Below, one piece after another: positions 1 through 64,000 of a stretch of 64,000 nt of DNA (the first letter of the stretch is position 1; each line of letters starts with the position of its first letter). Below the pieces are notes generated by a model, which saw nothing but the letters and a program-made list of their open reading frames with translations, had not been told where the DNA came from and made no database searches. The stretch spans positions 1 through 64,000 of the forward strand of contig CACHCH010000002.1 in NCBI GenBank assembly GCA_902578255.1, written 5' to 3'. Origin of the DNA: an uncultured Pelagibacteraceae bacterium (GTDB lineage: Bacteria > Pseudomonadota > Alphaproteobacteria > Pelagibacterales > Pelagibacteraceae). The position numbers and the translations under genes were made by a program.

Positions 1-55
1 CTTTAAGTCAAAATATTATATATCAAAAAATTATAGTAATTTATTTAGTATTTAT

Positions 56-838
56 ATGAAAAAATTTTTTAAGACCAAATTTTTAAATGCATCTAAAGTA
101 GCAATATTAAAAAAAGCTGTTATAGAAATATTTAACCAAAATAGTTTAAATAAACAGGATCTCAAAAGAGAAGAGAAAAAAAGTCTTAGTACGGCAGAAT
201 TGAAAAAAATTACAGAATTTAACGAAATTTTTTTTTCTGAAAGATTTAAAATTATTTTAGAAAATTTTTTTGGAAATTTAGAAAATTTATATTTTATGAG
301 TTTTGATATACAAAAAAACAAAAGATTATTTACAACTAGTAAAACATATGGATTTCATCAAGACTCAGGAAAATTACATCAAAATATAATAATTAATAGA
401 GAAAAAAACATTTATTTTAAAATTGGAGTATATTTGCAAGATAATTCTAAATATTTTGGTGGTGGTATTGATTTAGTCAAACCTTTTTTTTTGGAAAAAT
501 ATTTAAATAAAAAAATTCGGTATTATTTATCAGTTTTAGTTGCTCTATTTAAAATAAGAGTTTTTGATAATCATTTAAATACACATATGGGAGAGATGAT
601 AGGTATTTGTGGAACAGTTTTTCATAGAACATCACCTACAAAGAAAAAAATAGAAAAACCATTGAGTGAAAGATATTCGATATATTTTAACATTTGCAAT
701 AAGGATATTTTAGATGATTTAGGTTTTTCTAAAAAAGAGATAGAAAATAACATGGAGACATTAAAATTTGGTAATTTTTCTATTAATAGCCTAAATAAAG
801 ACTTTTCAAGTAAAATAAGAGAATTTATTAGTGATTAA
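56..838 (+). CDS. PhyH-like 2-oxoglutarate/Fe(II) oxygenase, probable
   Basis: A 260-residue protein. Seen: a His-x-Asp pair (H101-D103, in GFHQDSG), a distal His (H190, in GTVFHR) and an Arg about 15 residues later (SERYS), in the order and spacing expected for the facial triad and 2-oxoglutarate-binding Arg of phytanoyl-CoA-dioxygenase-like enzymes. The first 90 residues are Lys/Asn-rich and show no domain I recognise. No signal peptide or membrane segment. Substrate unknown; relatives in polysaccharide clusters often act on sugars or lipids, but that is inference. It lies just upstream of the 5S rRNA, where SAR11 genomes carry hypervariable region 2, and its base composition is at the AT-rich extreme, so it is probably accessory. 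Family assignment moderately sure; function open. Confidence 0.55.
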   Translation: MKKFFKTKFLNASKVAILKKAVIEIFNQNSLNKQDLKREEKKSLSTAELKKITEFNEIFFSERFKIILENFFGNLENLYFMSFDIQKNKRLFTTSKTYGFHQDSGKLHQNIIINREKNIYFKIGVYLQDNSKYFGGGIDLVKPFFLEKYLNKKIRYYLSVLVALFKIRVFDNHLNTHMGEMIGICGTVFHRTSPTKKKIEKPLSERYSIYFNICNKDILDDLGFSKKEIENNMETLKFGNFSINSLNKDFSSKIREFISD

Positions 839-858
839 TAGTTATTAGATGAAATATA

Positions 859-886
859 TTTACTTATTATTAAAAATCTATATAAA
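859..886 (+). promoter_or_regulatory. candidate promoter for the 5S rRNA
   Basis: A -35-like TTTACT (859-864) and a -10-like TATAAA (881-886) are separated by 16 bases and end five bases before the first 5S base. A 5S gene split from 16S-23S would need its own promoter, which makes this plausible. In such AT-rich DNA a match of this quality can arise by chance. Confidence 0.35.
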
Positions 887-891
887 AAATA

Positions 892-1009
892 TGCCTGGTA
901 ATTATTGCGAAGAGGTCATACCCGATCCCATTTCGAACTCGGAAGTCAAGTTCTTCAGCGCCGATGGTACTTTATCTTAAGGTATGGAAGAGTAGGTCGT
1001 TGCCAGGCA
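892..1009 (+). rRNA. rrf: 5S ribosomal RNA
   Basis: About 118 nt closed by the terminal helix TGCCTGG (892-898) and CCAGGCA (1003-1009). Inside are the usual 5S landmarks: the GAAGAGGTCATACCCGATCC region, the CGAACTCGGAAGTCAAG loop and the GCCGATGGTACT segment. GC content is much higher than the flanks. No 23S or 16S lies upstream within 890 bases; a protein gene is there instead, so this is a detached 5S. In SAR11 genomes hypervariable region 2 is known to separate 23S from 5S, which fits. Confidence 0.96.
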
Positions 1010-1043
1010 TATTTATTTCTTTGATGAGAGTTTTGCCCTTTAA

Positions 1044-1955
1044 ATGAAAAAAATTATTGTTGTAACTGGTGGGGCAGGATTTGTGGGTTCAAATTTAATT
1101 GAGCATTTACTTGCTAAAACGAAATTTAATATCATAAGCCTTGATAATTACTCTAGTGGTAGTAAAAAAAATCATATTAAAGATAAAAGGATTAAATACA
1201 TAAATTCTAACACTTATAAAATATCTAAAGTTCTAGATAATTATAAAACAAAAATTCAAGTAATTTTTCATTTTGGTGAATTCTCTAGAATATATCAAAG
1301 TTTTTTAAAATTTAGTGATTGTTTCGACTCTAATTCAGTTGGCAGCAAGGCTGTATTTAAATTTTGTTTGGAAAACAAAATAAAACTTGTTTATTCTGCC
1401 ACATCAGCGACTTTAGGTAATAGTGGAAAGGATAAAAATCTTTCCCCATATGCTTTTACAAAATCTAAAAATCTTGAACTTTTAGAAAATTTAAAAAATT
1501 GGTTTAATTTTAAATATGAAATAGTCTATTTTTATAATGTTTATGGTCCCAGGCAAATCTGCAAGGGGGATATGGCAACTGTAGTTGGAATATTTGAAAA
1601 TTATTATAAATCTGGAAAAAAATTACCAATAGTGAAGCCAGGTAATCAAACTAGAAGATTTACCCATATAAATGATACAGTTGAGGTTTGCTTTACAGCT
1701 TGGAAAAATAATAAAAATATTCACTATTCAATCTCAAACAAAAAAAGCTATTCAATAATTCAATTAGCAAAGATGTTTAAATCTAAGGTTAAATTTTTAC
1801 CAAAAAGACCTGGAGAGAGATATGCCTCAGCATTAAATAGTATTAGTTTAAATAACAAAATTCATAAAAGGTATGGGAAGATAAGTTTAAAACATTATGT
1901 CGAAAACTTTATTAAAAATCATAAAAGTAATATAAATAAAAATATAAATAATTAA
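1044..1955 (+). CDS. NAD-dependent epimerase/dehydratase (extended SDR)
   Basis: A 303-residue extended short-chain dehydrogenase of the nucleotide-sugar epimerase group. Seen: the Rossmann motif TGGAGFVGSN near residues 8-17, the catalytic Tyr-x3-Lys pair (Y136, K140, in YAFTKSK), the upstream Ser/Thr run (SATSAT) and the NVYGPRQ signature. A UDP-sugar 4-epimerase or related activity is likely; the exact sugar cannot be read from the sequence. It starts 34 bases after the 5S rRNA and is followed 28 bases later by an O-antigen ligase-like gene, so a role in surface polysaccharide is inferred. It is shorter than GalE (about 338 residues), with a compact C-terminal part. Confidence 0.8.
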   Translation: MKKIIVVTGGAGFVGSNLIEHLLAKTKFNIISLDNYSSGSKKNHIKDKRIKYINSNTYKISKVLDNYKTKIQVIFHFGEFSRIYQSFLKFSDCFDSNSVGSKAVFKFCLENKIKLVYSATSATLGNSGKDKNLSPYAFTKSKNLELLENLKNWFNFKYEIVYFYNVYGPRQICKGDMATVVGIFENYYKSGKKLPIVKPGNQTRRFTHINDTVEVCFTAWKNNKNIHYSISNKKSYSIIQLAKMFKSKVKFLPKRPGERYASALNSISLNNKIHKRYGKISLKHYVENFIKNHKSNINKNINN

Positions 1956-1983
1956 GAAGTCAAATAAAACTTATTTAAAATTT

Positions 1984-3255
1984 ATGTCAAAAACATTTTA
2001 TTTTGAGACATTTCCTGCCTATTTGATAATTGCATTACCCTTACTTTTAATAACAGGCCCTTTTTTGTCAGATTTAGCTGTATCAACTATAGCTATTATA
2101 TTTATTATTAATTCTTTTCAAAATAACTTATCAAAATATTATAATAATTTTTTTGTAAAAATATTTTTTGTATTTTGGATCATTTTAATTATATCCTCTA
2201 TGCTTTCTGATAATATATTATTGTCATTAAAAAGCTCTTTTTTTTATTTTAGATTTGGACTTTTTTCTTTATGTTTTTGGTACTTACTTGAAAAACAAAA
2301 ATTTTTAATTAAACATTTGTTTTTTTCAATTTTAATTTGTTTTTTGTTATTGTTGGTTGATGGTTACATTCAGTTTTTTTTTGGTAAAAATCTATTTGGA
2401 GCTGAATTATATAATAATTATCGTGTAAGTAGTTTTTTTGGTTCTGAACTTATCTTAGGAAGTTATTTATCAAGATTATTTCCATTATTTTTTGGGTTAT
2501 TTGTTTATCTTGATCAAAAAAAAAATAAAAAATCTTTATTCATTGTCTCCATAATTTTTATATTAACTGAAGGATTAATTTTTTTGAGTGGTGAAAGATT
2601 GGCACTGTTTTTTATGAACTTTTCTGCAATATATATTATTCTGATGATAGATAAGTATAAGACTTATAGAATCTGGACATATGTTGGGTCATTATTTTTG
2701 ATATTAATTCTGTTTAGCTTCTTTCCAACTACTAAGGAAAGACTTTTAGACCAAACTTTAAATGATTTTACTGGCAATATTGGAAACAAGACAAATAGTG
2801 ACAAAGTTTATATATTTTCAAAACCACATAATGATATGTACAAAACTGCATACGAAATGTTTATTAATAATAAATGGTTTGGTGAGGGGCCACGTCAATT
2901 TAGGCATCAATGTGAAAAATATCTTGTATCAGAATATTCATGCAGTACACATCCACATAACACATATTTAGAGCTACTTTCAGAAGCAGGTATATTTGCT
3001 TTTTTAATAATAGCTTGCGTTTTTTTTGGTATTATAGTTCTCTCAATAAAACATTTAATATTTAAATTTATTAAAAATAAAAAAAACTATTTGAATGATT
3101 TTGAAATATGTTTACTAAGTGCAGTTTTAATAAGTTTATGGCCTTTTGCTCCAAGTGGAAGTTTTTTTAATAACTGGATGTCTATGATATATTTTTTGCC
3201 AATAGGAATTATTTTGTGGCAATTGAATTTAAAAAAAATGAAAGAAAATAAATAA
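1984..3255 (+). CDS. O-antigen ligase / Wzy-type polymerase family membrane protein
   Basis: A 423-residue protein made almost wholly of hydrophobic segments (about 10-12 predicted by eye), with one large hydrophilic loop around residues 255-330. That loop holds the Wzy_C-type signature THPHNTYLELLSEAG, with a conserved His and Glu, as in WaaL/RfaL O-antigen ligases and some Wzy polymerases. It probably acts at the periplasmic face of the inner membrane, joining polysaccharide to lipid A core or polymerising repeat units; the two roles cannot be told apart here. It follows the epimerase on the same strand, probably in one transcript. Phe/Leu/Ile-rich and very AT-rich, as usual for such genes. 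Confidence 0.8.
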   Translation: MSKTFYFETFPAYLIIALPLLLITGPFLSDLAVSTIAIIFIINSFQNNLSKYYNNFFVKIFFVFWIILIISSMLSDNILLSLKSSFFYFRFGLFSLCFWYLLEKQKFLIKHLFFSILICFLLLLVDGYIQFFFGKNLFGAELYNNYRVSSFFGSELILGSYLSRLFPLFFGLFVYLDQKKNKKSLFIVSIIFILTEGLIFLSGERLALFFMNFSAIYIILMIDKYKTYRIWTYVGSLFLILILFSFFPTTKERLLDQTLNDFTGNIGNKTNSDKVYIFSKPHNDMYKTAYEMFINNKWFGEGPRQFRHQCEKYLVSEYSCSTHPHNTYLELLSEAGIFAFLIIACVFFGIIVLSIKHLIFKFIKNKKNYLNDFEICLLSAVLISLWPFAPSGSFFNNWMSMIYFLPIGIILWQLNLKKMKENK

Positions 3256-3315
3256 AGGTTCAATTGTATTGATTAAAGTAACATTTTGATGTAATAGGTC
3301 ATCAAAAATTAACAT

Positions 3316-3441
3316 ATGAAAATTAAAAGTTCACTAAAATCAATAAAAAAAAGAGATTTAAACTCTAAACTTGTAAGAAGAAGAGGAAGAGTTTATATAA
3401 TAAATAAAACTAATCCAAAATTCAAAGCAAGACAAAAGTAA
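3316..3441 (+). CDS. rpmJ: 50S ribosomal protein L36 (bL36)
   Basis: A 41-residue basic protein, found by reading the gap. It begins [16 protein letters not shown] and contains [20 protein letters not shown], the classic L36 tail. It has no cysteine, so it is the zinc-free (C-minus) form usual in Alphaproteobacteria. It is a structural component of the large subunit, bound to 23S rRNA. It stands alone between the O-antigen ligase gene and the CoxIV-like peptide, five bases from the latter, and may share its transcript. Confidence 0.95.
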
Positions 3442-3446
3442 TTTTT

Positions 3447-3557
3447 ATGGATAATGAAAACCATAAAAATACCTGGAATAATTTTACAAAATTTGTGTTG
3501 TGGGGAACCGTCGCAGTCATTGGTGTTTTAGTTTTAATGGCAATTTTCTTACTATAA
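3447..3557 (+). CDS. aa3-type cytochrome c oxidase subunit IV-like small membrane peptide
   Basis: A 36-residue peptide found by reading the gap. A polar N-terminus (MDNENHKNTWNNFTKF) leads into one hydrophobic helix (from about VLWGTVAVIGVL to the C-terminal leucines). The pattern, with Lys-Phe then Trp-Gly-Thr entering the helix and MAIFL at the end, matches the bacterial aa3 CoxIV family (Pfam PF07835). In many Alphaproteobacteria such a peptide is encoded immediately before pntA, exactly as here (10 bases upstream). It would be an accessory single-helix subunit of the terminal oxidase; it is not known to be part of transhydrogenase. Identification rests on pattern and position. Confidence 0.8.
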   Translation: MDNENHKNTWNNFTKFVLWGTVAVIGVLVLMAIFLL

Positions 3558-3566
3558 AATTGATCT

Positions 3567-4655
3567 ATGAAAATTGGCTCTATTTTAGAAAATCAAAAAA
3601 TTGAAAAAAGAATTGCAATTACTCCTGAGATTGCAAAAAAATATATATCCCTTGGTTTTGAAGTTTTATTACCTGAAAATTATGGAGATCATCTTGGAAT
3701 TAAAGATGAGGAGTATAAAGAGTTGGGTGTATTAATCTCAAAAGATGAAAAAGATATTTTAATTAATTCAGATATTATTGTTCAACTAAGTTTATTGAGT
3801 AATGATAGAAATTCTTTATTGAAAGAAAATCAAACATTCATTGGTGTCTTAAATCCATATGATAATAAAGAAATAATAGACAATTTAGTTAAAAAAAAAA
3901 TGAATATTTTTTCACTTGAATTACTTCCTAGAATAACAAGAGCTCAATCTATGGATATATTATCCTCCCAAGCAAACCTTGCAGGGTATAAAGCAGTAAT
4001 AGAATCTTTTGCTAATTTTGAAAAAGCAATTCCAATGATGATGACTGCAGCAGGAACTATTCCAGCAGCAAAAGTTTTAGTTGTGGGTGCAGGAGTCGCA
4101 GGATTACAAGCAATTGCAACTGCAAAAAGAATGGGAGCAATTGTGTTTGCTACAGATGTTAGAATGGCCTCAAAAGAGCAGGTTGAAAGTTTAGGAGGTA
4201 AGTTTTTAACAGTTGAAGGTGCTGAAAATTTAGAGACTGAAGGAGGATATGCAAAAGAAGTATCAGACGACTTTAAAAAGAAACAGGAGGAATTATTGTC
4301 AGAGACATTAAAGAAAATTGATATTGTAATTTGTACAGCTTTAATTCCTGGAAAAAAAGCTCCAGTCATTATTAAAGAAGATATGATTAATAATATTAAT
4401 CCTGGTTCAATAATTTATGATTTAGCAGCTATTCAAGGTGGAAACACTGCACACACTAAAGTTGATAAAATTGTTGATAAAAATGGAGTTAAAATAATAG
4501 GAGAAAGTAATATTTTAAATAAACTCCCAACTTCTGCATCTAATTTATATGCAAAAAATGTATTTAATTTTGTCTCAAATTTATATGATAAAGAAAATAA
4601 AAAAATAATTATAAACTTAGAAGACGAGATAATCGAGAAAACTTTAATAAAATAG
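3567..4655 (+). CDS. pntAA: NAD(P) transhydrogenase subunit alpha part 1
   Basis: A 362-residue soluble NAD(H)-binding domain I of proton-translocating transhydrogenase. Seen: the N-terminal RIAITPE segment, the RAQSMD loop near residue 125, and the dinucleotide fold VVGAGVAGLQAIATAKRMGA at about residues 172-190 followed by ATDVR. Alphaproteobacteria split the alpha chain into PntAA and PntAB, as here, with pntAB 4 bases downstream and pntB overlapping that. The complex uses the proton gradient to make NADPH from NADH at the inner membrane. Confidence 0.96.
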   Translation: MKIGSILENQKIEKRIAITPEIAKKYISLGFEVLLPENYGDHLGIKDEEYKELGVLISKDEKDILINSDIIVQLSLLSNDRNSLLKENQTFIGVLNPYDNKEIIDNLVKKKMNIFSLELLPRITRAQSMDILSSQANLAGYKAVIESFANFEKAIPMMMTAAGTIPAAKVLVVGAGVAGLQAIATAKRMGAIVFATDVRMASKEQVESLGGKFLTVEGAENLETEGGYAKEVSDDFKKKQEELLSETLKKIDIVICTALIPGKKAPVIIKEDMINNINPGSIIYDLAAIQGGNTAHTKVDKIVDKNGVKIIGESNILNKLPTSASNLYAKNVFNFVSNLYDKENKKIIINLEDEIIEKTLIK

Positions 4656-4659
4656 AATT

Positions 4660-4968
4660 ATGGAAATAGACCCATTTATATTTAGATTAAGTATTTTTAT
4701 CCTTTCGATTTTTATAGGATATTATGTAGTTTGGAGCGTAACCCCATCACTTCATACACCTTTAATGTCAGTTACTAATGCGATTTCATCAGTTATTATT
4801 GTTGGTGCAATTATTGCTGGTTTAGCAGGAAATTCTGACTCTATATTTAACACTTCAAGTACCTTCGGTTTTTTAGCAATATCATTGGCGGCAATTAATA
4901 TTTTTGGGGGTTTTTTAGTAACTCAAAGAATGCTTGCAATGTACAAAAAAAAGAAAAAAAATAAATAA
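4660..4968 (+). CDS. pntAB: NAD(P) transhydrogenase subunit alpha part 2 (membrane)
   Basis: A 102-residue membrane protein with about three hydrophobic helices and the conserved YYVVWSVTPSLHTPLMSVTNA stretch (residues ~22-41) followed by SGxx-like SSVIIVGA. This is the membrane part of the split alpha subunit, contributing helices to domain II, the proton channel. The stop codon overlaps the pntB start by one base, which implies translational coupling. The C-terminus ends in a short Lys-rich cytoplasmic tail. Confidence 0.95.
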   Translation: MEIDPFIFRLSIFILSIFIGYYVVWSVTPSLHTPLMSVTNAISSVIIVGAIIAGLAGNSDSIFNTSSTFGFLAISLAAINIFGGFLVTQRMLAMYKKKKKNK

Positions 4969-6365
4969 TGATAACAGCTAATTTATCAGCTATTTTTTAT
5001 TTAATTTCTGGTGTGTTATTTATTCTTGCTTTAAGAGGACTTTCTTCACCTGAAACATCCAGACAAGGAAATTTCTTTGGAATTTTAGGGATGATTATTG
5101 CAATAACAGTTACTTTTTTATCCATTGGTAATTTTTCAACTGGATTAGTTGTTGTTTTAATCTTTCTTATTATAGGAGGATTAATAGGTGCTTTTATTGC
5201 TTATAAAATTCCAATGACAGCAATGCCAGAATTAGTTGCTGGTTTTCATAGTTTAGTTGGGCTTGCAGCTGTATTTGTTGCAATTGCTGCTTTTTTAAAT
5301 CCAGAAGCTTTTAATTTAGGATCACCAGGTAATATTAAGCTTGGAAGTTTAATTGAAATGTCAATTGGTGCAGCAGTTGGTGCAATAACTTTTTCAGGTT
5401 CAATTATTGCTTTTTTAAAACTTCAAGGAATAATGTCTGGTTCACCCATAACTTTTAAAGGTCAACATCCGCTAAATGCTTTAATTTTAATTTCAATAAT
5501 TGTACTAACTTATCTTCTTTGTTCTACACAATCTTCTAATTTGTTTTGGATATTGTTAGCTGTATCTTTTTTGATTGGTTTTTTATTGATAATTCCAATT
5601 GGTGGTGCAGATATGCCAGTTGTAATTTCAATGTTAAATTCATACTCAGGTTGGGCTGCTGCTGGTATTGGCTTCACTCTTGAAAATACTGCCTTAATTA
5701 TAACAGGTGCATTAGTTGGATCCTCTGGTGCAATTTTATCTTATATAATGTGTAAAGGAATGAATAGATCATTCTTTAATGTGATTTTAGGAGGTTTTGG
5801 TGCAACCGAACAATCAGTTTCTGCACAAAATAAAGAGCAAAGACCCGTTAAAAGTGGAAATGCAGATGATGCAGCTTTTTTAATGAAAAATGCTTCTTCA
5901 GTTATTATCGTTCCAGGGTACGGAATGGCAGTAGCTCAAGCACAACATGCTTTAAGAGAAATGGTTGATACACTAAAGAAAAATGATATCAAAGTCTCTT
6001 ATGCTATTCATCCTGTTGCAGGCAGGATGCCAGGTCACATGAATGTATTATTGGCAGAAGCAAATGTGCCTTACGATGAAGTATTTGAATTAGAAGAGAT
6101 AAATAATGATTTCGCAAATGCAGATGTTGCTTTTGTAATTGGAGCAAATGATGTGACTAATCCTGTTGCAAAATCAGACCCTCAAAGTCCTATATACGGT
6201 ATGCCAGTATTAGATGTAGAAAAATGTAAATCAGTATTATTTGTAAAAAGAAGTTTATCTCCAGGATATGCTGGAATTGATAATGATCTTTTTTACAAAG
6301 AAAATACTTTAATGCTATTTGCGGATGCTAAAAAAATGACAGAAGACATTACCAAAAATTTGTAA
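4968..6365 (+). CDS. pntB: NAD(P) transhydrogenase subunit beta
   Basis: A 465-residue protein. The N-terminal ~260 residues form about eight to nine membrane helices; the C-terminal ~180 form the NADP(H)-binding domain III, with GYGMAVAQAQ near residue 318 and the HPVAGRMPGHMNVLLAEA loop after it, then GANDVTNP and the KRSLSPGYAGIDN element. Length and layout are normal. It is the last gene of the pnt operon; the next features are on the opposite strand. Membrane-potential-driven NADPH supply fits an organism that relies on proton gradients. Confidence 0.97.
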   Translation: MITANLSAIFYLISGVLFILALRGLSSPETSRQGNFFGILGMIIAITVTFLSIGNFSTGLVVVLIFLIIGGLIGAFIAYKIPMTAMPELVAGFHSLVGLAAVFVAIAAFLNPEAFNLGSPGNIKLGSLIEMSIGAAVGAITFSGSIIAFLKLQGIMSGSPITFKGQHPLNALILISIIVLTYLLCSTQSSNLFWILLAVSFLIGFLLIIPIGGADMPVVISMLNSYSGWAAAGIGFTLENTALIITGALVGSSGAILSYIMCKGMNRSFFNVILGGFGATEQSVSAQNKEQRPVKSGNADDAAFLMKNASSVIIVPGYGMAVAQAQHALREMVDTLKKNDIKVSYAIHPVAGRMPGHMNVLLAEANVPYDEVFELEEINNDFANADVAFVIGANDVTNPVAKSDPQSPIYGMPVLDVEKCKSVLFVKRSLSPGYAGIDNDLFYKENTLMLFADAKKMTEDITKNL

Positions 6366-6451
6366 ATTTAACGAATACTAAAATTTAATTCTTGGTTTAG
6401 GTATATTTTTTGCATATTTGTGATGTTTTTTAATAAAAAGTAAAAGCAAAT

Positions 6452-6528
<77 letters not shown>

Positions 6529-6534
6529 ATATAT

Positions 6535-6729
6535 TTAAATTCTGTTTTTAAGTTTATTTAATTTTTTTACTCTCTTAATATTTTCTTGAAGAATCCTTTT
6601 TTTCTTTTCTGATGGCTTTTCATAAGTATTCTTTAATTTAATTACTTTAAAAAACCCGTCTCTCTGAAGTTTTCTTTTTAAAACTCTCAGGGCTTGTTCA
6701 ATATTATTATCTTTTACTTCTATTTTAAT
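6535..6729 (-). CDS. rpsU: 30S ribosomal protein S21 (bS21), probable AUU start
   Basis: A small basic protein with the bS21 core EVKDNNIEQALRVLKRKLQR and a Lys/Arg-rich tail (KPSEKKKRILQENIKR). The reading frame can be opened at TTG (6741), but the strong Shine-Dalgarno GGAGG (6739-6735) lies inside those first codons. Five bases after it, in frame, is ATT at 6729, giving the N-terminus (M)KIEVKDNN, which matches usual bS21 proteins. I therefore place the start at a rare AUU codon; gene identity is near certain, the start is inference. Upstream is a hairpin with a T run. S21 is the last protein to join the 30S platform and helps initiation. Confidence 0.9.
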   Translation of the reverse strand: MKIEVKDNNIEQALRVLKRKLQRDGFFKVIKLKNTYEKPSEKKKRILQENIKRVKKLNKLKNRI

Positions 6730-6739
6730 AACTACCTCC

Positions 6740-6764
6740 AAAAAAGTGGTTAACTAACACTTTT
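6740..6764 (-). terminator. hairpin plus T run before rpsU (terminator or leader element)
   Basis: On the minus strand AAAAGTG and CACTTTT pair around a nine-base loop, and the T run (TTTTTT) continues directly into the GGAGG ribosome-binding site of rpsU. It could partly stop transcription from trcR, or act as a leader structure that sets S21 synthesis. The stem is mostly A-T and only seven pairs, so strength is doubtful. Confidence 0.4.
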
Positions 6765-6789
6765 ATAATTTTATGTCTATAAGTTTCAT

Positions 6790-7374
6790 TCATCTCGCAG
6801 ATGCAAGATTGCTTATTTTTTCTTTGTCTTTTTGTTTTTTTTCTCTTTTAACTCTTCTTACAGCTTTCTCTATGGCGTCTAATAAATCTTTTTGAGTAAA
6901 CAAATTTAATGCAACAGGGTCTTTTGGGTTTAAGTTATTGTAATTCCAGTAACTTTTGTTCCTTATTGAGGTTACTGAATTTTTTGTAATACCAACAAGT
7001 TTTGCAATTTGAGAGTCTTTTAGTAAATTATGTTGTTTTATAAGCCACAAGGCAGAGTCAGGCTTATCTTGTCTTTTAGAAAGTGGCACATATTTTTTTA
7101 TTTTTTTCTCTGAGTTAGATATTTCAATGTCACTACTTTTAATTTGTAAAGGCCTGTTTTCGTCTTTAGAAGATAGCTCAATTTCTTCTCTCGACAGTTG
7201 ACCTGATATTATAGGATTGTAAGCTTTAATTCCTTTTGCAACTTCACCATCTGCTATTCCTTGAATTTCTACTTCATGTAATTTACAAAAACTTGCAATT
7301 TGCTTAAACGTTAAGGTTGTGTTTTCAACTAGCCAAACAGCGGTAGCCATCGGCATCAAAGGTGCGTTTGGCAT
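6790..7374 (-). CDS. trcR: TrcR-like cell cycle transcriptional regulator (DUF1013)
   Basis: A 194-residue protein whose N-terminus MPNAPLMPMATAVWLVENT and following KQIASFCKLHEVEIQGIADG are the hallmark of the DUF1013 family, found almost only in Alphaproteobacteria. A second helix-turn-helix-like part, RQDKPDSALWLIKQHNLLKDSQIAKLVGITKNSV, lies at about residues 100-135. Family members in Caulobacter are linked to cell cycle transcription through RNA polymerase; the role here is inferred. The C-terminus is very basic. It starts one base before the rpmE stop, so the two are coupled. Confidence 0.9.
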   Translation of the reverse strand: MPNAPLMPMATAVWLVENTTLTFKQIASFCKLHEVEIQGIADGEVAKGIKAYNPIISGQLSREEIELSSKDENRPLQIKSSDIEISNSEKKIKKYVPLSKRQDKPDSALWLIKQHNLLKDSQIAKLVGITKNSVTSIRNKSYWNYNNLNPKDPVALNLFTQKDLLDAIEKAVRRVKREKKQKDKEKISNLASAR

Positions 7375-7605
7375 TTAATTTTTCTTTTCTGATTTAAAAT
7401 TTTGGAATTTTTTATTGAATTTACTTATTCTTCCTTTATCCATTAATTTTTGTTTTCCACCAGTCCATGCTGAGTGTGATTTTGGATCAATTTCCAACTT
7501 TAATAGGTCTCCCTCAGAGCCCCAAGTAGATTTAGTTTCAAATTGGAAACCGTCTGTCATTTCAACTTTTATTGTGTGGTACTTCGGATGTATATTTTTT
7601 TTCAT
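7375..7605 (-). CDS. rpmE: 50S ribosomal protein L31 (bL31)
   Basis: A 76-residue protein starting [19 protein letters not shown] and holding the conserved [16 protein letters not shown] and SHSAWTGG segments. It has no cysteines, so it is the zinc-independent form, like the L36 encoded in this window. It sits in the minus-strand block between suhB and trcR; the 35-base gap to suhB is one of the larger gaps in the block and could hold a weak promoter, though I see no clear one. Confidence 0.97.
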
Positions 7606-7640
7606 AACGAGACTTATAGCAAAGGAAATTTATAACACAA

Positions 7641-8381
7641 TTAAAAGTTCTTTAAATTTCCAAGCATTTTATCACTAATCCCATCATTTGAGGCTCTAAT
7701 ATTAATAGAATTATTATTGAATTGATATAAATCATTTACAACACCACCAGCTTCCCGTACCATAAGTGAACCAGCCGCCACATCCCAAAGATTAATATTA
7801 TTTTGAAAAAAACCATCTAGTCTACCAGCTGCTACATATGCTAAATTTAAAGCCGCACAGCCAGTGTAGCGCATATTAAAATTACTAAACTTTACTCCTT
7901 CATGATCACTTGAAAATAAACAATCATCCAGAGCATTTTTTTTTGAAACTCGCAATCTTTGATTATTTAAATAGGATCCTTTATTTTTCTCTGCAAAAAA
8001 CATTTCATTTTTGATAGGATCAAAAATTAATCCACTTATTATCTCTTTTTTTGATTGTAGTGCAATACAAATTGCAAAATGAGGAATACCATGAAGGAAA
8101 TTTGTTGTTCCATCAATTGGATCGATAATCCAAATATTTTCTTTATCTTTATTTTTAATCTCACCAACCTCTTCTGAAAGGAATGAGTAATTTTTTTTTG
8201 TTTTACTCAGTTCTTCGATTATAATACTTTCAACACGCTTATCTGTTTTAGTAACGAAGTCTCGAGGACCTTTTTTTGATACCTGTAGTTTTTCTACTTC
8301 TCCAAAATCTCTAATTACTAACTTAGATGCTTTCTCAACAGCTTTTATCATAACATTTAGATTTGAGGATATCGAAATCAT
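7641..8381 (-). CDS. suhB: inositol monophosphatase family protein
   Basis: A 246-residue Mg-dependent phosphatase. Seen: the metal-binding SEEVG motif near residue 68, WIIDPIDGTTNFLHG at about residues 84-98, and WDVAAGSLMVREAGG near residue 200, all in family order. SuhB proteins hydrolyse myo-inositol-1-phosphate in vitro and in enterobacteria also bind RNA polymerase during rRNA transcription; which applies here is unknown. Next to efp and rpmE in the same block, a translation/transcription link is possible. Length is slightly short but within family range. Confidence 0.93.
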   Translation of the reverse strand: MISISSNLNVMIKAVEKASKLVIRDFGEVEKLQVSKKGPRDFVTKTDKRVESIIIEELSKTKKNYSFLSEEVGEIKNKDKENIWIIDPIDGTTNFLHGIPHFAICIALQSKKEIISGLIFDPIKNEMFFAEKNKGSYLNNQRLRVSKKNALDDCLFSSDHEGVKFSNFNMRYTGCAALNLAYVAAGRLDGFFQNNINLWDVAAGSLMVREAGGVVNDLYQFNNNSINIRASNDGISDKMLGNLKNF

Positions 8382-8385
8382 AAAT

Positions 8386-8946
8386 TTAAATTTTTTTTAT
8401 GTATTCTATATTTCTTGAATCGATAATCACTTCGTCTCCTGACTCAATAAATGGAGGTACTTGAATATTTAATCCATTTTCTAGGGTTGCAGGTTTGTAT
8501 GATGAAGATACTGTTTGTGCTTTTAAAGCAGCATCAGTTGTTTCTATTTTACACTTCACCTGATTAGGCAGATCAACCGAAATTGGATTTTCATTATAAA
8601 AATTTATAGAAACCTCAAGATTTTCTGATAAAAGTTTCCCTCGATCTCCAACCACCTGTTTTTTAATTTCTATCTGTTCAAAAGTTTTTGGATCCATGAA
8701 AAAATAATGATTTTCATCATCATACAGGTAATTATATTTTGTCTCTTCTAAAGAAGCCTTTTCAACAGTCTCACTTGATCGAAATCTTTCATTTAATTTT
8801 GTATTTTTCCCAAAACTTTTCATTTCAACTTGGGCAAAGGCACCGCCTTTGCCAGGTTTTACATGCTGAGTTTTTAAAACTTGCCATAAATCATTTTTAT
8901 ACTCTAAAAGCATTCCAACTCTTATCTCACCAGCGTTAATTTTCAT
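8386..8946 (-). CDS. efp: elongation factor P
   Basis: A 186-residue three-domain protein (KOW-like N-terminal domain, then two OB domains). The loop KPGKGGAF at residues 30-37 carries the Lys that enters the ribosomal P site (K33, equal to the modified Lys34 of E. coli). EF-P relieves stalling at polyproline stretches. No epmA or epmB is seen in the window, so whether the Lys is modified is unknown. It overlaps the end of thiE by four bases. Confidence 0.97.
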   Translation of the reverse strand: MKINAGEIRVGMLLEYKNDLWQVLKTQHVKPGKGGAFAQVEMKSFGKNTKLNERFRSSETVEKASLEETKYNYLYDDENHYFFMDPKTFEQIEIKKQVVGDRGKLLSENLEVSINFYNENPISVDLPNQVKCKIETTDAALKAQTVSSSYKPATLENGLNIQVPPFIESGDEVIIDSRNIEYIKKI

Positions 8947-9557
8947 TTTAATCTCTCCAAAGCTTCCAATGGTTTATATTTTTTATTATTCCAAATATAG
9001 CCTGAGATAGCTAAAAAGTTTGCATTGTTCAATAACAGATTTTTATAATTTTCAGAATTAATTCCTCCAATAGCTACAATTGGAATTTTGGTAATTTTTT
9101 TAATTCTATTTAGAACTTTGATGTTAGCTACATGTTTGGTTTTTTTAGTTTTAGAAGTATAAAAAGCCCCAAATGCCAAATAGTTTGCTTTAGCTTTAAT
9201 AGCTTTCTTTGCCAAAGTTATAGAATTATGGCAAGTGACACCTATAATTTGTTTGCCAATTATTTTTTTTGCCTCTTTAATATTCATGTCTTTTTGACCT
9301 AAATGACAACCATCAGCTCCCAATCTTAATGTGAGTAGTGGATCATCATTGATTAAAAATTTTACTTTATTTTTATTACAAATATTTTTAATTTTTCTAC
9401 CAATTAATATTTTCTGTTTTAAAGAATATTTTTTGAGCCTTAATTGAAAAAAGCTAATTTTCCCAGTTTCTAGCACGAGGCTAAGATCTTTGAAAAATTT
9501 TTTAGATATTATGTTGGGAGAAATTAGATAAATAAATTTTTTTTTATTTACTCTCAA
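8943..9557 (-). CDS. thiE: thiamine phosphate synthase
   Basis: A 204-residue TIM-barrel enzyme that joins HMP pyrophosphate and thiazole phosphate to make thiamine phosphate. Seen: LINDDPLLTLRLGADGCHLGQKDM (conserved Asn-Asp pair and the GADGxHLGQ motif, residues ~67-90), GVTCHN, and IVAIGGINSENY near residue 160. It overlaps fba by 14 bases at its 5' end and efp by four at its 3' end. No TPP riboswitch fits in the absent leader. It shares a transcript with tkt, which needs thiamine diphosphate. Confidence 0.93.
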   Translation of the reverse strand: MRVNKKKFIYLISPNIISKKFFKDLSLVLETGKISFFQLRLKKYSLKQKILIGRKIKNICNKNKVKFLINDDPLLTLRLGADGCHLGQKDMNIKEAKKIIGKQIIGVTCHNSITLAKKAIKAKANYLAFGAFYTSKTKKTKHVANIKVLNRIKKITKIPIVAIGGINSENYKNLLLNNANFLAISGYIWNNKKYKPLEALERLK

Positions 9558-10554
9558 GTTCTCTCACCCATTTGCCCTGAGCAGCCAATGTACACATTTT
9601 AGCTCTGTGATTAAAAGTTTTTTGAGTTATCTCTTTATCTTTTAAATTTTTAGACCATACTTTAAGAGGGCTTTGCTGAAGAGCTCTTCCAAATGAGTAA
9701 GTCATTATAAAATTAGTATTATTATTTATATTTATCAAATTTAAATTTTCTGTAGCCTCTAAATCGGATTGTCCTCCTGATAAAAAAGCAATGCCAGGAA
9801 CTTCACTAGGAACTGAATTATTGAGGCACTCAAGTGTTTTTTTTGAAACCTCTTCACTAGTTATTTTTTCTTTTGACTGGTTTCCAGCTAAAATCATATT
9901 TGGTTTTAAAATTATTCCTGAAAGGTCAACTTTATGCAAGATTAATTCTTCAAAACATTTTTTTATAACTTCTGATGTTTTACTTAAACAAACATCTGCA
10001 GAATGTTCTCCGTCCATTAATAACTCAGGCTCAACTATTGGAACCATGCCACTTTCCTGAACTAGCGCAGAGTATCTTGCAAGTGCATGAGCATTGCTTC
10101 TTATAGCAAGCCTAGATGGATATTTATTGCTAATAGAGTAAACCCCTCTCCATTTTGTAAATCTTGCTCCAAGTTCATAATATTTCTTTAATCTATCTCT
10201 AAGACCATCTAGACCCTCGGTAATTTTTTCATCAGAAGAGTTCGCTAGATCTTTAGCACCTGTATCAACTTTAATCCCCGGCACAGCACCTGAAGATGAA
10301 ATTAAGTCTGGGATTGATTTCCCAAAGCTAGAAATTTGTTTTATTGTTTCATCGTAAAGGATGACCCCACCAATACAATCTTGCATGCATTCTGATGAAA
10401 AAAGAATTTCTCTAAATAATAGTCTATTTTCAGGTGTTGAATTTACATTTACTGTGCCAAGTCTTTTGGTCATAGTTCCATTGCTCTCATCTGCTGCAAG
10501 TATACCTTTACCGTTAGAAATAATTTTTAGAACGATTTTATTTAGTTCAGTCAT
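9544..10554 (-). CDS. fba: class I fructose-bisphosphate aldolase
   Basis: A 336-residue class I (Schiff-base) aldolase similar in length to the COG3588 group. Seen: GKGILAADESNGTMTKRL (residues ~14-31), KWRGVYS, IVEPELLMDG, the Schiff-base Lys segment GIILKPNM and FLSGGQSD. It interconverts fructose-1,6-bisphosphate and the triose phosphates in the cytoplasm. It sits between pgk and thiE in a metabolic block; the pgk stop is three bases before its start. Being class I it does not need a catalytic zinc. Confidence 0.96.
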   Translation of the reverse strand: MTELNKIVLKIISNGKGILAADESNGTMTKRLGTVNVNSTPENRLLFREILFSSECMQDCIGGVILYDETIKQISSFGKSIPDLISSSGAVPGIKVDTGAKDLANSSDEKITEGLDGLRDRLKKYYELGARFTKWRGVYSISNKYPSRLAIRSNAHALARYSALVQESGMVPIVEPELLMDGEHSADVCLSKTSEVIKKCFEELILHKVDLSGIILKPNMILAGNQSKEKITSEEVSKKTLECLNNSVPSEVPGIAFLSGGQSDLEATENLNLININNNTNFIMTYSFGRALQQSPLKVWSKNLKDKEITQKTFNHRAKMCTLAAQGKWVRELESK

Positions 10555-10557
10555 TTT

Positions 10558-11736
10558 TTAATTTAACGCGTTTATACCAGGAAGCTTTTTACCTTCAAGA
10601 TATTCCAAAAAAGCTCCACCTGCAGTTGAAACAAAGTTAAAACTATTAACAGCCTTAATACTTTTTAATAATGAAACTGTATCTCCTCCCCCAACAACCG
10701 AAAAAATTTTGTTTGATTCATTATTTTTAATTATTGTTTTTGCTATTTGAATACTGCCGTTTGAAAAGTTAGGGTTTTCGAAATATCCTGCTGGTCCGTT
10801 CCACAACAGAGTCTTGCTTTTATTTATAATATCTGCGATTTTTACTATAGTTTTTGGACCAATGTCTAAAATCATTTCATCACCTAAAATTTCATTTAAT
10901 TTTTTTTTATTACTGGATCCATTTAAATCTTTAGATACGAGCACATCCTCTGGATAGATTATTTCACATTTGTGTCTTTTCGAAAGATAAATAATTTCTT
11001 CAACAATAAGATCACAATTTTTTTCTGCAATTGACTTTCCAATATTGTGCCCAAAGTACTTAATAAAATTATTAGCCATTCCGCCAACAATAATAATATT
11101 GTCAAATTTAGGTATTAAATTTTTAATTATATTAATTTTGGAAGAAATTTTAGATCCTCCAATTATACAAGATATTGGTTTTGTAATATTAGATGTAAGT
11201 TTGTTAAGGGCACTAATTTCAGTATCTAGTTGTGATCCAGAAAATGAAGGTAGGAATTTGGAAATTTCAACAATTGAAGCATGTGCACGATGAGAGCAAG
11301 AGAAAGCATCATTAACATAAATATCACCAAAACTTGCTAGATGTTCGGCAAACTTATTATCATTTTTTTCTTCTTCTGCATAAAACCTAATATTTTCTAA
11401 CATTAAGATTTCTTCATCAAAATTATCAAAAAAATCCTTATTTTTAATTTCATTTATATTTTGTGTAATTAATTTTACATTTAAACCTAATTGTTTCTCT
11501 AAATTTTCACAAATTGGTTTTAATGAAAGTTCTTTTAAAGCCTTGCCTTTTGGCCTACCCACATGTGATAAAATAATAATTTTAGCTTTTTGTTTATTAA
11601 GAAAATGTAAAGTGGGCAGAATTTTATCTATTCTAGTTGTGTCACTTATTTTTCCATTAACTATAGGAACATTTAAATCTAATCTTAGTAATATTTTTTT
11701 ACCATGAAGGTTTCTTTCGTTTTTAATACTTTTCAT
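10558..11736 (-). CDS. pgk: phosphoglycerate kinase
   Basis: A 392-residue two-lobed kinase. Seen: KILLRLDLNVP at residues ~14-24, the substrate loop THFLNKQ...LSHVGRPKG, NDAFSCSHRAHAS near residue 140 and the nucleotide-binding VGGGDTVSLL near 350. It interconverts 1,3-bisphosphoglycerate/ADP and 3-phosphoglycerate/ATP. It shares a base with the end of gap, so the two consecutive pathway steps are translationally coupled. Length is normal. Confidence 0.97.
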   Translation of the reverse strand: MKSIKNERNLHGKKILLRLDLNVPIVNGKISDTTRIDKILPTLHFLNKQKAKIIILSHVGRPKGKALKELSLKPICENLEKQLGLNVKLITQNINEIKNKDFFDNFDEEILMLENIRFYAEEEKNDNKFAEHLASFGDIYVNDAFSCSHRAHASIVEISKFLPSFSGSQLDTEISALNKLTSNITKPISCIIGGSKISSKINIIKNLIPKFDNIIIVGGMANNFIKYFGHNIGKSIAEKNCDLIVEEIIYLSKRHKCEIIYPEDVLVSKDLNGSSNKKKLNEILGDEMILDIGPKTIVKIADIINKSKTLLWNGPAGYFENPNFSNGSIQIAKTIIKNNESNKIFSVVGGGDTVSLLKSIKAVNSFNFVSTAGGAFLEYLEGKKLPGINALN

Positions 11737-12743
11737 TAAGAGATTTTATGCAAATTTTCAGCTATATCGCACATTCTGTTAGAAAAACCCCATTCGTTGT
11801 CATACCAAGCTGAAATTTTACCCATATTTGCTCCAACCACACTTGTTAAAGACGCATCAATGATTGCAGATGCTGAATTATGATTGAAATCAACAGAAAC
11901 TAATTTTTCATACGTTATTTCTAAAATTCTTTTTAATTCTTTTTTTGAAGCTAATTCAAATTCATTATTTATATTTTTTATGTTAATTTCTTTTTTCGTA
12001 CAAAAAACTAATTCTACTAGAGAAACATTTGGTGTAGGTACTCTCATCGCTACACCTTCTAATTTTCCTTTCAAACTTGGAATTATTTCACCTATTGCTT
12101 TTGATGCTCCAGTCGATGTAGGAACAATTGACTGGCTTGCAGATCTTGCTCTTCTTGGATCTTTATGAGAATTGTCTAAAATTCTTTGGTCACTTGTAAA
12201 TGAATGAATCGTGGTCATAAAACCTTTTTCAATTTCAAATTTTTTGTGAATAACATCTACAACTGGTGCCAAACAATTCGTAGTACATGAGGCAGCTGAG
12301 ATTATTTTATCTTTTTTAGATAAGGTGTTCTCGTTTACACCAAAAACTATTGTTTTGTCTGCATTTTTGCATGGAGCAGATACAATCACTTTTTTTGCAC
12401 CATTTTTAATATGAGATTCAAGTTTTTCTCTTAAGTTAAACTTGCCTGTACATTCTAAAACATAGTCAACATCATACTTATTCCAATTAATTTTTTCGAT
12501 TTTAGGCTCTTGAGAAAATGAAATTTTTTGTTTATTTATTATAAAATTATGTTCATCAAATTTAATATCAGCATTAAATTTGCCATGGATAGAATCATAT
12601 TTAATTAATTTGCCTGTAGCTTCTGAATTTGACCTGTTATTAATATGTTGTATCTTTAAATTTTTATTTTGACTTTCAAAAATTGATCTGACAATCATTC
12701 GACCAATTCTACCCATTCCGTTAATTCCAATTTTGATTGCCAT
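11736..12743 (-). CDS. gap: glyceraldehyde-3-phosphate dehydrogenase
   Basis: A 335-residue type I GAPDH. Seen: GINGMGRIGR at 6-15, the catalytic ASCTTNC with C153, the SHKDPRRARSASQSIVPTST stretch and the C-terminal WYDNEWGFSNR. Unusual: the end of the second beta strand reads INNRSNSE, whereas NAD-specific enzymes have Asp (for example E. coli INDL). Loss of that Asp and an Arg next to it could relax specificity toward NADP; this is inference from one position. It is followed two bases upstream by tkt and overlaps pgk. Confidence 0.96.
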   Translation of the reverse strand: MAIKIGINGMGRIGRMIVRSIFESQNKNLKIQHINNRSNSEATGKLIKYDSIHGKFNADIKFDEHNFIINKQKISFSQEPKIEKINWNKYDVDYVLECTGKFNLREKLESHIKNGAKKVIVSAPCKNADKTIVFGVNENTLSKKDKIISAASCTTNCLAPVVDVIHKKFEIEKGFMTTIHSFTSDQRILDNSHKDPRRARSASQSIVPTSTGASKAIGEIIPSLKGKLEGVAMRVPTPNVSLVELVFCTKKEINIKNINNEFELASKKELKRILEITYEKLVSVDFNHNSASAIIDASLTSVVGANMGKISAWYDNEWGFSNRMCDIAENLHKIS

Positions 12744-12745
12744 AT

Positions 12746-14704
12746 TTAATCTCCTATCATTTTTTTGGCTTTACTGACAATATTTGAAACTGTTAGTCCA
12801 AAGTGTTTAAAAATATCTTTGTAGGGGGCACTCTTGCCAAATTCATTAATTCCAAATGTTAGACCTGATTTTCCTACATATTTTTTCCAACAATCACTTG
12901 ATCCAGCTTCTATTGAAATTTTAAATTTAGTTTCGTTTAAAATTTTATTTTTATATAATTTTGATTGTAGATCGAAAAGCTCCATAGATGGCATTGATAT
13001 AACTTTACAGTATATTTTATCTTTGGCTAATTTATGACTAGTTTCGATTGCCAAATTAACCTCTGAACCACTTGCAAATATTGTTAAATTAATTTTTTTA
13101 TTAGTTCTCAAAACTTCGTAAGCTCCTAAAGAACATTTATTTATATTTGTAAATGATTTTCTTATGGGATTTAGGGCTTGTCGTGTCAAAGATAAAATAC
13201 TTGGTGTTTTAGAACTTTTTAAAGCATGTTCCCAACATTCAATTGTTTCAACTCTATCTGCTGGCCTAAAAACATTTAAATTTGGAATTGATCTTAAACC
13301 TGAGAGCTGCTCAATTGGCTGATGGGTTGGCCCATCCTCTCCAAGCCCTATTGAGTCGTGTGTCATTACATATATCACTCTTTTTTGCATAAACGCAGAT
13401 AACCTAATTGAAGGTTTACAATAATCAGAAAAAATTAAAAAAGTTCCACCATATGGAATTAAATTTCCATAGAGTGCAATACCATTCATTATTCCACTCA
13501 TTCCATGCTCTCTTACTCCGTAGTGAATATAATCTCCACTAAAATCTCCAGGCTTAATTATTTTTTGATGTTTTGTTTTTGTATTGTTAGATCCTGCTAA
13601 ATCAGCAGAGCCACCAATTAAGTTATGATTTTGATTTGTTAATGCATTCAATGTCATTTCAGAACATTTTCTTGTAGCCAAACTTTTAGGCTCCAAAATC
13701 GCGTTTCTTTTTTCTGTTTTTAAAACATTTATAAAATTATTTTTTTTAATATTTTTAAATTTTGTTTTGTTTTTGTTAAATATCTTAATCCATTTTTTTT
13801 CTTGAGTTACACATTTTTGACCAATTTTTCTCCACTCTTTCAAAAATTTATTCGGAATATTAAAAGGTTTATTGTTCCAATTTAGTGCTTTTCTAACAAG
13901 TTCAATCTCCTCTAAACCTAGAGGACTTCCATGAGAGGAAGCTTTACCTGATTTATTTGGTGAACCATATCCAATTTTTGTTTTACAAGAAATAACAGTT
14001 GGTTTTTTTGCTTTTTGAACATTTTTTAATGCTTTAAATATTTCTTTTTCATTATGTCCATTTATTAAAATATAATCCCAACCATAACCCTCAAATCTTT
14101 TTTTAAAATTATCTGATACAGCAAGATCAGTTGGACCGTCAATTGAAATTGAATTATTATCAAAAAGCATTACTAAATTTTTAAGCTTCAAATGTCCCGC
14201 TAAACTCATTGCCTCATGACTTACACCTTCCATTAAACACCCATCTCCAGCCAAAACATAAGTTTTGTGATTAATTAAATCATTTCCTAATTTTTTTTTT
14301 AAAATTTCCTCTGAGATTGCAAATCCCACTGCGTTTGCTATTCCTTGCCCAAGAGGACCTGTAGTTGTTTCGATACCTGAATTTGGATGATATTCAGGGT
14401 GACCGGCACATATGGAATTTAGCTGTCTGAAATTTTTTATACTATTTAAAGAAATACTCTTATACCCAGTTAAAAACAGTAAAGAGTATAAAAGCATTGA
14501 TCCATGACCTGCAGACAAAACGAATCTGTCTCTATTCATCCAATTTGGATTTTTAGGATTAAATCTTAAAAAGTTCTTAAAAAGTACGGTTACAACATCT
14601 GCCATACCCATTGGCATACCTGGGTGACCAGAATTAGCTTTTTGAACCGCATCTATTGATAAAAACCTGATGCAATTTGCTAAATCATTATGTAGTTTGT
14701 TCAA
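12746..14704 (-). CDS. tkt: transketolase
   Basis: A 652-residue thiamine diphosphate enzyme. Seen: the N-terminal ANSGHPGMPMG, HGSMLLYSLL, the TPP/metal motif AGDGCLMEG...DNNSISIDG at residues ~155-190, and the second-domain VREHGMSGIMNG and THDSIGLGEDGPTHQP segments. It moves two-carbon units between sugar phosphates in the pentose phosphate pathway. It is the first gene of the minus-strand block that continues gap-pgk-fba-thiE-efp; its promoter should lie in the 51-base divergent gap before the DUF4164-like gene. Confidence 0.97.
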   Translation of the reverse strand: MNKLHNDLANCIRFLSIDAVQKANSGHPGMPMGMADVVTVLFKNFLRFNPKNPNWMNRDRFVLSAGHGSMLLYSLLFLTGYKSISLNSIKNFRQLNSICAGHPEYHPNSGIETTTGPLGQGIANAVGFAISEEILKKKLGNDLINHKTYVLAGDGCLMEGVSHEAMSLAGHLKLKNLVMLFDNNSISIDGPTDLAVSDNFKKRFEGYGWDYILINGHNEKEIFKALKNVQKAKKPTVISCKTKIGYGSPNKSGKASSHGSPLGLEEIELVRKALNWNNKPFNIPNKFLKEWRKIGQKCVTQEKKWIKIFNKNKTKFKNIKKNNFINVLKTEKRNAILEPKSLATRKCSEMTLNALTNQNHNLIGGSADLAGSNNTKTKHQKIIKPGDFSGDYIHYGVREHGMSGIMNGIALYGNLIPYGGTFLIFSDYCKPSIRLSAFMQKRVIYVMTHDSIGLGEDGPTHQPIEQLSGLRSIPNLNVFRPADRVETIECWEHALKSSKTPSILSLTRQALNPIRKSFTNINKCSLGAYEVLRTNKKINLTIFASGSEVNLAIETSHKLAKDKIYCKVISMPSMELFDLQSKLYKNKILNETKFKISIEAGSSDCWKKYVGKSGLTFGINEFGKSAPYKDIFKHFGLTVSNIVSKAKKMIGD

Positions 14705-14755
14705 AATTATCCTGACTAGACTAAGAAGAATCTATTTAATACTATATCTATATAT

Positions 14756-15079
14756 ATGAATTCTATAAACGAAAAAGAAAAAAAATTAATTTCAGTTTTA
14801 GATGAATTAAAAAATTTAGACCTAACTAATCCAAAATTACAAAATAATATTGAAAATTTAAGCAAGCAAAAAAATCAATTAGAAATTGAAAAAAATGAGT
14901 TAGAAATTAAATATAAAGAACTTCTTGAGGAGCATGGCTCGCTATCAAAGAAATTAGAGGAAATTAAAAATAAAGAAAAACAAGAAGAAAGAAAACAAAT
15001 CGAATTTTCTGAAAAAATTGATGAATTAAATCAAGAAACAGATACTTTATTGGAAGAAATTGATAAATGGCAAATGTAA
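14756..15079 (+). CDS. DUF4164-like coiled-coil protein, unknown function
   Basis: A 107-residue protein that is almost all charged heptads (Lys/Glu/Leu/Ile), predicted to be one long coiled coil with no membrane segment. In many Alphaproteobacteria a small coiled-coil protein of the DUF4164 type is encoded directly before zapA, and this gene overlaps zapA by 13 bases. Position and shape suggest a partner of ZapA or of the division ring, but composition-driven similarity is weak evidence. Divergent from tkt across 51 bases. Confidence 0.6.
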   Translation: MNSINEKEKKLISVLDELKNLDLTNPKLQNNIENLSKQKNQLEIEKNELEIKYKELLEEHGSLSKKLEEIKNKEKQEERKQIEFSEKIDELNQETDTLLEEIDKWQM

Positions 15080-15513
15080 CTATTAAATTTAATAATAAAG
15101 AATTTATATTGTCCTGTGAGGATGGACAAGAAGAACACTTAGAGGAATTACTAATCCAAATTAGTCAAAAGTTTAATAAGTTAAAAAATGATTTGGGCAA
15201 TCTAGGTGAAAATAAACTACTATTAATTACGGCAGTGAAAATAATGGATGAATATTTTGAGACTAAAAAGAAGGTCGAGCAAAGAAAAAATGAATTCAAA
15301 GATTTGTCAAATAAATTTAAAGAACTGAAATCTTTAATTTATGAATATCGAGATAAGAAAGAGGATGAGATAAAAAAACTTAATTTAAATCATGAAGATT
15401 TTAAAATTGAGATTGAAAATAATCAAAAAAAATATGAGCAGTTAATTGATGAAGCAGCTGACCAAATATCAGATTTTGTCAAAAAGACAAAAATAGATAA
15501 TCTATCCCAATAA
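15067..15513 (+). CDS. zapA: cell division protein ZapA
   Basis: A 148-residue protein. The N-terminal globular part (ANVTIKFNNKEFILSCEDGQEEHLEEL, given here as its fold) and then LAVxx-like LLITAVKIMDEYFETKKK match ZapA; the rest is a long charged coiled coil, longer than the ~110-residue enterobacterial protein. ZapA bundles FtsZ filaments at the division site. Its 3' neighbour is the folate cyclo-ligase gene only four bases on, so the 6S RNA often found between these genes in other proteobacteria has no space here. Confidence 0.82.
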   Translation: MANVTIKFNNKEFILSCEDGQEEHLEELLIQISQKFNKLKNDLGNLGENKLLLITAVKIMDEYFETKKKVEQRKNEFKDLSNKFKELKSLIYEYRDKKEDEIKKLNLNHEDFKIEIENNQKKYEQLIDEAADQISDFVKKTKIDNLSQ

Positions 15514-15517
15514 ATTT

Positions 15518-16060
15518 GTGATTAAATTAAAGTTAAGAGATAAAGTATTAAAATTAAGAAAAAGTAAGTCAAAAAAATCAATAAATATAAATCCAAGTAA
15601 TATTTATTTATATCTTAAAAAAAAAAATTATAATTTGAAAATTATAGGTGGATACTATCCATCAAACTATGAGATTAACGATTTAGAAATTTTAAATTAT
15701 TTTTTTAAAAAAGGTTCTACAATTTCTCTCCCGAAAATTAAAAAAAAAAGTCAAATGGATTTTTATAAATGGTATAAAAATGATCCTTTGTTTATAAATA
15801 AGTATGGCATCCCAGAACCAGAGATCACCAATAGAGTTTACCCTGATATTTTATTTGTTCCTTTGGTGGCATTTGACAAAAAATTAAATAGATTAGGTTA
15901 TGGAGGTGGTTTTTATGACCGTTACATTCAAAAGATATCAAAGATTAAAAAAGTAGTAAAAGTTGGTCTTGCTTTTTCTTTTCAAAAGTTAAAAACCATA
16001 CCAATAAGTAAACATGATAAGAAATTAGATATAATTATAACTGATAAAGAGATTATTTGA
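15518..16060 (+). CDS. 5-formyltetrahydrofolate cyclo-ligase
   Basis: A 180-residue ATP-dependent enzyme (MTHFS, ygfA type) that turns 5-formyl-THF into 5,10-methenyl-THF, clearing an inhibitor of one-carbon metabolism. Seen: the family signature RLGYGGGFYDRYI near residues 125-138, the DILFVPLVAFD stretch before it and a basic N-terminus. It opens with GTG four bases after the zapA stop, and its TGA overlaps the next ATG. The zapA-MTHFS pairing is conserved across Proteobacteria. Confidence 0.93.
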   Translation: MIKLKLRDKVLKLRKSKSKKSININPSNIYLYLKKKNYNLKIIGGYYPSNYEINDLEILNYFFKKGSTISLPKIKKKSQMDFYKWYKNDPLFINKYGIPEPEITNRVYPDILFVPLVAFDKKLNRLGYGGGFYDRYIQKISKIKKVVKVGLAFSFQKLKTIPISKHDKKLDIIITDKEII

Positions 16061-16860
16061 TGAAAATATTATTTTTGGGCGATGTAGTAGGTATTGCTGG
16101 TTGTTCAAAGTTGACTAGCAATCTCTTAAGTGAAATTAAATCAAACAATATCGATTTTGTAATTGTTAATGGTGAAAATTCTGCTTCTCAAGGGGTGGGT
16201 CTGACGGAGGAAATATGTAAAGATTTTTTTAATTGTGGAGTAAATGTTATTACAACAGGAAACCATGTTTGGGACCAAAAAGAAATTATGCAGTATATTG
16301 ATAAAGAACAAAGATTATTACGTCCTAAAAATCTTTTTGAACCCGCACCAGGAAAAGGATTTAATATTTATAATACAAATGACAATATAAAAATTGGTGT
16401 TTTGAATTTGATGGGAAATGTATTTATGAAAAAGTGTGAAGATGTATTTGAAGTTTCAAAGAAATTTTTAAATGAGAATAAATTAAAAGAAGATTATGAT
16501 TTACTTATAGTTGATTTTCATGGTGAGATTACAAGTGAAAAAAACGCGATTGGCCATTTTTTTGATGGCAAAGCTACGCTAGTAGTAGGAACTCACACCC
16601 ATATTCCAACCAATGATGCAAGAATTTTAAATAATGGCACAGGATATCAAACAGATGCTGGTATGTGTGGCGACTATGATTCAGTCATTGGCATGAATAA
16701 AGAAAATTCATTAAATAGATTTTTAAAAAAAAACTCAAAGAAACATTTTCCAGCTATTGGAGATGCTACTTTGAGTGGTGTTATGGTTGAATGTAATATA
16801 GAAACTGGCTTAGCAAATAATATTCAGAGCTATATTTATGGAAATTTTTTCAAAAAATAA
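16060..16860 (+). CDS. YmdB-type metallophosphoesterase / 2',3'-cyclic nucleotide phosphodiesterase family
   Basis: A 266-residue calcineurin-like phosphoesterase of the TIGR00282/YmdB group. Seen: the metal-binding LFLGDVVG, VNGENSASQGVGLT, TTGNHVWDQKEI, VDFHGEITSEK and VGTHTHIPTND, with the family-specific DAGMCGDYDSVIG near the end. I use the ATG overlapping the preceding TGA (TGATG) rather than the TTG one codon earlier. YmdB of Bacillus hydrolyses cAMP-type or 2',3'-cyclic nucleotides; the SAR11 substrate is unknown. Confidence 0.9.
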   Translation: MKILFLGDVVGIAGCSKLTSNLLSEIKSNNIDFVIVNGENSASQGVGLTEEICKDFFNCGVNVITTGNHVWDQKEIMQYIDKEQRLLRPKNLFEPAPGKGFNIYNTNDNIKIGVLNLMGNVFMKKCEDVFEVSKKFLNENKLKEDYDLLIVDFHGEITSEKNAIGHFFDGKATLVVGTHTHIPTNDARILNNGTGYQTDAGMCGDYDSVIGMNKENSLNRFLKKNSKKHFPAIGDATLSGVMVECNIETGLANNIQSYIYGNFFKK

Positions 16861-16870
16861 ATAAAAATTT

Positions 16871-17596
16871 ATGGCAGGACACTCTCACTGGGCTGGAATA
16901 AAACACAAAAAAGGAAAAGCAGATAAACAGCGTTCTAAAATTTTTTCAAAATTATCAAAAGAAATTACAGTTGCTGCAAAACTTGGTGATAAAGATCCCG
17001 CAATGAATCCGAGGTTAAGATCTGCTGTTCAAGCGGCTAGGTCTGCTAATATGCCAAAGGACAATATTGAGAGAGCAATTGATAAATCTTCTGCAACAAA
17101 TGGATCCAATTTTGAGAATTTAAGATATGAGGGATTTGGACCCGATAAAATTGCTGTTATAGTGGAGACTTTGACAGATAATAAAAATAGAACAGCATCT
17201 AACATAAGAACAATTTTTCAAAAAAATGGAGGGAGTTTAGGAACACAGGGATCTGCCTCTCATAATTTTAAACAATTGGGAATCATTAAGATTGATAAAA
17301 AAGAAATCTCTGAGGACAATATTTTGGAATTAGCAATTGATGCTGGAGCTGATGAGTGCATATCTCATAGTGATTTTCATGAAATTCATTGTCCTGTTAG
17401 TGAAATTTATAATGTTAAAAAAAATTTAGAAAAAACAATAGCAAATTTTATTTCAACAGAGATCGAATGGATTCCTCTAAACAGTGTAGATATTAATAAT
17501 GAGAAAAAAGATGAAGTAACAGAATTTCTAGAAACTTTAGAAGATGATGAAGATGTACAAAATGTTTTTTCAAATGTAAATTTAGAGGTTAATTGA
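16871..17596 (+). CDS. yebC: YebC/PmpR family protein
   Basis: A 241-residue protein starting MAGHSHWAGIKHKKGKADK, followed by RSKIFSKLSKEI and later DNKNRTASNIRTIFQKNGG, all diagnostic of YebC. Members were described as transcription regulators and more recently as factors that rescue ribosomes at proline-rich sequences; this window also has efp. In Proteobacteria yebC commonly sits before ruvC, as here. The C-terminus is acidic (EDDEDVQ). Its last base overlaps the ATG used by the next gene. Confidence 0.96.
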   Translation: MAGHSHWAGIKHKKGKADKQRSKIFSKLSKEITVAAKLGDKDPAMNPRLRSAVQAARSANMPKDNIERAIDKSSATNGSNFENLRYEGFGPDKIAVIVETLTDNKNRTASNIRTIFQKNGGSLGTQGSASHNFKQLGIIKIDKKEISEDNILELAIDAGADECISHSDFHEIHCPVSEIYNVKKNLEKTIANFISTEIEWIPLNSVDINNEKKDEVTEFLETLEDDEDVQNVFSNVNLEVN

Positions 17597-18087
17597 TGCT
17601 TATAATAGGAATTGATCCAGGAATATCAGGGTCAATTTGTTTCTTTAAAGATGGAGCAATAAAAGATGTGGTAGAGATGCCAACCATGATTGAAGGTAAA
17701 AAGAATAAAAAGCAAGTAAATGGACCTCAGATTTTTAACGAAATTTCAGAGAAAATAAAAAATATAGATAAAAAAAATATAAAAGTAGTTATAGAGCATG
17801 TTACAGCAATGCCAGGTCAAGGAGTTACTAGCATGTTCAATTTTGGTCAATCTTTTGGAATTCTCAAAGGAATTTGTAGCGCTATGCAGCTTTCTGTTTA
17901 CTTTGTTCGACCTGCAAAATGGAAGAAATATTTTAATTTGATTAATTCTGAAAAAGACGCAAGTAGAACAAGGGCAATTCAAATTTTTCCATATTATTCA
18001 TCTCATCTATCAAGAAAAAAGGACTCTAACAAGGCAGATGCTATTCTAATAGCTAGTTATTTCTTTGAGACATATAAGAAAGAATAG
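17596..18087 (+). CDS. ruvC: phage-type RuvC-like Holliday junction resolvase
   Basis: A 163-residue RNase H-fold nuclease. Seen: GIDPGISGS at the N-terminus with the first catalytic Asp (D7), the acidic Glu of VIEHV, then AMPGQGVTSMFNFGQSFG, WKKYFNL and the C-terminal ADAILIA Asp. This pattern (DMP-like EMP, MFNFGxSxG, ARPxxWKK, SRxRAxxxFP) is that of the shorter RuvC-like resolvases common in phage genomes, not of standard cellular RuvC. It occupies the usual ruvC slot after yebC, but ruvA and ruvB do not follow. It should cleave branched DNA. ATG chosen over a TTG one codon upstream. Confidence 0.85.
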   Translation: MLIIGIDPGISGSICFFKDGAIKDVVEMPTMIEGKKNKKQVNGPQIFNEISEKIKNIDKKNIKVVIEHVTAMPGQGVTSMFNFGQSFGILKGICSAMQLSVYFVRPAKWKKYFNLINSEKDASRTRAIQIFPYYSSHLSRKKDSNKADAILIASYFFETYKKE

Positions 18088-18143
18088 TAATAACAGTATA
18101 ATTCAAGTCAAATTCATGACACATTTAAGTGTGAAGAGTAATT

Positions 18144-18818
18144 ATGGAAGCAGACATAACAGCAAAAGCTGTAGAACTAGGCACCAACACAGATTTTTCT
18201 TTATTTAGCTTATTTTTAAGAGCTGACATAATTGTAAAATCAGTAATGATTATTTTGATATTATGCTCAGTATACTCTTGGGCTGTAATTATAGATAAAT
18301 TTAGATTATTTAAAAAAATAAATAAATCTTCTGAAGAATTTGAAGAAAAATTTTGGAATTCTAAGTCTGCCGAAAATTTATACAATAGTTTACCATCTAA
18401 ACTTGAAGATCCTATGGCGTTAGTTTTTCAAAATGCTATGGAGGGTTTGTTGAAGAAAAAAACAAGAAATAATTTAAGTGAAAGGACGAGTGCGCTTTTA
18501 GAAAGTGGAATTGAGAAACAAATGGCAAAAATTGATAAAGGATTTACTTTTTTAGCTACAGTTGGTTCAACTGCACCTTTTATAGGTTTATTTGGAACAG
18601 TCTGGGGAATTATGAATTCTTTTCAATCAATTGCAATTTCAAGAAATACTAGTCTTGCAATAGTAGCACCAGGAATAGCCGAAGCATTATTTGCAACTGC
18701 ATTAGGTTTATTAGCAGCAATACCTGCAGTTGTAGCTTACAATAAATTTAACAACGATTCCAAAAAGTATTCTGAAAAATTAGAAAATTTTTCAAAAAGG
18801 TTTTTAACTATAATTTAA
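18144..18818 (+). CDS. tolQ: Tol-Pal system protein TolQ
   Basis: A 224-residue inner-membrane protein of the MotA/TolQ/ExbB family. Three hydrophobic segments: around residues 30-52, 133-155 and 172-195. The conserved GSTAPFIGLFGTVWGI and later APGIAEALFATALGLLAAIPA are plain. With TolR it forms the proton-driven motor that energises Tol-Pal during outer-membrane constriction. It starts 56 bases after the ruvC-like gene, the widest gap before it in this run, so a promoter may lie there. Confidence 0.97.
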   Translation: MEADITAKAVELGTNTDFSLFSLFLRADIIVKSVMIILILCSVYSWAVIIDKFRLFKKINKSSEEFEEKFWNSKSAENLYNSLPSKLEDPMALVFQNAMEGLLKKKTRNNLSERTSALLESGIEKQMAKIDKGFTFLATVGSTAPFIGLFGTVWGIMNSFQSIAISRNTSLAIVAPGIAEALFATALGLLAAIPAVVAYNKFNNDSKKYSEKLENFSKRFLTII

Positions 18819-19235
18819 ATGGCGTTTAGATTAAATCGTTCTTCAAAAGAACCCATGAGTGAAATCAATGTTACTCCATTTGTGGATGTAATGTTAGTAT
18901 TATTGATTATTTTTATGGTAACTGCACCTTTATTAACTGTCGGTGTTCAAGTAGATTTACCAGAAAGCTCTGCAGACTCTCTTCCTGAAGAAACTGAACC
19001 ATTAACATTATCTATAAATGCAAAAGGGGAGATATTCATCCAAGAGTCTAAAGTTGAGTATAACAATATTATCGCAAAGGTCTTGGCAGTTTCAAAAAAT
19101 AGAACTGATACGAGAATTTATGTAAGAGGAGACAAAACTATAAATTATGGAAGAGTGCTTGAAATAATGGGACTACTTTCTGGATCTGGTTTTACAAAGG
19201 TAGCGTTAATATCAGAACCTTACAAACAGAGGTAG
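18819..19235 (+). CDS. tolR: Tol-Pal system protein TolR
   Basis: A 138-residue ExbD/TolR protein that abuts the tolQ stop. A short cytoplasmic N-terminus leads to EINVTPFVDVMLVLLIIFMV, in which the Asp of the helix is the proton-carrying residue, then a periplasmic domain ending with VRGDKTINYGRV. It forms the motor with TolQ and couples to TolA. Confidence 0.97.
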   Translation: MAFRLNRSSKEPMSEINVTPFVDVMLVLLIIFMVTAPLLTVGVQVDLPESSADSLPEETEPLTLSINAKGEIFIQESKVEYNNIIAKVLAVSKNRTDTRIYVRGDKTINYGRVLEIMGLLSGSGFTKVALISEPYKQR

Positions 19236-19240
19236 ATAAA

Positions 19241-20101
19241 TTGAATAGAAGCATAATTATCTCTTCTGTTTTCCATGTACTATTAATTGTTGTTACAGCT
19301 ATGAGCCTCCCTTTTTTAACAAAAAAACCTTTAGATATCCCTCCTATTGTTTCAGTTGAATTAATTCAGATATCTGAAAAAACAAATGTTCCTTTTGCCC
19401 CAAAAGCAAAAAAAATTATAGAGAAAGTTAAGGAAAAAGAAAAACTTGTTTCTGAACAGGCTCCACCAAAAAAAGTAAAAAAAACAAAAACTAAAACTGT
19501 AGTTTCTCCAGATCAAAAAAATAAAAAAATTGAAAATCAAATACCTGAGGCAATTCCTCTTCCAGATAAAAATGTAAAAAAAATTAAAACAATTGAAGAA
19601 AATAAGCAAAATCCAGAAAAAGTTAATAAGGAAGTGAAACAGGTTTCAGAATTTGAAAAAAAAGATTTATTTGATCCAAATAATATTGCTGCATTAATTG
19701 ATAAATCTAAAGAAGAAACTGCTGAAGTAATTAAAAAAAATAATGATATTACTCAAGACCAGGAGAGAAATATTGAAAACACTGGACTTACATTAAGTGA
19801 AGAAGACGCACTTAAAGCACAAATTTTTGGATGTTGGAGTATTCCATTAGGCTTACCTTATAACGAAAACTTGCTAGTAAGAATTAAATTAAAATTAAAA
19901 CCTGACGGATCAGTAACAAACACTGAAATCTTAGATCATGCAAGGATGAATAAACCAGGACAAGGTTTTTACAAAGTTTTAGCAGAAAGTGCTTTAAGGG
20001 CTGTAAGGTTATGTCAGCCTTTAAGAGTTCCAACAACAGGTTACGAGAGATGGAAGGAATTACAATTAAATTTTGATGCAAGAGAGATGCTAGAAGGTTA
20101 G
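19241..20101 (+). CDS. tolA: TolA-like envelope protein
   Basis: A 286-residue protein: one N-terminal membrane anchor (about residues 5-25, including [15 protein letters not shown] with the TolA-type Ser-His), a long Lys/Glu/Pro-rich linker to about residue 195, then a small C-terminal domain with GCWSIPLG, and [13 protein letters not shown]. This is the TolA layout, bridging inner membrane and Pal. It opens with TTG five bases after tolR, with AGAGG upstream. The linker is rich in PK and lacks the Ala-rich repeat of E. coli. Confidence 0.9.
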
Positions 20102-20114
20102 TATAAATATTAAT

Positions 20115-21455
20115 ATGATTAAAAAAATTATTACTTTATTTTTAATTTTAATCCCGATCAACTCACACGCGTTAATTGAGGTTGATATTACTCGAGGTAA
20201 TCTTGATCCTCTTCCATTAGCAGTCTCACCTTTATCTATTGATGAAGAATCAAGAAAAAGTTTTCAAAAAGTTTTAAAAAAAGAAAATATTGGAGAAGAA
20301 ATCTCAACTATCGTAGAAAATAATTTGAGTACATCAGGATTATTTAATCCTTTAAGTAAAGAAGCATTTTTACAAGCTCCTGACATTGCCAATCTAAAAC
20401 CAAGATTTGAAGATTGGAAATTAATAAAAGCACAAGCACTTATAACAGGTAAAGTAAATTTTATGGATGACAAATTAAGAGTTGAGTTTAGATTATGGGA
20501 TGTGCTTGCCGCTAAAGAGATGATGGCTTTAGCATTCACTACAGTTCCAACTAATTGGCGAAGAGTAGGTCATATCATTTCTGATAAAGTTTATGAGAGA
20601 TTGACTGGAGAAAAAGGATACTTTGACACCAGAATTATTTATGTTGCTGAAGAAGGTCCAAAGACACAAAGATTAAAAAAATTAGCGATTATGGACCAAG
20701 ACGGCTTCAATAATAAATTTTTAACCTTAGGAAATGAATTAGTACTCACTCCAAGATTTAATCCAACTAGCCAAATGGTTACATATTTATCCTACTTTAA
20801 AAATCTTCCAAGAGTTTACCTATTAGATATTGAGACAGGGACACAGGAGGTCGTGGGAGATTTTCCTGGTATGACATTTGCACCAAGATTTTCTCCAGAT
20901 GGAAAGAAAATTATCATGAGTTTTGCAAAAGACGGTAAATCTGATATTTACACTATGGACTTAGAGAATAGAATTGTAGAGAGAATTACAAATCATCCGT
21001 CTATCGATACCTCACCATCTTATTCGCCTGATGGAAAATATATAACATTCAATTCTGACAGAAGTGGCTATCAACAGATTTATATAATGAAAAGTGACGG
21101 CAGTGATGTAAAAAGAATTTCATTTGGAAATGGGCTATATGGAACTCCAGTTTGGTCCCCAAGGGGAGATTTAATTGCATTTACCAAATTACATAAGGGT
21201 AAGTTTTATATTGGTGTCATGAGAACAGATGGAAAAGGTGAGAGACTGTTAACTGAAAATTACTATCAAGAGGCTCCATCATGGTCACCAAATGGAAGAG
21301 TTTTAATTTTTTATAGAGAAACAAAAACCAACGATAAAGGGGAAGGGTTTACTGCAAAGTTGTGGTCTATTGATTTAACTGGTTATAATGAGCGCAAAAT
21401 CAAGACACCCACTGATGCATCAGACCCATCATGGTCATCTTTATTAAGTAATTAA
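20115..21455 (+). CDS. tolB: Tol-Pal system beta-propeller protein TolB
   Basis: A 446-residue periplasmic protein. It has a signal peptide ([19 protein letters not shown]), an N-terminal domain, and then the six-bladed propeller with repeated FSPDGK / YSPDGK / WSPRGD / WSPNGR motifs from about residue 215 onward. TolB binds Pal and is released by TolA action. Length is normal. It follows tolA by 13 bases. Confidence 0.97.
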
Positions 21456-21562
21456 TATAAATTTCACCTTAGAATTATTGAAATTTCTTGATTTTTAGAC
21501 TTGAAACCTCTAATTAGTTGTGAAAAAGTAATACTTTGAAATTAGCAGCAAGGAGCAATTTA

Positions 21563-22054
21563 ATGATATTAAGCAAAATTTTAAAAAACACACTTCTAGT
21601 ATTAACAACATGTATAGTTTTATCAGCGTGCGCAACCAAAAAAGAAATTGCAACTGATATTAAGGGTTCAATGCAAGGTGATGTTTATACGGGAACTGAT
21701 ACAGTTAAATATCTAGCTGAGGGAGTTCCAGACAGAGTTTTCTTTGCAACAAATGAGTCAATTTTAACTACTGCTTCTAGGGAAACTTTAAGAGCACAAG
21801 CTGCATGGTTAAGAAAGAATTCAGGTATTAATGTAGTACTTGAAGGTCATGCAGATGAAAGAGGAACTAGAGAATATAACTTAGCGCTTGGAGAGAGAAG
21901 AGCCAATGCAGCTAAAGATTATTTAATGACTTACGGAATATCTTCTGACAGAATTACAGTATTAAGTTATGGAAAAGAAAGACCAGTTGACTCTGGTTCA
22001 AATCCATTGTCTTGGTCAAAAAATAGAAGATCAGTTACTGTTAAAGCAAATTAA
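21563..22054 (+). CDS. pal: peptidoglycan-associated lipoprotein Pal
   Basis: A 163-residue outer-membrane lipoprotein. The ATG at this start follows an AAGGAG ribosome-binding site (21549-21554 region) by eight bases and gives a lipoprotein signal ending LSAC (residues 20-23), whose Cys would be lipidated; a TTG 27 bases upstream is in frame but less likely. The OmpA-like domain shows VFFATNES, GHADERGTREYNLALGERRA and the terminal NRRSV. It binds peptidoglycan non-covalently. The 107-base gap from tolB is larger than typical here. Confidence 0.95.
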   Translation: MILSKILKNTLLVLTTCIVLSACATKKEIATDIKGSMQGDVYTGTDTVKYLAEGVPDRVFFATNESILTTASRETLRAQAAWLRKNSGINVVLEGHADERGTREYNLALGERRANAAKDYLMTYGISSDRITVLSYGKERPVDSGSNPLSWSKNRRSVTVKAN

Positions 22055-22066
22055 AAACTTTATTTT

Positions 22067-22107
22067 AAAGACCCCAACTACATTAGTGGTTTTGGGGTCT
22101 TTTTTTT
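22067..22107 (+). terminator. intrinsic terminator after pal
   Basis: AAAGACCCCAA (22067-22077) pairs perfectly with TTGGGGTCTTT (22092-22102) around a 14-base loop, followed by a run of T. It is the clearest rho-independent terminator in the window and would end the tol-pal transcript before cpoB. The run of A before the stem lets it work from the other direction too. Confidence 0.88.
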
Positions 22108-22138
22108 GCCATTTTTATAATCATAAAGTGTTACGTTA

Positions 22139-23146
22139 ATGAGATTGTTTTTTAAATTAATCGTATTAAAGATTATTTTTGTTTTTAATCTTGTCATAAT
22201 TAGTAACTCCTTCGCAGATAATCATAATATCTATGAAACTTTAGAAATTATAAAAAATGACCTAAAAACTCTTGAGAGAGCAGTTTACTCTGGATCAATT
22301 GAGATAGAAAATACATCAACTAATAGCTCAGAAATAGAAATAGATCCAAATTCAGAGGATGTTCTTACAAGACATTTACTTAAGTTGTCTGAAATCGAGG
22401 GTCAGTTTAGAGAATTAACAAATAAATTTGAAGAAATAAATTTTAAATTGGATAAACTTTCCAATCGATTGTCAAAAATTCAAGCTGACAATCAAGTAAG
22501 ATTTCAAGACATAGAGTCATCACTTACTTCAGGTATAGTAGGTGATAGTTCACCTGAATTAAGCTCAAAGCCAAAAACTGATGAAAATAAAGTTCTACCC
22601 GGAAGTTCTCAGCCACAAGATCTTGGATCGATTTCATATAAAGATACCGAGACCTCAGATACTTCTCAGCAAATTCAATCTGTAGAAACTACTGCGTCAA
22701 TTGTAACAGAAACATTTCAATCAGATGAGAAAATATTACCCCAGGATGTTTCACCAGAAAAACAGTATGAATTTGCAACTAGTTTTTTAAAAGTTGGTGA
22801 CTACAGTACAGCTGAGATAGCCCTTAGAGAATTTGTTTTGTCTAATGCTGATCATGAATTAGCAGGAAGTGCACAGTATTGGTATGCAGAAACATTTCGA
22901 ATAAGGCAATTATATACTGATGCTGCAACTGCGTATTTAGAGGGATATCAAAAATATCCAAAAGGTAAAAAGGCACCAATAAATTTATTAAAATTAGGTG
23001 TCTCCATGGTACAAATAGGTGAGAAAGATCAAGGTTGTAAAATGATAACTGGTGTGCAAATTCAATATCCTAATGCAAATCAATCTGTAATTAAAAAAGC
23101 AATATATGAGTCCAAAAAATTTGAATGTATCAAGCAAGACTCATAA
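22139..23146 (+). CDS. cpoB: Tol-Pal system coordinator CpoB (YbgF)
   Basis: A 335-residue exported protein: signal-like N-terminus (ending about residue 27, NSFADN), a coiled-coil stretch around residues 80-125 (LDKLSNRLSKIQ), a Ser/Thr-rich linker, and C-terminal TPR repeats (QYEFATSFLKVGDYSTAE, then YWYAETF, YLEGYQKYPKGKKAP). CpoB coordinates Tol-Pal with peptidoglycan synthesis at division. It lies after the pal terminator, so it likely has its own promoter within the short gap. It overlaps tilS by 41 bases in another frame, longer than usual. Confidence 0.9.
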   Translation: MRLFFKLIVLKIIFVFNLVIISNSFADNHNIYETLEIIKNDLKTLERAVYSGSIEIENTSTNSSEIEIDPNSEDVLTRHLLKLSEIEGQFRELTNKFEEINFKLDKLSNRLSKIQADNQVRFQDIESSLTSGIVGDSSPELSSKPKTDENKVLPGSSQPQDLGSISYKDTETSDTSQQIQSVETTASIVTETFQSDEKILPQDVSPEKQYEFATSFLKVGDYSTAEIALREFVLSNADHELAGSAQYWYAETFRIRQLYTDAATAYLEGYQKYPKGKKAPINLLKLGVSMVQIGEKDQGCKMITGVQIQYPNANQSVIKKAIYESKKFECIKQDS

Positions 23147-24140
23147 AAATTTACTAAACAATTTAAGAGATAAAAGAATACTTCAAGCTTATAAGAAATT
23201 TGAGAAAATTCTTGATTTAAATCAAGATTTTGTTGTTTCAGTTTCTGGTGGTTCAGACAGCTTAGCTTTGTCCTTCTTAGCTAAAATTTATTCAATAAAA
23301 AAATCAATAAATAGTTATTATTTTATAATTGATCATAGATTAAGAAAAAACTCTTCATCTGAAGCACTATCAGTAAAAAAACTATTGAAAAAGTATGGTA
23401 TAAATTCAATTATTTTAAAGTGGCATGGAAAAAAACCAATTAGCAATATCCAGTCATTAGCTAGAAATAAAAGATACAACCTCTTAATTGATCAAGCAAA
23501 AAAATTAAAAATTAAAAATATTTTAACAGGCCACCATGTAGATGACCTGTATGAAAATTTTTTTATTAGACTTTCTCGAGGAAGTGGGCTTAACGGTTTA
23601 ATTTCTCTTAGTGAAAAAACTTTAAGTGACAAAGTAAATATAGTTAGACCGCTTATAAGTTTTGAAAAAAAACATTTAAATTATATTACTACTAATGTTT
23701 TTAAATCTTATATGGAGGATCCATCTAATGAAGATAATAAGTTTAAAAGAGTAAGGATAAGAAAGTTAATAAAACATTTTCAGAAAGATGGTTTAGATAA
23801 GAATAAATTACTTACAACAATTAAAAATTTAAAAGATTCTAATGAAACTATAAAATTTTATATTGCAAAAAATTTAAAAGATAATTCATATATTTATAAA
23901 GATAAAAGAAAAATTATTTTAAATGAAGAATTTTTTAACCAACCTCATGAAGTAACTTTTAGATCGTTATCAGAAATAATAAAATTAGTTGGGAACAAAT
24001 ATTACTCTGTTAGAGGAAAAAAAATTGATACTGTTATAGATAAATTAAAAGGAGAGAATAGAATTTATCTTAAACTTACACTTGGAAATTGCATAGTTTA
24101 TAAAGTGAACCAGTCAATCATAGTTCTAAAAGAGCACTAA
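23106..24140 (+). CDS. tilS: tRNA(Ile)-lysidine synthase
   Basis: A 344-residue PP-loop ATPase that converts C34 of the CAU-anticodon tRNA-Ile to lysidine, allowing AUA decoding; AUA is very common in this AT-rich genome. Seen: the PP-loop SGGSDSLAL at about residues 47-55, IDHRLRKNS, GHHVDDLYENFFIRLSRGSG. The C-terminal domains are short compared with E. coli TilS (432 residues), as in many Alphaproteobacteria. The start overlaps cpoB; a downstream Met is not obviously better. Confidence 0.95.
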   Translation: MSPKNLNVSSKTHKNLLNNLRDKRILQAYKKFEKILDLNQDFVVSVSGGSDSLALSFLAKIYSIKKSINSYYFIIDHRLRKNSSSEALSVKKLLKKYGINSIILKWHGKKPISNIQSLARNKRYNLLIDQAKKLKIKNILTGHHVDDLYENFFIRLSRGSGLNGLISLSEKTLSDKVNIVRPLISFEKKHLNYITTNVFKSYMEDPSNEDNKFKRVRIRKLIKHFQKDGLDKNKLLTTIKNLKDSNETIKFYIAKNLKDNSYIYKDKRKIILNEEFFNQPHEVTFRSLSEIIKLVGNKYYSVRGKKIDTVIDKLKGENRIYLKLTLGNCIVYKVNQSIIVLKEH

Positions 24141-24203
24141 ATATAATATTTTAATTGATATTTTGTCACTTGTTTAATTGATAATAATTCTTATTTTATA
24201 CGT

Positions 24204-26096
24204 ATGAATTTAAAAAATCTTGCAATGTGGGGAATAATTGTTTTCCTAACTATAGGTCTCTACAATATGTTCAAAAGCCCTCAATCAAATCCCAGAGGTG
24301 GCAATCAAATAATTTTTTCTGATTTTTTAACATCAGTTGAGAATGGAGAAGTTGTAAAGGTTGAGATACAAGGTAAAAATATAAAGGGTGTTTATTCTAA
24401 CGGTAATTCATTCTCTACTTATGCTCCTAATGATCCAAATTTAATTGAAAAATTATCTGAAAAAGGAGTTAGTATATCAGCTGCTCCTTTAGAGGAAAAA
24501 ATGCCATCTTTATTTGGTGTATTACTTTCGTGGTTCCCTATGCTGCTATTAATTGCTGTTTGGATTTTCTTTATGAGACAGATGCAAGGTGGAAGAGGCG
24601 GAGCAATGGGCTTTGGGAAATCAAAAGCAAAAATGATGAATGAGCTGAAAGGAAAAGTTACATTCAATGATGTTGCAGGGGTAGAGGAAGCTAAAGAGGA
24701 AGTTGAGGAGATTGTAGAGTTTTTAAAAGATCCAAAAAAATTCAGTAGACTTGGTGGTAAAATACCAAGAGGTGCATTATTAGTTGGACCTCCTGGGACA
24801 GGAAAAACTCTTTTAGCAAGAGCTATTGCAGGTGAAGCAGCAGTTCCTTTTTTTACTATTTCAGGTTCAGATTTTGTTGAGATGTTTGTTGGTGTTGGTG
24901 CATCAAGAGTAAGAGATATGTTTGAACAGGGAAAGAAAAATTCTCCATGTATAATATTTATCGACGAGATTGATGCTGTTGGAAGAAGTCGTGGGGCAGG
25001 CCTAGGAGGAGGCAACGACGAGAGAGAACAAACATTAAACCAACTGCTAGTTGAGATGGATGGTTTTGATACTAACGAAGGAGTTATTATAATTGCTGCA
25101 ACTAACAGACCTGATGTTTTAGATCCTGCACTATTAAGACCAGGTAGATTTGATAGACAAGTAGTTGTTTCTAATCCAGACATAATTGGAAGAGAAAAAA
25201 TTCTTAAAGTCCATGTTAAGAAAATTAAGATGGCACCAGATGTTAATTTAAGAACAGTTGCAAGAGGCACACCAGGTTTTTCAGGTGCAGATTTAGCTAA
25301 TCTTGTAAACGAGGCTGCTTTGTTAGCTGCTAGAAAAAATAAACGAATTGTTACTTTAGCAGAATTTGAAGAAGCAAAAGATAAAGTAATGATGGGGTCT
25401 GAAAGAAGATCAATGGTAATGACTGAAGAGGAGAAAACTTTAACAGCTTATCATGAGGCTGGACATGCAATTGTAACCATTAATGAGAGTGCAGCATATC
25501 CTATTCATAAAGCAACTATTATTCCAAGGGGAAGAGCTCTTGGTATGGTTATGCAATTACCTGAAAGAGACGAATTATCACAAACACGTGAGCAATTACA
25601 TGCCCAACTTGCTATTGCAATGGGTGGAAGGGTTGCTGAAGAAATAATATTTGGTGAAAATAAAGTAACAACTGGAGCATCGAGTGATATCGAACAAGCA
25701 ACTAAAAGAGCTAGAGCAATGGTCATGAGAGCAGGATTAAGCAAGGAACTTGGACCAGTTGCATATGGAGAAAACGAGGAAGAAGTTTTCTTGGGTAGAT
25801 CAGTTGCGAGACAACAAAATATGTCAGAAGAAACGGCACAAAAAGTTGATTCTGAAATAAGAAAAATAGTTGATAAAGGTTATGAAAGAGCAAGAAAAGT
25901 ACTAACTGACAAAATCGACGATTTGCACAAGTTGGCTAAAGCACTTTTAACTTATGAAACTCTTTCAGGAGAGGAAATAGAAAATTTGATAAATAAAAAT
26001 GTTTATCCAAAAGACAAAGAAGATATAAAGGTTGATGATAATGATAAGGGTTCTGCACTTAGTTCATTAGGACTTAAACCAAAGATAGTTCACTAA
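24204..26096 (+). CDS. ftsH: ATP-dependent zinc metalloprotease FtsH
   Basis: A 630-residue inner-membrane AAA+ protease. Two membrane helices (about residues 5-22 and 98-121) flank a periplasmic domain. Seen: Walker A GPPGTGKT at ~195-202, Walker [12 protein letters not shown], second region of homology RPGRFDRQV, and zinc site HEAGH at ~417-421. It degrades membrane proteins and regulators such as sigma-32 (rpoH is also in this window) and works with HflKC, also encoded here. Confidence 0.98.
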
Positions 26097-26104
26097 ATTT
26101 ATAG

Positions 26105-27157
26105 ATGACAAGATATTACACAAGAGTGTGTAATTTCTATTATGGTGCTAAGTCTAAAAATCTTGTCGAAAAGAACAAATCATTACCACTGCATGGTATT
26201 AAAGAAATCTCTTTTAATCAAATTGAAATAATTACAAGAAAATCAAAAAGAATAGTATTTGTTAACCAAATTAATAAATTATCATCTTTATTAAAAAAAA
26301 AAGTTAATTCTGATTTAAAAAAAATTACTTCAAAAAAAAAAGGTTTTTGTAATTTAAAATTTAACTTAATTCCAAATTTGTTAGGAGTGTTAAATTTGAC
26401 CCCTGACAGTTTTTCAGATGGAGGAAAATTTAATAAAAAAGATAAAGCTATTCAACAAGCTGTAAATTTATTTAACTCAGGGGCAAATCTAATTGATATT
26501 GGAGGAGAGTCCACTAGACCAGGATCTAAACCTATAAATGAAAAGTTAGAATGGAGTAGAATAAACAAAATTTTAAAAATATTGTGCAAAAAAATACCAA
26601 TATCTCTAGATACAAGAAAATCAAATATAATGAAAAAAGGAATTCAACTTGGAGTAAAGTTGATCAATGATGTATCAGGTTTGGAATATGACCCAGAAAC
26701 TATAAATATATTAAAGCTTAATAATACTCCATTTATATTGCAGCATTCTCAAGGCCGTCCCGAGAATATGCAAAATAATCCTTTTTACAAAAATGAATTG
26801 TTGGATATTTATGATTTTTTTGAGAAAAAATTAAAATTTTTAAGATCAATTGGAATAAATCATAATAAAATAATCATTGATCCTGGAATAGGCTTTGGAA
26901 AAAATTTGAAACATAATATGAATTTAATAAAGAACATTTCTATTTTTCATTCACTCGGTTTTCCTATACTTGTTGGAAACTCAAGAAAAAGGTTTATTAA
27001 AGATATATCTAAAAATAATGATAGTAAATTAAGGATTGGGGGTACAGTGGCTTCCACAATTTATATGATGACCCAAGGTGTTCAAATTTTAAGAGTTCAC
27101 GATGTTAATGAAATTATGCAGGGTATAAAAGTTTACAAAGAAATAATAAAAAATTAA
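26105..27157 (+). CDS. folP: dihydropteroate synthase with N-terminal extension
   Basis: A 350-residue protein whose last ~260 residues are dihydropteroate synthase: GVLNLTPDSFSDGG, IGGESTRPGS, INDVSGL, IDPGIGFGK and the LVGNSRKRF segment. It joins p-aminobenzoate and dihydropterin pyrophosphate in folate synthesis. About 90 residues precede this, starting MTRYYTRVCNFYYGAKSK; alphaproteobacterial FolP proteins often carry such an extension of unknown role. It ends one base into glmM. Confidence 0.95.
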   Translation: MTRYYTRVCNFYYGAKSKNLVEKNKSLPLHGIKEISFNQIEIITRKSKRIVFVNQINKLSSLLKKKVNSDLKKITSKKKGFCNLKFNLIPNLLGVLNLTPDSFSDGGKFNKKDKAIQQAVNLFNSGANLIDIGGESTRPGSKPINEKLEWSRINKILKILCKKIPISLDTRKSNIMKKGIQLGVKLINDVSGLEYDPETINILKLNNTPFILQHSQGRPENMQNNPFYKNELLDIYDFFEKKLKFLRSIGINHNKIIIDPGIGFGKNLKHNMNLIKNISIFHSLGFPILVGNSRKRFIKDISKNNDSKLRIGGTVASTIYMMTQGVQILRVHDVNEIMQGIKVYKEIIKN

Positions 27158-28488
27158 TGCCAAAAAAATACTTTGGAACTGATGGAATTAGAGGTGCAAT
27201 AAATAGTAAAAATATAAATGGAGATATGTTTTTTAAGTTTGGTCTAGCATCAGGAACCTTTTTTAGATCACAAAAAAAAAACAAACAAGTTGCTATAATT
27301 GCTAAAGATACAAGATTATCAGGTTATATGCTCGAACCAGCTTTGGTATCAGGATTAACTTCAGCTGGTATGCACGTCTACACTTTGGGACCTCTACCAA
27401 CAAATGGTTTAGCAATGCTAACTAAAACCATGAAAGCTAATATGGGGATTATGATAACTGCATCGCACAATCCACATTATGATAATGGATTAAAGTTATT
27501 TGGCCCAGATGGAATGAAGTTATCTGACAAAATTGAAAAGAAAATTGAACATTTAATAGACCAAAATATTGAAAAAAATTTATCTGAACCAGAAAAATTG
27601 GGAAGAGTAAAAAGATTAGAAACAGGGACTAAAGATTATATTAAAATTTTAAAAAAAAACTTTTCTGAAGAGTTTAATTTAAGAGGACTTAGGATTGTAA
27701 TAGACTGCGCAAATGGGGCAGGCTATAAAGCTGGTCCTGAATTATTAAAATCATTAGGAGCCAAAGTAACAGCTATTGGAGTGGAGCCGAATGGCATGAA
27801 TATTAATAAAAATTGTGGATCTGTCTATCCAAACAATATTAAAAGAGCAGTAAAAAAATATAAAGCTCATATTGGTATTTCATTAGACGGTGACGCTGAT
27901 CGAGTCATAATGTGCGATGAAAAAAGTAACATAATCGATGGAGATCAAATTGTTGCTGCTTTAGCCTCAAGATGGAAAAATAAAAAAATGTTAAAAGGTG
28001 GAGTGGTTGGAACATTAATGTCCAACTATGGTTTAGAGCAATACTTTAAAACTCTTAATATTAATTTTATTAGAGCAGATGTTGGAGACAGGTATGTAAA
28101 AGAAAAAATGCAAAAACATAAATTTAATTTAGGTGGTGAACAGTCAGGGCATATTATTCTTGGGAAATTTGCAACCACTGGAGATGGTTTGTTAGTTGCT
28201 TTAGAGGCTTTGTTTGCGCTTAGAAAAGGAAAAAAAGCTAGTCTATTTTTTTCGAAATTTAAAAAAATTCCACAAATATTAAAAAATGTAAATGTAAAAG
28301 ATAAAAATATAATAAATAAATCGGATGTAAAAAAATCTATTAAAATGGCAGAAAAACTAATCAGAGGATATGGAAGAATTTTAGTTAGGAAGTCAGGAAC
28401 AGAGTCAAAGATAAGAGTGATGGGTGAAAGTGAAAATTTAGACCTCTTAGAAAAATGTATAAACATAATTATAAGAAAAATTAAATAA
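27157..28488 (+). CDS. glmM: phosphoglucosamine mutase
   Basis: A 443-residue phosphohexomutase converting glucosamine-6-phosphate to glucosamine-1-phosphate for UDP-GlcNAc, needed for peptidoglycan and lipid A. Seen: FGTDGIRG at the N-terminus, the phosphoserine motif ITASHNPHYDNG (Ser ~104), the metal loop DGDADR near residue 245, GGEQSGH, and the C-terminal RKSGTESKIRVMGE. The folP-glmM order is conserved in Proteobacteria. Confidence 0.97.
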   Translation: MPKKYFGTDGIRGAINSKNINGDMFFKFGLASGTFFRSQKKNKQVAIIAKDTRLSGYMLEPALVSGLTSAGMHVYTLGPLPTNGLAMLTKTMKANMGIMITASHNPHYDNGLKLFGPDGMKLSDKIEKKIEHLIDQNIEKNLSEPEKLGRVKRLETGTKDYIKILKKNFSEEFNLRGLRIVIDCANGAGYKAGPELLKSLGAKVTAIGVEPNGMNINKNCGSVYPNNIKRAVKKYKAHIGISLDGDADRVIMCDEKSNIIDGDQIVAALASRWKNKKMLKGGVVGTLMSNYGLEQYFKTLNINFIRADVGDRYVKEKMQKHKFNLGGEQSGHIILGKFATTGDGLLVALEALFALRKGKKASLFFSKFKKIPQILKNVNVKDKNIINKSDVKKSIKMAEKLIRGYGRILVRKSGTESKIRVMGESENLDLLEKCINIIIRKIK

Positions 28489-28489
28489 T

Positions 28490-29302
28490 TTGAAGATAAA
28501 ATCAAAAGTACTAATTATTGCTGGATCCGACTCTTCTGGAGGTGCAGGAATACAAGCAGATATAAAAACTGTTACTGCATTAGGCTCATATGCGATGACC
28601 GCAATCACAGCTGTAACCATTCAAAATACCACTGGTGTCAAATCAATTGTTCCAATTAATCCGAAAGAAATTTACAACCAAGTTACATTTTCCTCAAGTG
28701 ATATTAGGCCAGATGCTGTAAAGATTGGAATGTTGCATTCTACAAAAGTAATTAGATCAGTTATTAAATCGTTAGATCAAATTAAAGTTAGAAATATAGT
28801 TTTAGATCCAGTCATGGTTGCAAAGGGGGGGGCAAAATTAATTGACAATAAGGCAATAAATCTAATTAAATCTAACTTGATAAAGAAAGTATTAATGATA
28901 ACTCCAAATATTCCTGAGGCAGAAATTTTAACTGATACCAAAATAAAAAAACAACAGGATATGATTGTTGTTGCGCAAAAGTTAATTCACCAAGGAGCGA
29001 AAAATGTCCTTATTAAAGGTGGTCATTTAAAGGGAGAATTTGTTCATGATATTTATGTAAATAATAAAGATATAAAAATATTTAATAGCAAAAGAGTTAA
29101 AACAAAAAATACCCATGGAACTGGCTGCACATTATCCAGTGCTGTAGCAACATTTTTATCATGTGGAAAACCGATAAAGAAATCTTGTGAGCTTGGAATT
29201 AAGTATGTAAATTTAGCTATAAAATCTAATCCTTATTATGGCAAGGGGCACGGTCCTATAAATCATCTTAACTCTATGAGCATAAATAAAAAATTAAAAT
29301 AA
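28490..29302 (+). CDS. thiD: hydroxymethylpyrimidine / phosphomethylpyrimidine kinase
   Basis: A 270-residue ribokinase-fold enzyme that phosphorylates HMP and HMP-P. Seen: [17 protein letters not shown] at residues ~9-25, [10 protein letters not shown] and the anion hole [12 protein letters not shown] near residue 210. It starts with TTG one base after the glmM stop. SAR11 bacteria are known to lack thiC and to need HMP from outside; ThiD and ThiE in this window would use imported HMP. No riboswitch space is present before it. Confidence 0.95.
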
Positions 29303-30594
29303 TGAGAAATATAGTAGTCGTTGGATCACAATGGGGAGATGAAGGAAAGGGCAAAATAGTTGATTGGCTATCTGAACAGGCTGACGTTGTGATAAGATTC
29401 CAGGGAGGACACAATGCTGGACATACACTTGTTATTGATGGTGTAACTTATAAATTAAGATTACTACCCTCAGGAATAGTAAGAAAAAACAAGATTTCAA
29501 TCATTGGTAATGGAGTAGTAGTTGATCCCTGGGCACTAATCGACGAAGTAGAAGAAATAAAATTAAAAGGAGTAAATGTTAATGTTGATAATTTTATAAT
29601 TTCAGAGTCTGCAAATTTGATTTTACCATTTCATAGAGAAATGGATGAAATAAGAGAAGATGCAGCCGGAAAAGGAAAAATTGGGACTACTAGACGAGGA
29701 ATTGGACCAGCTTATGAGGATAAAGTTGGTAGAAGATCTATAAGAGTAATGGATTTAAGATCTGAACAAAATTTAGATCATAGGTTAGAATCAGTTTTGA
29801 TACACCACAATGCTATTAGAAAAGGTTTAGGAAAAAAAATTTTTGAAAAAGAACAATTAAAAGAAGAGTTATTGAAAATTGCCCCAAAAATACTACAATA
29901 TTCTCAACCTGTATGGCTTAAAATTGATCAATTTAAAAAACAAAAAAAAAAAATTTTATTTGAAGGAGCTCAAGGAATTTTATTAGATGTAGACCATGGC
30001 ACATATCCTTATGTCACTTCTTCTAACACTGTAGCTTCAAGTGCTGCAACAGGGACTGGTTGCGGGCCAAATTCAATTAATTATGTACTAGGAATAACTA
30101 AAGCGTATACTACTCGTGTTGGAGAAGGACCTTTTCCAACTGAGTTAAAAGATGATGTTGGAGAATTATTGGGTACGAGGGGAAAAGAATTTGGAACTGT
30201 TACTAGTAGAAAAAGAAGATGCGGTTGGTTCGATGGTGTTCTGGTAAGACAAACTATTAAAATTTCTGGTATTGATGGAATCGCACTTACTAAATTGGAC
30301 GTATTAGATGAATTGGATGAAATTAAAATGTGTATACATTACGAGTTAGATGGAAAAAAAATTGATTATTTACCAGCAGCTGTTGAGGACCAATTAAAAA
30401 TAAAACCGATATTCAAAATTTTCCCAGGATGGAAATCTTCAACAAGTGGAATTAAAAATATTGATGCTTTACCAGAAAATGCAAAAAAATATATTTTTGC
30501 AATTGAGGATTTTATAGGTGCAAAAATTTCAAGTATATCTACTAGTCCAGAGAGAGAAGATACAATATTAGTTGAAAACCCTTTTGATATTTAA
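29302..30594 (+). CDS. purA: adenylosuccinate synthase
   Basis: A 430-residue GTP-dependent enzyme that makes adenylosuccinate from IMP and Asp. Seen: [13 protein letters not shown] at residues ~5-17, [24 protein letters not shown] and the later [11 protein letters not shown]. Its start overlaps the thiD stop and its stop overlaps the convergent rpoH gene by four bases (shared TTAA), so there is no room for a terminator between them. Confidence 0.98.
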
Positions 30595-31484
30595 TTAGCT
30601 GGCAATAAATTTTTAGATTTTGCTAAAAGAAGCATATGCTTTTGAAGTTTTTCGAAAGCTTTATTTTCAATTTGTCTTACTCTTTCTCGGCTAATTTTAT
30701 ATTTCTGACTTAAATCTTCTAATGTTGTTGGATTATCATTCAATCTTCTCGAATATAATATTTCTCTTTCTCTGTCGTTCAGGACCTTAATAGAATCTTT
30801 CAATAAATCTTTTCTCTGCTCCATTTCTTCATGGTGAGCAAACTTTAGGTCATGGTCTAATTCTTTATCAACCAACCAGTCTTGCCATTCATCTCCATCT
30901 TCGCCAACTTGAGCATTTAGAGAAAATTCTTTACCTGACAATCTTCTATTCATTGAAACAACTTCTTCTTTACTTACATCAAGTTTGTTAGCAATATGAT
31001 CGACGTGTTCATCTCTCAAATCTCCTTCTTGTTGAGGAGCAATTTGATTTTTAATCTTTTTCAAATTAAAAAATAATTTTTTTTGGGCAGTTGTTGTTCC
31101 AATTTTTACTAGGCTCCAAGATCTTAAAATATACTCTTGGATTGAGGCTTTAATCCACCACATAGCATATGTTGCTAACCTAAAACCTTTTTCAGGTTCA
31201 AATTTTTTTACAGCTTGCATCAAGCCCAGATTACCCTCAGAAATCATTTCATTTACTGGTAAACCATAGCCTTTATATCCCATTGCAATTTTAGCAACTA
31301 ATCTAAGATGGCTTGTTACTAATTTTTCAGCAGACTTAATATTGCCTGTGGTTTTCCAGTTTTTGGCTAACATATATTCTTCCTCAGCAGCAAGCATTGG
31401 GAATTTTTTAATTTGATCCAAATAGGCTGATAATCCTCCTTCATTAGATAGGGAAGGCAAATTATTACTAACTCTAGTATTCAT
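30591..31484 (-). CDS. rpoH: RNA polymerase sigma-32 factor
   Basis: A 297-residue sigma-70 family factor of the RpoH type. Region 2 reads [16 protein letters not shown] and [17 protein letters not shown], followed by the RpoH-specific [10 protein letters not shown] box; region 4 at the C-terminus has [12 protein letters not shown] and [18 protein letters not shown]. It directs heat-shock transcription. FtsH, its usual degrader, is encoded 5 kb away. It is read after rluD on the same strand across a 41-base gap. Confidence 0.97.
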
Positions 31485-31525
31485 AAAGGATTTTATTTAG
31501 TTAATTTAAAATAATTTTCAATGTT

Positions 31526-32506
31526 TTATTTATTAGTGTTTCTAAGCGTTTCTAAAATAATATTTAGCTCATGTGGCAAATTTGATGAAAAATGCATTTT
31601 TTTAAAATTTTTTGGATGTATAAAACCGATAGTTTTAGCATGTAAAAATTGTCTAGGTAAATTAGATATTAAATTTTGGATTTCTAAATCTATATTTTTT
31701 AATTTTTTATATTTTTTTTTGTATTTATCATCACCAACTATACTGTTTCCCTTGTAATTCATATGGACCCTAATTTGATGCGTACGACCTGTTTCTAGTT
31801 TGCACTCTACTAAACTTAATGTGGGTGTCTTTTCATTTTCAAAAATTTCAAGAGTTTTATAATTGGTGATTGCTTTCTTTCCCTTAGATCGACTAACTTC
31901 CATTAGCTGCCTATTTCTTGAACTACGTGTTAGGAATGTAACTACCTGTCCTTTTGATGGTCTTAGTTTCCCCCATATCAATAGCTGGTACTCTCTTAAA
32001 ATAGTATGTTCGCTAAATTGTTTTGATAAATTTTCATGGGCTTGATTGTTTTTAGCAATTACTACTAATCCCGAGGTATTTTTGTCAATTCGATGAACAA
32101 TTCCTGGTCTTAACTCGTCACCGATATTAGATAAGGAATCTTTGTCATAATGCATTAAAGCATTAACTATTGTTTGATCATAGTTGCCTGCTCCAGGGTG
32201 CATAATTATACCAGCTGGCTTGTTGATAACCATTAAGTCATCATCCTCATGTATAATATCTAATTTGTAATCGAATGGTTTTAACGACGCTGACTTTGGT
32301 TTTGGAATTTCTAGAACAATCTGATCTCCAGTATTAACTTTTTTAGACGGATTATTTACGATGATATTGTTTAATTTGAGTTTATTTTTTAATATTAGAT
32401 TTTTGACTCTAGTTCTACTAATTAACCTTTCTCTTTGGTTGATCAGAATATCAACTCTTGAATTATTTTCCTGTTTTTGAACAATAAAATTAATGTTTTT
32501 TTCCAT
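31526..32506 (-). CDS. rluD: 23S rRNA pseudouridine synthase, RluD type
   Basis: A 326-residue RluA-family enzyme: N-terminal S4 RNA-binding domain (RVDILINQ... to about residue 65), then the catalytic domain with VHRIDKNTSGLVVIAK (catalytic Asp), the GRTHQIRVHM motif and HAKTIGF near the end. RluD makes pseudouridines in helix 69 of 23S rRNA. rluD next to rpoH is a common alphaproteobacterial arrangement. RluC is an alternative but the layout and context favour RluD. Confidence 0.9.
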   Translation of the reverse strand: MEKNINFIVQKQENNSRVDILINQRERLISRTRVKNLILKNKLKLNNIIVNNPSKKVNTGDQIVLEIPKPKSASLKPFDYKLDIIHEDDDLMVINKPAGIIMHPGAGNYDQTIVNALMHYDKDSLSNIGDELRPGIVHRIDKNTSGLVVIAKNNQAHENLSKQFSEHTILREYQLLIWGKLRPSKGQVVTFLTRSSRNRQLMEVSRSKGKKAITNYKTLEIFENEKTPTLSLVECKLETGRTHQIRVHMNYKGNSIVGDDKYKKKYKKLKNIDLEIQNLISNLPRQFLHAKTIGFIHPKNFKKMHFSSNLPHELNIILETLRNTNK

Positions 32507-32529
32507 AAAATATAATATTAATACTATAT

Positions 32530-32606
32530 GCGCTTGTAGCTCAACTGGATAGAGCGCCTGACTTCGGATCAGGAGGTTCTGGGTTCGACTCCTAGCAGGC
32601 GCACCA
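32530..32606 (+). tRNA. tRNA-Arg (anticodon TCG)
   Basis: A 77-nt cloverleaf: acceptor GCGCTTG with CAGGCGC, D arm TAGCTCAACTGGATAGAGC, anticodon stem CCTGA/TCAGG with loop CTTCGGA (TCG), T arm CTGGGTTCGACTCCTAG, discriminator A and encoded CCA. It would read CGA and, through U34, other CGN codons. It is the only plus-strand gene in a minus-strand stretch; the ABC permease stop is two bases beyond its CCA end. Confidence 0.97.
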
Positions 32607-32607
32607 A

Positions 32608-33399
32608 TTACTCTCCTATATTTATCAAAGTTCCTTTGTCACGAGCTTTATCAAACGAGTAATAAAAAATTGATATCGCAAGAATAATATAAAAAATATT
32701 AAGATAAAGGGCATTAAAGATATTTTCATAATTTACTTGACTGTTTACTAAAATATTTCTTGTCTCTTCAAATATGTATACAAGAGGTAGGGCATAAGCT
32801 ATAGATTGAAAGACTCCTGGCAAAATTTCAACAGGGTAATAAATGCAACCAAAAGGGGCTAACAAAAACATTGTAGACCATGCTATGTTTTCAAATGAGG
32901 GTCCAAATCTAAGTAATCCAGCAGAGACAAATAAGCCAAGAGTAATCCCAAAAATATATAAACTTAAAAAAAGAAAAGCCAAAGGCACTCCTAATTCTAA
33001 TAAAGAAATTCCAAAAAGAGGAGAGGTGAGCAATATAGCTGGGACCAGTCCTATCAAAGCTCTTATTAAAGCAGTAACGACTAAAGAAATAATAATTTCA
33101 CTAATTTTCATAGGAGCAATGAAAAGATTAGTGAAATTTCTACTCCATATTTCCTCTAAAAATAACATATTGAAACCAATACTTGTTCTAAACAAAAAAT
33201 CGTAGAGAATTGCACATGATAGAATTACACCTACAGCACCACTATAGTAAGTACTGTGCTCTGCAAAAAAATTTGAAATAAATCCCCATAAAGTTATTTG
33301 AATTGAGGGCCAATATATTAAGTCAAGGATTCTTGGAAATGATCTAGTGATTAAGTAAAAATGTCTTAAAAAAAGCCCATAAATTCTTGTAAAATTCAT
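32608..33399 (-). CDS. ABC-2 type transporter permease
   Basis: A 263-residue membrane protein with about six helices, starting MNFTRIYGLFLRHFYLITRS and including a membrane-flanked ASFENIAWSTMFLLAPFGCIYYP-type segment (positions ~165-190) found in ABC-2 exporters. With the ATPase gene, which overlaps its start by four bases, it makes a two-gene exporter. Similar pairs (YadH/YadG-like) occur in many Proteobacteria; the substrate is unknown and cannot be guessed from sequence. Confidence 0.88.
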   Translation of the reverse strand: MNFTRIYGLFLRHFYLITRSFPRILDLIYWPSIQITLWGFISNFFAEHSTYYSGAVGVILSCAILYDFLFRTSIGFNMLFLEEIWSRNFTNLFIAPMKISEIIISLVVTALIRALIGLVPAILLTSPLFGISLLELGVPLAFLFLSLYIFGITLGLFVSAGLLRFGPSFENIAWSTMFLLAPFGCIYYPVEILPGVFQSIAYALPLVYIFEETRNILVNSQVNYENIFNALYLNIFYIILAISIFYYSFDKARDKGTLINIGE

Positions 33400-34124
33400 C
33401 TTTTATTTCTCGCTATTTCCAAAAACACCTCTTCTAAATTTTTTCTACCATGTTTCAATATTAAATCATTAGGCGTTCCTCTATCTACGATAATTCCATC
33501 TTTCATCATTAAAACAGAACCACACAATCTTTTAACTTCATCCATATTATGTGAAGCAAGTAAAACTGAAATTTTTTTTTCTTTTTTATAATTTTCTAAA
33601 AATGTTCTTACAAAATCTCCTGTTTCAGGATCCAATGAAGCTGTTGGCTCATCTAATAGCAGTACTGTAGGATCATTTATTAAAGCTTTTGCCAAACTGA
33701 CTCTATTTTTTTGTCCTGATGAAAGTTCTCCTGTTATTTTATCTAAAAGATCAGATAGTCTAAGTTTCTCTGAAAGATAATTAATTCGATTTTCTAAATT
33801 ATTTACGTTATATAATTTTCCATAAACAATTAAATTTTGTTTAACTTTCAATTTTTTAGGAAGCTCTATATAAGGAGATATAAAATTCATTCTATGTAGA
33901 AGAGATATTTTATTTGTCTCGATATTTTTCCCATTAATTAAAACCTCACCTTTAGAAGGTTTTAATAACCCTAATATCATTCCAATGGTGGTTGTTTTTC
34001 CACATCCATTAGGACCCAATAAGCCAACAATTTCATTTTCACCAATTTTAAAATTTACATTACTGACAGCATTCTTTGATTTATAATTTTTAGAGAGATT
34101 TACTACTTCAATTGAATTTGTCAT
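33396..34124 (-). CDS. ABC transporter ATP-binding protein
   Basis: A 242-residue ATPase subunit. Seen: Walker A GPNGCGKTT at residues ~35-43, the signature LSSGQKNRVSLAKAL, Walker B VLLLDEPTASLDPETG and the switch His in SHNMDEV. This is the ATPase of the ABC-2 exporter whose permease follows with a four-base overlap. It starts directly after the tsaC stop (no gap), so the three genes are probably one transcript. Confidence 0.93.
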   Translation of the reverse strand: MTNSIEVVNLSKNYKSKNAVSNVNFKIGENEIVGLLGPNGCGKTTTIGMILGLLKPSKGEVLINGKNIETNKISLLHRMNFISPYIELPKKLKVKQNLIVYGKLYNVNNLENRINYLSEKLRLSDLLDKITGELSSGQKNRVSLAKALINDPTVLLLDEPTASLDPETGDFVRTFLENYKKEKKISVLLASHNMDEVKRLCGSVLMMKDGIIVDRGTPNDLILKHGRKNLEEVFLEIARNKR

Positions 34125-35057
34125 TTAATATTTTGAAGCTCTCTCTAGCCGATCGTTAATTGTTTGTCCTATCCCAATATTAGGAATTTTTTCAACAGCA
34201 ATTTTTTTGAATCCTTTATTTTTAATTTTTCTTATTAGAGGATATAAATTTCTTGCAGCTTTGATCAAATTATTATTTTTACTAAGAAAGAAATAATTTT
34301 TAGAATTAATTTTTCTTTTTTTTATCAATACAAATGCCTCTCCTTTATTTGGTTTTTTTACATTCATCCTTAAAGGTATTCCAGGAGAATAATGAAGAGA
34401 AAACAAACCTGGTGAAATCTTATTTTTAGATTTATTCTTAATTAATATTTGTTTTTTTATTATTTTTTTAATTTTTGAAACACTTAAACCCCCAAGTCTT
34501 AATATTGATGCATTATCAGTAAGGTTAATAATTGTAGACTCTACCCCTATTGAACATCTTCCCCCTTCAAGTATATATTTTAATTTTCTTCCAAATTCTT
34601 CTTTTACATCAGAGGGCTGAACAGAGCTTAGTTTGGATGAAATATTTGCACTTGGTGCAGCTAAGGGATAATTTAAAACTTTAAGTAATCTTCGCAGCAG
34701 TGGATGTTTGGGAAATCTAATAGCAACTGTATTTTTATTATTGGTTACAAATTTTGATATTTTTGAATTTTTTTTTAATTTTAAAACATATGTAATGGGA
34801 CCAGGTGAAAATTTATTGTATAATTTTTTAAAATCCTCATTAATTATGCAATCGTGTTCAAGAGCCTTTAGATTATAGTAGTGAACAATTAAAGGATTGT
34901 TAGAAGGTCTTTTCTTTAATTTGAATATTTTTTTTACCGAGGAATCAGAATAAGCATTTCCTGCTAATCCATAAACTGTTTCTGTTGGTACTGCTACACA
35001 TTCTTTGCTGTCTAAATATTTTTTTGCTTTTTTGATATTTGATTGATTAGATTTCAT
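34125..35057 (-). CDS. tsaC: threonylcarbamoyl-AMP synthase (Sua5 type)
   Basis: About 310 residues from the chosen ATG. The N-terminal YrdC domain has AVPTETVYGLAGNAYSD, KRPSNNPLIVHY, AIRFPKHPLLRRLL and APSANISSKLS; the C-terminal Sua5 domain follows from SPGLFSLHYSPGIPLR. It makes threonylcarbamoyl-AMP for t6A37 in tRNAs that read ANN codons. A further ATG at 35096 would add 13 residues (MVNFFLSYINNYY) but would overlap the divergent xseB start, so I prefer 35057. Confidence 0.93.
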   Translation of the reverse strand: MKSNQSNIKKAKKYLDSKECVAVPTETVYGLAGNAYSDSSVKKIFKLKKRPSNNPLIVHYYNLKALEHDCIINEDFKKLYNKFSPGPITYVLKLKKNSKISKFVTNNKNTVAIRFPKHPLLRRLLKVLNYPLAAPSANISSKLSSVQPSDVKEEFGRKLKYILEGGRCSIGVESTIINLTDNASILRLGGLSVSKIKKIIKKQILIKNKSKNKISPGLFSLHYSPGIPLRMNVKKPNKGEAFVLIKKRKINSKNYFFLSKNNNLIKAARNLYPLIRKIKNKGFKKIAVEKIPNIGIGQTINDRLERASKY

Positions 35058-35074
35058 GTAATAATTATTAATAT

Positions 35075-35326
35075 ATGAAAGAAAAAAATTTACCACTTGA
35101 TTATCATCACAGCTCTTTGGAGGAGCTCACTGAAAAAGCAAGTAGCATAATTGAGACTTTAGAAAATGAAAAAAATTTAAATAATTCTGTTGATAGTTAT
35201 CTAGAGCTAATAAAATTAAATAATCTTATTGAAAAAAAATTTCAAAAAAGTCTTAAATCTATAAGTGAAACGACAAATAATAAAATTAGGGAAATTGTAA
35301 AAAAAAATGAAAAAAGAAGTAAATAA
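35075..35326 (+). CDS. xseB: exodeoxyribonuclease VII small subunit
   Basis: An 83-residue helical protein with the XseB pattern SSLEELTEKASSIIETLENE, then a SVDSYLELIKLNNLIEKKF segment like the usual L..YE.G..L...C core. It binds the large subunit XseA, not encoded here. xseB immediately before ispA and dxs is a widespread gene order in Proteobacteria. It overlaps ispA by 20 bases and is divergent from tsaC across 17 bases. Confidence 0.9.
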   Translation: MKEKNLPLDYHHSSLEELTEKASSIIETLENEKNLNNSVDSYLELIKLNNLIEKKFQKSLKSISETTNNKIREIVKKNEKRSK

Positions 35327-36179
35327 AATTGCAAAAGATACAAATCATTTTTTAAAAAAATTTATTAATAATCAAAATAGTTCTCACCTTATAAACGCAA
35401 TGAAATATGGATTATTTCCTGGAGGAAAGAAAATTAGATCAAAAATACTAATAGACTTTGGATCGTTATTTTCAATTAGTTATAAAACTTTAATACAGAT
35501 TGGTGCAGCAGTAGAATGTATACATGCCTACTCCCTTATTCATGACGATTTACCTTGTATGGATAATGATAAAATTAGGCGAGGAAAAGCATCTACACAT
35601 GTAAAATATGGAGAGTCTACAGCTGTACTAGCTGGCAATTCATTGCTGACGATGGCATTTGAAATTTTATCAAACAAAAATTTAGACTTACCTGAAAAAA
35701 CTAAAGTTAATTTAATAAAAAAATTGTCCGAGTGCTCAGGTCATCTTGGTATTGCTGGTGGACAATACCTAGATTTAAATTATGAGAAAAAAAAAGTTTC
35801 AAGAAATAAAATTATTGAAATGGAAATAAAAAAGACAGGAATGTTATTTAGTTTTTGTTGTGTGGCCCCAGCAATAATTAAAAATAAAAAAAATTTAGAG
35901 CTTAGGTTTTTTGAAAATATTGGATCAGATATAGGCTTATTATTTCAAATTTCTGATGACTTTATTGACCATAAAGGTAATTCAAAAATAGCTGGAAAAA
36001 AAACAGGAAAAGATCAAAAAAAAGGTAAAGCAACACTTATTAGTTTACTTGGTTATAATAATGCCTTTAAATATTGTAACAATTTAATTATAAATATTAA
36101 TAAAAAATTACAAAAATACGGTTCTAATTCAAAAAAAATTATACAGACTTTGGAATACATTTTACATAGAGATAGATGA
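35307..36179 (+). CDS. ispA: polyprenyl synthetase, farnesyl diphosphate synthase type
   Basis: A 290-residue short-chain prenyltransferase. Seen: [14 protein letters not shown], the first Asp-rich motif [10 protein letters not shown] with the two-residue insertion of bacterial FPP synthases (residues ~76-85), the GGQYLDL and the second motif QISDDFID. It condenses IPP and DMAPP to farnesyl diphosphate for quinones and undecaprenol. It overlaps both xseB and dxs (four bases), giving a tight xseB-ispA-dxs operon. Confidence 0.95.
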
Positions 36180-38092
36180 TAAACAAAAGTACATTTTTAA
36201 AAGATATAAATTTCCCTTCTGATTTAAGAAAAATTTCTGAAAAGGATCTACCAAAAGTTGCAAAAGAAGTCAGAGATGAAATGATAGATGCTGTATCTCA
36301 AACAGGTGGTCATTTAGGTGCAGGTTTAGGTGTTGTAGAAATAACCGTGGCCCTTCATTATGTATTTGATACACCAAATGACAAACTAATTTGGGATGTA
36401 GGACATCAATCCTATCCACATAAAATTTTAACAGGAAGAAAAGATAAAATTAGAACTTTGAGACAAGGTAATGGACTATCGGGTTTTACAAAAAGAACTG
36501 AAAGTGAATATGATCCTTTCGGTGCAGCTCATAGTTCAACATCAATTTCTTCTGCGCTAGGTATTGCTGAGGCAAATAAACTAGAAAATAAATCCTCAAA
36601 CGTAATAGCAGTAATAGGAGACGGTGCTATCAGTGCTGGTATGGCTTATGAAGCAATGAATAATGCTGGTGCCTCTAAAACCAAAATGATTGTTATTTTA
36701 AACGACAATGATATGTCAATCGCAAAACCTGTTGGAGCGATGAGAACATATCTTGCAAAACTATTGACTGGAAAAATATATTTTAGTTTTAGAGAAACTA
36801 TAAAATTAATTACTTCTGCATTTTCAAAGAGGTTTAGTGCAAAAGCAGGAAAGGCAGAAGATTTTTTAAGATCTGCCTTCACTGGTGGCACTATGTTTAA
36901 TTCATTAGGTTTTTATTATGTGGGACCGATTGATGGGCATGATTTATCAACTCTAATTCCAATTTTAAAAAATGCTAGAGACTCAAACCATGAGGGTCCA
37001 ATTATGATTCATGTCAAAACACAAAAAGGTAAAGGATATAGTTATGCAGAAAAAGCTAAAGATCATTATCACGGAGTTTCAAAATTTAATGTAAATACTG
37101 GTGAACAAAATAAAAGTGGTTCTAATCTACCTTCATATACAAAAGTATTTGCTAATACACTTGTAAAGCATGCAAAAAAAGATAGTAAAATTGTTGGAAT
37201 AACAGCTGCTATGCCTGGTGGAACAGGAATGGACATCTTTGGCAAAGAGTTTCCAAAAAGAATGTTTGATGTTGGTATTGCTGAGCAACATGCCATAACC
37301 TTTGCCGCTGGAATGGCAACAGAGGGATACAAGCCATATGCTGCAATTTACTCAACATTTTTACAAAGAGCTTACGATCAAGTTGTTCATGATGTGGCTA
37401 TACAAAGCTTACCAGTAAGATTTGCAATTGATAGAGCTGGATTAGTAGGAGCTGACGGATCAACACACGCTGGCTCTTTTGATATTACTTATTTATCAAC
37501 TTTACCAAACTTTATTGTAATGGCTGCAAGTGATGAGGCTGAATTGGTTAAAATGATAAATACTTCAGTAGATATTGATGACAGACCAAGTGCAATTAGA
37601 TATCCAAGAGGCTTAGGTGTTGGAGTTGAGCTTCCATCAATAGAGGAAAAGATTGAAATTGGAAAAGGAAGAATAATTCAAAATGGTAGTCAAGTATGCA
37701 TTTTAAGTTTGGGCACAAGACTTGGAGAATGCAAACTAGCGGCAGAAAATTTAAAACAAAAAGGAGTTTCAACTACTATTATTGATGCAAGGTTTGCCAA
37801 ACCCTTAGACGAAGAATTGATTATTAAATGTGCTAGAGAGCATGAAATTTTAATCTCTATTGAAGAGGGTTCAATTGGAGGATTCGGTTCGCATATAAAA
37901 AACTTACTTGCTGAGAAAGGAATATTTGACAAAGGTCTAAAATTTAGATCAATGAATTTACCAGACAAGTTTATTGAACAAGATACTCCCAACAAAATGT
38001 ATGAAATTGCTGGATTAAATGCTTCTCAAATTTCAAAGAAAATTTTAGATATTTTATTAAATAAAAATTCTATCAAAGTTGTAAAAAATTAA
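36176..38092 (+). CDS. dxs: 1-deoxy-D-xylulose-5-phosphate synthase
   Basis: A 638-residue thiamine diphosphate enzyme, the first step of the MEP isoprenoid pathway. Seen: [32 protein letters not shown], the TPP motif [20 protein letters not shown]...[25 protein letters not shown] and [15 protein letters not shown]. Length is normal. It ends six bases before the convergent aroC stop, with no clear terminator between. Confidence 0.98.
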
Positions 38093-38098
38093 ATTGTT

Positions 38099-39181
38099 CT
38101 ACTGACACTGAGCTTTGTTCATTAGATAGTGATCTAATAAAACACAGTTCATCATTGCCTCACCAACAGGTACAGCTCTTATTCCAACACATGGATCATG
38201 CCTTCCTGTAACAGATATTGTTGTATTTTTTCCAAATTTATCGACAGTATTTCTTGTTGTTAAGATTGAAGATGTTGGTTTCACAGCAAATGAAGCAATA
38301 ATTTCTTGTCCAGTTGAAATACCACCCAATATTCCACCTGCATTATTTGAGTTAAACTTTAATTTTTTACCTTTCTGTAAAATTTCATCTGAGTTTTGTT
38401 CACCACTTAGTTGTGCAGAGTTCATTCCTGCACCAATATTAACTCCTTTAACAGCATTGATACTCATTAAACTGGATACTATATCTGAGTCTAGTTTTGA
38501 GTAAATAGGTGCACCCAATCCTACCGGAATTCCTCTCGCCCTTATTTCAATAACTGCACCACATGATGATCCAGATTTTCTTACTCCTAACAAATATTTT
38601 TCCCAAAGTTTAATCATTGATTTGTCGGGACAAAAAAATGGATTTTTTGAAATTATTTTGTCATTCCATTTGTTAGTATCGCACCCCAATATACCTAGTT
38701 GCGTTACTGCACCAACAACTTTGAATTTTTTACCTAATTTTTTTTGTAAGACCAGCTTTGCTATTGCACCAGCTGCAACTCTTGACGCAGTTTCTCTTGC
38801 AGATGATCTTCCACCACCTCTGTAGTCTCTAATTCCATATTTTTTGAAGTAAGTAAAGTCAGCGTGTCCAGGTCTAAATTTATCCTTAATTTTTCCATAA
38901 TCCTTAGATCTCATATCTTTATTATAAATAATTAAGGATATTGGTGTGCCAGTAGTTCTACCTTCAAAGACTCCTGATAATATTTGAACTTTATCGTCCT
39001 CTTTTCTTTGTGTTGTAAATTTTGATTGTCCTGGTTTTCTCTTATCCAGTTCTTTTTGTATATCTTTTTCACTTAAATGAATATTTGGTGGGCATCCATC
39101 AACGATAGAGCCAATAGCTGGACCATGAGATTCACCCCAAGTAGAGAAACGAAATATCTTTCCAAATGTATTAAATGACAT
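38099..39181 (-). CDS. aroC: chorismate synthase
   Basis: A 360-residue enzyme for the last shikimate-pathway step. Seen: [20 protein letters not shown] at the N-terminus, RRPGQSK-type [39 protein letters not shown] and [17 protein letters not shown]. It needs reduced FMN. Divergent from pdxH, whose product makes PLP with an FMN cofactor; the 33-base gap must hold both promoters. Confidence 0.98.
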
Positions 39182-39214
39182 TATTTATATTATATAGATT
39201 ATTTTGTTTAAATT

Positions 39215-39841
39215 ATGAATCAAAAAAACTCACTTGGGCTTAATAGATGTTTTATGGATTTAGATGATCCAATTCATTTATTCGATACTTGGATGGAAGA
39301 GGCAAAAAAAACTGAGCCAAACGACCCAAACGCAGTAGCGTTAGCAACATCAAGTAAAAATAACGTTCCTTCTGTAAGAATGGTCTTATTAAAAGACTTC
39401 AATCAAAATGGATTTGTATTTTATACAAATTTAGAGAGTCAAAAAGGTCATGAGTTAAAACAAAATCCAAATGTAGCAATGTGCTTTCATTGGAAAAGTT
39501 TACTAAGACAAATTAGAGTTAATGGTACAGTTTCATTGGTACCCAATGAGGTTGCAGATGATTACTATAATTCAAGAAGTTATGAAAGCAGAATTGGAGC
39601 ATGGGCATCTAAACAGAGCAAAGAACTTAAAAATAGAGAACAGTTAGATAATTTTATAAAAGAATATAAAAAAAAATATGCAAATAAGAATAAAGTTCCA
39701 CGACCGAATTATTGGTCAGGATGGAACTTATCTCCCTCAAGTATTGAATTCTGGCTTGATGGAGACAATAGGATTCATGAACGATTGAAATATACGAAAA
39801 ATTCTAAAGGAAAATGGATCAGATCTCTTTTGAGCCCTTAA
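39215..39841 (+). CDS. pdxH: pyridoxamine 5'-phosphate oxidase
   Basis: A 208-residue FMN enzyme. Seen: DPNAVALATSSKNNVPSVRMVLLKDFNQNGFVFYTN, given here only as the region at residues ~36-72, then SRIGAWASKQS and the C-terminal RPNYWSGWNLSPSSIEFW. It oxidises PNP or PMP to PLP. Its stop overlaps the convergent ispB stop by four bases. Divergent from aroC. Confidence 0.96.
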   Translation: MNQKNSLGLNRCFMDLDDPIHLFDTWMEEAKKTEPNDPNAVALATSSKNNVPSVRMVLLKDFNQNGFVFYTNLESQKGHELKQNPNVAMCFHWKSLLRQIRVNGTVSLVPNEVADDYYNSRSYESRIGAWASKQSKELKNREQLDNFIKEYKKKYANKNKVPRPNYWSGWNLSPSSIEFWLDGDNRIHERLKYTKNSKGKWIRSLLSP

Positions 39842-40851
39842 AAACTTCTAGATAAACTAAATGTTGTTAGATTTTTTAAAATTTCTTTTTCCTTAGTATC
39901 TTCAAAAACACTCAATGAATTTGAAGCAAGATTAATATAATGTTGAGCTTTCTGGTAGCACTCATTTATAATTTTGTGCTTATTAATTAAAGCAATTATT
40001 TTATCTAAATCATCTTTATCTCTAGTTTCTTTACTAAATATACTAATTAAGTTATTTTTTTTATCGATCTCTAGCTTTTGATAAAGTAAAATTATTGGAA
40101 GTGTAATTTTTCCTTCAAAAAAATCTTGTCCTATTTTCTTTCCAAATAATTTAATTTCAGCGTTATAATCAAGTGTATCATCAGCAATTTGGAAAGTAAG
40201 TCCAAGATTTCTACCATAAAATTCAAGTGCATCTTTTTCTTTTTTATTACTGTCAGATAAAATGGCACCAACTTTTGTAGCTGCCGCGAACAACTCAGCC
40301 GTTTTAGCAGAAATAATTTTTAGATAAGTCTCTTCCAACATATCTACTTCACCTTTATGTTGAAGCTGCAAAACTTCTCCTTGAGCTATTTTAGATGAAG
40401 TAGATGATAATAATTTTAGCACTTCTAAATTACCATCTTCAACCATCATCTCAAAACATCTACTTAGCAAATAGTCACCTACTAAAACTGACGAATGATT
40501 ATTCCAAACCTTGTTTAAAGTTTTTTTTCCTCTCCTGATTATACCTTCATCTATAACGTCATCATGCATTAAAGTTGCACTATGAATTAATTCAACACAT
40601 GCAGCTAAATTCACATCTCGCGAACCTTTCGTATAACCACATAATTTTGCAGCACCTAAAGTTAATAGAGCTCTCAACCTTTTGCCACCAGTTTTCATAT
40701 GATAGTCAGTCATTTTTTGAACGAGCTCTACATCGCTAATTAATTTAGTTTTAATTTTTTCCTCGGTTAAAATAAGCTTATCTTCAAGAGAATCTTTTAA
40801 TTGAAAATAAGAATTATTTATCTGATTTTTAAGCTGTACGACTGATCCCAT
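39838..40851 (-). CDS. ispB: polyprenyl diphosphate synthase (long chain, octaprenyl type)
   Basis: A 337-residue trans-prenyltransferase. Seen: GGKRLRALLTLGAAKLCGY, the first Asp-rich motif LMHDDVIDEG, then VGDYLLSRCFE, and the second motif QIADDTLDY. The small residues before the first DDxxD point to a long product, used for the ubiquinone side chain. It converges with pdxH (four-base overlap) and diverges from the S49 peptidase gene across 114 bases. Confidence 0.95.
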   Translation of the reverse strand: MGSVVQLKNQINNSYFQLKDSLEDKLILTEEKIKTKLISDVELVQKMTDYHMKTGGKRLRALLTLGAAKLCGYTKGSRDVNLAACVELIHSATLMHDDVIDEGIIRRGKKTLNKVWNNHSSVLVGDYLLSRCFEMMVEDGNLEVLKLLSSTSSKIAQGEVLQLQHKGEVDMLEETYLKIISAKTAELFAAATKVGAILSDSNKKEKDALEFYGRNLGLTFQIADDTLDYNAEIKLFGKKIGQDFFEGKITLPIILLYQKLEIDKKNNLISIFSKETRDKDDLDKIIALINKHKIINECYQKAQHYINLASNSLSVFEDTKEKEILKNLTTFSLSRSF

Positions 40852-40897
40852 ATTAAATTTAAACTAGTATAATTAACTTTTATTTATTACTTATCAA

Positions 40898-40925
40898 TTG
40901 ACGCACCTTTTTCTTCAATTATAAG
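40898..40925 (+). promoter_or_regulatory. candidate sigma-70-type promoter for the S49 peptidase / glyQS genes
   Basis: TTGACG (40898-40903) and TATAAG (40920-40925) with a 16-base spacer lie in the 114-base divergent gap, about 40 bases before the ATG. Both boxes are close to consensus. It would drive the S49 peptidase gene and perhaps glyQ, glyS and ppdK. Confidence 0.5.
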
Positions 40926-40965
40926 TAGTCTTTATATTCAATTAATAATTCTATAAGAAATATTT

Positions 40966-41769
40966 ATGTTCTCTTTTTTTAAAAAGAAAAAAATAGTAGC
41001 TCATCTAAAGCTTAGTGGCGTGATAGGAAATGCAGGAAAATTTAAACAAGGTATAGATTTTGCTGGTCAGGAAGAAATAATTAAAAAAGCTTTTTCATTA
41101 AAAAAAGCCAAATGTGTTGCAATTACTATAAATTCACCAGGTGGATCACCTGTTCAATCTCATCTAATTTATAGTTTTATTAGACAGCAAGCAAAAAAAA
41201 ATAACAAAAAAGTAATAGTATTTGCGGAGGATGTTGCTGCGTCTGGTGGCTATCTTATTGCATGTGCTGGGGATGAAATTTATGCAAACTCAAGCTCTAT
41301 TATAGGATCAATTGGAGTTATCTATTCGTCATTTGGTTTTACAGAATTAATAAAAAAAATTGGTGTTGAAAGAAGAGTTCATACTGCTGGTAAAAATAAA
41401 AGTACTCTCGATCCTTTTCTTGAAGAAAAAAATGAAGATATTGAAAGGCTTAAAAATATTCAATTAGATTTACATAAAGATTTTATTGATGTTGTTGAAA
41501 AAAGTAGGGGTACTAAATTAAAAAAATCAGACATTGAACTTTTTTCAGGAGAATTTTGGTCAGGCAGTAAATCAAAAACTTTAGGATTAATAGATGGAAT
41601 AGGAAATGCTCATGAAATTTTAAAAGAAAAATTTGGAGATGATGTAATTATTAAAAAATTTGAAAAGACTAAAGGATGGCTAAGTCAAAAACTTTCCTCA
41701 TCTAATCAAATAGATCAATTTGCAAATATTTTAGATGAGAGGTCAATCTGGCAAAGATATGGTTTCTAA
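40966..41769 (+). CDS. S49 family serine peptidase (SppA/SohB-like)
   Basis: A 267-residue peptidase. The nucleophile region reads [20 protein letters not shown] with Ser ~93, and the catalytic Lys fits AGKNKS near residue 143; SIIGSIGVI lies between. This Ser-Lys dyad is that of signal peptide peptidases. No N-terminal membrane helix is seen, unlike most SppA, so the protein may be cytoplasmic or peripheral. The 3' end overlaps glyQ. Substrates are unknown; degradation of cleaved signal peptides is the family role. Confidence 0.9.
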
Positions 41770-42661
41770 AAATAAAAATAAAAATAAAAATAAAAAAAAA
41801 CAAAAATTAAAATTTCAAACTTTTCAAGAAACTATTTTTAATCTTCAAAAATTTTGGAGCAAACAAGGATGTATTATTCTTCAGCCATATGATATAGAAG
41901 TTGGAGCTGGCACGTTCCATCCTGCCACAACCCTTAGATCGTTGGGCACTCAACCTTGGAAAGCCGCTTATGTTCAACCATCAAGAAGACCAACAGATGG
42001 TAGATATGGTGAAAATCCAAACAGACTTCAGCATTACTATCAATTTCAAGTCTTGATTAAACCTTCTCCTGAAAATATTAAAAGACTGTATCTAAATAGT
42101 CTTACAAATATTGGAATTCATCACAATGATCATGATATCAGATTTGTAGAAGATGACTGGGAAAGTCCTACATTAGGTGCAGCTGGTTTAGGTTGGGAAG
42201 TTTGGTGTGATGGAATGGAAATTACTCAATTCACCTACTTTCAACAGATGGCAGGTTATGAATGTAAACCGGTCTCAGTAGAAATTACCTACGGTTTAGA
42301 AAGGATCTGTATGTTTACCCAGCAAGAAAAAAATGTTTATGATTTGTTGTGGAATGATGAGGATGTAAAATATAGAGAGGTTTTTCACCAGGCTGAAAAA
42401 GAGTTTTCAGCTTATAATTTCGAGCACGCCAATGTTGAACAATTATTTAAAATGTTTGATATGCATGAGTCAGAAGCAAAATCATTACTTGAAAAAAAGA
42501 TTTCACTACCTGCATATGATCAATGTTTAAAAGCAAGCCATGTGTTTAATATTTTAGATGCCAGGGGAGCAATAAGTGTTGCACAAAGAGCAGGTTACAT
42601 TGGAAGGATTCGTGACATTACCAAATCTGCCGCTGGGATCTGGATAGATAGTCAAAATTGA
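41759..42661 (+). CDS. glyQ: glycyl-tRNA synthetase alpha subunit
   Basis: A 300-residue alpha chain of the alpha2-beta2 enzyme. From [17 protein letters not shown] through [36 protein letters not shown] and YGLERICMF it matches GlyQ closely. The N-terminus carries an extra [11 protein letters not shown] tract made by a six-base tandem repeat. I chose the ATG at 41759, inside the upstream gene's end; an ATG eight codons earlier is also open. A start after the repeat is not available, since no Met follows. Confidence 0.95.
41768..41800 (+). repeat. AAAAAT hexamer tandem repeat in the glyQ 5' coding end
   Basis: Four copies of AAAAAT followed by nine A. The six-base unit keeps the frame (Lys-Asn pairs), whereas a slip in the A tract would shift it. 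It gives the GlyQ N-terminus a basic low-complexity tail. Confidence 0.85.
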
Positions 42662-42663
42662 TA

Positions 42664-44733
42664 ATGTCTCAGTTTTTATTAGAATTATTTAGTGAGGAAA
42701 TACCTGCAAGTCTTCAAAAAAATTTAAGGGAAAACTTATTAAAATCTTTTAATGATTTCTTTGAAGAGAAATTTATTTCATTTAAAAGAAGTTTTTCTTA
42801 TTCAACCCCGAATAGATTAATCATATTGTTTGAAGGGGTTCAAAATCAAACAGTTCTGAAATCTAAGGAGATTAAAGGTCCTAGCACAAAAGCTCCAGAA
42901 TTAGCGATCGAAGGCTTTATAAGATCAAATAAAATTTTAAAACAGAATCTTTATAAAAAAGAAACAGAAAGAGGTAGTTTTTTCTTCTTCAAAACAAAAT
43001 CAAAAAAACTTTATACCCATGAAGTATTAGAGGAGTTTATTCCAAAAATATTAGATAAAATTCAATGGAAAAAATCAATGCGCTGGGGGGATTTTGGCCT
43101 AAATTGGGGAAGACCATTGAAGTCTATTTTGGCAATATTTAACAAAAAACCATTAATTTTTAAATTTCATCACATTCAGTCATCTAATTCAACTTTTATA
43201 GATAAAGATTTTGAAGAAAAAAGAAAAAAATTTTCTGATTTTCAGGAATATAAAAATTTTTTTAAAAAAGAAAAAATAATAATTGATCCAGTTGAAAGAA
43301 AAAAAATTATCGAAAAAAAATTTCATTTACTTTTAAAAAATAAAAATATTATTATAGAGCAACCCCCAAAGCTATTGGAAGAAGTTGTTGATTTAATTGA
43401 TCAGCCAAATGTTCTTACTTGTCAGTTTGATAAAAAGTTTTTAAAAATTCCTAAAGAGATTTTAATAATCACTATGCAATACCATCAAAAATATTTTCCC
43501 ACTTTTGATAATAAAGGAAATATTACGAATGAATTTTTAGTTGTTTCAAACAAAAAAGATCAAAAGGGGTTAATAAAGTTGGGTAATGAGAGGGTAGTAG
43601 AGGCAAGACTTACTGATGCAGAATTCTTTTGGCAAAAAGATAAATCTCAAAACTTAGTAAAACAAGTATCAAATTTAAAATCTATTAATTATTTTAAAAA
43701 ATTGGGGAGTTATTTTGATAAAGTTCAAAGGATGAGAAAGCTTGGAGGAATGCTTTCAGATGAACTATTAATTAGCAAAGAAAAAGTAGAGTTGTCAGCC
43801 TCAATTTGTAAAGTTGATTTATTGTCTGAACTGGTAGGTGAGTTTCCTGAGCTTCAAGGGATTATGGGTGGCTATTTTTCTGAAGCACAAGGTTTTGATA
43901 AGGACGTAGCACTGTCAATAAGTGAACAATATTTACCTTCAGGGTCTGGGTCTAAGGTCCCTAGAAAACCTTTTAGTATAGCATTAGCACTATCAGACAA
44001 AATAGATACTCTAGTTGGTTTTTTTGGAATTAATCAAAAGCCTTCAAGCTCTAAGGACCCATTTGCTCTTAGAAGATTAGCTTTAGGAGTAATTAGAATA
44101 ATTATTGAAAATAAAAAACACATCAAAATAAAAGATTTGATCAATTATTCAGCTACGCTTTATTTAGATCAAGGATTTAAATTTGAAAATAAATTTTTAC
44201 AGAAAGAACTTTCTGAATTTCTAATGGACCGACTAAAATTTTATATGAAAGAAGAAAACATTCGAAATGATATTATTCAAGCATCTATCAATTCACATAA
44301 CTTAGACCAAACTTTAATAATTTTTGAAAAGGCAAAATATTTAGACAAAATAATCTCTAAATCTACCGGGCACGAAATAATATCATGCTACAAAAGAGCC
44401 TCAAACATTTTAGAAAGTGAGCTAAAAGGACAAAATTTTAATCTCTCAAATACAACCGACCCTGGTATCTTTAAAACAGATTTTGAAAAAAATTTATTTA
44501 AAAAAATAAATGATTTGAGAAAATATTTTTCCTCAATTAATAAAGATGAAGTTTATTCTCAAACTCTTGATAATTTATTAGATGCCAAAAATGTAATTAA
44601 TGATTTTTTTGATAATGTGATAGTCAATGACGTTGATCCAGGTATTCGAAAAAATAGACTAGAACTTATTCAAATCTTATGTAAAACCTTCAACAATTAT
44701 GTTAATTTTTCTTTAGTAGACTCCCAAAAATGA
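42664..44733 (+). CDS. glyS: glycyl-tRNA synthetase beta subunit
   Basis: About 689 residues from this ATG, starting MSQFLLELFSEEIPAS, the usual GlyS N-terminus; a TTG two codons upstream is less likely. Seen: GPSTKAPELAIEGFIRSN, MRWGDFGLNWGRP, ITMQYHQKYFPTFD, RLTDAEFFWQKD, GEFPELQGIMGGYF and KDPFALRRLALGVIRI. It binds tRNA-Gly and carries an HD domain and anticodon-binding domain. It starts just after the glyQ stop. Confidence 0.97.
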   Translation: MSQFLLELFSEEIPASLQKNLRENLLKSFNDFFEEKFISFKRSFSYSTPNRLIILFEGVQNQTVLKSKEIKGPSTKAPELAIEGFIRSNKILKQNLYKKETERGSFFFFKTKSKKLYTHEVLEEFIPKILDKIQWKKSMRWGDFGLNWGRPLKSILAIFNKKPLIFKFHHIQSSNSTFIDKDFEEKRKKFSDFQEYKNFFKKEKIIIDPVERKKIIEKKFHLLLKNKNIIIEQPPKLLEEVVDLIDQPNVLTCQFDKKFLKIPKEILIITMQYHQKYFPTFDNKGNITNEFLVVSNKKDQKGLIKLGNERVVEARLTDAEFFWQKDKSQNLVKQVSNLKSINYFKKLGSYFDKVQRMRKLGGMLSDELLISKEKVELSASICKVDLLSELVGEFPELQGIMGGYFSEAQGFDKDVALSISEQYLPSGSGSKVPRKPFSIALALSDKIDTLVGFFGINQKPSSSKDPFALRRLALGVIRIIIENKKHIKIKDLINYSATLYLDQGFKFENKFLQKELSEFLMDRLKFYMKEENIRNDIIQASINSHNLDQTLIIFEKAKYLDKIISKSTGHEIISCYKRASNILESELKGQNFNLSNTTDPGIFKTDFEKNLFKKINDLRKYFSSINKDEVYSQTLDNLLDAKNVINDFFDNVIVNDVDPGIRKNRLELIQILCKTFNNYVNFSLVDSQK

Positions 44734-47387
44734 AAAAACTAATTTTAAATTTTACGTCTAAAGATAGCAAAAAAATTAAAATTCCTAGAAATTTTCTTGG
44801 TGGAAAAGGTGCTAATCTTTCTGAAATGGGCCGGATGGGATTACCGGTTCCACCTGGTTTCACTATTTCTACAAAAGTATGTGAGTTATTTTATAAAGAT
44901 AAAAAAAAACTGAGCAAAACTATAATCACATCAATTAAAAAAGAATTAAAGAGTGTGGAAAATGAAGTTTCAAAAAAATTTGGTGATTTAAAAAATCCAT
45001 TATTACTTTCAGTTAGATCTGGAGCAAGGGTTTCAATGCCTGGTATGATGGATACAATTTTAAATTTAGGACTAAACGATAAAACCGTTAAAGCCCTTGC
45101 TTCAAAAACACTTAATGGCCGATTTGCCAAAGATAGCTATAGAAGATTTATTCAAATGTATGGCACTGTAGTAATGGGTGTTGAAAGTTACCACTTTGAA
45201 GAGTTAATCGAGAATTATAAACTTACAAAAGGTGTTTTGTTAGATACTGATTTAGATGAAAATGACTGGGATGGACTAATTGAGGATTTTAAAAAAACAG
45301 TCAAGGAAAAAGCAAATAAAGATTTTCCACAAGATGTTCAAGAACAATTATTAGGAGCAATAAGTGCAGTATTTTTGTCTTGGGACAGTAAGAGAGCAAA
45401 AGTATATAGAAAATTAAATCACATACCTGCAGAATGGGGTACAGCAGTAAATGTTCAATCAATGGTTTTTGGAAATATGGGAAATGACTGTGCAACTGGG
45501 GTTGTTTTCACAAGAAATCCATCAGATGGTGAAAACGAAATATATGGAGAATATTTAATTAATGCTCAAGGAGAGGATGTCGTAGCTGGTACTAGAACAC
45601 CACAATATATAACAAAAAAAGCTAGACAAAATGCTAAAGTTAAAGCTTTATCGATGGAAGAGTCTATGCCTAAAGTTTACAAGCAACTTCATAAGATACT
45701 AAAAAAATTAGAGAAGCATTATAAAGATATGCAAGATGTAGAGTTTACAGTTGAAAATAAAAAGTTGTGGATGCTTCAAACACGTGCTGGAAAAAGAACT
45801 GCAAAATCTGCAGTCAAAATTGCAGTTGATATGGTTAAGGAAAAATTAATCTCAAAAAAAGAGGCTGTTTTAAGAATTGATCCTCACTCACTTGATACAC
45901 TTTTACATCCGACTCTAGATGAAAAAAGTTCAATTAATGTAATTGCAAATGGCTTACCTGCTTCACCTGGTGCTGCCAGTGGCAAAGTTGTATTTACATC
46001 TGAGGAAGCTGAAAGACTAACATCAATGATGCAGGACACAATATTGGTTAGAGTAGAAACCTCTCCTGAAGATATACAGGGAATGCATGCAGCTAAAGGT
46101 ATATTGACTGCAAGAGGCGGGATGACAAGTCATGCAGCTGTTGTAGCAAGAGGAATGGGAAGGCCTTGTGTTTCTGGATCAAGTGAAATTGATATCAATT
46201 ATGAAAATAAATTATTTAAAACACCATCAATGGAAATTAAAGAAGGAGAAATAATAACAATAGATGGTTCAACTGGAAGAATAATTGAAGGTAGTGTTGA
46301 AACTGTAAAGCCAGAAATATCTGGTGATTTTTCAAAATTAATGTCTTGGGCTGATAGTTATAGAGAATTAAAAATAAGAACAAATTCAGAAACCCCCAAA
46401 GATACTAAAACTGCAAAAGATTTTGGTGCTGAAGGTATTGGACTTTGCAGAACTGAGCATATGTTTTTTGACGAAGAGAGAATTTTATCTGTTAGGGAAA
46501 TGATTCTTTCTAAAACTAAAGAAGACAGAGCTAAAGCTCTAGATAAACTTTTGCCATATCAAAAAAAAGACTTTATGGAAATTTTTAAGATTATGAACGG
46601 CTTACCAGTTACTATAAGATTGTTAGATCCTCCTCTTCATGAATTTTTACCAAGAACAAAAAAAGAAATCAGTGAATTAGCAGAAATTGTTAATCTTTCG
46701 ATAAATGAGGTTGAAACAAGAATAGAAGAGCTTCATGAACAAAATCCGATGTTAGGCCACAGAGGTTGCCGATTGGCTATATCTTATCCAGAAATATATG
46801 AGATGCAATGTAGAGCAATTTTTGAAGCACTATGTGAGCTTAAAGAAAATAAAATTAAATCAGCCTTTCCTGAAATTATGATACCATTGGTTTCTACGGA
46901 AGCTGAAATTAAAATAATGAAAGATTTAGTAATTAATATTGCTAGTAAGGTACAAAAAAAACATAAAACAAAAATCAATTTCACGGTGGGAACAATGATT
47001 GAACTCCCAAGAGCAGTTATCAAGGCAAAAGAAATAGCAAAATATGCAGAATTCTTTAGTTTTGGCACGAATGATTTAACACAAACTACTTTTGGAATAA
47101 GTAGAGATGATAGTGGAAAATTTTTAAATGATTACATAGAAAATAAAATATTTTCTGTTGATCCATTTGTATCAATTGATGAAGGGGTTTCAGATTTAGT
47201 CGAGATTGCTGTTGCAAGAGGAAAGAGTCAAAATAAGAAAATAAAACTAGGGATATGTGGTGAGCATGGAGGTGATCCCAAAAGTATTTCTTTTTGTGCT
47301 AAGGCAGGACTTAATTATGTATCTTGTTCGCCTTATAGAGTTCCAGTCGCAAGATTAGCAGCTGCCCAAGCTGCACTAAAAAAATAA
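44730..47387 (+). CDS. ppdK: pyruvate, phosphate dikinase
   Basis: An 885-residue enzyme interconverting pyruvate, ATP and phosphate with PEP, AMP and PPi. Seen: FLGGKGANLSEMGRMGLPVPPGFT at the nucleotide-binding start, SVRSGARVSMPGMMDTILNLG, the phospho-His domain GGMTSHAAVVARGMGRPCVSG (His ~467) and the C-terminal TIM barrel with GTNDLTQTTFG and GICGEHGG. Length is normal. With gap, pgk and fba in this window it supports gluconeogenic or glycolytic flux without pyruvate kinase being required. It overlaps glyS by four bases. Confidence 0.98.
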   Translation: MKKLILNFTSKDSKKIKIPRNFLGGKGANLSEMGRMGLPVPPGFTISTKVCELFYKDKKKLSKTIITSIKKELKSVENEVSKKFGDLKNPLLLSVRSGARVSMPGMMDTILNLGLNDKTVKALASKTLNGRFAKDSYRRFIQMYGTVVMGVESYHFEELIENYKLTKGVLLDTDLDENDWDGLIEDFKKTVKEKANKDFPQDVQEQLLGAISAVFLSWDSKRAKVYRKLNHIPAEWGTAVNVQSMVFGNMGNDCATGVVFTRNPSDGENEIYGEYLINAQGEDVVAGTRTPQYITKKARQNAKVKALSMEESMPKVYKQLHKILKKLEKHYKDMQDVEFTVENKKLWMLQTRAGKRTAKSAVKIAVDMVKEKLISKKEAVLRIDPHSLDTLLHPTLDEKSSINVIANGLPASPGAASGKVVFTSEEAERLTSMMQDTILVRVETSPEDIQGMHAAKGILTARGGMTSHAAVVARGMGRPCVSGSSEIDINYENKLFKTPSMEIKEGEIITIDGSTGRIIEGSVETVKPEISGDFSKLMSWADSYRELKIRTNSETPKDTKTAKDFGAEGIGLCRTEHMFFDEERILSVREMILSKTKEDRAKALDKLLPYQKKDFMEIFKIMNGLPVTIRLLDPPLHEFLPRTKKEISELAEIVNLSINEVETRIEELHEQNPMLGHRGCRLAISYPEIYEMQCRAIFEALCELKENKIKSAFPEIMIPLVSTEAEIKIMKDLVINIASKVQKKHKTKINFTVGTMIELPRAVIKAKEIAKYAEFFSFGTNDLTQTTFGISRDDSGKFLNDYIENKIFSVDPFVSIDEGVSDLVEIAVARGKSQNKKIKLGICGEHGGDPKSISFCAKAGLNYVSCSPYRVPVARLAAAQAALKK

Positions 47388-48592
47388 TGCTAAATGTTTT
47401 TAATGAAAAAAGTAAATTAAAAAATTATAATTTATATCTTTTTATTATTTATATTTTTTGGATTATATCACTTATTCTATTTTATTCATTCAGTGAATAT
47501 ATAAAAGCTGGGAGTTTAGAAAATGGAGTTAAATTAGGAAACGACAGTCATTTTTATTTAAGAGAAGCAGCAAATATTATTGCAGGTAAGGCTTCAATAA
47601 TGGATTATAAATCAAAATTTGGCTATATATTTTTTCTATTACCTTTTGTGTATTTTGAGGTACCTCTAGTATTCATTGTTTATATTCAAATACTTTTAAC
47701 GGGACTTGCCGCCTGGCATCTTTACAGGATTGCGTCTACATATTTTTGTAAGTTGTCAGGAATTATTTGTATAGCTTTATTTTTATTTTATTTTCCACTT
47801 CAGATTAGAAATTTTTACATCCTTACAGAAATGCTTTTTATTGATTTAACAATTATACTAACTTATTTTTTAGTTTTTTATAAAAGATCATATATTCCGG
47901 TAATTTTTTTATTAATATGTACTTTAATATCTATTAGACCGAATGGTATACTTTATTTATTCAGTATTTTATTATGTACTTTTATATTTTTAATAAGGTA
48001 TAAAAAATATATTTTTTTATCTTGGTATTTAATAATTTTATTAATCTCAATTATTCCAATTATCAATCTTTTAAATAGTTACATGGCTGATCTTGATTTA
48101 ATAGATGGAATAAATACTAAGGGGATTGTTTGGGGATGGTCATTTGAGAATAATCGCCACTGTGAATATGATGGACCATGTTTAAGCATTGAATTTATTA
48201 ACAATAATTATCAAAATACTATTTTTGGTATTTTCCAATTTATTTGGGCAAATATCCTAAATTTCTTTTACGTTTTTATATTAAAAATATTTTGGTTAAT
48301 AGTAAGAGTTCGACCATATTACTCTGATTTACATAATTTCTATTTATTAATTTTTAATTTAATTTTATATCCAGGTTTCATTTATGGATTTATAAAAAGA
48401 CCAAAGAATAATTTTTCGTTAAATGTCATAATTTTTTTTATAGTGTTATCTCTAATTCTTGTTGGTTTAACTTTTGCTGATTGGAGTGGAAGATTTTCTT
48501 TATACTTTTTACCATTAATCATGATCTTTTCTTCATATGGGATATTAACTTTTACAAAGAAGGTTTTTAAATTTACCAAAGAGGATAATTAG
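47387..48592 (+). CDS. multi-pass membrane protein, GT-C glycosyltransferase-like
   Basis: A 401-residue protein with roughly ten membrane helices. After the first helix comes a loop with GNDSHFYLREAANIIAG, whose acidic residue after the first helix is typical of GT-C transferases that use lipid-linked sugars; ISIRPNGILYLFS lies mid-protein. I do not recognise a specific family and no exact substrate can be given. Its start shares one base with the ppdK stop, although its composition (very rich in Phe/Ile/Leu and AT) fits the accessory region that begins here. Its 3' end overlaps a minus-strand short ORF. Confidence 0.6.
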   Translation: MLNVFNEKSKLKNYNLYLFIIYIFWIISLILFYSFSEYIKAGSLENGVKLGNDSHFYLREAANIIAGKASIMDYKSKFGYIFFLLPFVYFEVPLVFIVYIQILLTGLAAWHLYRIASTYFCKLSGIICIALFLFYFPLQIRNFYILTEMLFIDLTIILTYFLVFYKRSYIPVIFLLICTLISIRPNGILYLFSILLCTFIFLIRYKKYIFLSWYLIILLISIIPIINLLNSYMADLDLIDGINTKGIVWGWSFENNRHCEYDGPCLSIEFINNNYQNTIFGIFQFIWANILNFFYVFILKIFWLIVRVRPYYSDLHNFYLLIFNLILYPGFIYGFIKRPKNNFSLNVIIFFIVLSLILVGLTFADWSGRFSLYFLPLIMIFSSYGILTFTKKVFKFTKEDN

Positions 48593-48662
48593 TATTGTCT
48601 TCATCCTTTCTCTCTTTTTTTTTAAATATATTCTTTAAATAATTTAATATTTTCTTAATCAT
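48573..48662 (-). CDS. short ORF, possible basic micropeptide
   Basis: A 29-residue reading frame, MIKKILNYLKNIFKKKER followed by KDEDNTNYPLW, whose ATG overlaps the TGA of the SGNH gene (ATGA), the coupling style used all through this window. The N-terminal part could form an amphipathic basic helix. It runs into the 3' end of the convergent membrane-protein gene by 20 bases. No family recognised; chance is quite possible. Confidence 0.3.
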   Translation of the reverse strand: MIKKILNYLKNIFKKKERKDEDNTNYPLW

Positions 48663-49936
48663 TTTTTATTTATTATAATATCAGTTATTTTACTAGCTAC
48701 TATTAAATTACCAAACTTATTAAGGTGCCCACTATCTATATAGGTTTGCTCTTTAACATCATCAAATACATTAGTTAAATCAGTAAAATCATATTTTTCT
48801 GAATCATTAAATAACTTATTTTTCAACTCTCTGTAAAAATTTTCATAAAATCTTGGCTGAATACTTGATAGCCCAATTTTTTTCCAAAAAAGTTCTTTTT
48901 CACTCAATTTTTTTTCTCCATAAAAGACTAGAGGTTGAAAAATCCAATAAAAGTCTATTTTCTGACCTTTGCATATTTCATGAGCATACTTATGTATATC
49001 AATATATTCTGAAACTAAATTTGGTATCATATTTTTAATTTCAGTTTCTCCACAATCTTTTAGTTTACTTTGGATTGTATTATTTATATTGGTTGTTTTT
49101 AAGCTAAAAAATTTGCCTTGTAATACATTAAATATTTTAGAAATAATTTTTAGTTTTATAAGATTTGAAATTATAGAAAAAGTATTAGCTAAGAATAATT
49201 TAAGTGCTCTTGTAAGTATCCAAAATAAGTCATAGGACGAATTTAATATAATATTATGCTCAACGTTTCGTATATTCTCTCCATCAAAAAAAGTAAATTT
49301 ATTATCTTTACCACTATTATTTTTTAGCACATGCATTTTTGCTAGATAAGATATACAATTCCACCCATCATAAAATATTACTGATGTTGGTTTAGCTAAT
49401 CTAAAAGCTTTATAAATCATTAAGTTGAAAGCTTCTTTGGAAGAGGTACCTCCTAGACCGAAATTGACACAAACAATTTCTTTTTGGTATCTTTTTTTTG
49501 AAATCTTTTCTATTAATGACGGAATAGAAAAGTTTGGAATTCCTGATCCTAATGACATGATAGTAGATCCACCAAATATATAGAATATTGGAGTATTATT
49601 TGTTTTTGCTTTTTGAATCCTTAAAATTGCATCCTCTGAATTAATTGAATTTTTTAAAATACCGTTTGAGTCTGTTTCAAAAACATCCATTCCTTCTGAT
49701 GGTCTTATATTCCAGGCTGTTGAGATGTTTTCGCCATACATATGCCCATAAAATGAACTTGGTTTTAGAAATTTTCTAGCCATTAGAATATTATTAATAT
49801 CCTCAGAGCTATCTATTGGACCTATAAATTTTGAGCTATTATTTTTTTTCGCTAATTTTAATAACTGTTCATTAGAGATATGTGACATAGACTCTTTTAT
49901 TAAATCATCCAAGTCTTTTAAATGTTCTATGCTCAT
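48659..49936 (-). CDS. SGNH/GDSL hydrolase-like protein of surface polysaccharide region
   Basis: A 425-residue protein. Seen: block I FIFGGST-like IFYIFGGSTIMSLGSG near residue 120 (the Ser of GGST in the GDS position), block II-like NFGLGGTSSKEAF (Gly near residue 160), a VIFYDGWN in the block III position and the C-terminal DSGHLNKFGN with the Asp-x2-His pair of block V. This is the SGNH order, as in esterases or O-acyl hydrolases of sugar clusters. No signal peptide is visible. It probably acts on an acylated glycan or lipid; the substrate is unknown. Confidence 0.65.
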   Translation of the reverse strand: MSIEHLKDLDDLIKESMSHISNEQLLKLAKKNNSSKFIGPIDSSEDINNILMARKFLKPSSFYGHMYGENISTAWNIRPSEGMDVFETDSNGILKNSINSEDAILRIQKAKTNNTPIFYIFGGSTIMSLGSGIPNFSIPSLIEKISKKRYQKEIVCVNFGLGGTSSKEAFNLMIYKAFRLAKPTSVIFYDGWNCISYLAKMHVLKNNSGKDNKFTFFDGENIRNVEHNIILNSSYDLFWILTRALKLFLANTFSIISNLIKLKIISKIFNVLQGKFFSLKTTNINNTIQSKLKDCGETEIKNMIPNLVSEYIDIHKYAHEICKGQKIDFYWIFQPLVFYGEKKLSEKELFWKKIGLSSIQPRFYENFYRELKNKLFNDSEKYDFTDLTNVFDDVKEQTYIDSGHLNKFGNLIVASKITDIIINKK

Positions 49937-49976
49937 ATTTTATTTATAAACTAAAATAAATTTGAAAATAGATATA

Positions 49977-50888
49977 TTAAATTTTATTTTGTAAATGAAT
50001 GAAGAAATGGCCGGTAAATTTATGTTGTTTGTCGTTATTTTTATAAGGTTTAATAATTTTACTTTCAATTATACTCAAATTTGATCTTTTCGCGTAAACA
50101 TCATAATTATGTGAAAAAGAAATATCTCCCCTATTATTAGATATTAAGTTTTTTTTGTTATCAATTAATCTTAAATCGAATGGTTCATTTATAAAAAGGT
50201 TAAGATTTTCAAAATTTTTAATTTTTTTAAAAAAATCTTCTAGAAAATAAGGATGAACATACTGTAGGCTACTCATTGAAAATAATAGAATATTTTTGCT
50301 ACTTATTTCAAAGTATTTTATACATTCATCTATATTTTCTGCATAGCACTTAAAATATTGCAAATTTTTATAAAAATACTTTTCTTTCTGAAAATCAAGA
50401 ATCTCATCACTTATATCAGTAGAAATATAATTTAATTTTGGAAATTGTTTTAAAAAAAATTCTAAATCCCGTCCTGAAGAAGAACCCAATTGAATTATAT
50501 AAGTATCTTTGTTTTCTGTAATATTATTATCTCTAATAAATTTAATTATTTTTTCGAATATTGGAACAGCTTCATTGTGATAAAGAATTCCAATTTTTTG
50601 TTTTCTTAAATTTTCCATTGTAGTGAAATGGTTGTTGTAATAATGTAATGCCCATTTCCTTCCTTCTCCATCTTCTAATGTTGAAACTGATAATTCCCTC
50701 ATTTTGTACTTATCATCAAGTTTGTTAATATATTCTTTTTGGAAAATTGTATCTAATAAAAGCCAAAAAATATTTTTTTTTTTAAAACGATTAGATATAA
50801 ATCTTTTTTGCAAAATTTTTATCAATGGGGTTTTAATAAATATTAATATTAGTGGAAATTTTAATATACCGTAGATTAATTTTTTCAT
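49977..50888 (-). CDS. class I SAM-dependent methyltransferase-like protein
   Basis: A 303-residue protein with a hydrophobic, basic N-terminus (MKKLIYGILKFPLILIFIK) that may be a membrane-surface helix. The core shows a SAM-binding-like YIIQLGSSSGRDLEFFLKQF near residue 130, then ISTDIS at the next strand end (acidic ribose-binding residue) and LFSMSSLQYV. These fit a Rossmann methyltransferase with a Ser-rich motif I. The target is unknown; position suggests glycan or lipid modification. It is followed upstream by the tmRNA gene. Confidence 0.6.
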   Translation of the reverse strand: MKKLIYGILKFPLILIFIKTPLIKILQKRFISNRFKKKNIFWLLLDTIFQKEYINKLDDKYKMRELSVSTLEDGEGRKWALHYYNNHFTTMENLRKQKIGILYHNEAVPIFEKIIKFIRDNNITENKDTYIIQLGSSSGRDLEFFLKQFPKLNYISTDISDEILDFQKEKYFYKNLQYFKCYAENIDECIKYFEISSKNILLFSMSSLQYVHPYFLEDFFKKIKNFENLNLFINEPFDLRLIDNKKNLISNNRGDISFSHNYDVYAKRSNLSIIESKIIKPYKNNDKQHKFTGHFFIHLQNKI

Positions 50889-51022
50889 TAATTTTTTTAA
50901 AAAATTTATTAAAACGTTTAAACAATATACATAAATTTTAAAAAAGTACTGAAATCTAAGTAAATTTTTAATATAATTTAAATTCTTTGATTGTTATAAG
51001 TTATTAAATGTGAGTTTGGTGC

Positions 51023-51054
51023 CTACGATTAACAAATCATGTTAATAAACGTAG
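51023..51054 (-). other. stem-loop downstream of tmRNA
   Basis: CTACG-ATTAACA and TGTTAAT-aaa-CGTAG form a 12-pair stem with a five-base loop and a three-base bulge. It lies just past the inferred tmRNA coding piece. It has no T tract on the minus strand, so it may be a processing or protective 3' structure rather than a standard terminator. Confidence 0.45.
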
Positions 51055-51079
51055 CTTATTTGTATATTTAATACAACTG

Positions 51080-51380
51080 TACTTTAGAAAAATGAGTAAG
51101 GACATCCGAAACCTTTGATAAGGGGCGTTCTGTTGCCAGGTGCCCCATACCCCGTCTACTTAATTAACAAAGTTAATTAGGCAGCAAGTGCGTAACTTTC
51201 GTTAGCAATTATAAATTAGCCCGTCACGGTGGAACAATCCCGAACGAAAGAATAACTTTTAGTCATCCGTCGAATCTAGTTCACCCCCTTAAGTTATAAT
51301 GGTGGAGGTGGTGGGTACTGCCCCCACGTCCGCAATGGTTATTACGAAATTCGTTTATCGTCGTAGTTGGAAAACCAACA
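51080..51380 (-). ncRNA. ssrA: circularly permuted two-piece tmRNA
   Basis: On the minus strand the acceptor piece comes first and ends in CACCTCC-ACCA (CCA at 51302-51300); after an 11-base spacer the coding piece starts GGGGGTGAACTAGATTCGACGG (51288 down). GGGGGTG pairs with CACCTCC as a seven-pair acceptor stem. A P2 helix can be drawn between the pieces: GTTATT and TTCGT of the coding piece with AATAAC and ACGAA of the acceptor piece. The tag frame is present, and a GGGGC...GCCCC hairpin lies near the coding-piece end. The T loop is the odd GGCAGTA, which I believe is usual for alphaproteobacterial tmRNA. It rescues stalled ribosomes. The exact 3' end is uncertain. Confidence 0.93.
51177..51206 (-). 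other. tmRNA proteolysis tag reading frame
   Basis: Ten codons including the stop encode ANESYALAA, so the full tag would be an alanine from the charged tmRNA followed by this peptide. The final ALAA is the standard degradation signal recognised by ClpXP-type proteases. Tandem stops follow (TAATTAA). Confidence 0.9.
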
Positions 51381-51385
51381 ATTTA

Positions 51386-51413
51386 AATATAGATTAAATA
51401 ATTAATTATTCAA
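51386..51413 (-). promoter_or_regulatory. candidate promoter for tmRNA
   Basis: On the minus strand TTGAAT (51413-51408) and TATATT (51391-51386) are 16 bases apart, and the tmRNA acceptor piece begins about seven bases after the -10 box. It overlaps the last codons and stop of the DUF2304 gene. Confidence 0.5.
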
Positions 51414-51758
51414 TTTATTATTTTTACTATCGTTTTCTAATAAGGTTATTTTTTTTTCAAACTCTTTAATTTTTCTTTGATGATTAGTTATTATAGTTGA
51501 AAGATGTATAATAATTGTCCCTAGCCCAAGTATTGCGATAACTAAAACTCCTATAGGACTAAATTTAATACCAAGTAAAGCAGATACAAAAGAAATTATA
51601 TTTGGAAAAAATGCAATAGATATAAAAAAAATACCAATTAGTATCCATATGAAAGAATACATGGGATCTAATTTTTTTTTTCTTACAAATAATAAAATCA
51701 CACAAATAATTACAACACCAATTAAGAAAGCTGTTAATCTTGAGTGTAAAGATATCAT
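51402..51758 (-). CDS. DUF2304 family small membrane protein
   Basis: A 118-residue protein with three hydrophobic segments (residues ~7-25, 33-55 and 62-88) and a charged coiled-coil tail ending in Asn/Lys repeats. The pattern RKKKLDPMYSFIWILIGIFF and the size fit DUF2304. Genes of this family are commonly next to a GT2 glycosyltransferase, and here the GT2 gene ends five bases before this start. It may help the transferase at the membrane; function is unknown. Confidence 0.75.
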   Translation of the reverse strand: MISLHSRLTAFLIGVVIICVILLFVRKKKLDPMYSFIWILIGIFFISIAFFPNIISFVSALLGIKFSPIGVLVIAILGLGTIIIHLSTIITNHQRKIKEFEKKITLLENDSKNNKLNN

Positions 51759-51763
51759 AATAA

Positions 51764-52471
51764 TTATTTTTTAAAGTTAAAATTAATTAATGTTAATAAG
51801 ATTAATATATTTTTAAACATATATATAAACGAATTTTTTAAATTAAAAGAAGAAGTACCAGTTTTTCTTTCTTTCATGTTTATAAATTTCTCTTTTATAG
51901 ACATTTTTAGTCTACTAGCCTGGCATATAATGCCTACTTCAGAATATTCAAAAAGTTCATCATTGATAAGTTCTCTAATTAACTTTTTACTTAAAATTTG
52001 GCAACCTGATGTACAATCAGTAACTTCAGTTTTATAAAGAATTTTAATTAATTTTCTAAGCAGCCTTATACTATATAATCTTAGTTTATTTGGATTATAT
52101 TCTGATTTGCTCAAAAATCTGGACCCAATAGTCAGATCACTATTTTCTTTAATTGCAAATTTTAAAAGCTCTTTCACATCTGAAGGTGAATGTTGACCAT
52201 CGCCATCAATTCTCACTAAAAAGTCATAATTATTTTTATTTGCAAAAAGTATTCCTGTCTCTATTGCTAGACCTAATCCAAATATTCTATCAATTTGAAT
52301 TATGCCTGCATTTGTTTTTTTTACTTCTTTTAAAGTTTCATCTGAAGAATATGCATCGATAACAAATATATCAGCTGTCTCAAAATTACTCTTTATATCT
52401 GAAAGAACCTTGTTTATTATTGAACCTTCATTATAAGTTGGTATTACAATGAGAATTTTTTCCTCATTCAT
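51764..52471 (-). CDS. GT2 family glycosyltransferase (dolichyl/undecaprenyl-phosphate sugar type)
   Basis: A 235-residue GT-A fold enzyme: KILIVIPTYNEGSIINKVL at the N-terminus, the sugar-nucleotide Asp in VIDAYSSDET, and the metal motif VRIDGDGQH (DxD, residues ~93-101), followed by DLTIGSRF. These fit DPM1-like transferases that charge a polyprenyl phosphate with a sugar. No C-terminal membrane helices; membrane anchoring may come from the adjacent DUF2304 protein. It directly abuts the nucleotidyltransferase gene. Confidence 0.85.
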   Translation of the reverse strand: MNEEKILIVIPTYNEGSIINKVLSDIKSNFETADIFVIDAYSSDETLKEVKKTNAGIIQIDRIFGLGLAIETGILFANKNNYDFLVRIDGDGQHSPSDVKELLKFAIKENSDLTIGSRFLSKSEYNPNKLRLYSIRLLRKLIKILYKTEVTDCTSGCQILSKKLIRELINDELFEYSEVGIICQASRLKMSIKEKFINMKERKTGTSSFNLKNSFIYMFKNILILLTLINFNFKK

Positions 52472-53188
52472 TTAATTGATTTTTTTACTTAATCTTTTTT
52501 CAACTTTTTTTAAATTTTCCATGTTTTCTATACCAAGCCAATAGTCTTTGATATTGTAAGCCCCTACCTTAAGCCCTTTTAAAAGGTACTTATCAATGAG
52601 ATCAGGCATAGTAAAAAATCTGTTTTTTGGAATTAGATTCAAGTTTTTTGTATTTTTAATTATATAAATACCAGAATTTATATTAAAAAAACTATTAGGT
52701 TTTTCAGTTATACTTTTCACTTCATTATTTTTTATATTTAAAACACCAAAACTGTTCTTATATTTTTTTTTAATATAACCAATCAGTAAGTCAAAATTAT
52801 TTTTTTTTGCAAAATTCATCATTTTTTTAAAATTTAATTCAGTATAGACATCACCATTTATTAAAAAAAAATAATCATTTGTTTTCAAAGTTTTTTTCAT
52901 ATTACTCAGTGGACCTGCTGTACCAAGGGGTTTTTTTTCGTTAAAATACTTTACTTTTATTCCTAATTTTTTCCCATTACCTAAATATGCTTTTATTAAT
53001 TCTGATTGATAACCAGTAGAAATAAAAAAATTTTTAAATTGATATTTTTTAAATGCTTTTATCAAATACATCAAAATTGGATTTTGATTAATAGGCATTA
53101 ATGGTTTTGGAATAACAAAACTAAAAGGATTAAATCTTTTGCCTTTGCCTCCAGAGAGAATAATTACCTTAGAAGTACTGTTTTTCAT
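52472..53188 (-). CDS. sugar-phosphate nucleotidyltransferase
   Basis: A 238-residue NTP-transferase. Seen: the nucleotide-binding VIILSGGKGKRFNPF with IPKPLMPINQNPIL (residues ~9-37), the metal-binding LINGDVYTELNF near residue 110, and GVLNIKNNEVKSITEKP. It should make an NDP-sugar. The combination with a LegB-like dehydratase just upstream resembles GDP-amino-sugar steps of nonulosonate pathways, but the sugar and the nucleotide are not known. It lacks the left-handed beta helix of GlmU. Confidence 0.85.
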   Translation of the reverse strand: MKNSTSKVIILSGGKGKRFNPFSFVIPKPLMPINQNPILMYLIKAFKKYQFKNFFISTGYQSELIKAYLGNGKKLGIKVKYFNEKKPLGTAGPLSNMKKTLKTNDYFFLINGDVYTELNFKKMMNFAKKNNFDLLIGYIKKKYKNSFGVLNIKNNEVKSITEKPNSFFNINSGIYIIKNTKNLNLIPKNRFFTMPDLIDKYLLKGLKVGAYNIKDYWLGIENMENLKKVEKRLSKKIN

Positions 53189-53203
53189 GTATATCTTTCA
53201 AAT

Positions 53204-54175
53204 TTATTGGTTGTATATTTCAAATTTAAAAAGTTTTTTATTTTTCTCAATCCAATCAATAGTTTTTTCTAATCCATTTTCTAAATTATATTCTGGCTTC
53301 CAGTTAGTATATTTTTTGATTTTTGAATTATCACATACTAGTCTATTTACTTCACTTTTCTCAGGCCTAATTCTTTTTTGATCAGTAATAATTTTTATTG
53401 TTTTACCAGTAATTTTAGAAATTTTTTTGATTAAATTTTTTATAGATATTTCTTCATTCATTCCAATATTTGTACTCTCTCCGTTTAGCTTTTCGTTTTT
53501 AGATATTTCAATAAAACCATTTGCTGTATCTTTTACAAATGTTAAATCTCTCGTAGTATTTATGTTGCCCAATTTTATTTCTTTTATGTCGTTCAAGATT
53601 TGTATACAAATACTTGGAATTATTGCTCTAGCAGATTGTCTTGGACCGTAAATATTAAAAGGTCTTACAATTTTGATTGGTAATCCAAAGGATCTATGGA
53701 AACTTTCTGCTAAATTGTCGGCTCCAATTTTTGTAGCTGAATATGGTGATTGACCAACCTTAGGATGTTTTTCATCTATCGGAATATATTGAGCAGAACC
53801 ATAAGTTTCACTGGTAGAAGTAATTATAATATTCTTAGTGTTAAGTAATTTTGCACTTTGCAAAACATTGTATGTTCCTTCAATATTGGTTTTTATATAT
53901 GCCAAAGGTGATAAATATGAATATGGAATTCCTATCAAAGCCGCTAAATGAAATACTTCATCAATGCCTTGCATGGCAGAAAAAACCGAATCAAAATCTC
54001 TAATATCTCCAAACACAAACTCAATATTTTTTTTATATTCAGAGTTTTCTAGCCAACCCCAATTGTTATTAGAGTCATAATGCATTAAAACTCTTACTTC
54101 GTGTCCATTTTCAATAAGTTTTTCTGTTAAGTGTGACCCTAAAAATCCAGCAGCACCTGTGACTAATACTTTCAT
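53204..54175 (-). CDS. NAD-dependent 4,6-dehydratase, LegB-like
   Basis: A 323-residue extended SDR. Seen: VTGAAGFLGSHLTEKLIENG at the N-terminus, then VRVLMHYDSNNNWGWLE, the sequence pattern I associate with LegB-type UDP/GDP-GlcNAc 4,6-dehydratases, the catalytic SETYG and Y145-x3-K149 (PYSATKIG), and RPFNIYGPRQSARAIIP. It probably makes a 4-keto-6-deoxy sugar nucleotide. It is the first gene of the minus-strand group dehydratase-nucleotidyltransferase-GT2-DUF2304. No aminotransferase partner (LegC-like) is in the window, so the pathway is incomplete here. Confidence 0.8.
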   Translation of the reverse strand: MKVLVTGAAGFLGSHLTEKLIENGHEVRVLMHYDSNNNWGWLENSEYKKNIEFVFGDIRDFDSVFSAMQGIDEVFHLAALIGIPYSYLSPLAYIKTNIEGTYNVLQSAKLLNTKNIIITSTSETYGSAQYIPIDEKHPKVGQSPYSATKIGADNLAESFHRSFGLPIKIVRPFNIYGPRQSARAIIPSICIQILNDIKEIKLGNINTTRDLTFVKDTANGFIEISKNEKLNGESTNIGMNEEISIKNLIKKISKITGKTIKIITDQKRIRPEKSEVNRLVCDNSKIKKYTNWKPEYNLENGLEKTIDWIEKNKKLFKFEIYNQ

Positions 54176-54284
54176 AATTTAAATTTTTTTAGTGACAATC
54201 TATTACCAATTTATAAATCCAATTAAAAATAAATTATAAATATAGGTCACTTTTTTCGTTAATTGAACTATTATAACACAACTT

Positions 54285-55232
54285 ATGATTCTTACAGATT
54301 CTCAAAAAAAAGAAATAAAAGATCAGCAATCTCAAAAAAATGAGACTAAAAGGGTAACAGCTCCACAGTTAGAAAAAATACTATATGAAGCTATCCCTGC
54401 TTTAGATCATGGATTTGTAAGAGTTGTTGATTATATGGGTGATGATACTTCAATAGTTCAATCAGCCAGAGTTTCATATGGAAAAGGTACCAAGCAAGTA
54501 TCAACAGATGCAGGTTTAATTAAATATTTGATGAGACATTGGCACAGTACTCCATTTGAGATGTGTGAAATTAAATATCATGTTAAACTTCCAATATTTA
54601 TTGCCAGACAATGGATAAGACATAGAACTGCAAATGTTAATGAGTACTCTGCAAGATATTCGATTTTGGATAAAGAATTTTATTTACCATCTCTAGAAAA
54701 TTTGGCTGCGCAATCAACCAGCAATAGACAAGGTAGAGGAGATGTACTTGAAGGAAAACAAGCAGAAAAAGTCTTAGAACTTTTAAAAGAAGATGCTGAG
54801 AGAACTTATGAAAACTATGAAAATATGCTTAATGAAAGATATGATGGATCAACTATCGATGAAAATAAAAAAGGATTAGCAAGAGAACTTGCAAGAATGA
54901 ATTTAACTTTAAATACTTATACCCAATGGTATTGGAAAACTGATTTATTAAACTTAATGAATTTCTTAAGATTAAGAGCTGATAGTCATGCGCAATATGA
55001 GATTAGAATTTATGCAAATATAATGTTAGATACGGTAAAAAAATGGGTTCCTATAACTTATGAAGCTTTTATGGATTATAGAGTTGGAGGCACAGAAGTT
55101 TCAGCTAAAGGAAAATTAATTATACAAAAACTTATTAAAGGTGAAAATGTTGATGTAAATAACTCAGGTCTTTCAAAAAGGGAGTGGAATGAACTAATGG
55201 TTGCTTTTGATCTTAAAGATAAGATGATTTAA
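54285..55232 (+). CDS. thyX: flavin-dependent thymidylate synthase
   Basis: A 315-residue ThyX. The diagnostic motif [15 protein letters not shown] is at about residues 112-126, with [11 protein letters not shown] before it and [15 protein letters not shown] near residue 235. It makes dTMP from dUMP using methylene-THF and FAD with NADPH. It bounds the accessory region and is divergent from the LegB-like gene across 109 bases. Its 3' end overlaps the convergent mrp gene by 20 bases. Confidence 0.97.
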
Positions 55233-56037
55233 TTTTATTTGCAAAATCTAAATATATTTTTGAAATCTCATGATCTGGATTTGCTTCCACTAATGGCTTT
55301 CCTTCATCTGAAGTTTTCCCTACCTCTGGATTAATTGGTATTTCACCTAAAAATTCTTTTTCAAATTCTTCTGCAGTTTTTTTAACACCACCTTCGCCAA
55401 ATATTTTATATTTTTTACCATCATCTCCAATAAAAAAACTCATATTATCCACTAAACCTAAGATTTTTACCCCAAGTTTATCAAACATTTTTATACCCCT
55501 TTTGACATCTAAAAGAGCAACCTCTTGTGGTGTAGAAACTATTATTGCACCATCCATTTTTATTTCTTGTGAGAAAGTTAATTGTGTATCCCCTGTGCCA
55601 GGTGGCATATCAACAATGATAAAGTCTAAATTTTTCCAATTAACTTTTTGAGTAAAAGTTTTAATTGCGCTTGTAACCATTGGGCCTCGCCAGATCATTG
55701 GCGTCTGTTGGTCAGCTAAGAAACCAATTGACATACATTGGATATCATACTTAACAATAGGTTCTAATTTTTGACCGTCACTTTTTGGTTTTTCATTAAT
55801 ATTAAACATTTTTGGAATTGAGGGACCATAAATGTCCGCATCTAATAATCCTACTTTACATCCAACTTGTTTTAAGGCTAAAGCTAAATTCGTAGCAAAA
55901 GTAGATTTTCCAACTCCACCCTTTGCGCTAGAAATTGCTATTGTAAATTTGGTTCCTAATATTGGATTTTTTGTGAATTTTTTAGGCTCAAGCTTCTGTT
56001 TCATTGCGGCACTAAGTTCGGGCTTTTTATCTGACAT
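55213..56037 (-). CDS. mrp: Mrp/NBP35 family Fe-S carrier ATPase
   Basis: A 274-residue P-loop ATPase with a deviant Walker [18 protein letters not shown] (residues ~37-50), [13 protein letters not shown], and [12 protein letters not shown]. These define the Mrp/ApbC family that assembles or moves Fe-S clusters. It lacks the N-terminal DUF59 domain and, at [20 protein letters not shown], has no CPxC pair; many Alphaproteobacteria also lack the pair. It converges with thyX and is divergent from hflK across 51 bases. Confidence 0.93.
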
Positions 56038-56088
56038 ACAACTATCATTACTTGTTTTTTATAATAAAGACACTATATACTTTGGCAT

Positions 56089-57192
56089 ATGTCAGATGAT
56101 TTTAGAGGTAGGGGCGGAAGTCCATGGGGATCACCTCCAGGCGGTGGAAATAATAATGGATCAGGTAGAGGTCCGAAACCTCCAAACATTGATGAAATCA
56201 TAAGAGAGATTCAAGATAAAATTAAAAAATTTTTACCTGGTGGTAAATCATCAGGTAGTAAATCTATAGGTCTAATTGCATTAGTTTTAGCTTTTGTTTG
56301 GCTAGCAAGTGGACTTTATAGAGTTTTACCTGACGAACAAGGTGTTGTGCTAAGATTTGGTAAGTTTATAAAGACTACTCAACCTGGTTTGAATTATCAC
56401 ATACCTTTTCCAGTAGAAAATGTACTAACTCCTAAAGTTACAAAAGTTAACAGAATAGATATTGGTTTTAGATCAGAGAGAGACAGTGGTTTTTCAACAG
56501 GTGGTGGGGTTGCTGATGTTCCACAAGAAAGTTTAATGTTAACCGGAGATGAAAATATAGTGAACATAGATTTTTCTGTTTTTTGGGTAATTAAAGATGC
56601 AGGAAATTTTTTATTTAAAATTCAAGATCCAGAAGGCACAGTTAAAGCAGCTGCAGAGACAGCTATGAGAGAGGTTATTGCAAAAAGTGATATTCAACCA
56701 ATTCTAACTGAGGGTAGATCCAAAATTGAAGTTGAAACACAAGAGATCATTCAAACTATTTTAGACGATTACGAAAGTGGTATTCAAATTACTCAGGTTC
56801 AAACACAGAAGGCTGACCCACCAGATCAAGTAATTGATGCATTTAGAGATGTTCAGGCTGCAAGGGCTGATATGGAAAGATCTAAAAATGAGGCTGAAGC
56901 ATATGCAAATGATGTTATCCCAAGAGCTAGAGGGGAAGGTCAAAAAATTCTACAAGCTGCCGAAGCATATAAAAAAGAAGTTGTAGCAAAGGCAGAGGGT
57001 GAAGCTAGTAGATTTGTGTCTATTTATAACGAGTATAAAAATGCAAAAGCAGTAACCCAGGAGAGAATGTATTTAGAGACAATGGAAAAAGTGTTAGCTG
57101 ATATCGATAAAGTAATTATTGAAAAAAATGCAGGCTCAGGAGTGGTACCTTACTTACCGCTTCCTGAATTAAAAAAGAAAGCGACTAACTAA
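56089..57192 (+). CDS. hflK: FtsH protease activity modulator HflK
   Basis: A 367-residue stomatin/SPFH protein. A Gly/Ser/Pro-rich cytoplasmic N-terminus (residues 1-60) leads to one helix (GLIALVLAFVWLASGLYR), then the periplasmic SPFH domain with DEQGVVLRFGKF and GLNYHIPFPVE and a coiled coil rich in AEGEA. HflK with HflC forms a large cage around FtsH. It abuts hflC with no gap. Confidence 0.96.
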   Translation: MSDDFRGRGGSPWGSPPGGGNNNGSGRGPKPPNIDEIIREIQDKIKKFLPGGKSSGSKSIGLIALVLAFVWLASGLYRVLPDEQGVVLRFGKFIKTTQPGLNYHIPFPVENVLTPKVTKVNRIDIGFRSERDSGFSTGGGVADVPQESLMLTGDENIVNIDFSVFWVIKDAGNFLFKIQDPEGTVKAAAETAMREVIAKSDIQPILTEGRSKIEVETQEIIQTILDDYESGIQITQVQTQKADPPDQVIDAFRDVQAARADMERSKNEAEAYANDVIPRARGEGQKILQAAEAYKKEVVAKAEGEASRFVSIYNEYKNAKAVTQERMYLETMEKVLADIDKVIIEKNAGSGVVPYLPLPELKKKATN

Positions 57193-58065
57193 ATGAAAGC
57201 TGGAAAGATTTTAGGTGGATTAATAATTGCATTGGGTGTTTTAGCTTTTTTGTCTGTCATAATTGTTAAAGAAGTTAATCAAGCTATTATTCTTCAGTTT
57301 GGAGATCCAAAAAGGATAATTACAAAACCTGGTTTAAATTTTAAAATCCCGTTTATTCAAAACGTTGTTTACCTTGATAAGAGAATTTTAAATTTAGATA
57401 CACCACCTGAGGAGGTTATTGCATCTGACCAAAAACGTTTAATTGTTGACGCATTTGCAAGATTTAAAATTGTTGATCCGCTCAAATTCTACATTTCAGT
57501 AGGTGACGAAAGAGTAGCAAGATCAAGACTATCTACAATTATAAACTCAAGAATTAGGAATGTTTTAGGTCAAGAAGAATTGCAAACATTACTTTCTCAG
57601 GATAGATCAAAACAAATGGCTTTAATTAAAGAAGGTGTAAATAATGAAGCACAGAATTTTGGAATAAATATTGTTGATGTAAGAATTAAAAGAGCAGATC
57701 TGCCACAAGCTAACAGTGACGCGATTTATCGAAGAATGCAAACAGAGCGGGAAAGAGAAGCGAAAGAATTTAGAGCAAAAGGTGCAGAGATGGCAGTTAC
57801 GATTACTTCAACTGCTGATAAAGAGGTTACGGTCATCTTAGCAGAGTCTCAAAAACAGTCAGAGATTATGAAAGGTGAGGGTGATGGTTTAAGAAACAAA
57901 ATCTTCGCTGATGCTTTTGGACAGGATCCTGAATTTTTTGCATTTTATAGAGCAATGCAGGCTTACGAAAAGGCATTAATTGGTGGTGAAACTTCTTTAA
58001 TTTTATCTCCTGATAGTGAATTCTTCAAATTTTTTGGAAACATAAAACCTGAAATCCAACAATAA
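57193..58065 (+). CDS. hflC: protease modulator HflC
   Basis: A 290-residue SPFH protein with an N-terminal membrane anchor (residues ~5-25), VNQAIILQFGDPKRI, GLNFKIPFIQNVVYLD, and a coiled-coil stretch including ERERAKEFRA-type TEREREAKEFRAKGAE. Partner of HflK in the inner membrane. Followed seven bases later by the DUF2065 gene, the usual alphaproteobacterial order. Confidence 0.97.
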   Translation: MKAGKILGGLIIALGVLAFLSVIIVKEVNQAIILQFGDPKRIITKPGLNFKIPFIQNVVYLDKRILNLDTPPEEVIASDQKRLIVDAFARFKIVDPLKFYISVGDERVARSRLSTIINSRIRNVLGQEELQTLLSQDRSKQMALIKEGVNNEAQNFGINIVDVRIKRADLPQANSDAIYRRMQTEREREAKEFRAKGAEMAVTITSTADKEVTVILAESQKQSEIMKGEGDGLRNKIFADAFGQDPEFFAFYRAMQAYEKALIGGETSLILSPDSEFFKFFGNIKPEIQQ

Positions 58066-58072
58066 TCTCTAA

Positions 58073-58258
58073 ATGAATGAGCTAGCCATAGCTTTTGGTT
58101 TATTCTTATTCATTGAGGGAATTTTATATGCCATATTTCCAGCAAAAATGAAAAATATGTTAAAAAAATTAGGACTTGTTAAAGATAGTCAACTGAGATC
58201 TGGAGGACTTATCTTTGCAATTATAGGATTTATAATTATTTATTATATAAAAAGTTAA
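58073..58258 (+). CDS. DUF2065 family small membrane protein
   Basis: A 61-residue protein with two hydrophobic segments (residues 4-22 and 44-60) joined by the basic loop KMKNMLKKLGLVKDSQLRSGG. Size, shape and position between hflC and degP identify DUF2065 (YjeT-like). Function unknown; conserved linkage suggests a tie to HflKC-FtsH or to DegP. It ends one base before the degP start. Confidence 0.85.
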   Translation: MNELAIAFGLFLFIEGILYAIFPAKMKNMLKKLGLVKDSQLRSGGLIFAIIGFIIIYYIKS

Positions 58259-58259
58259 A

Positions 58260-59663
58260 ATGAAAAAATTCAAAATTATCTTTCTAACTGTAGTTTTATC
58301 CTTAAGTTTTATAATACAATCTTACTCTAAACCTGTTCCAGAATCTTTTGCTGATCTTGCTGAAAAATTAATGCCATCGGTTGTAAATATTTCAACATCA
58401 ACTACTGTAGTTACAAATTCTAATCCATTTCCTTTTCAATTACCTCCAGGATCACCTCTTGAAGACATGTTTAAAGGAAATCCTAGAGAAAGACAATCAG
58501 CTGCATTAGGATCAGGATTTATAATTGATGAAAAAGGGTTAGTTATAACTAACAATCATGTAATACAAGATGCTGACGACATAATTGTTAGAGTAAATGG
58601 TGATCAAGAATTTAAAGCAAAAGTTTTAGGCGCTGATCCACTGATGGATATAGCTGTTTTGCAATTAGAAACTGATGAAAAGTTTATACCTGTTTCCTTT
58701 GGTGACTCTGACAAAGCTAGAATAGGTGATTGGGTGATTGCTATTGGAAATCCATTTGGTTTAGGGGGCACAGTTACAGCTGGAATTATTTCAGCAAGAA
58801 ACAGATCAATTGGACTATCTAGATATGAAGATTTTATTCAGACAGATGCTTCAATTAATTCAGGAAATTCCGGTGGACCTTTATTTGATATGGAGGGAAA
58901 TGTTATAGGAATTAATACTGCTATTTTAGGTCGAAATGGTTCTATTGGTATTGGATTTTCAATTCCATCGAACAGTGCTCAAATTGTAATTAATCAACTT
59001 GTAGAATTTGGAGAAACAAAAAGAGGATGGTTGGGTGTAAGAATACAAGATGTCACAAAAGAAATTGCAGAAGTTGAAAAATTAGACAAACCAAGGGGTG
59101 CTTTAGTTGCAAGTGTTGCAGAAAACAGCCCATCTGAAAAAGCTGGAATAAAAGCTGGTGATATTATTTTAGAATTTAATGGTAAAAAAATTAATCAAAT
59201 GAAAGAACTACCAGCAATAGTTGCTAGAACACAAGTTGGTAAGAATGTCGAAGTAAAAATTTGGAGAGATAAAAAAGAAATTATAAAAAACGTTCTCTTA
59301 GGAAGACTTGAAACATCTGAAGATTTTAAAGTTAGTGAAAAACAAAAAACAATAGACACCATTGATCAAATTGAAGATCTAAAAATAACTGTAAGATCTC
59401 TTAACAAAGAAGACATAAAAAATCGTAGACTACCAAATCAAACTACTGGACTTGTGATCACGAATATTCAAAATAATAGTCCATTAGTTGGTTCAGTTGA
59501 GGTGAATAGTATTATTGTTGAAGCTCAAAAAGAAAGAATAAAATCTATTGATGATTTAAAACAAATTACCAAACAAGTGTTAAACTCAAATCAAAAAACA
59601 ATATTACTTGCAATCTATAATACTGAAAATCAAAGAAGATATATTGGAATTAAATTAGACTAA
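58260..59663 (+). CDS. degP: periplasmic serine endoprotease DegP/Do family
   Basis: A 467-residue trypsin-like protease with a signal peptide (to about residue 24). Catalytic triad: His ~100 in TNNHVIQD, Asp ~130 in PLMDIAVL, Ser ~204 in INSGNSGGPLFD. Two PDZ domains follow (from RGWLGVRIQDVT and from LKITVRSL). It handles misfolded periplasmic proteins. Next to hflKC, both envelope quality-control systems lie together. Confidence 0.97.
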   Translation: MKKFKIIFLTVVLSLSFIIQSYSKPVPESFADLAEKLMPSVVNISTSTTVVTNSNPFPFQLPPGSPLEDMFKGNPRERQSAALGSGFIIDEKGLVITNNHVIQDADDIIVRVNGDQEFKAKVLGADPLMDIAVLQLETDEKFIPVSFGDSDKARIGDWVIAIGNPFGLGGTVTAGIISARNRSIGLSRYEDFIQTDASINSGNSGGPLFDMEGNVIGINTAILGRNGSIGIGFSIPSNSAQIVINQLVEFGETKRGWLGVRIQDVTKEIAEVEKLDKPRGALVASVAENSPSEKAGIKAGDIILEFNGKKINQMKELPAIVARTQVGKNVEVKIWRDKKEIIKNVLLGRLETSEDFKVSEKQKTIDTIDQIEDLKITVRSLNKEDIKNRRLPNQTTGLVITNIQNNSPLVGSVEVNSIIVEAQKERIKSIDDLKQITKQVLNSNQKTILLAIYNTENQRRYIGIKLD

Positions 59664-59665
59664 TA

Positions 59666-60574
59666 ATGGATTTTAAATCCAAGATTATATTAATTTCTGG
59701 ACCAACTGCTTCAGGAAAATCAAGTTTTGCTATTATCCTCGCAAAAAAAGTAAACGGAGAAATTATAAATGCAGATAGCATGCAAGTTTATAAGCAATTA
59801 AAGATTCTTTCTGCAAGGCCAGATCAAAAAAAATACCAAAAAATAAGACATCATTTGTATGGTTTTCATGATGTAAAGAAAAATTTTTCAACTGGGAATT
59901 GGTTGAAATTTGTTTTTAACAAAATTGAAGAAATAAAAAAAAGAAAAAAAACACCAATACTTGTCGGAGGTACAGGTTTATATTTTAAGGCATTAACTGA
60001 TGGACTTGTAAAAATTCCAAAAATACCTTTAAAAATTAGAAATCAAATAAGACTAATGCATTCAAAAATAGGTCAAGAAAAGTTTTATAAAAAACTTTTG
60101 AAAATTGACCCAATTTCTAAAAATAAAATTAATCCAACTGATCCACATAGATCCATAAGAGCCTATGAAGTAAAATTATGTACAAAAAAATCAATTCATG
60201 AATGGTATAAAAATACTAAATCTAATTTTGAAAAAAGTGATTTTTATAAAATTTATATTGACTTCCCCCGAACAGATTTAATTGAGAGAATTAATCTCAG
60301 ATCTAGGGAAATGATTAAAAATGGAGCAATTAAAGAAGTAAAAAATTTTATCAAACTAAGAGTTAGAAAAGATAAAAGTGTTAACAAGGCAATTGGAATC
60401 AAAGAAATCAGCCAATACTTAAATAATGAAAAAGAATTGGAAGAAATTATTGAAAATATATCAATAAAAACTAGGCAATACGCTAAAAGACAAAGTACAT
60501 GGGCAAGAGGCAATATGAATTCTTGGCTCAAATTAAAACCAAATGAGTTAAATGACTTTTTAAATAAAATTTAA
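59666..60574 (+). CDS. miaA: tRNA dimethylallyltransferase
   Basis: A 302-residue prenyltransferase acting on A37 of tRNAs that read UNN codons. Seen: the P loop SGPTASGKSSFA at residues ~10-21, NADSMQVYKQLKI, VGGTGLYFKAL, RQYAKRQSTWARGN near the C-terminus. It uses DMAPP from the isoprenoid genes earlier in the window. It follows degP by two bases. Confidence 0.96.
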   Translation: MDFKSKIILISGPTASGKSSFAIILAKKVNGEIINADSMQVYKQLKILSARPDQKKYQKIRHHLYGFHDVKKNFSTGNWLKFVFNKIEEIKKRKKTPILVGGTGLYFKALTDGLVKIPKIPLKIRNQIRLMHSKIGQEKFYKKLLKIDPISKNKINPTDPHRSIRAYEVKLCTKKSIHEWYKNTKSNFEKSDFYKIYIDFPRTDLIERINLRSREMIKNGAIKEVKNFIKLRVRKDKSVNKAIGIKEISQYLNNEKELEEIIENISIKTRQYAKRQSTWARGNMNSWLKLKPNELNDFLNKI

Positions 60575-60590
60575 ATATCTCAATCAAAAC

Positions 60591-60620
60591 TTGACCAATT
60601 AGCACAACTTCAGCTAGATT
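60591..60620 (+). promoter_or_regulatory. weak candidate promoter before ilvB
   Basis: TTGACC (60591-60596) and TAGATT (60615-60620) are 18 bases apart and end six bases before the ilvB ATG. If used, the message would be nearly leaderless, which agrees with the lack of a visible ribosome-binding site (TTGCGAA) before this ATG. No leader peptide or attenuator is present in the 51-base gap. Confidence 0.3.
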
Positions 60621-60625
60621 GCGAA

Positions 60626-62392
60626 ATGCCAAAATTATACACAGGAGCAGAAATTGTTTTTAAATGCCTTGAAGACCAAAAGGTAGAACATATTTTTGGA
60701 TATCCCGGTGGAGCAGTTTTACCAATATATGATGAACTTAAAAACCACACTTCTATTAAACATATATTAGTGAGACACGAACAAGGCGCTGGTCATGCAG
60801 CTGAGGGATATGCAAGATCATCAGGTAAGCCTGGAGTTGTTTTAGTTACGTCAGGACCTGGTGCTACTAATGTTGTTACCGCATTAACAGATGCATATAT
60901 GGACTCGGTTCCTTTGGTTTGTATTTCTGGTCAAGTTCCAACCCATTTAATAGGAACTGATGCATTTCAAGAATGTGATACTACCGGCATTACTAGGCCC
61001 TGTACAAAACATAATTGGTTAGTAAAAGATATAAATGATTTATCAGAAATAATGCACGAGGCATTTAAAGTTGCAACCACAGGAAGACCAGGTCCTGTTT
61101 TAGTTGATATTCCAAAAGATATTCAATTTGCAAAAACTAAATATAAAAAACCAAAAAAAGAAAAAAAATTAAATGGAAAATCAAATAATAAATTTTCTCA
61201 AAAACAAATAGATCAACTAATTGATTTATTAAAGAATACTAAAAAACCAGTTATTTATAGTGGGGGTGGCGTAATTAATTCAGGCCCTAAAGCAAGTGAT
61301 GCATTAAGAGAGTTTGTTGAATTAACAGGATTTCCAATCACTTCCACCCTTCAGGGTTTAGGTGCATATCCTGGTGATGACAATCAATTCCTTGGAATGT
61401 TAGGCATGCATGGAACTTATGAAGCCAACAATGCTATGCATGATTGTGATCTTTTAATAAATATTGGTGCAAGATTTGATGATCGTATCACTGGAAAAAT
61501 AGATGAATTTTCGCCAAACTCAAAAAAAGTTCATATTGATATAGATCCTTCGTCTATAAATAAAATTATAAAAGTTGATCTTGCTATAGTAGGCGATGTT
61601 ACGAAAGTAATTGGTAAAGTAAACAAAACAATATTGAAGAAAAAAAATGGCCATAGCAAATCTAATAAATCAAATATTGCTAAGTGGTGGGAACAAATAC
61701 AAAAATGGAGAGGCAAAGATTCTCTTAATTTTGTTAACAGTAACGATAGCATCAAGCCTCAACATGCAGTTCAAAGACTGTATGAGTTAACAAAAGATAA
61801 AGATACTTATGTAACTACTGAAGTTGGCCAGCATCAAATGTGGGCTGCACAACATTACAAATTTAATAAACCAAATAGATGGATGACATCTGGAGGCTTA
61901 GGTACAATGGGTTATGGATTACCAGCAGCAGTAGGTGTGCAAATTGCGCACCCTGAAAAGTTAGTAGTTGATATTGCTGGTGAAGCATCAGTATTAATGA
62001 CAATGCAAGAAATGTCCACTGCTGTTCAATACAACTTACCAATTAAAATTTTTATTTTGAATAATCAGTACATGGGAATGGTTAGACAATGGCAAGAGCT
62101 TTTACATGAAAAAAACTATTCAGAGAGCTACTCTGAAGCACTTCCTGATTTTTTAAAAATGGCTGAAGCTTATGGCTGCAAGGGAATTAAAGCAGAAAAC
62201 CCTTCTGAGTTGGATGAAAAAATTCAAGAAATGATAGATTATAAAGGTCCAGTTATTTTTGATTGTCATGTTGATCCTAATGAAAATTGTTTCCCAATGA
62301 TACCTTCAGGAAAACCTCACAATCAGATGATATTAGGACCCAATGATCAAGAAGAGAATAAAATCAAGGGAAAAGGCAAAGCCTTAGTCTAA
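60626..62392 (+). CDS. ilvB: acetolactate synthase large subunit
   Basis: A 588-residue thiamine diphosphate enzyme of valine, leucine and isoleucine synthesis. Seen: FGYPGGAVLPIYDEL, RHEQGAGHAAEGYARSSG with the catalytic Glu, SGQVPTHLIGTDAFQECD, and the TPP motif GEASVLMTMQEMSTAVQ...NNQYMGMVRQWQ near residue 455-485. First gene of an ilvB-ilvH-ilvC operon. The C-terminus ends in a charged tail (EENKIKGKGKALV). Confidence 0.97.
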   Translation: MPKLYTGAEIVFKCLEDQKVEHIFGYPGGAVLPIYDELKNHTSIKHILVRHEQGAGHAAEGYARSSGKPGVVLVTSGPGATNVVTALTDAYMDSVPLVCISGQVPTHLIGTDAFQECDTTGITRPCTKHNWLVKDINDLSEIMHEAFKVATTGRPGPVLVDIPKDIQFAKTKYKKPKKEKKLNGKSNNKFSQKQIDQLIDLLKNTKKPVIYSGGGVINSGPKASDALREFVELTGFPITSTLQGLGAYPGDDNQFLGMLGMHGTYEANNAMHDCDLLINIGARFDDRITGKIDEFSPNSKKVHIDIDPSSINKIIKVDLAIVGDVTKVIGKVNKTILKKKNGHSKSNKSNIAKWWEQIQKWRGKDSLNFVNSNDSIKPQHAVQRLYELTKDKDTYVTTEVGQHQMWAAQHYKFNKPNRWMTSGGLGTMGYGLPAAVGVQIAHPEKLVVDIAGEASVLMTMQEMSTAVQYNLPIKIFILNNQYMGMVRQWQELLHEKNYSESYSEALPDFLKMAEAYGCKGIKAENPSELDEKIQEMIDYKGPVIFDCHVDPNENCFPMIPSGKPHNQMILGPNDQEENKIKGKGKALV

Positions 62393-62397
62393 TTAGA

Positions 62398-62946
62398 ATG
62401 CCAAAATCTAAATCAGCTTATAGTGTTCCGACTAAAAAAGAGAAATCTGATACTTACATATTTGTTGTTTGGGTTGACAATGAAGCCGGCGTACTTGCAA
62501 GAGTAGTTGGATTATTTTCTGGTCGAGGATATAATATTGAGTCTTTAGCAGTTGCAGAAGTAGATGCAGTTAAAAATATTTCTAGAATTACAATCGTTAC
62601 CACTGGGACACCCCAAGTAATTGATCAAATCAAGCTTCAATTAGCTAAATTAGTGCCTGTGCATAAAGTTGCAGAATTTAAAAGAGAAGATAAAAATGTA
62701 ATATTTAAAGAAATGGCATTATTTAAAATTACTGGAAAAAAAAAGAAAATGGAAAAATGTTTAAATGCTTGTAAAAAATTTGATTTAGTTATTTTAGATG
62801 AAACTAAAACATCTAAAGTTATTCAAATAACAGCACTTAGAAGAGAAATTGACAAAATTAGTAAAAAATTAAAACCTTGGGGACTTATTAGCGCTTCTAG
62901 AACTGGGGCTGTTGCGATGACAAGAGGTGCCAAAATATTTAATTAA
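62398..62946 (+). CDS. ilvH: acetolactate synthase small (regulatory) subunit
   Basis: A 182-residue regulatory chain. The ACT domain starts VVWVDNEAGVLARVVGLFSGRGYNIESL (residues ~22-49), then ITIVTTG; the C-terminal domain has LRREIDKISKKLKPWGL and the terminal SRTGAVAMTRG. It gives valine feedback control to IlvB. It starts five bases after ilvB. The first ~18 residues (SKSAYSVPTKKEK) are a polar extension. Confidence 0.96.
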   Translation: MPKSKSAYSVPTKKEKSDTYIFVVWVDNEAGVLARVVGLFSGRGYNIESLAVAEVDAVKNISRITIVTTGTPQVIDQIKLQLAKLVPVHKVAEFKREDKNVIFKEMALFKITGKKKKMEKCLNACKKFDLVILDETKTSKVIQITALRREIDKISKKLKPWGLISASRTGAVAMTRGAKIFN

Positions 62947-62952
62947 TTATAA

Positions 62953-63987
<1,035 letters not shown>

Positions 63988-64000
63988 ATTGAGATAAAGA

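Follow-up and report, generated by a model that had tools for sequence, protein, structure and literature searches.

The window, i.e., the whole stretch of 64,000 nucleotides analysed here, possesses a complete ssrA gene of the permuted two-piece type on its minus strand (51394-51086; called by ARAGORN as tmRNA*, with the tag ANESYALAA). An earlier note, made from the letters of the sequence, had placed such a gene between a methyltransferase gene and a DUF2304 gene, giving no strand. All the elements that it named are present and lie on the minus strand, in the order acceptor piece with CCA, 11-nt spacer and coding piece; the coordinates of all three and of the tag come from ARAGORN and Rfam. 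Of the two proposed neighbours, DUF2304 is recognised by Pfam, while the "methyltransferase" (49977-50888) yields no Pfam or NCBIfam match at an E-value of 0.001. The features of the locus are as follows.

47387-50888, mixed strands: accessory genes orf401 (plus), orf425 (minus) and orf303 (minus), between ppdK and ssrA
51077-51121, minus strand: 3′ flank resembling a mobile-element end (type A of L042, L043, L095 and L133)
51086-51394, minus strand: permuted ssrA, ARAGORN limits (Rfam alpha_tmRNA, 51118-51417)
51122-51146, minus strand: 3′-terminal 25-nt hairpin GGGGCACCTGGCAACAGAACGCCCC, the putative attachment core in relatives
51122-51288, minus strand: coding piece, from the acceptor 5′ strand GGGGGTG to the 3′-terminal hairpin (3′ end predicted)
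51177-51206, minus strand: tag frame ANESYALAA with its stop codon (ARAGORN)
51289-51299, minus strand: intervening spacer TTATAACTTAA, 11 nt
51300-51379, minus strand: acceptor piece, comprising the 5′ hairpin GTTGG..CCAAC, the T arm and the acceptor 3′ strand (Rfam alignment, ARAGORN 3′ tRNA domain)
51302-51300, minus strand: CCA of the acceptor piece
51386-51413, minus strand: putative core promoter TTGAAT-16-TATATT (consensus scan listing, conservation across 41 loci)
51402-54175, minus strand: inserted surface-sugar genes encoding DUF2304, a family-2 glycosyltransferase, a nucleotidyltransferase and a LegB-like dehydratase
54285-55232, plus strand: thyX, the usual direct neighbour of ssrA (TIGR02170, 206 bits; synteny)

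Two other RNA features were found in the window by the Rfam cmscan: a pntA RNA motif (3443-3504, 96.3 bits) and a 5S rRNA gene (894-1008). According to a passage of PMC2217521, the 5S gene of strain HTCC1062 borders the hypervariable region HVR2.

The cmscan of the whole window matched alpha_tmRNA (RF01849) at 217.4 bits (E = 1.4e-61; 51417-51118, minus strand), against a gathering score of 50, which settles the Infernal check proposed in the note. The model tmRNA_permuted (RF04321; gathering score 47) matched at 127.7 bits (E = 1.2e-24). These matches are not due to chance, and both are full-length, covering model positions 1-355 and 1-213, respectively. The spacer of the Rfam consensus is longer than that of the window, a short spacer being usual for the window's group.

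The acceptor 5′ strand GGGGGTG (51288-51282) pairs with CACCTCC (51310-51304), thereby joining the two pieces. All seven pairs of this stem form in each of 92 distinct ssrA sequences, the window's included; the set comprises 65 sequences of the order and 27 of other Alphaproteobacteria, one of the initial 93 having been dropped as its ARAGORN CCA boundary was one base off. The third pair is G-U in all 92, whereas at pairs 5 and 6 both partners change (G-C/A-U and U-A/C-G), i.e., they covary between separate pieces. The acceptor stem and P2 had both been paired across the pieces in the note; the former is borne out by this covariation, and the latter by the family model, the lowest-energy fold lacking a whole P2. 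In that fold, calculated for the linear transcript, the acceptor stem spans the spacer and P2 is incomplete. Its energy is 2.65 standard deviations better than that of shuffled sequences, none of 100 shuffles being as good. Because the linear fold shows P2 incompletely and the Rfam alignment contains three non-standard pairs in the helices joining the two pieces, the structure given here is that of the family model.

A G3-U70 pair sets alanine identity, and it is present in the 7-bp acceptor stem of the window's gene. The tag frame opens with an alanine codon and ends with ALAA. The genome also encodes SmpB (PF01668, contig C3, E = 1.1e-57). We propose that ssrA has a promoter of its own, immediately ahead of the acceptor piece, from which minus-strand transcription would start near 51379, the predicted 5′ end of that piece as judged from the position of the putative promoter. 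The precursor would then fold, its acceptor stem and P2 pairing across the pieces. By analogy with the two-piece tmRNA of Caulobacter, reportedly described by Keiler in 2000, processing enzymes would remove the 11-nt spacer and leave a nicked two-piece RNA; the Caulobacter gene is said to share the order acceptor piece, spacer and coding piece and to differ in spacer length and tag sequence. As in other members of the family, the tmRNA would be charged with alanine via G3-U70 and bound by SmpB, enter stalled ribosomes, add ANESYALAA to the unfinished protein and recycle the ribosome.

A decayed or silent ssrA, left in a genomic island while a working copy resides elsewhere, would also account for a gene that sits among accessory genes with thyX displaced by 2.8 kb of sugar genes, particularly in a genome that is just 82% complete. 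However, the search of this genome (1.0 Mb in 31 contigs) with RF01849 returned the window's ssrA as the sole locus. The standard model RF00023 gave three matches of at most 29.1 bits, under its cut-off of 47; since it also matches archaeal control genomes, these three are presumably tRNAs. No second ssrA over cut-off was thus found with either model in the 82%-complete genome, and the second full copy that the note had named as a possible objection did not appear. Structure, tag and putative promoter are intact, and beyond the insert stand thyX, mrp, hflK, hflC and degP, as they do beside ssrA in 40 of 40 relatives; the window's ssrA therefore occupies its native locus. A silent copy is accordingly very improbable.

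An origin from a phage with its own permuted tmRNA appears even less probable, indeed close to negligible. Phages with tmRNA are known, and a passage of PMC9004378 reports that marine ones carry the permuted form; the 25-nt end of the window's ssrA also occurs in eight viral contigs (IMG/VR, L107-L114), each of which encodes a whole permuted tmRNA. Yet the tags of these viral genes are ADENLALAA (seven of eight) or AKTINADENLALAA (one of eight), whereas the window encodes ANESYALAA, as do many relatives, at a host locus conserved in synteny. Both of these origins were rejected on the grounds of the sole ssrA found in the 82%-complete genome, its native locus and the differing viral tags. The strong alpha_tmRNA match and the lack of a second ssrA over cut-off in that assembly support the permuted two-piece alphaproteobacterial reading of the note, and the window's ssrA is almost certainly the single working gene of the cell, in the circularly permuted alphaproteobacterial form.

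Such a gene is ordinary in this group. Of 61 relatives, 49 have an RF01849 score over cut-off and 52 a match at E 0.001; for the 298 genomes of the order with a completeness of at least 80%, the figures are 276 and 280, respectively. For the 22 order genomes that have no match over cut-off, incompleteness is the one explanation at hand; among the 150 genomes at least 90% complete, 143 match at E 0.001 and seven show no match at all. In the class, RF04321 exceeds its cut-off in 182 of 192 genomes (187 at E 0.001), in agreement with the expectation, voiced in the note, of permuted tmRNA in Alphaproteobacteria.

The spacer had been described as very short, and so it is when set against the 75-125 bp that a passage of PMC2704228, citing a database, quotes for permuted tmRNA; the counts for the window's group do not fit that range. 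Across 44 distinct loci of the window's family, with its own locus entered once, the spacer measures 11 nt in 7, 12 nt in 33, 14 nt in 1 and 16 nt in 3. It spans 4-9 nt in the sister family (21 loci) and 5-48 nt in 28 other Alphaproteobacteria, a non-random sample made of the best-scoring 30 less two that had no ARAGORN call. An unusually short spacer is hence rejected for the window's group, in whose family 11-16 nt is the rule. With the gene in 276 of the 298 order genomes and these family lengths, both gene and spacer represent the norm here.

A passage of PMC2704228, published in 2009, describes a permuted tmRNA beside thyX in Candidatus Pelagibacter ubique HTCC1062. That ssrA is likewise two-piece and is directly adjoined by thyX on the opposite strand, whereas in the window four surface-sugar genes stand between the two. 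The window's permuted ssrA is therefore of an already known kind in a slightly unusual setting; its description has value for annotation, as permuted ssrA genes are easily missed.

The setting was compared with that of 40 relatives of the genus and family, hand-picked from hit lists, over up to 20 kb around ssrA. Relative to the 3′ boundary that ARAGORN sets for ssrA, thyX starts at +336 to +362 on the opposite strand in 35 of them, and in all 40 it is followed by mrp, hflK, hflC and degP. The window's thyX lies at +3199 from that boundary because of four intervening genes, whose products are DUF2304, a glycosyltransferase of family 2, a sugar nucleotidyltransferase and a dehydratase of the LegB-like kind; the last scores 458.9 bits, slightly under the model cut-off of 475. 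On the ppdK side, orf401, orf425 and orf303 gave no Pfam or NCBIfam match. The accessory surroundings seen in the note thus reflect a local insertion at the usually conserved ssrA-thyX junction. Taken together, the accessory genes appear to be insertions on both sides of ssrA, with the order ppdK, ssrA, thyX conserved and the putative promoter kept.

In the five remaining relatives, thyX is displaced as well, by genes other than the window's. By eye, these encode large membrane proteins in L036, L085, L090 and L099, and a large membrane protein together with a family-2 glycosyltransferase in L098; the profile scan of these inserts covered one membrane protein, which had no match, and the L098 glycosyltransferase. 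The thyX-mrp gap is closed or almost closed in many relatives. It is wider by about 1.9-4.2 kb in 14 of 40 (L032, L033, L036, L037, L040, L046, L047, L048, L049, L082, L086, L090, L094 and L099), while L051 and L100 show a smaller widening of 0.6-0.7 kb. Plasticity thus extends over all of ssrA-thyX-mrp.

A −10-like TATATT precedes the first hairpin by 6-7 nt in all 41 loci, the window's included, and TTGAAT stands 16 nt above it in 35 of 41. Six loci carry an insert on the 5′ side; of these, the window, L085 and L098 retain an exact TTGAAT, L036 and L099 have a near-match (ATGAAT or TTGAAA), and L090 lacks the motif. The promoter call rests on this conservation, since a consensus scan of the window's stretch alone found 4 sites against 4.8 in shuffles, i.e., no excess. 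The −35-like TTGAAT falls within 51402-51413, in the last codons of the DUF2304 gene. This overlap suggests that the insert joins just above the putative promoter, and ssrA may for the same reason also receive read-through from the sugar genes.

The 3′ end of ssrA leads beyond the gene itself. With up to 5 mismatches allowed, the terminal 25 nt recur as 13 extra copies in 11 of the 40 loci, in every case on the same strand and 3′ of ssrA. The 25-mer is present in 62 of 64 genus genomes (those at least 93% complete and the window's own; up to 2 mismatches), 27 of which hold at least two copies, counted irrespective of whether one of them is the ssrA end; a reversed control pattern occurs in 0 of 64. 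Of the weak extra alpha_tmRNA matches in relatives (18.8-34 bits), which had looked like chance, three (G014, G025 and G009) fall on such copies.

These copies could simply be terminator hairpins that have spread, the 3′ flank of ssrA then being unrelated to mobile elements. The 25 nt do form a strong hairpin (−11.8 kcal/mol), and a stop codon directly precedes several of the copies that lie away from ssrA (by eye). Against a terminator stands the fact that most extra copies are exact in the loop too, as well as their uniform strand and position 3′ of ssrA noted above. The copies diverge from ssrA beyond 25-27 nt, and the upstream stretch ATTATTCGCGAATAATG is exact in eight copies from seven loci, which again argues against spread terminators. 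The same flank types also recur at ssrA and elsewhere: the outer flanks of copies distant from ssrA in L132 and L133 are of the types found at ssrA in L099/L100 and in L042/L043/L095. Copies away from ssrA, some with such flanks, are possibly secondary islands. They were seen in L118, L129, L131, L132 and L133, where they directly follow genes with a similar C-terminus (NEVDLLAR-like, by eye), and also in L117, L122, L123, L127, L128 and L130.

Integrase-bearing elements bracketed by such copies also speak against the terminator explanation. A tyrosine integrase of 343 aa (PF00589) starts about 55-60 nt past the ssrA end in L115, L135 (AG-333-N19) and L137 (AG-435-B08; 51% identity); a fourth relative, from SAR116 (L138, 34%), adjoins tRNA-Arg instead of ssrA. 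Two elements could be delimited.

L135, 3921-8470: integrative element from the ssrA 3′ end to a displaced 25-nt copy, on one contig
L115, 7351-9013, with L116, 1-2698: integrative element of G140, on two contigs

The element of L135, about 4.5 kb long, extends from ssrA across the genes for the integrase and a 501-aa protein as far as another 25-mer at 8446. A tRNA-Leu stands 24 nt past this copy; in empty relatives, the same tRNA-Leu comes after ssrA. By eye, the 501-aa protein is similar to a protein of L116 with a weak match to a PHROG primase family (E = 5e-7). L115 and L136 belong to one genome, G140, of the window's genus; since the ends of its element lie on two contigs, their linkage is an assumption, and the sequences at the filled ends agree with the empty site of L041 to the left and right of a 27-nt shared core, which counts against spread terminators. 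No second 25-mer was found within the 9 kb of L137.

An intact target gene with a displaced fragment of its 3′ end in the same orientation is thus seen in L135, in L116 and with all 13 extra copies of the 11 loci. Islander islands at tRNA and tmRNA genes, as described in a passage of PMC4383910, likewise show an intact RNA gene, an integrase and a displaced fragment at the far end. In contrast to those islands, the putative SAR11 site is a non-tRNA-like 3′ end created by permutation, and the window has no far-end copy.

Other observations favour the terminator explanation. No integrase was recognised by eye between the copies in the 11 loci; in L082, L086, L099 and L100, the only PF00589 match of the genome lies elsewhere, and one of the 64 genus genomes (G140) has such a match beside ssrA. 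All eight viral contigs with the 25-mer hold the whole tmRNA, and none has the 25-mer outside it, so that no free phage attachment site was found. Apart from this, a scan of viral contigs for the integrase gave a single weak partial match (47 residues, 36%). The integrase matches 272 phage records, all at less than 60% identity and 20 of them from Pelagibacter phages; the primase-like protein has none among the phage records. Weighing both sides, we regard spread terminators as unlikely.

We instead put forward, tentatively, that a family of integrative elements attaches at the 3′ hairpin of SAR11 ssrA. The family would include integrase-bearing elements of about 4.5 kb and tiny cassettes lacking an integrase, many of them with a single gene, whose ends are shared and whose site is copied. 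The cassettes would be mobilised in trans, accumulate one after another behind ssrA and give rise to secondary islands elsewhere in the genome; the window's ssrA would carry a worn end, and the locus would act as a gene-acquisition hub. As a whole, this proposal is quite possible but falls somewhat short of probable, because integrases are rare, no free phage site was found and the hairpin may be a terminator.

In the window itself, the signs are faint. The 25-nt end is single-copy in the window and its genome (up to 3 mismatches). The search for a decayed far-end copy downstream in the window reached 13 of 25 positions, no better than shuffled queries, and that for the shared right end of the elements reached 19 of 29, equal to shuffled queries. 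No integrase lies near the window's ssrA, the only PF00589 match of the genome being on contig C16. The 45 nt past ssrA agree with the type A ends at 32 (L042), 30 (L043), 31 (L095) and 30 (L133) of 45 positions, the best other positions on both strands of the window reaching 27, 27, 26 and 29, respectively. Compared with L095, the window's flank ranks fifth of 88 flanks, and the next one has 22. These figures hint that the flank may be the worn end of a mobile element, possibly one that inserted at the end of ssrA in the past and has decayed since then. The genes orf401, orf425 and orf303 may have come with it; two of the three run in the direction of ssrA, unlike most small-cassette genes.

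The attachment-site pattern, most of which is seen in loci other than the window, is a more interesting lead than the gene. For cyanobacteria, Williams reportedly described in 2003, in "Traffic at the tmRNA gene", integration at the end of permuted ssrA that is not tRNA-like. Our searches of the open-licence literature turned up no account of integration at ssrA in SAR11, and the use of ssrA as an attachment site there is probably a new detail of a known phenomenon. If true, it would extend to Alphaproteobacteria the adaptation of integrases to the non-tRNA-like end of an RNA gene that is reported for cyanobacteria. It would also provide streamlined ocean bacteria with a concrete route to gain accessory genes at the ssrA 3′ end, so that cells which are among the most streamlined of all free-living ones would have a small hub for acquiring genes at this locus.
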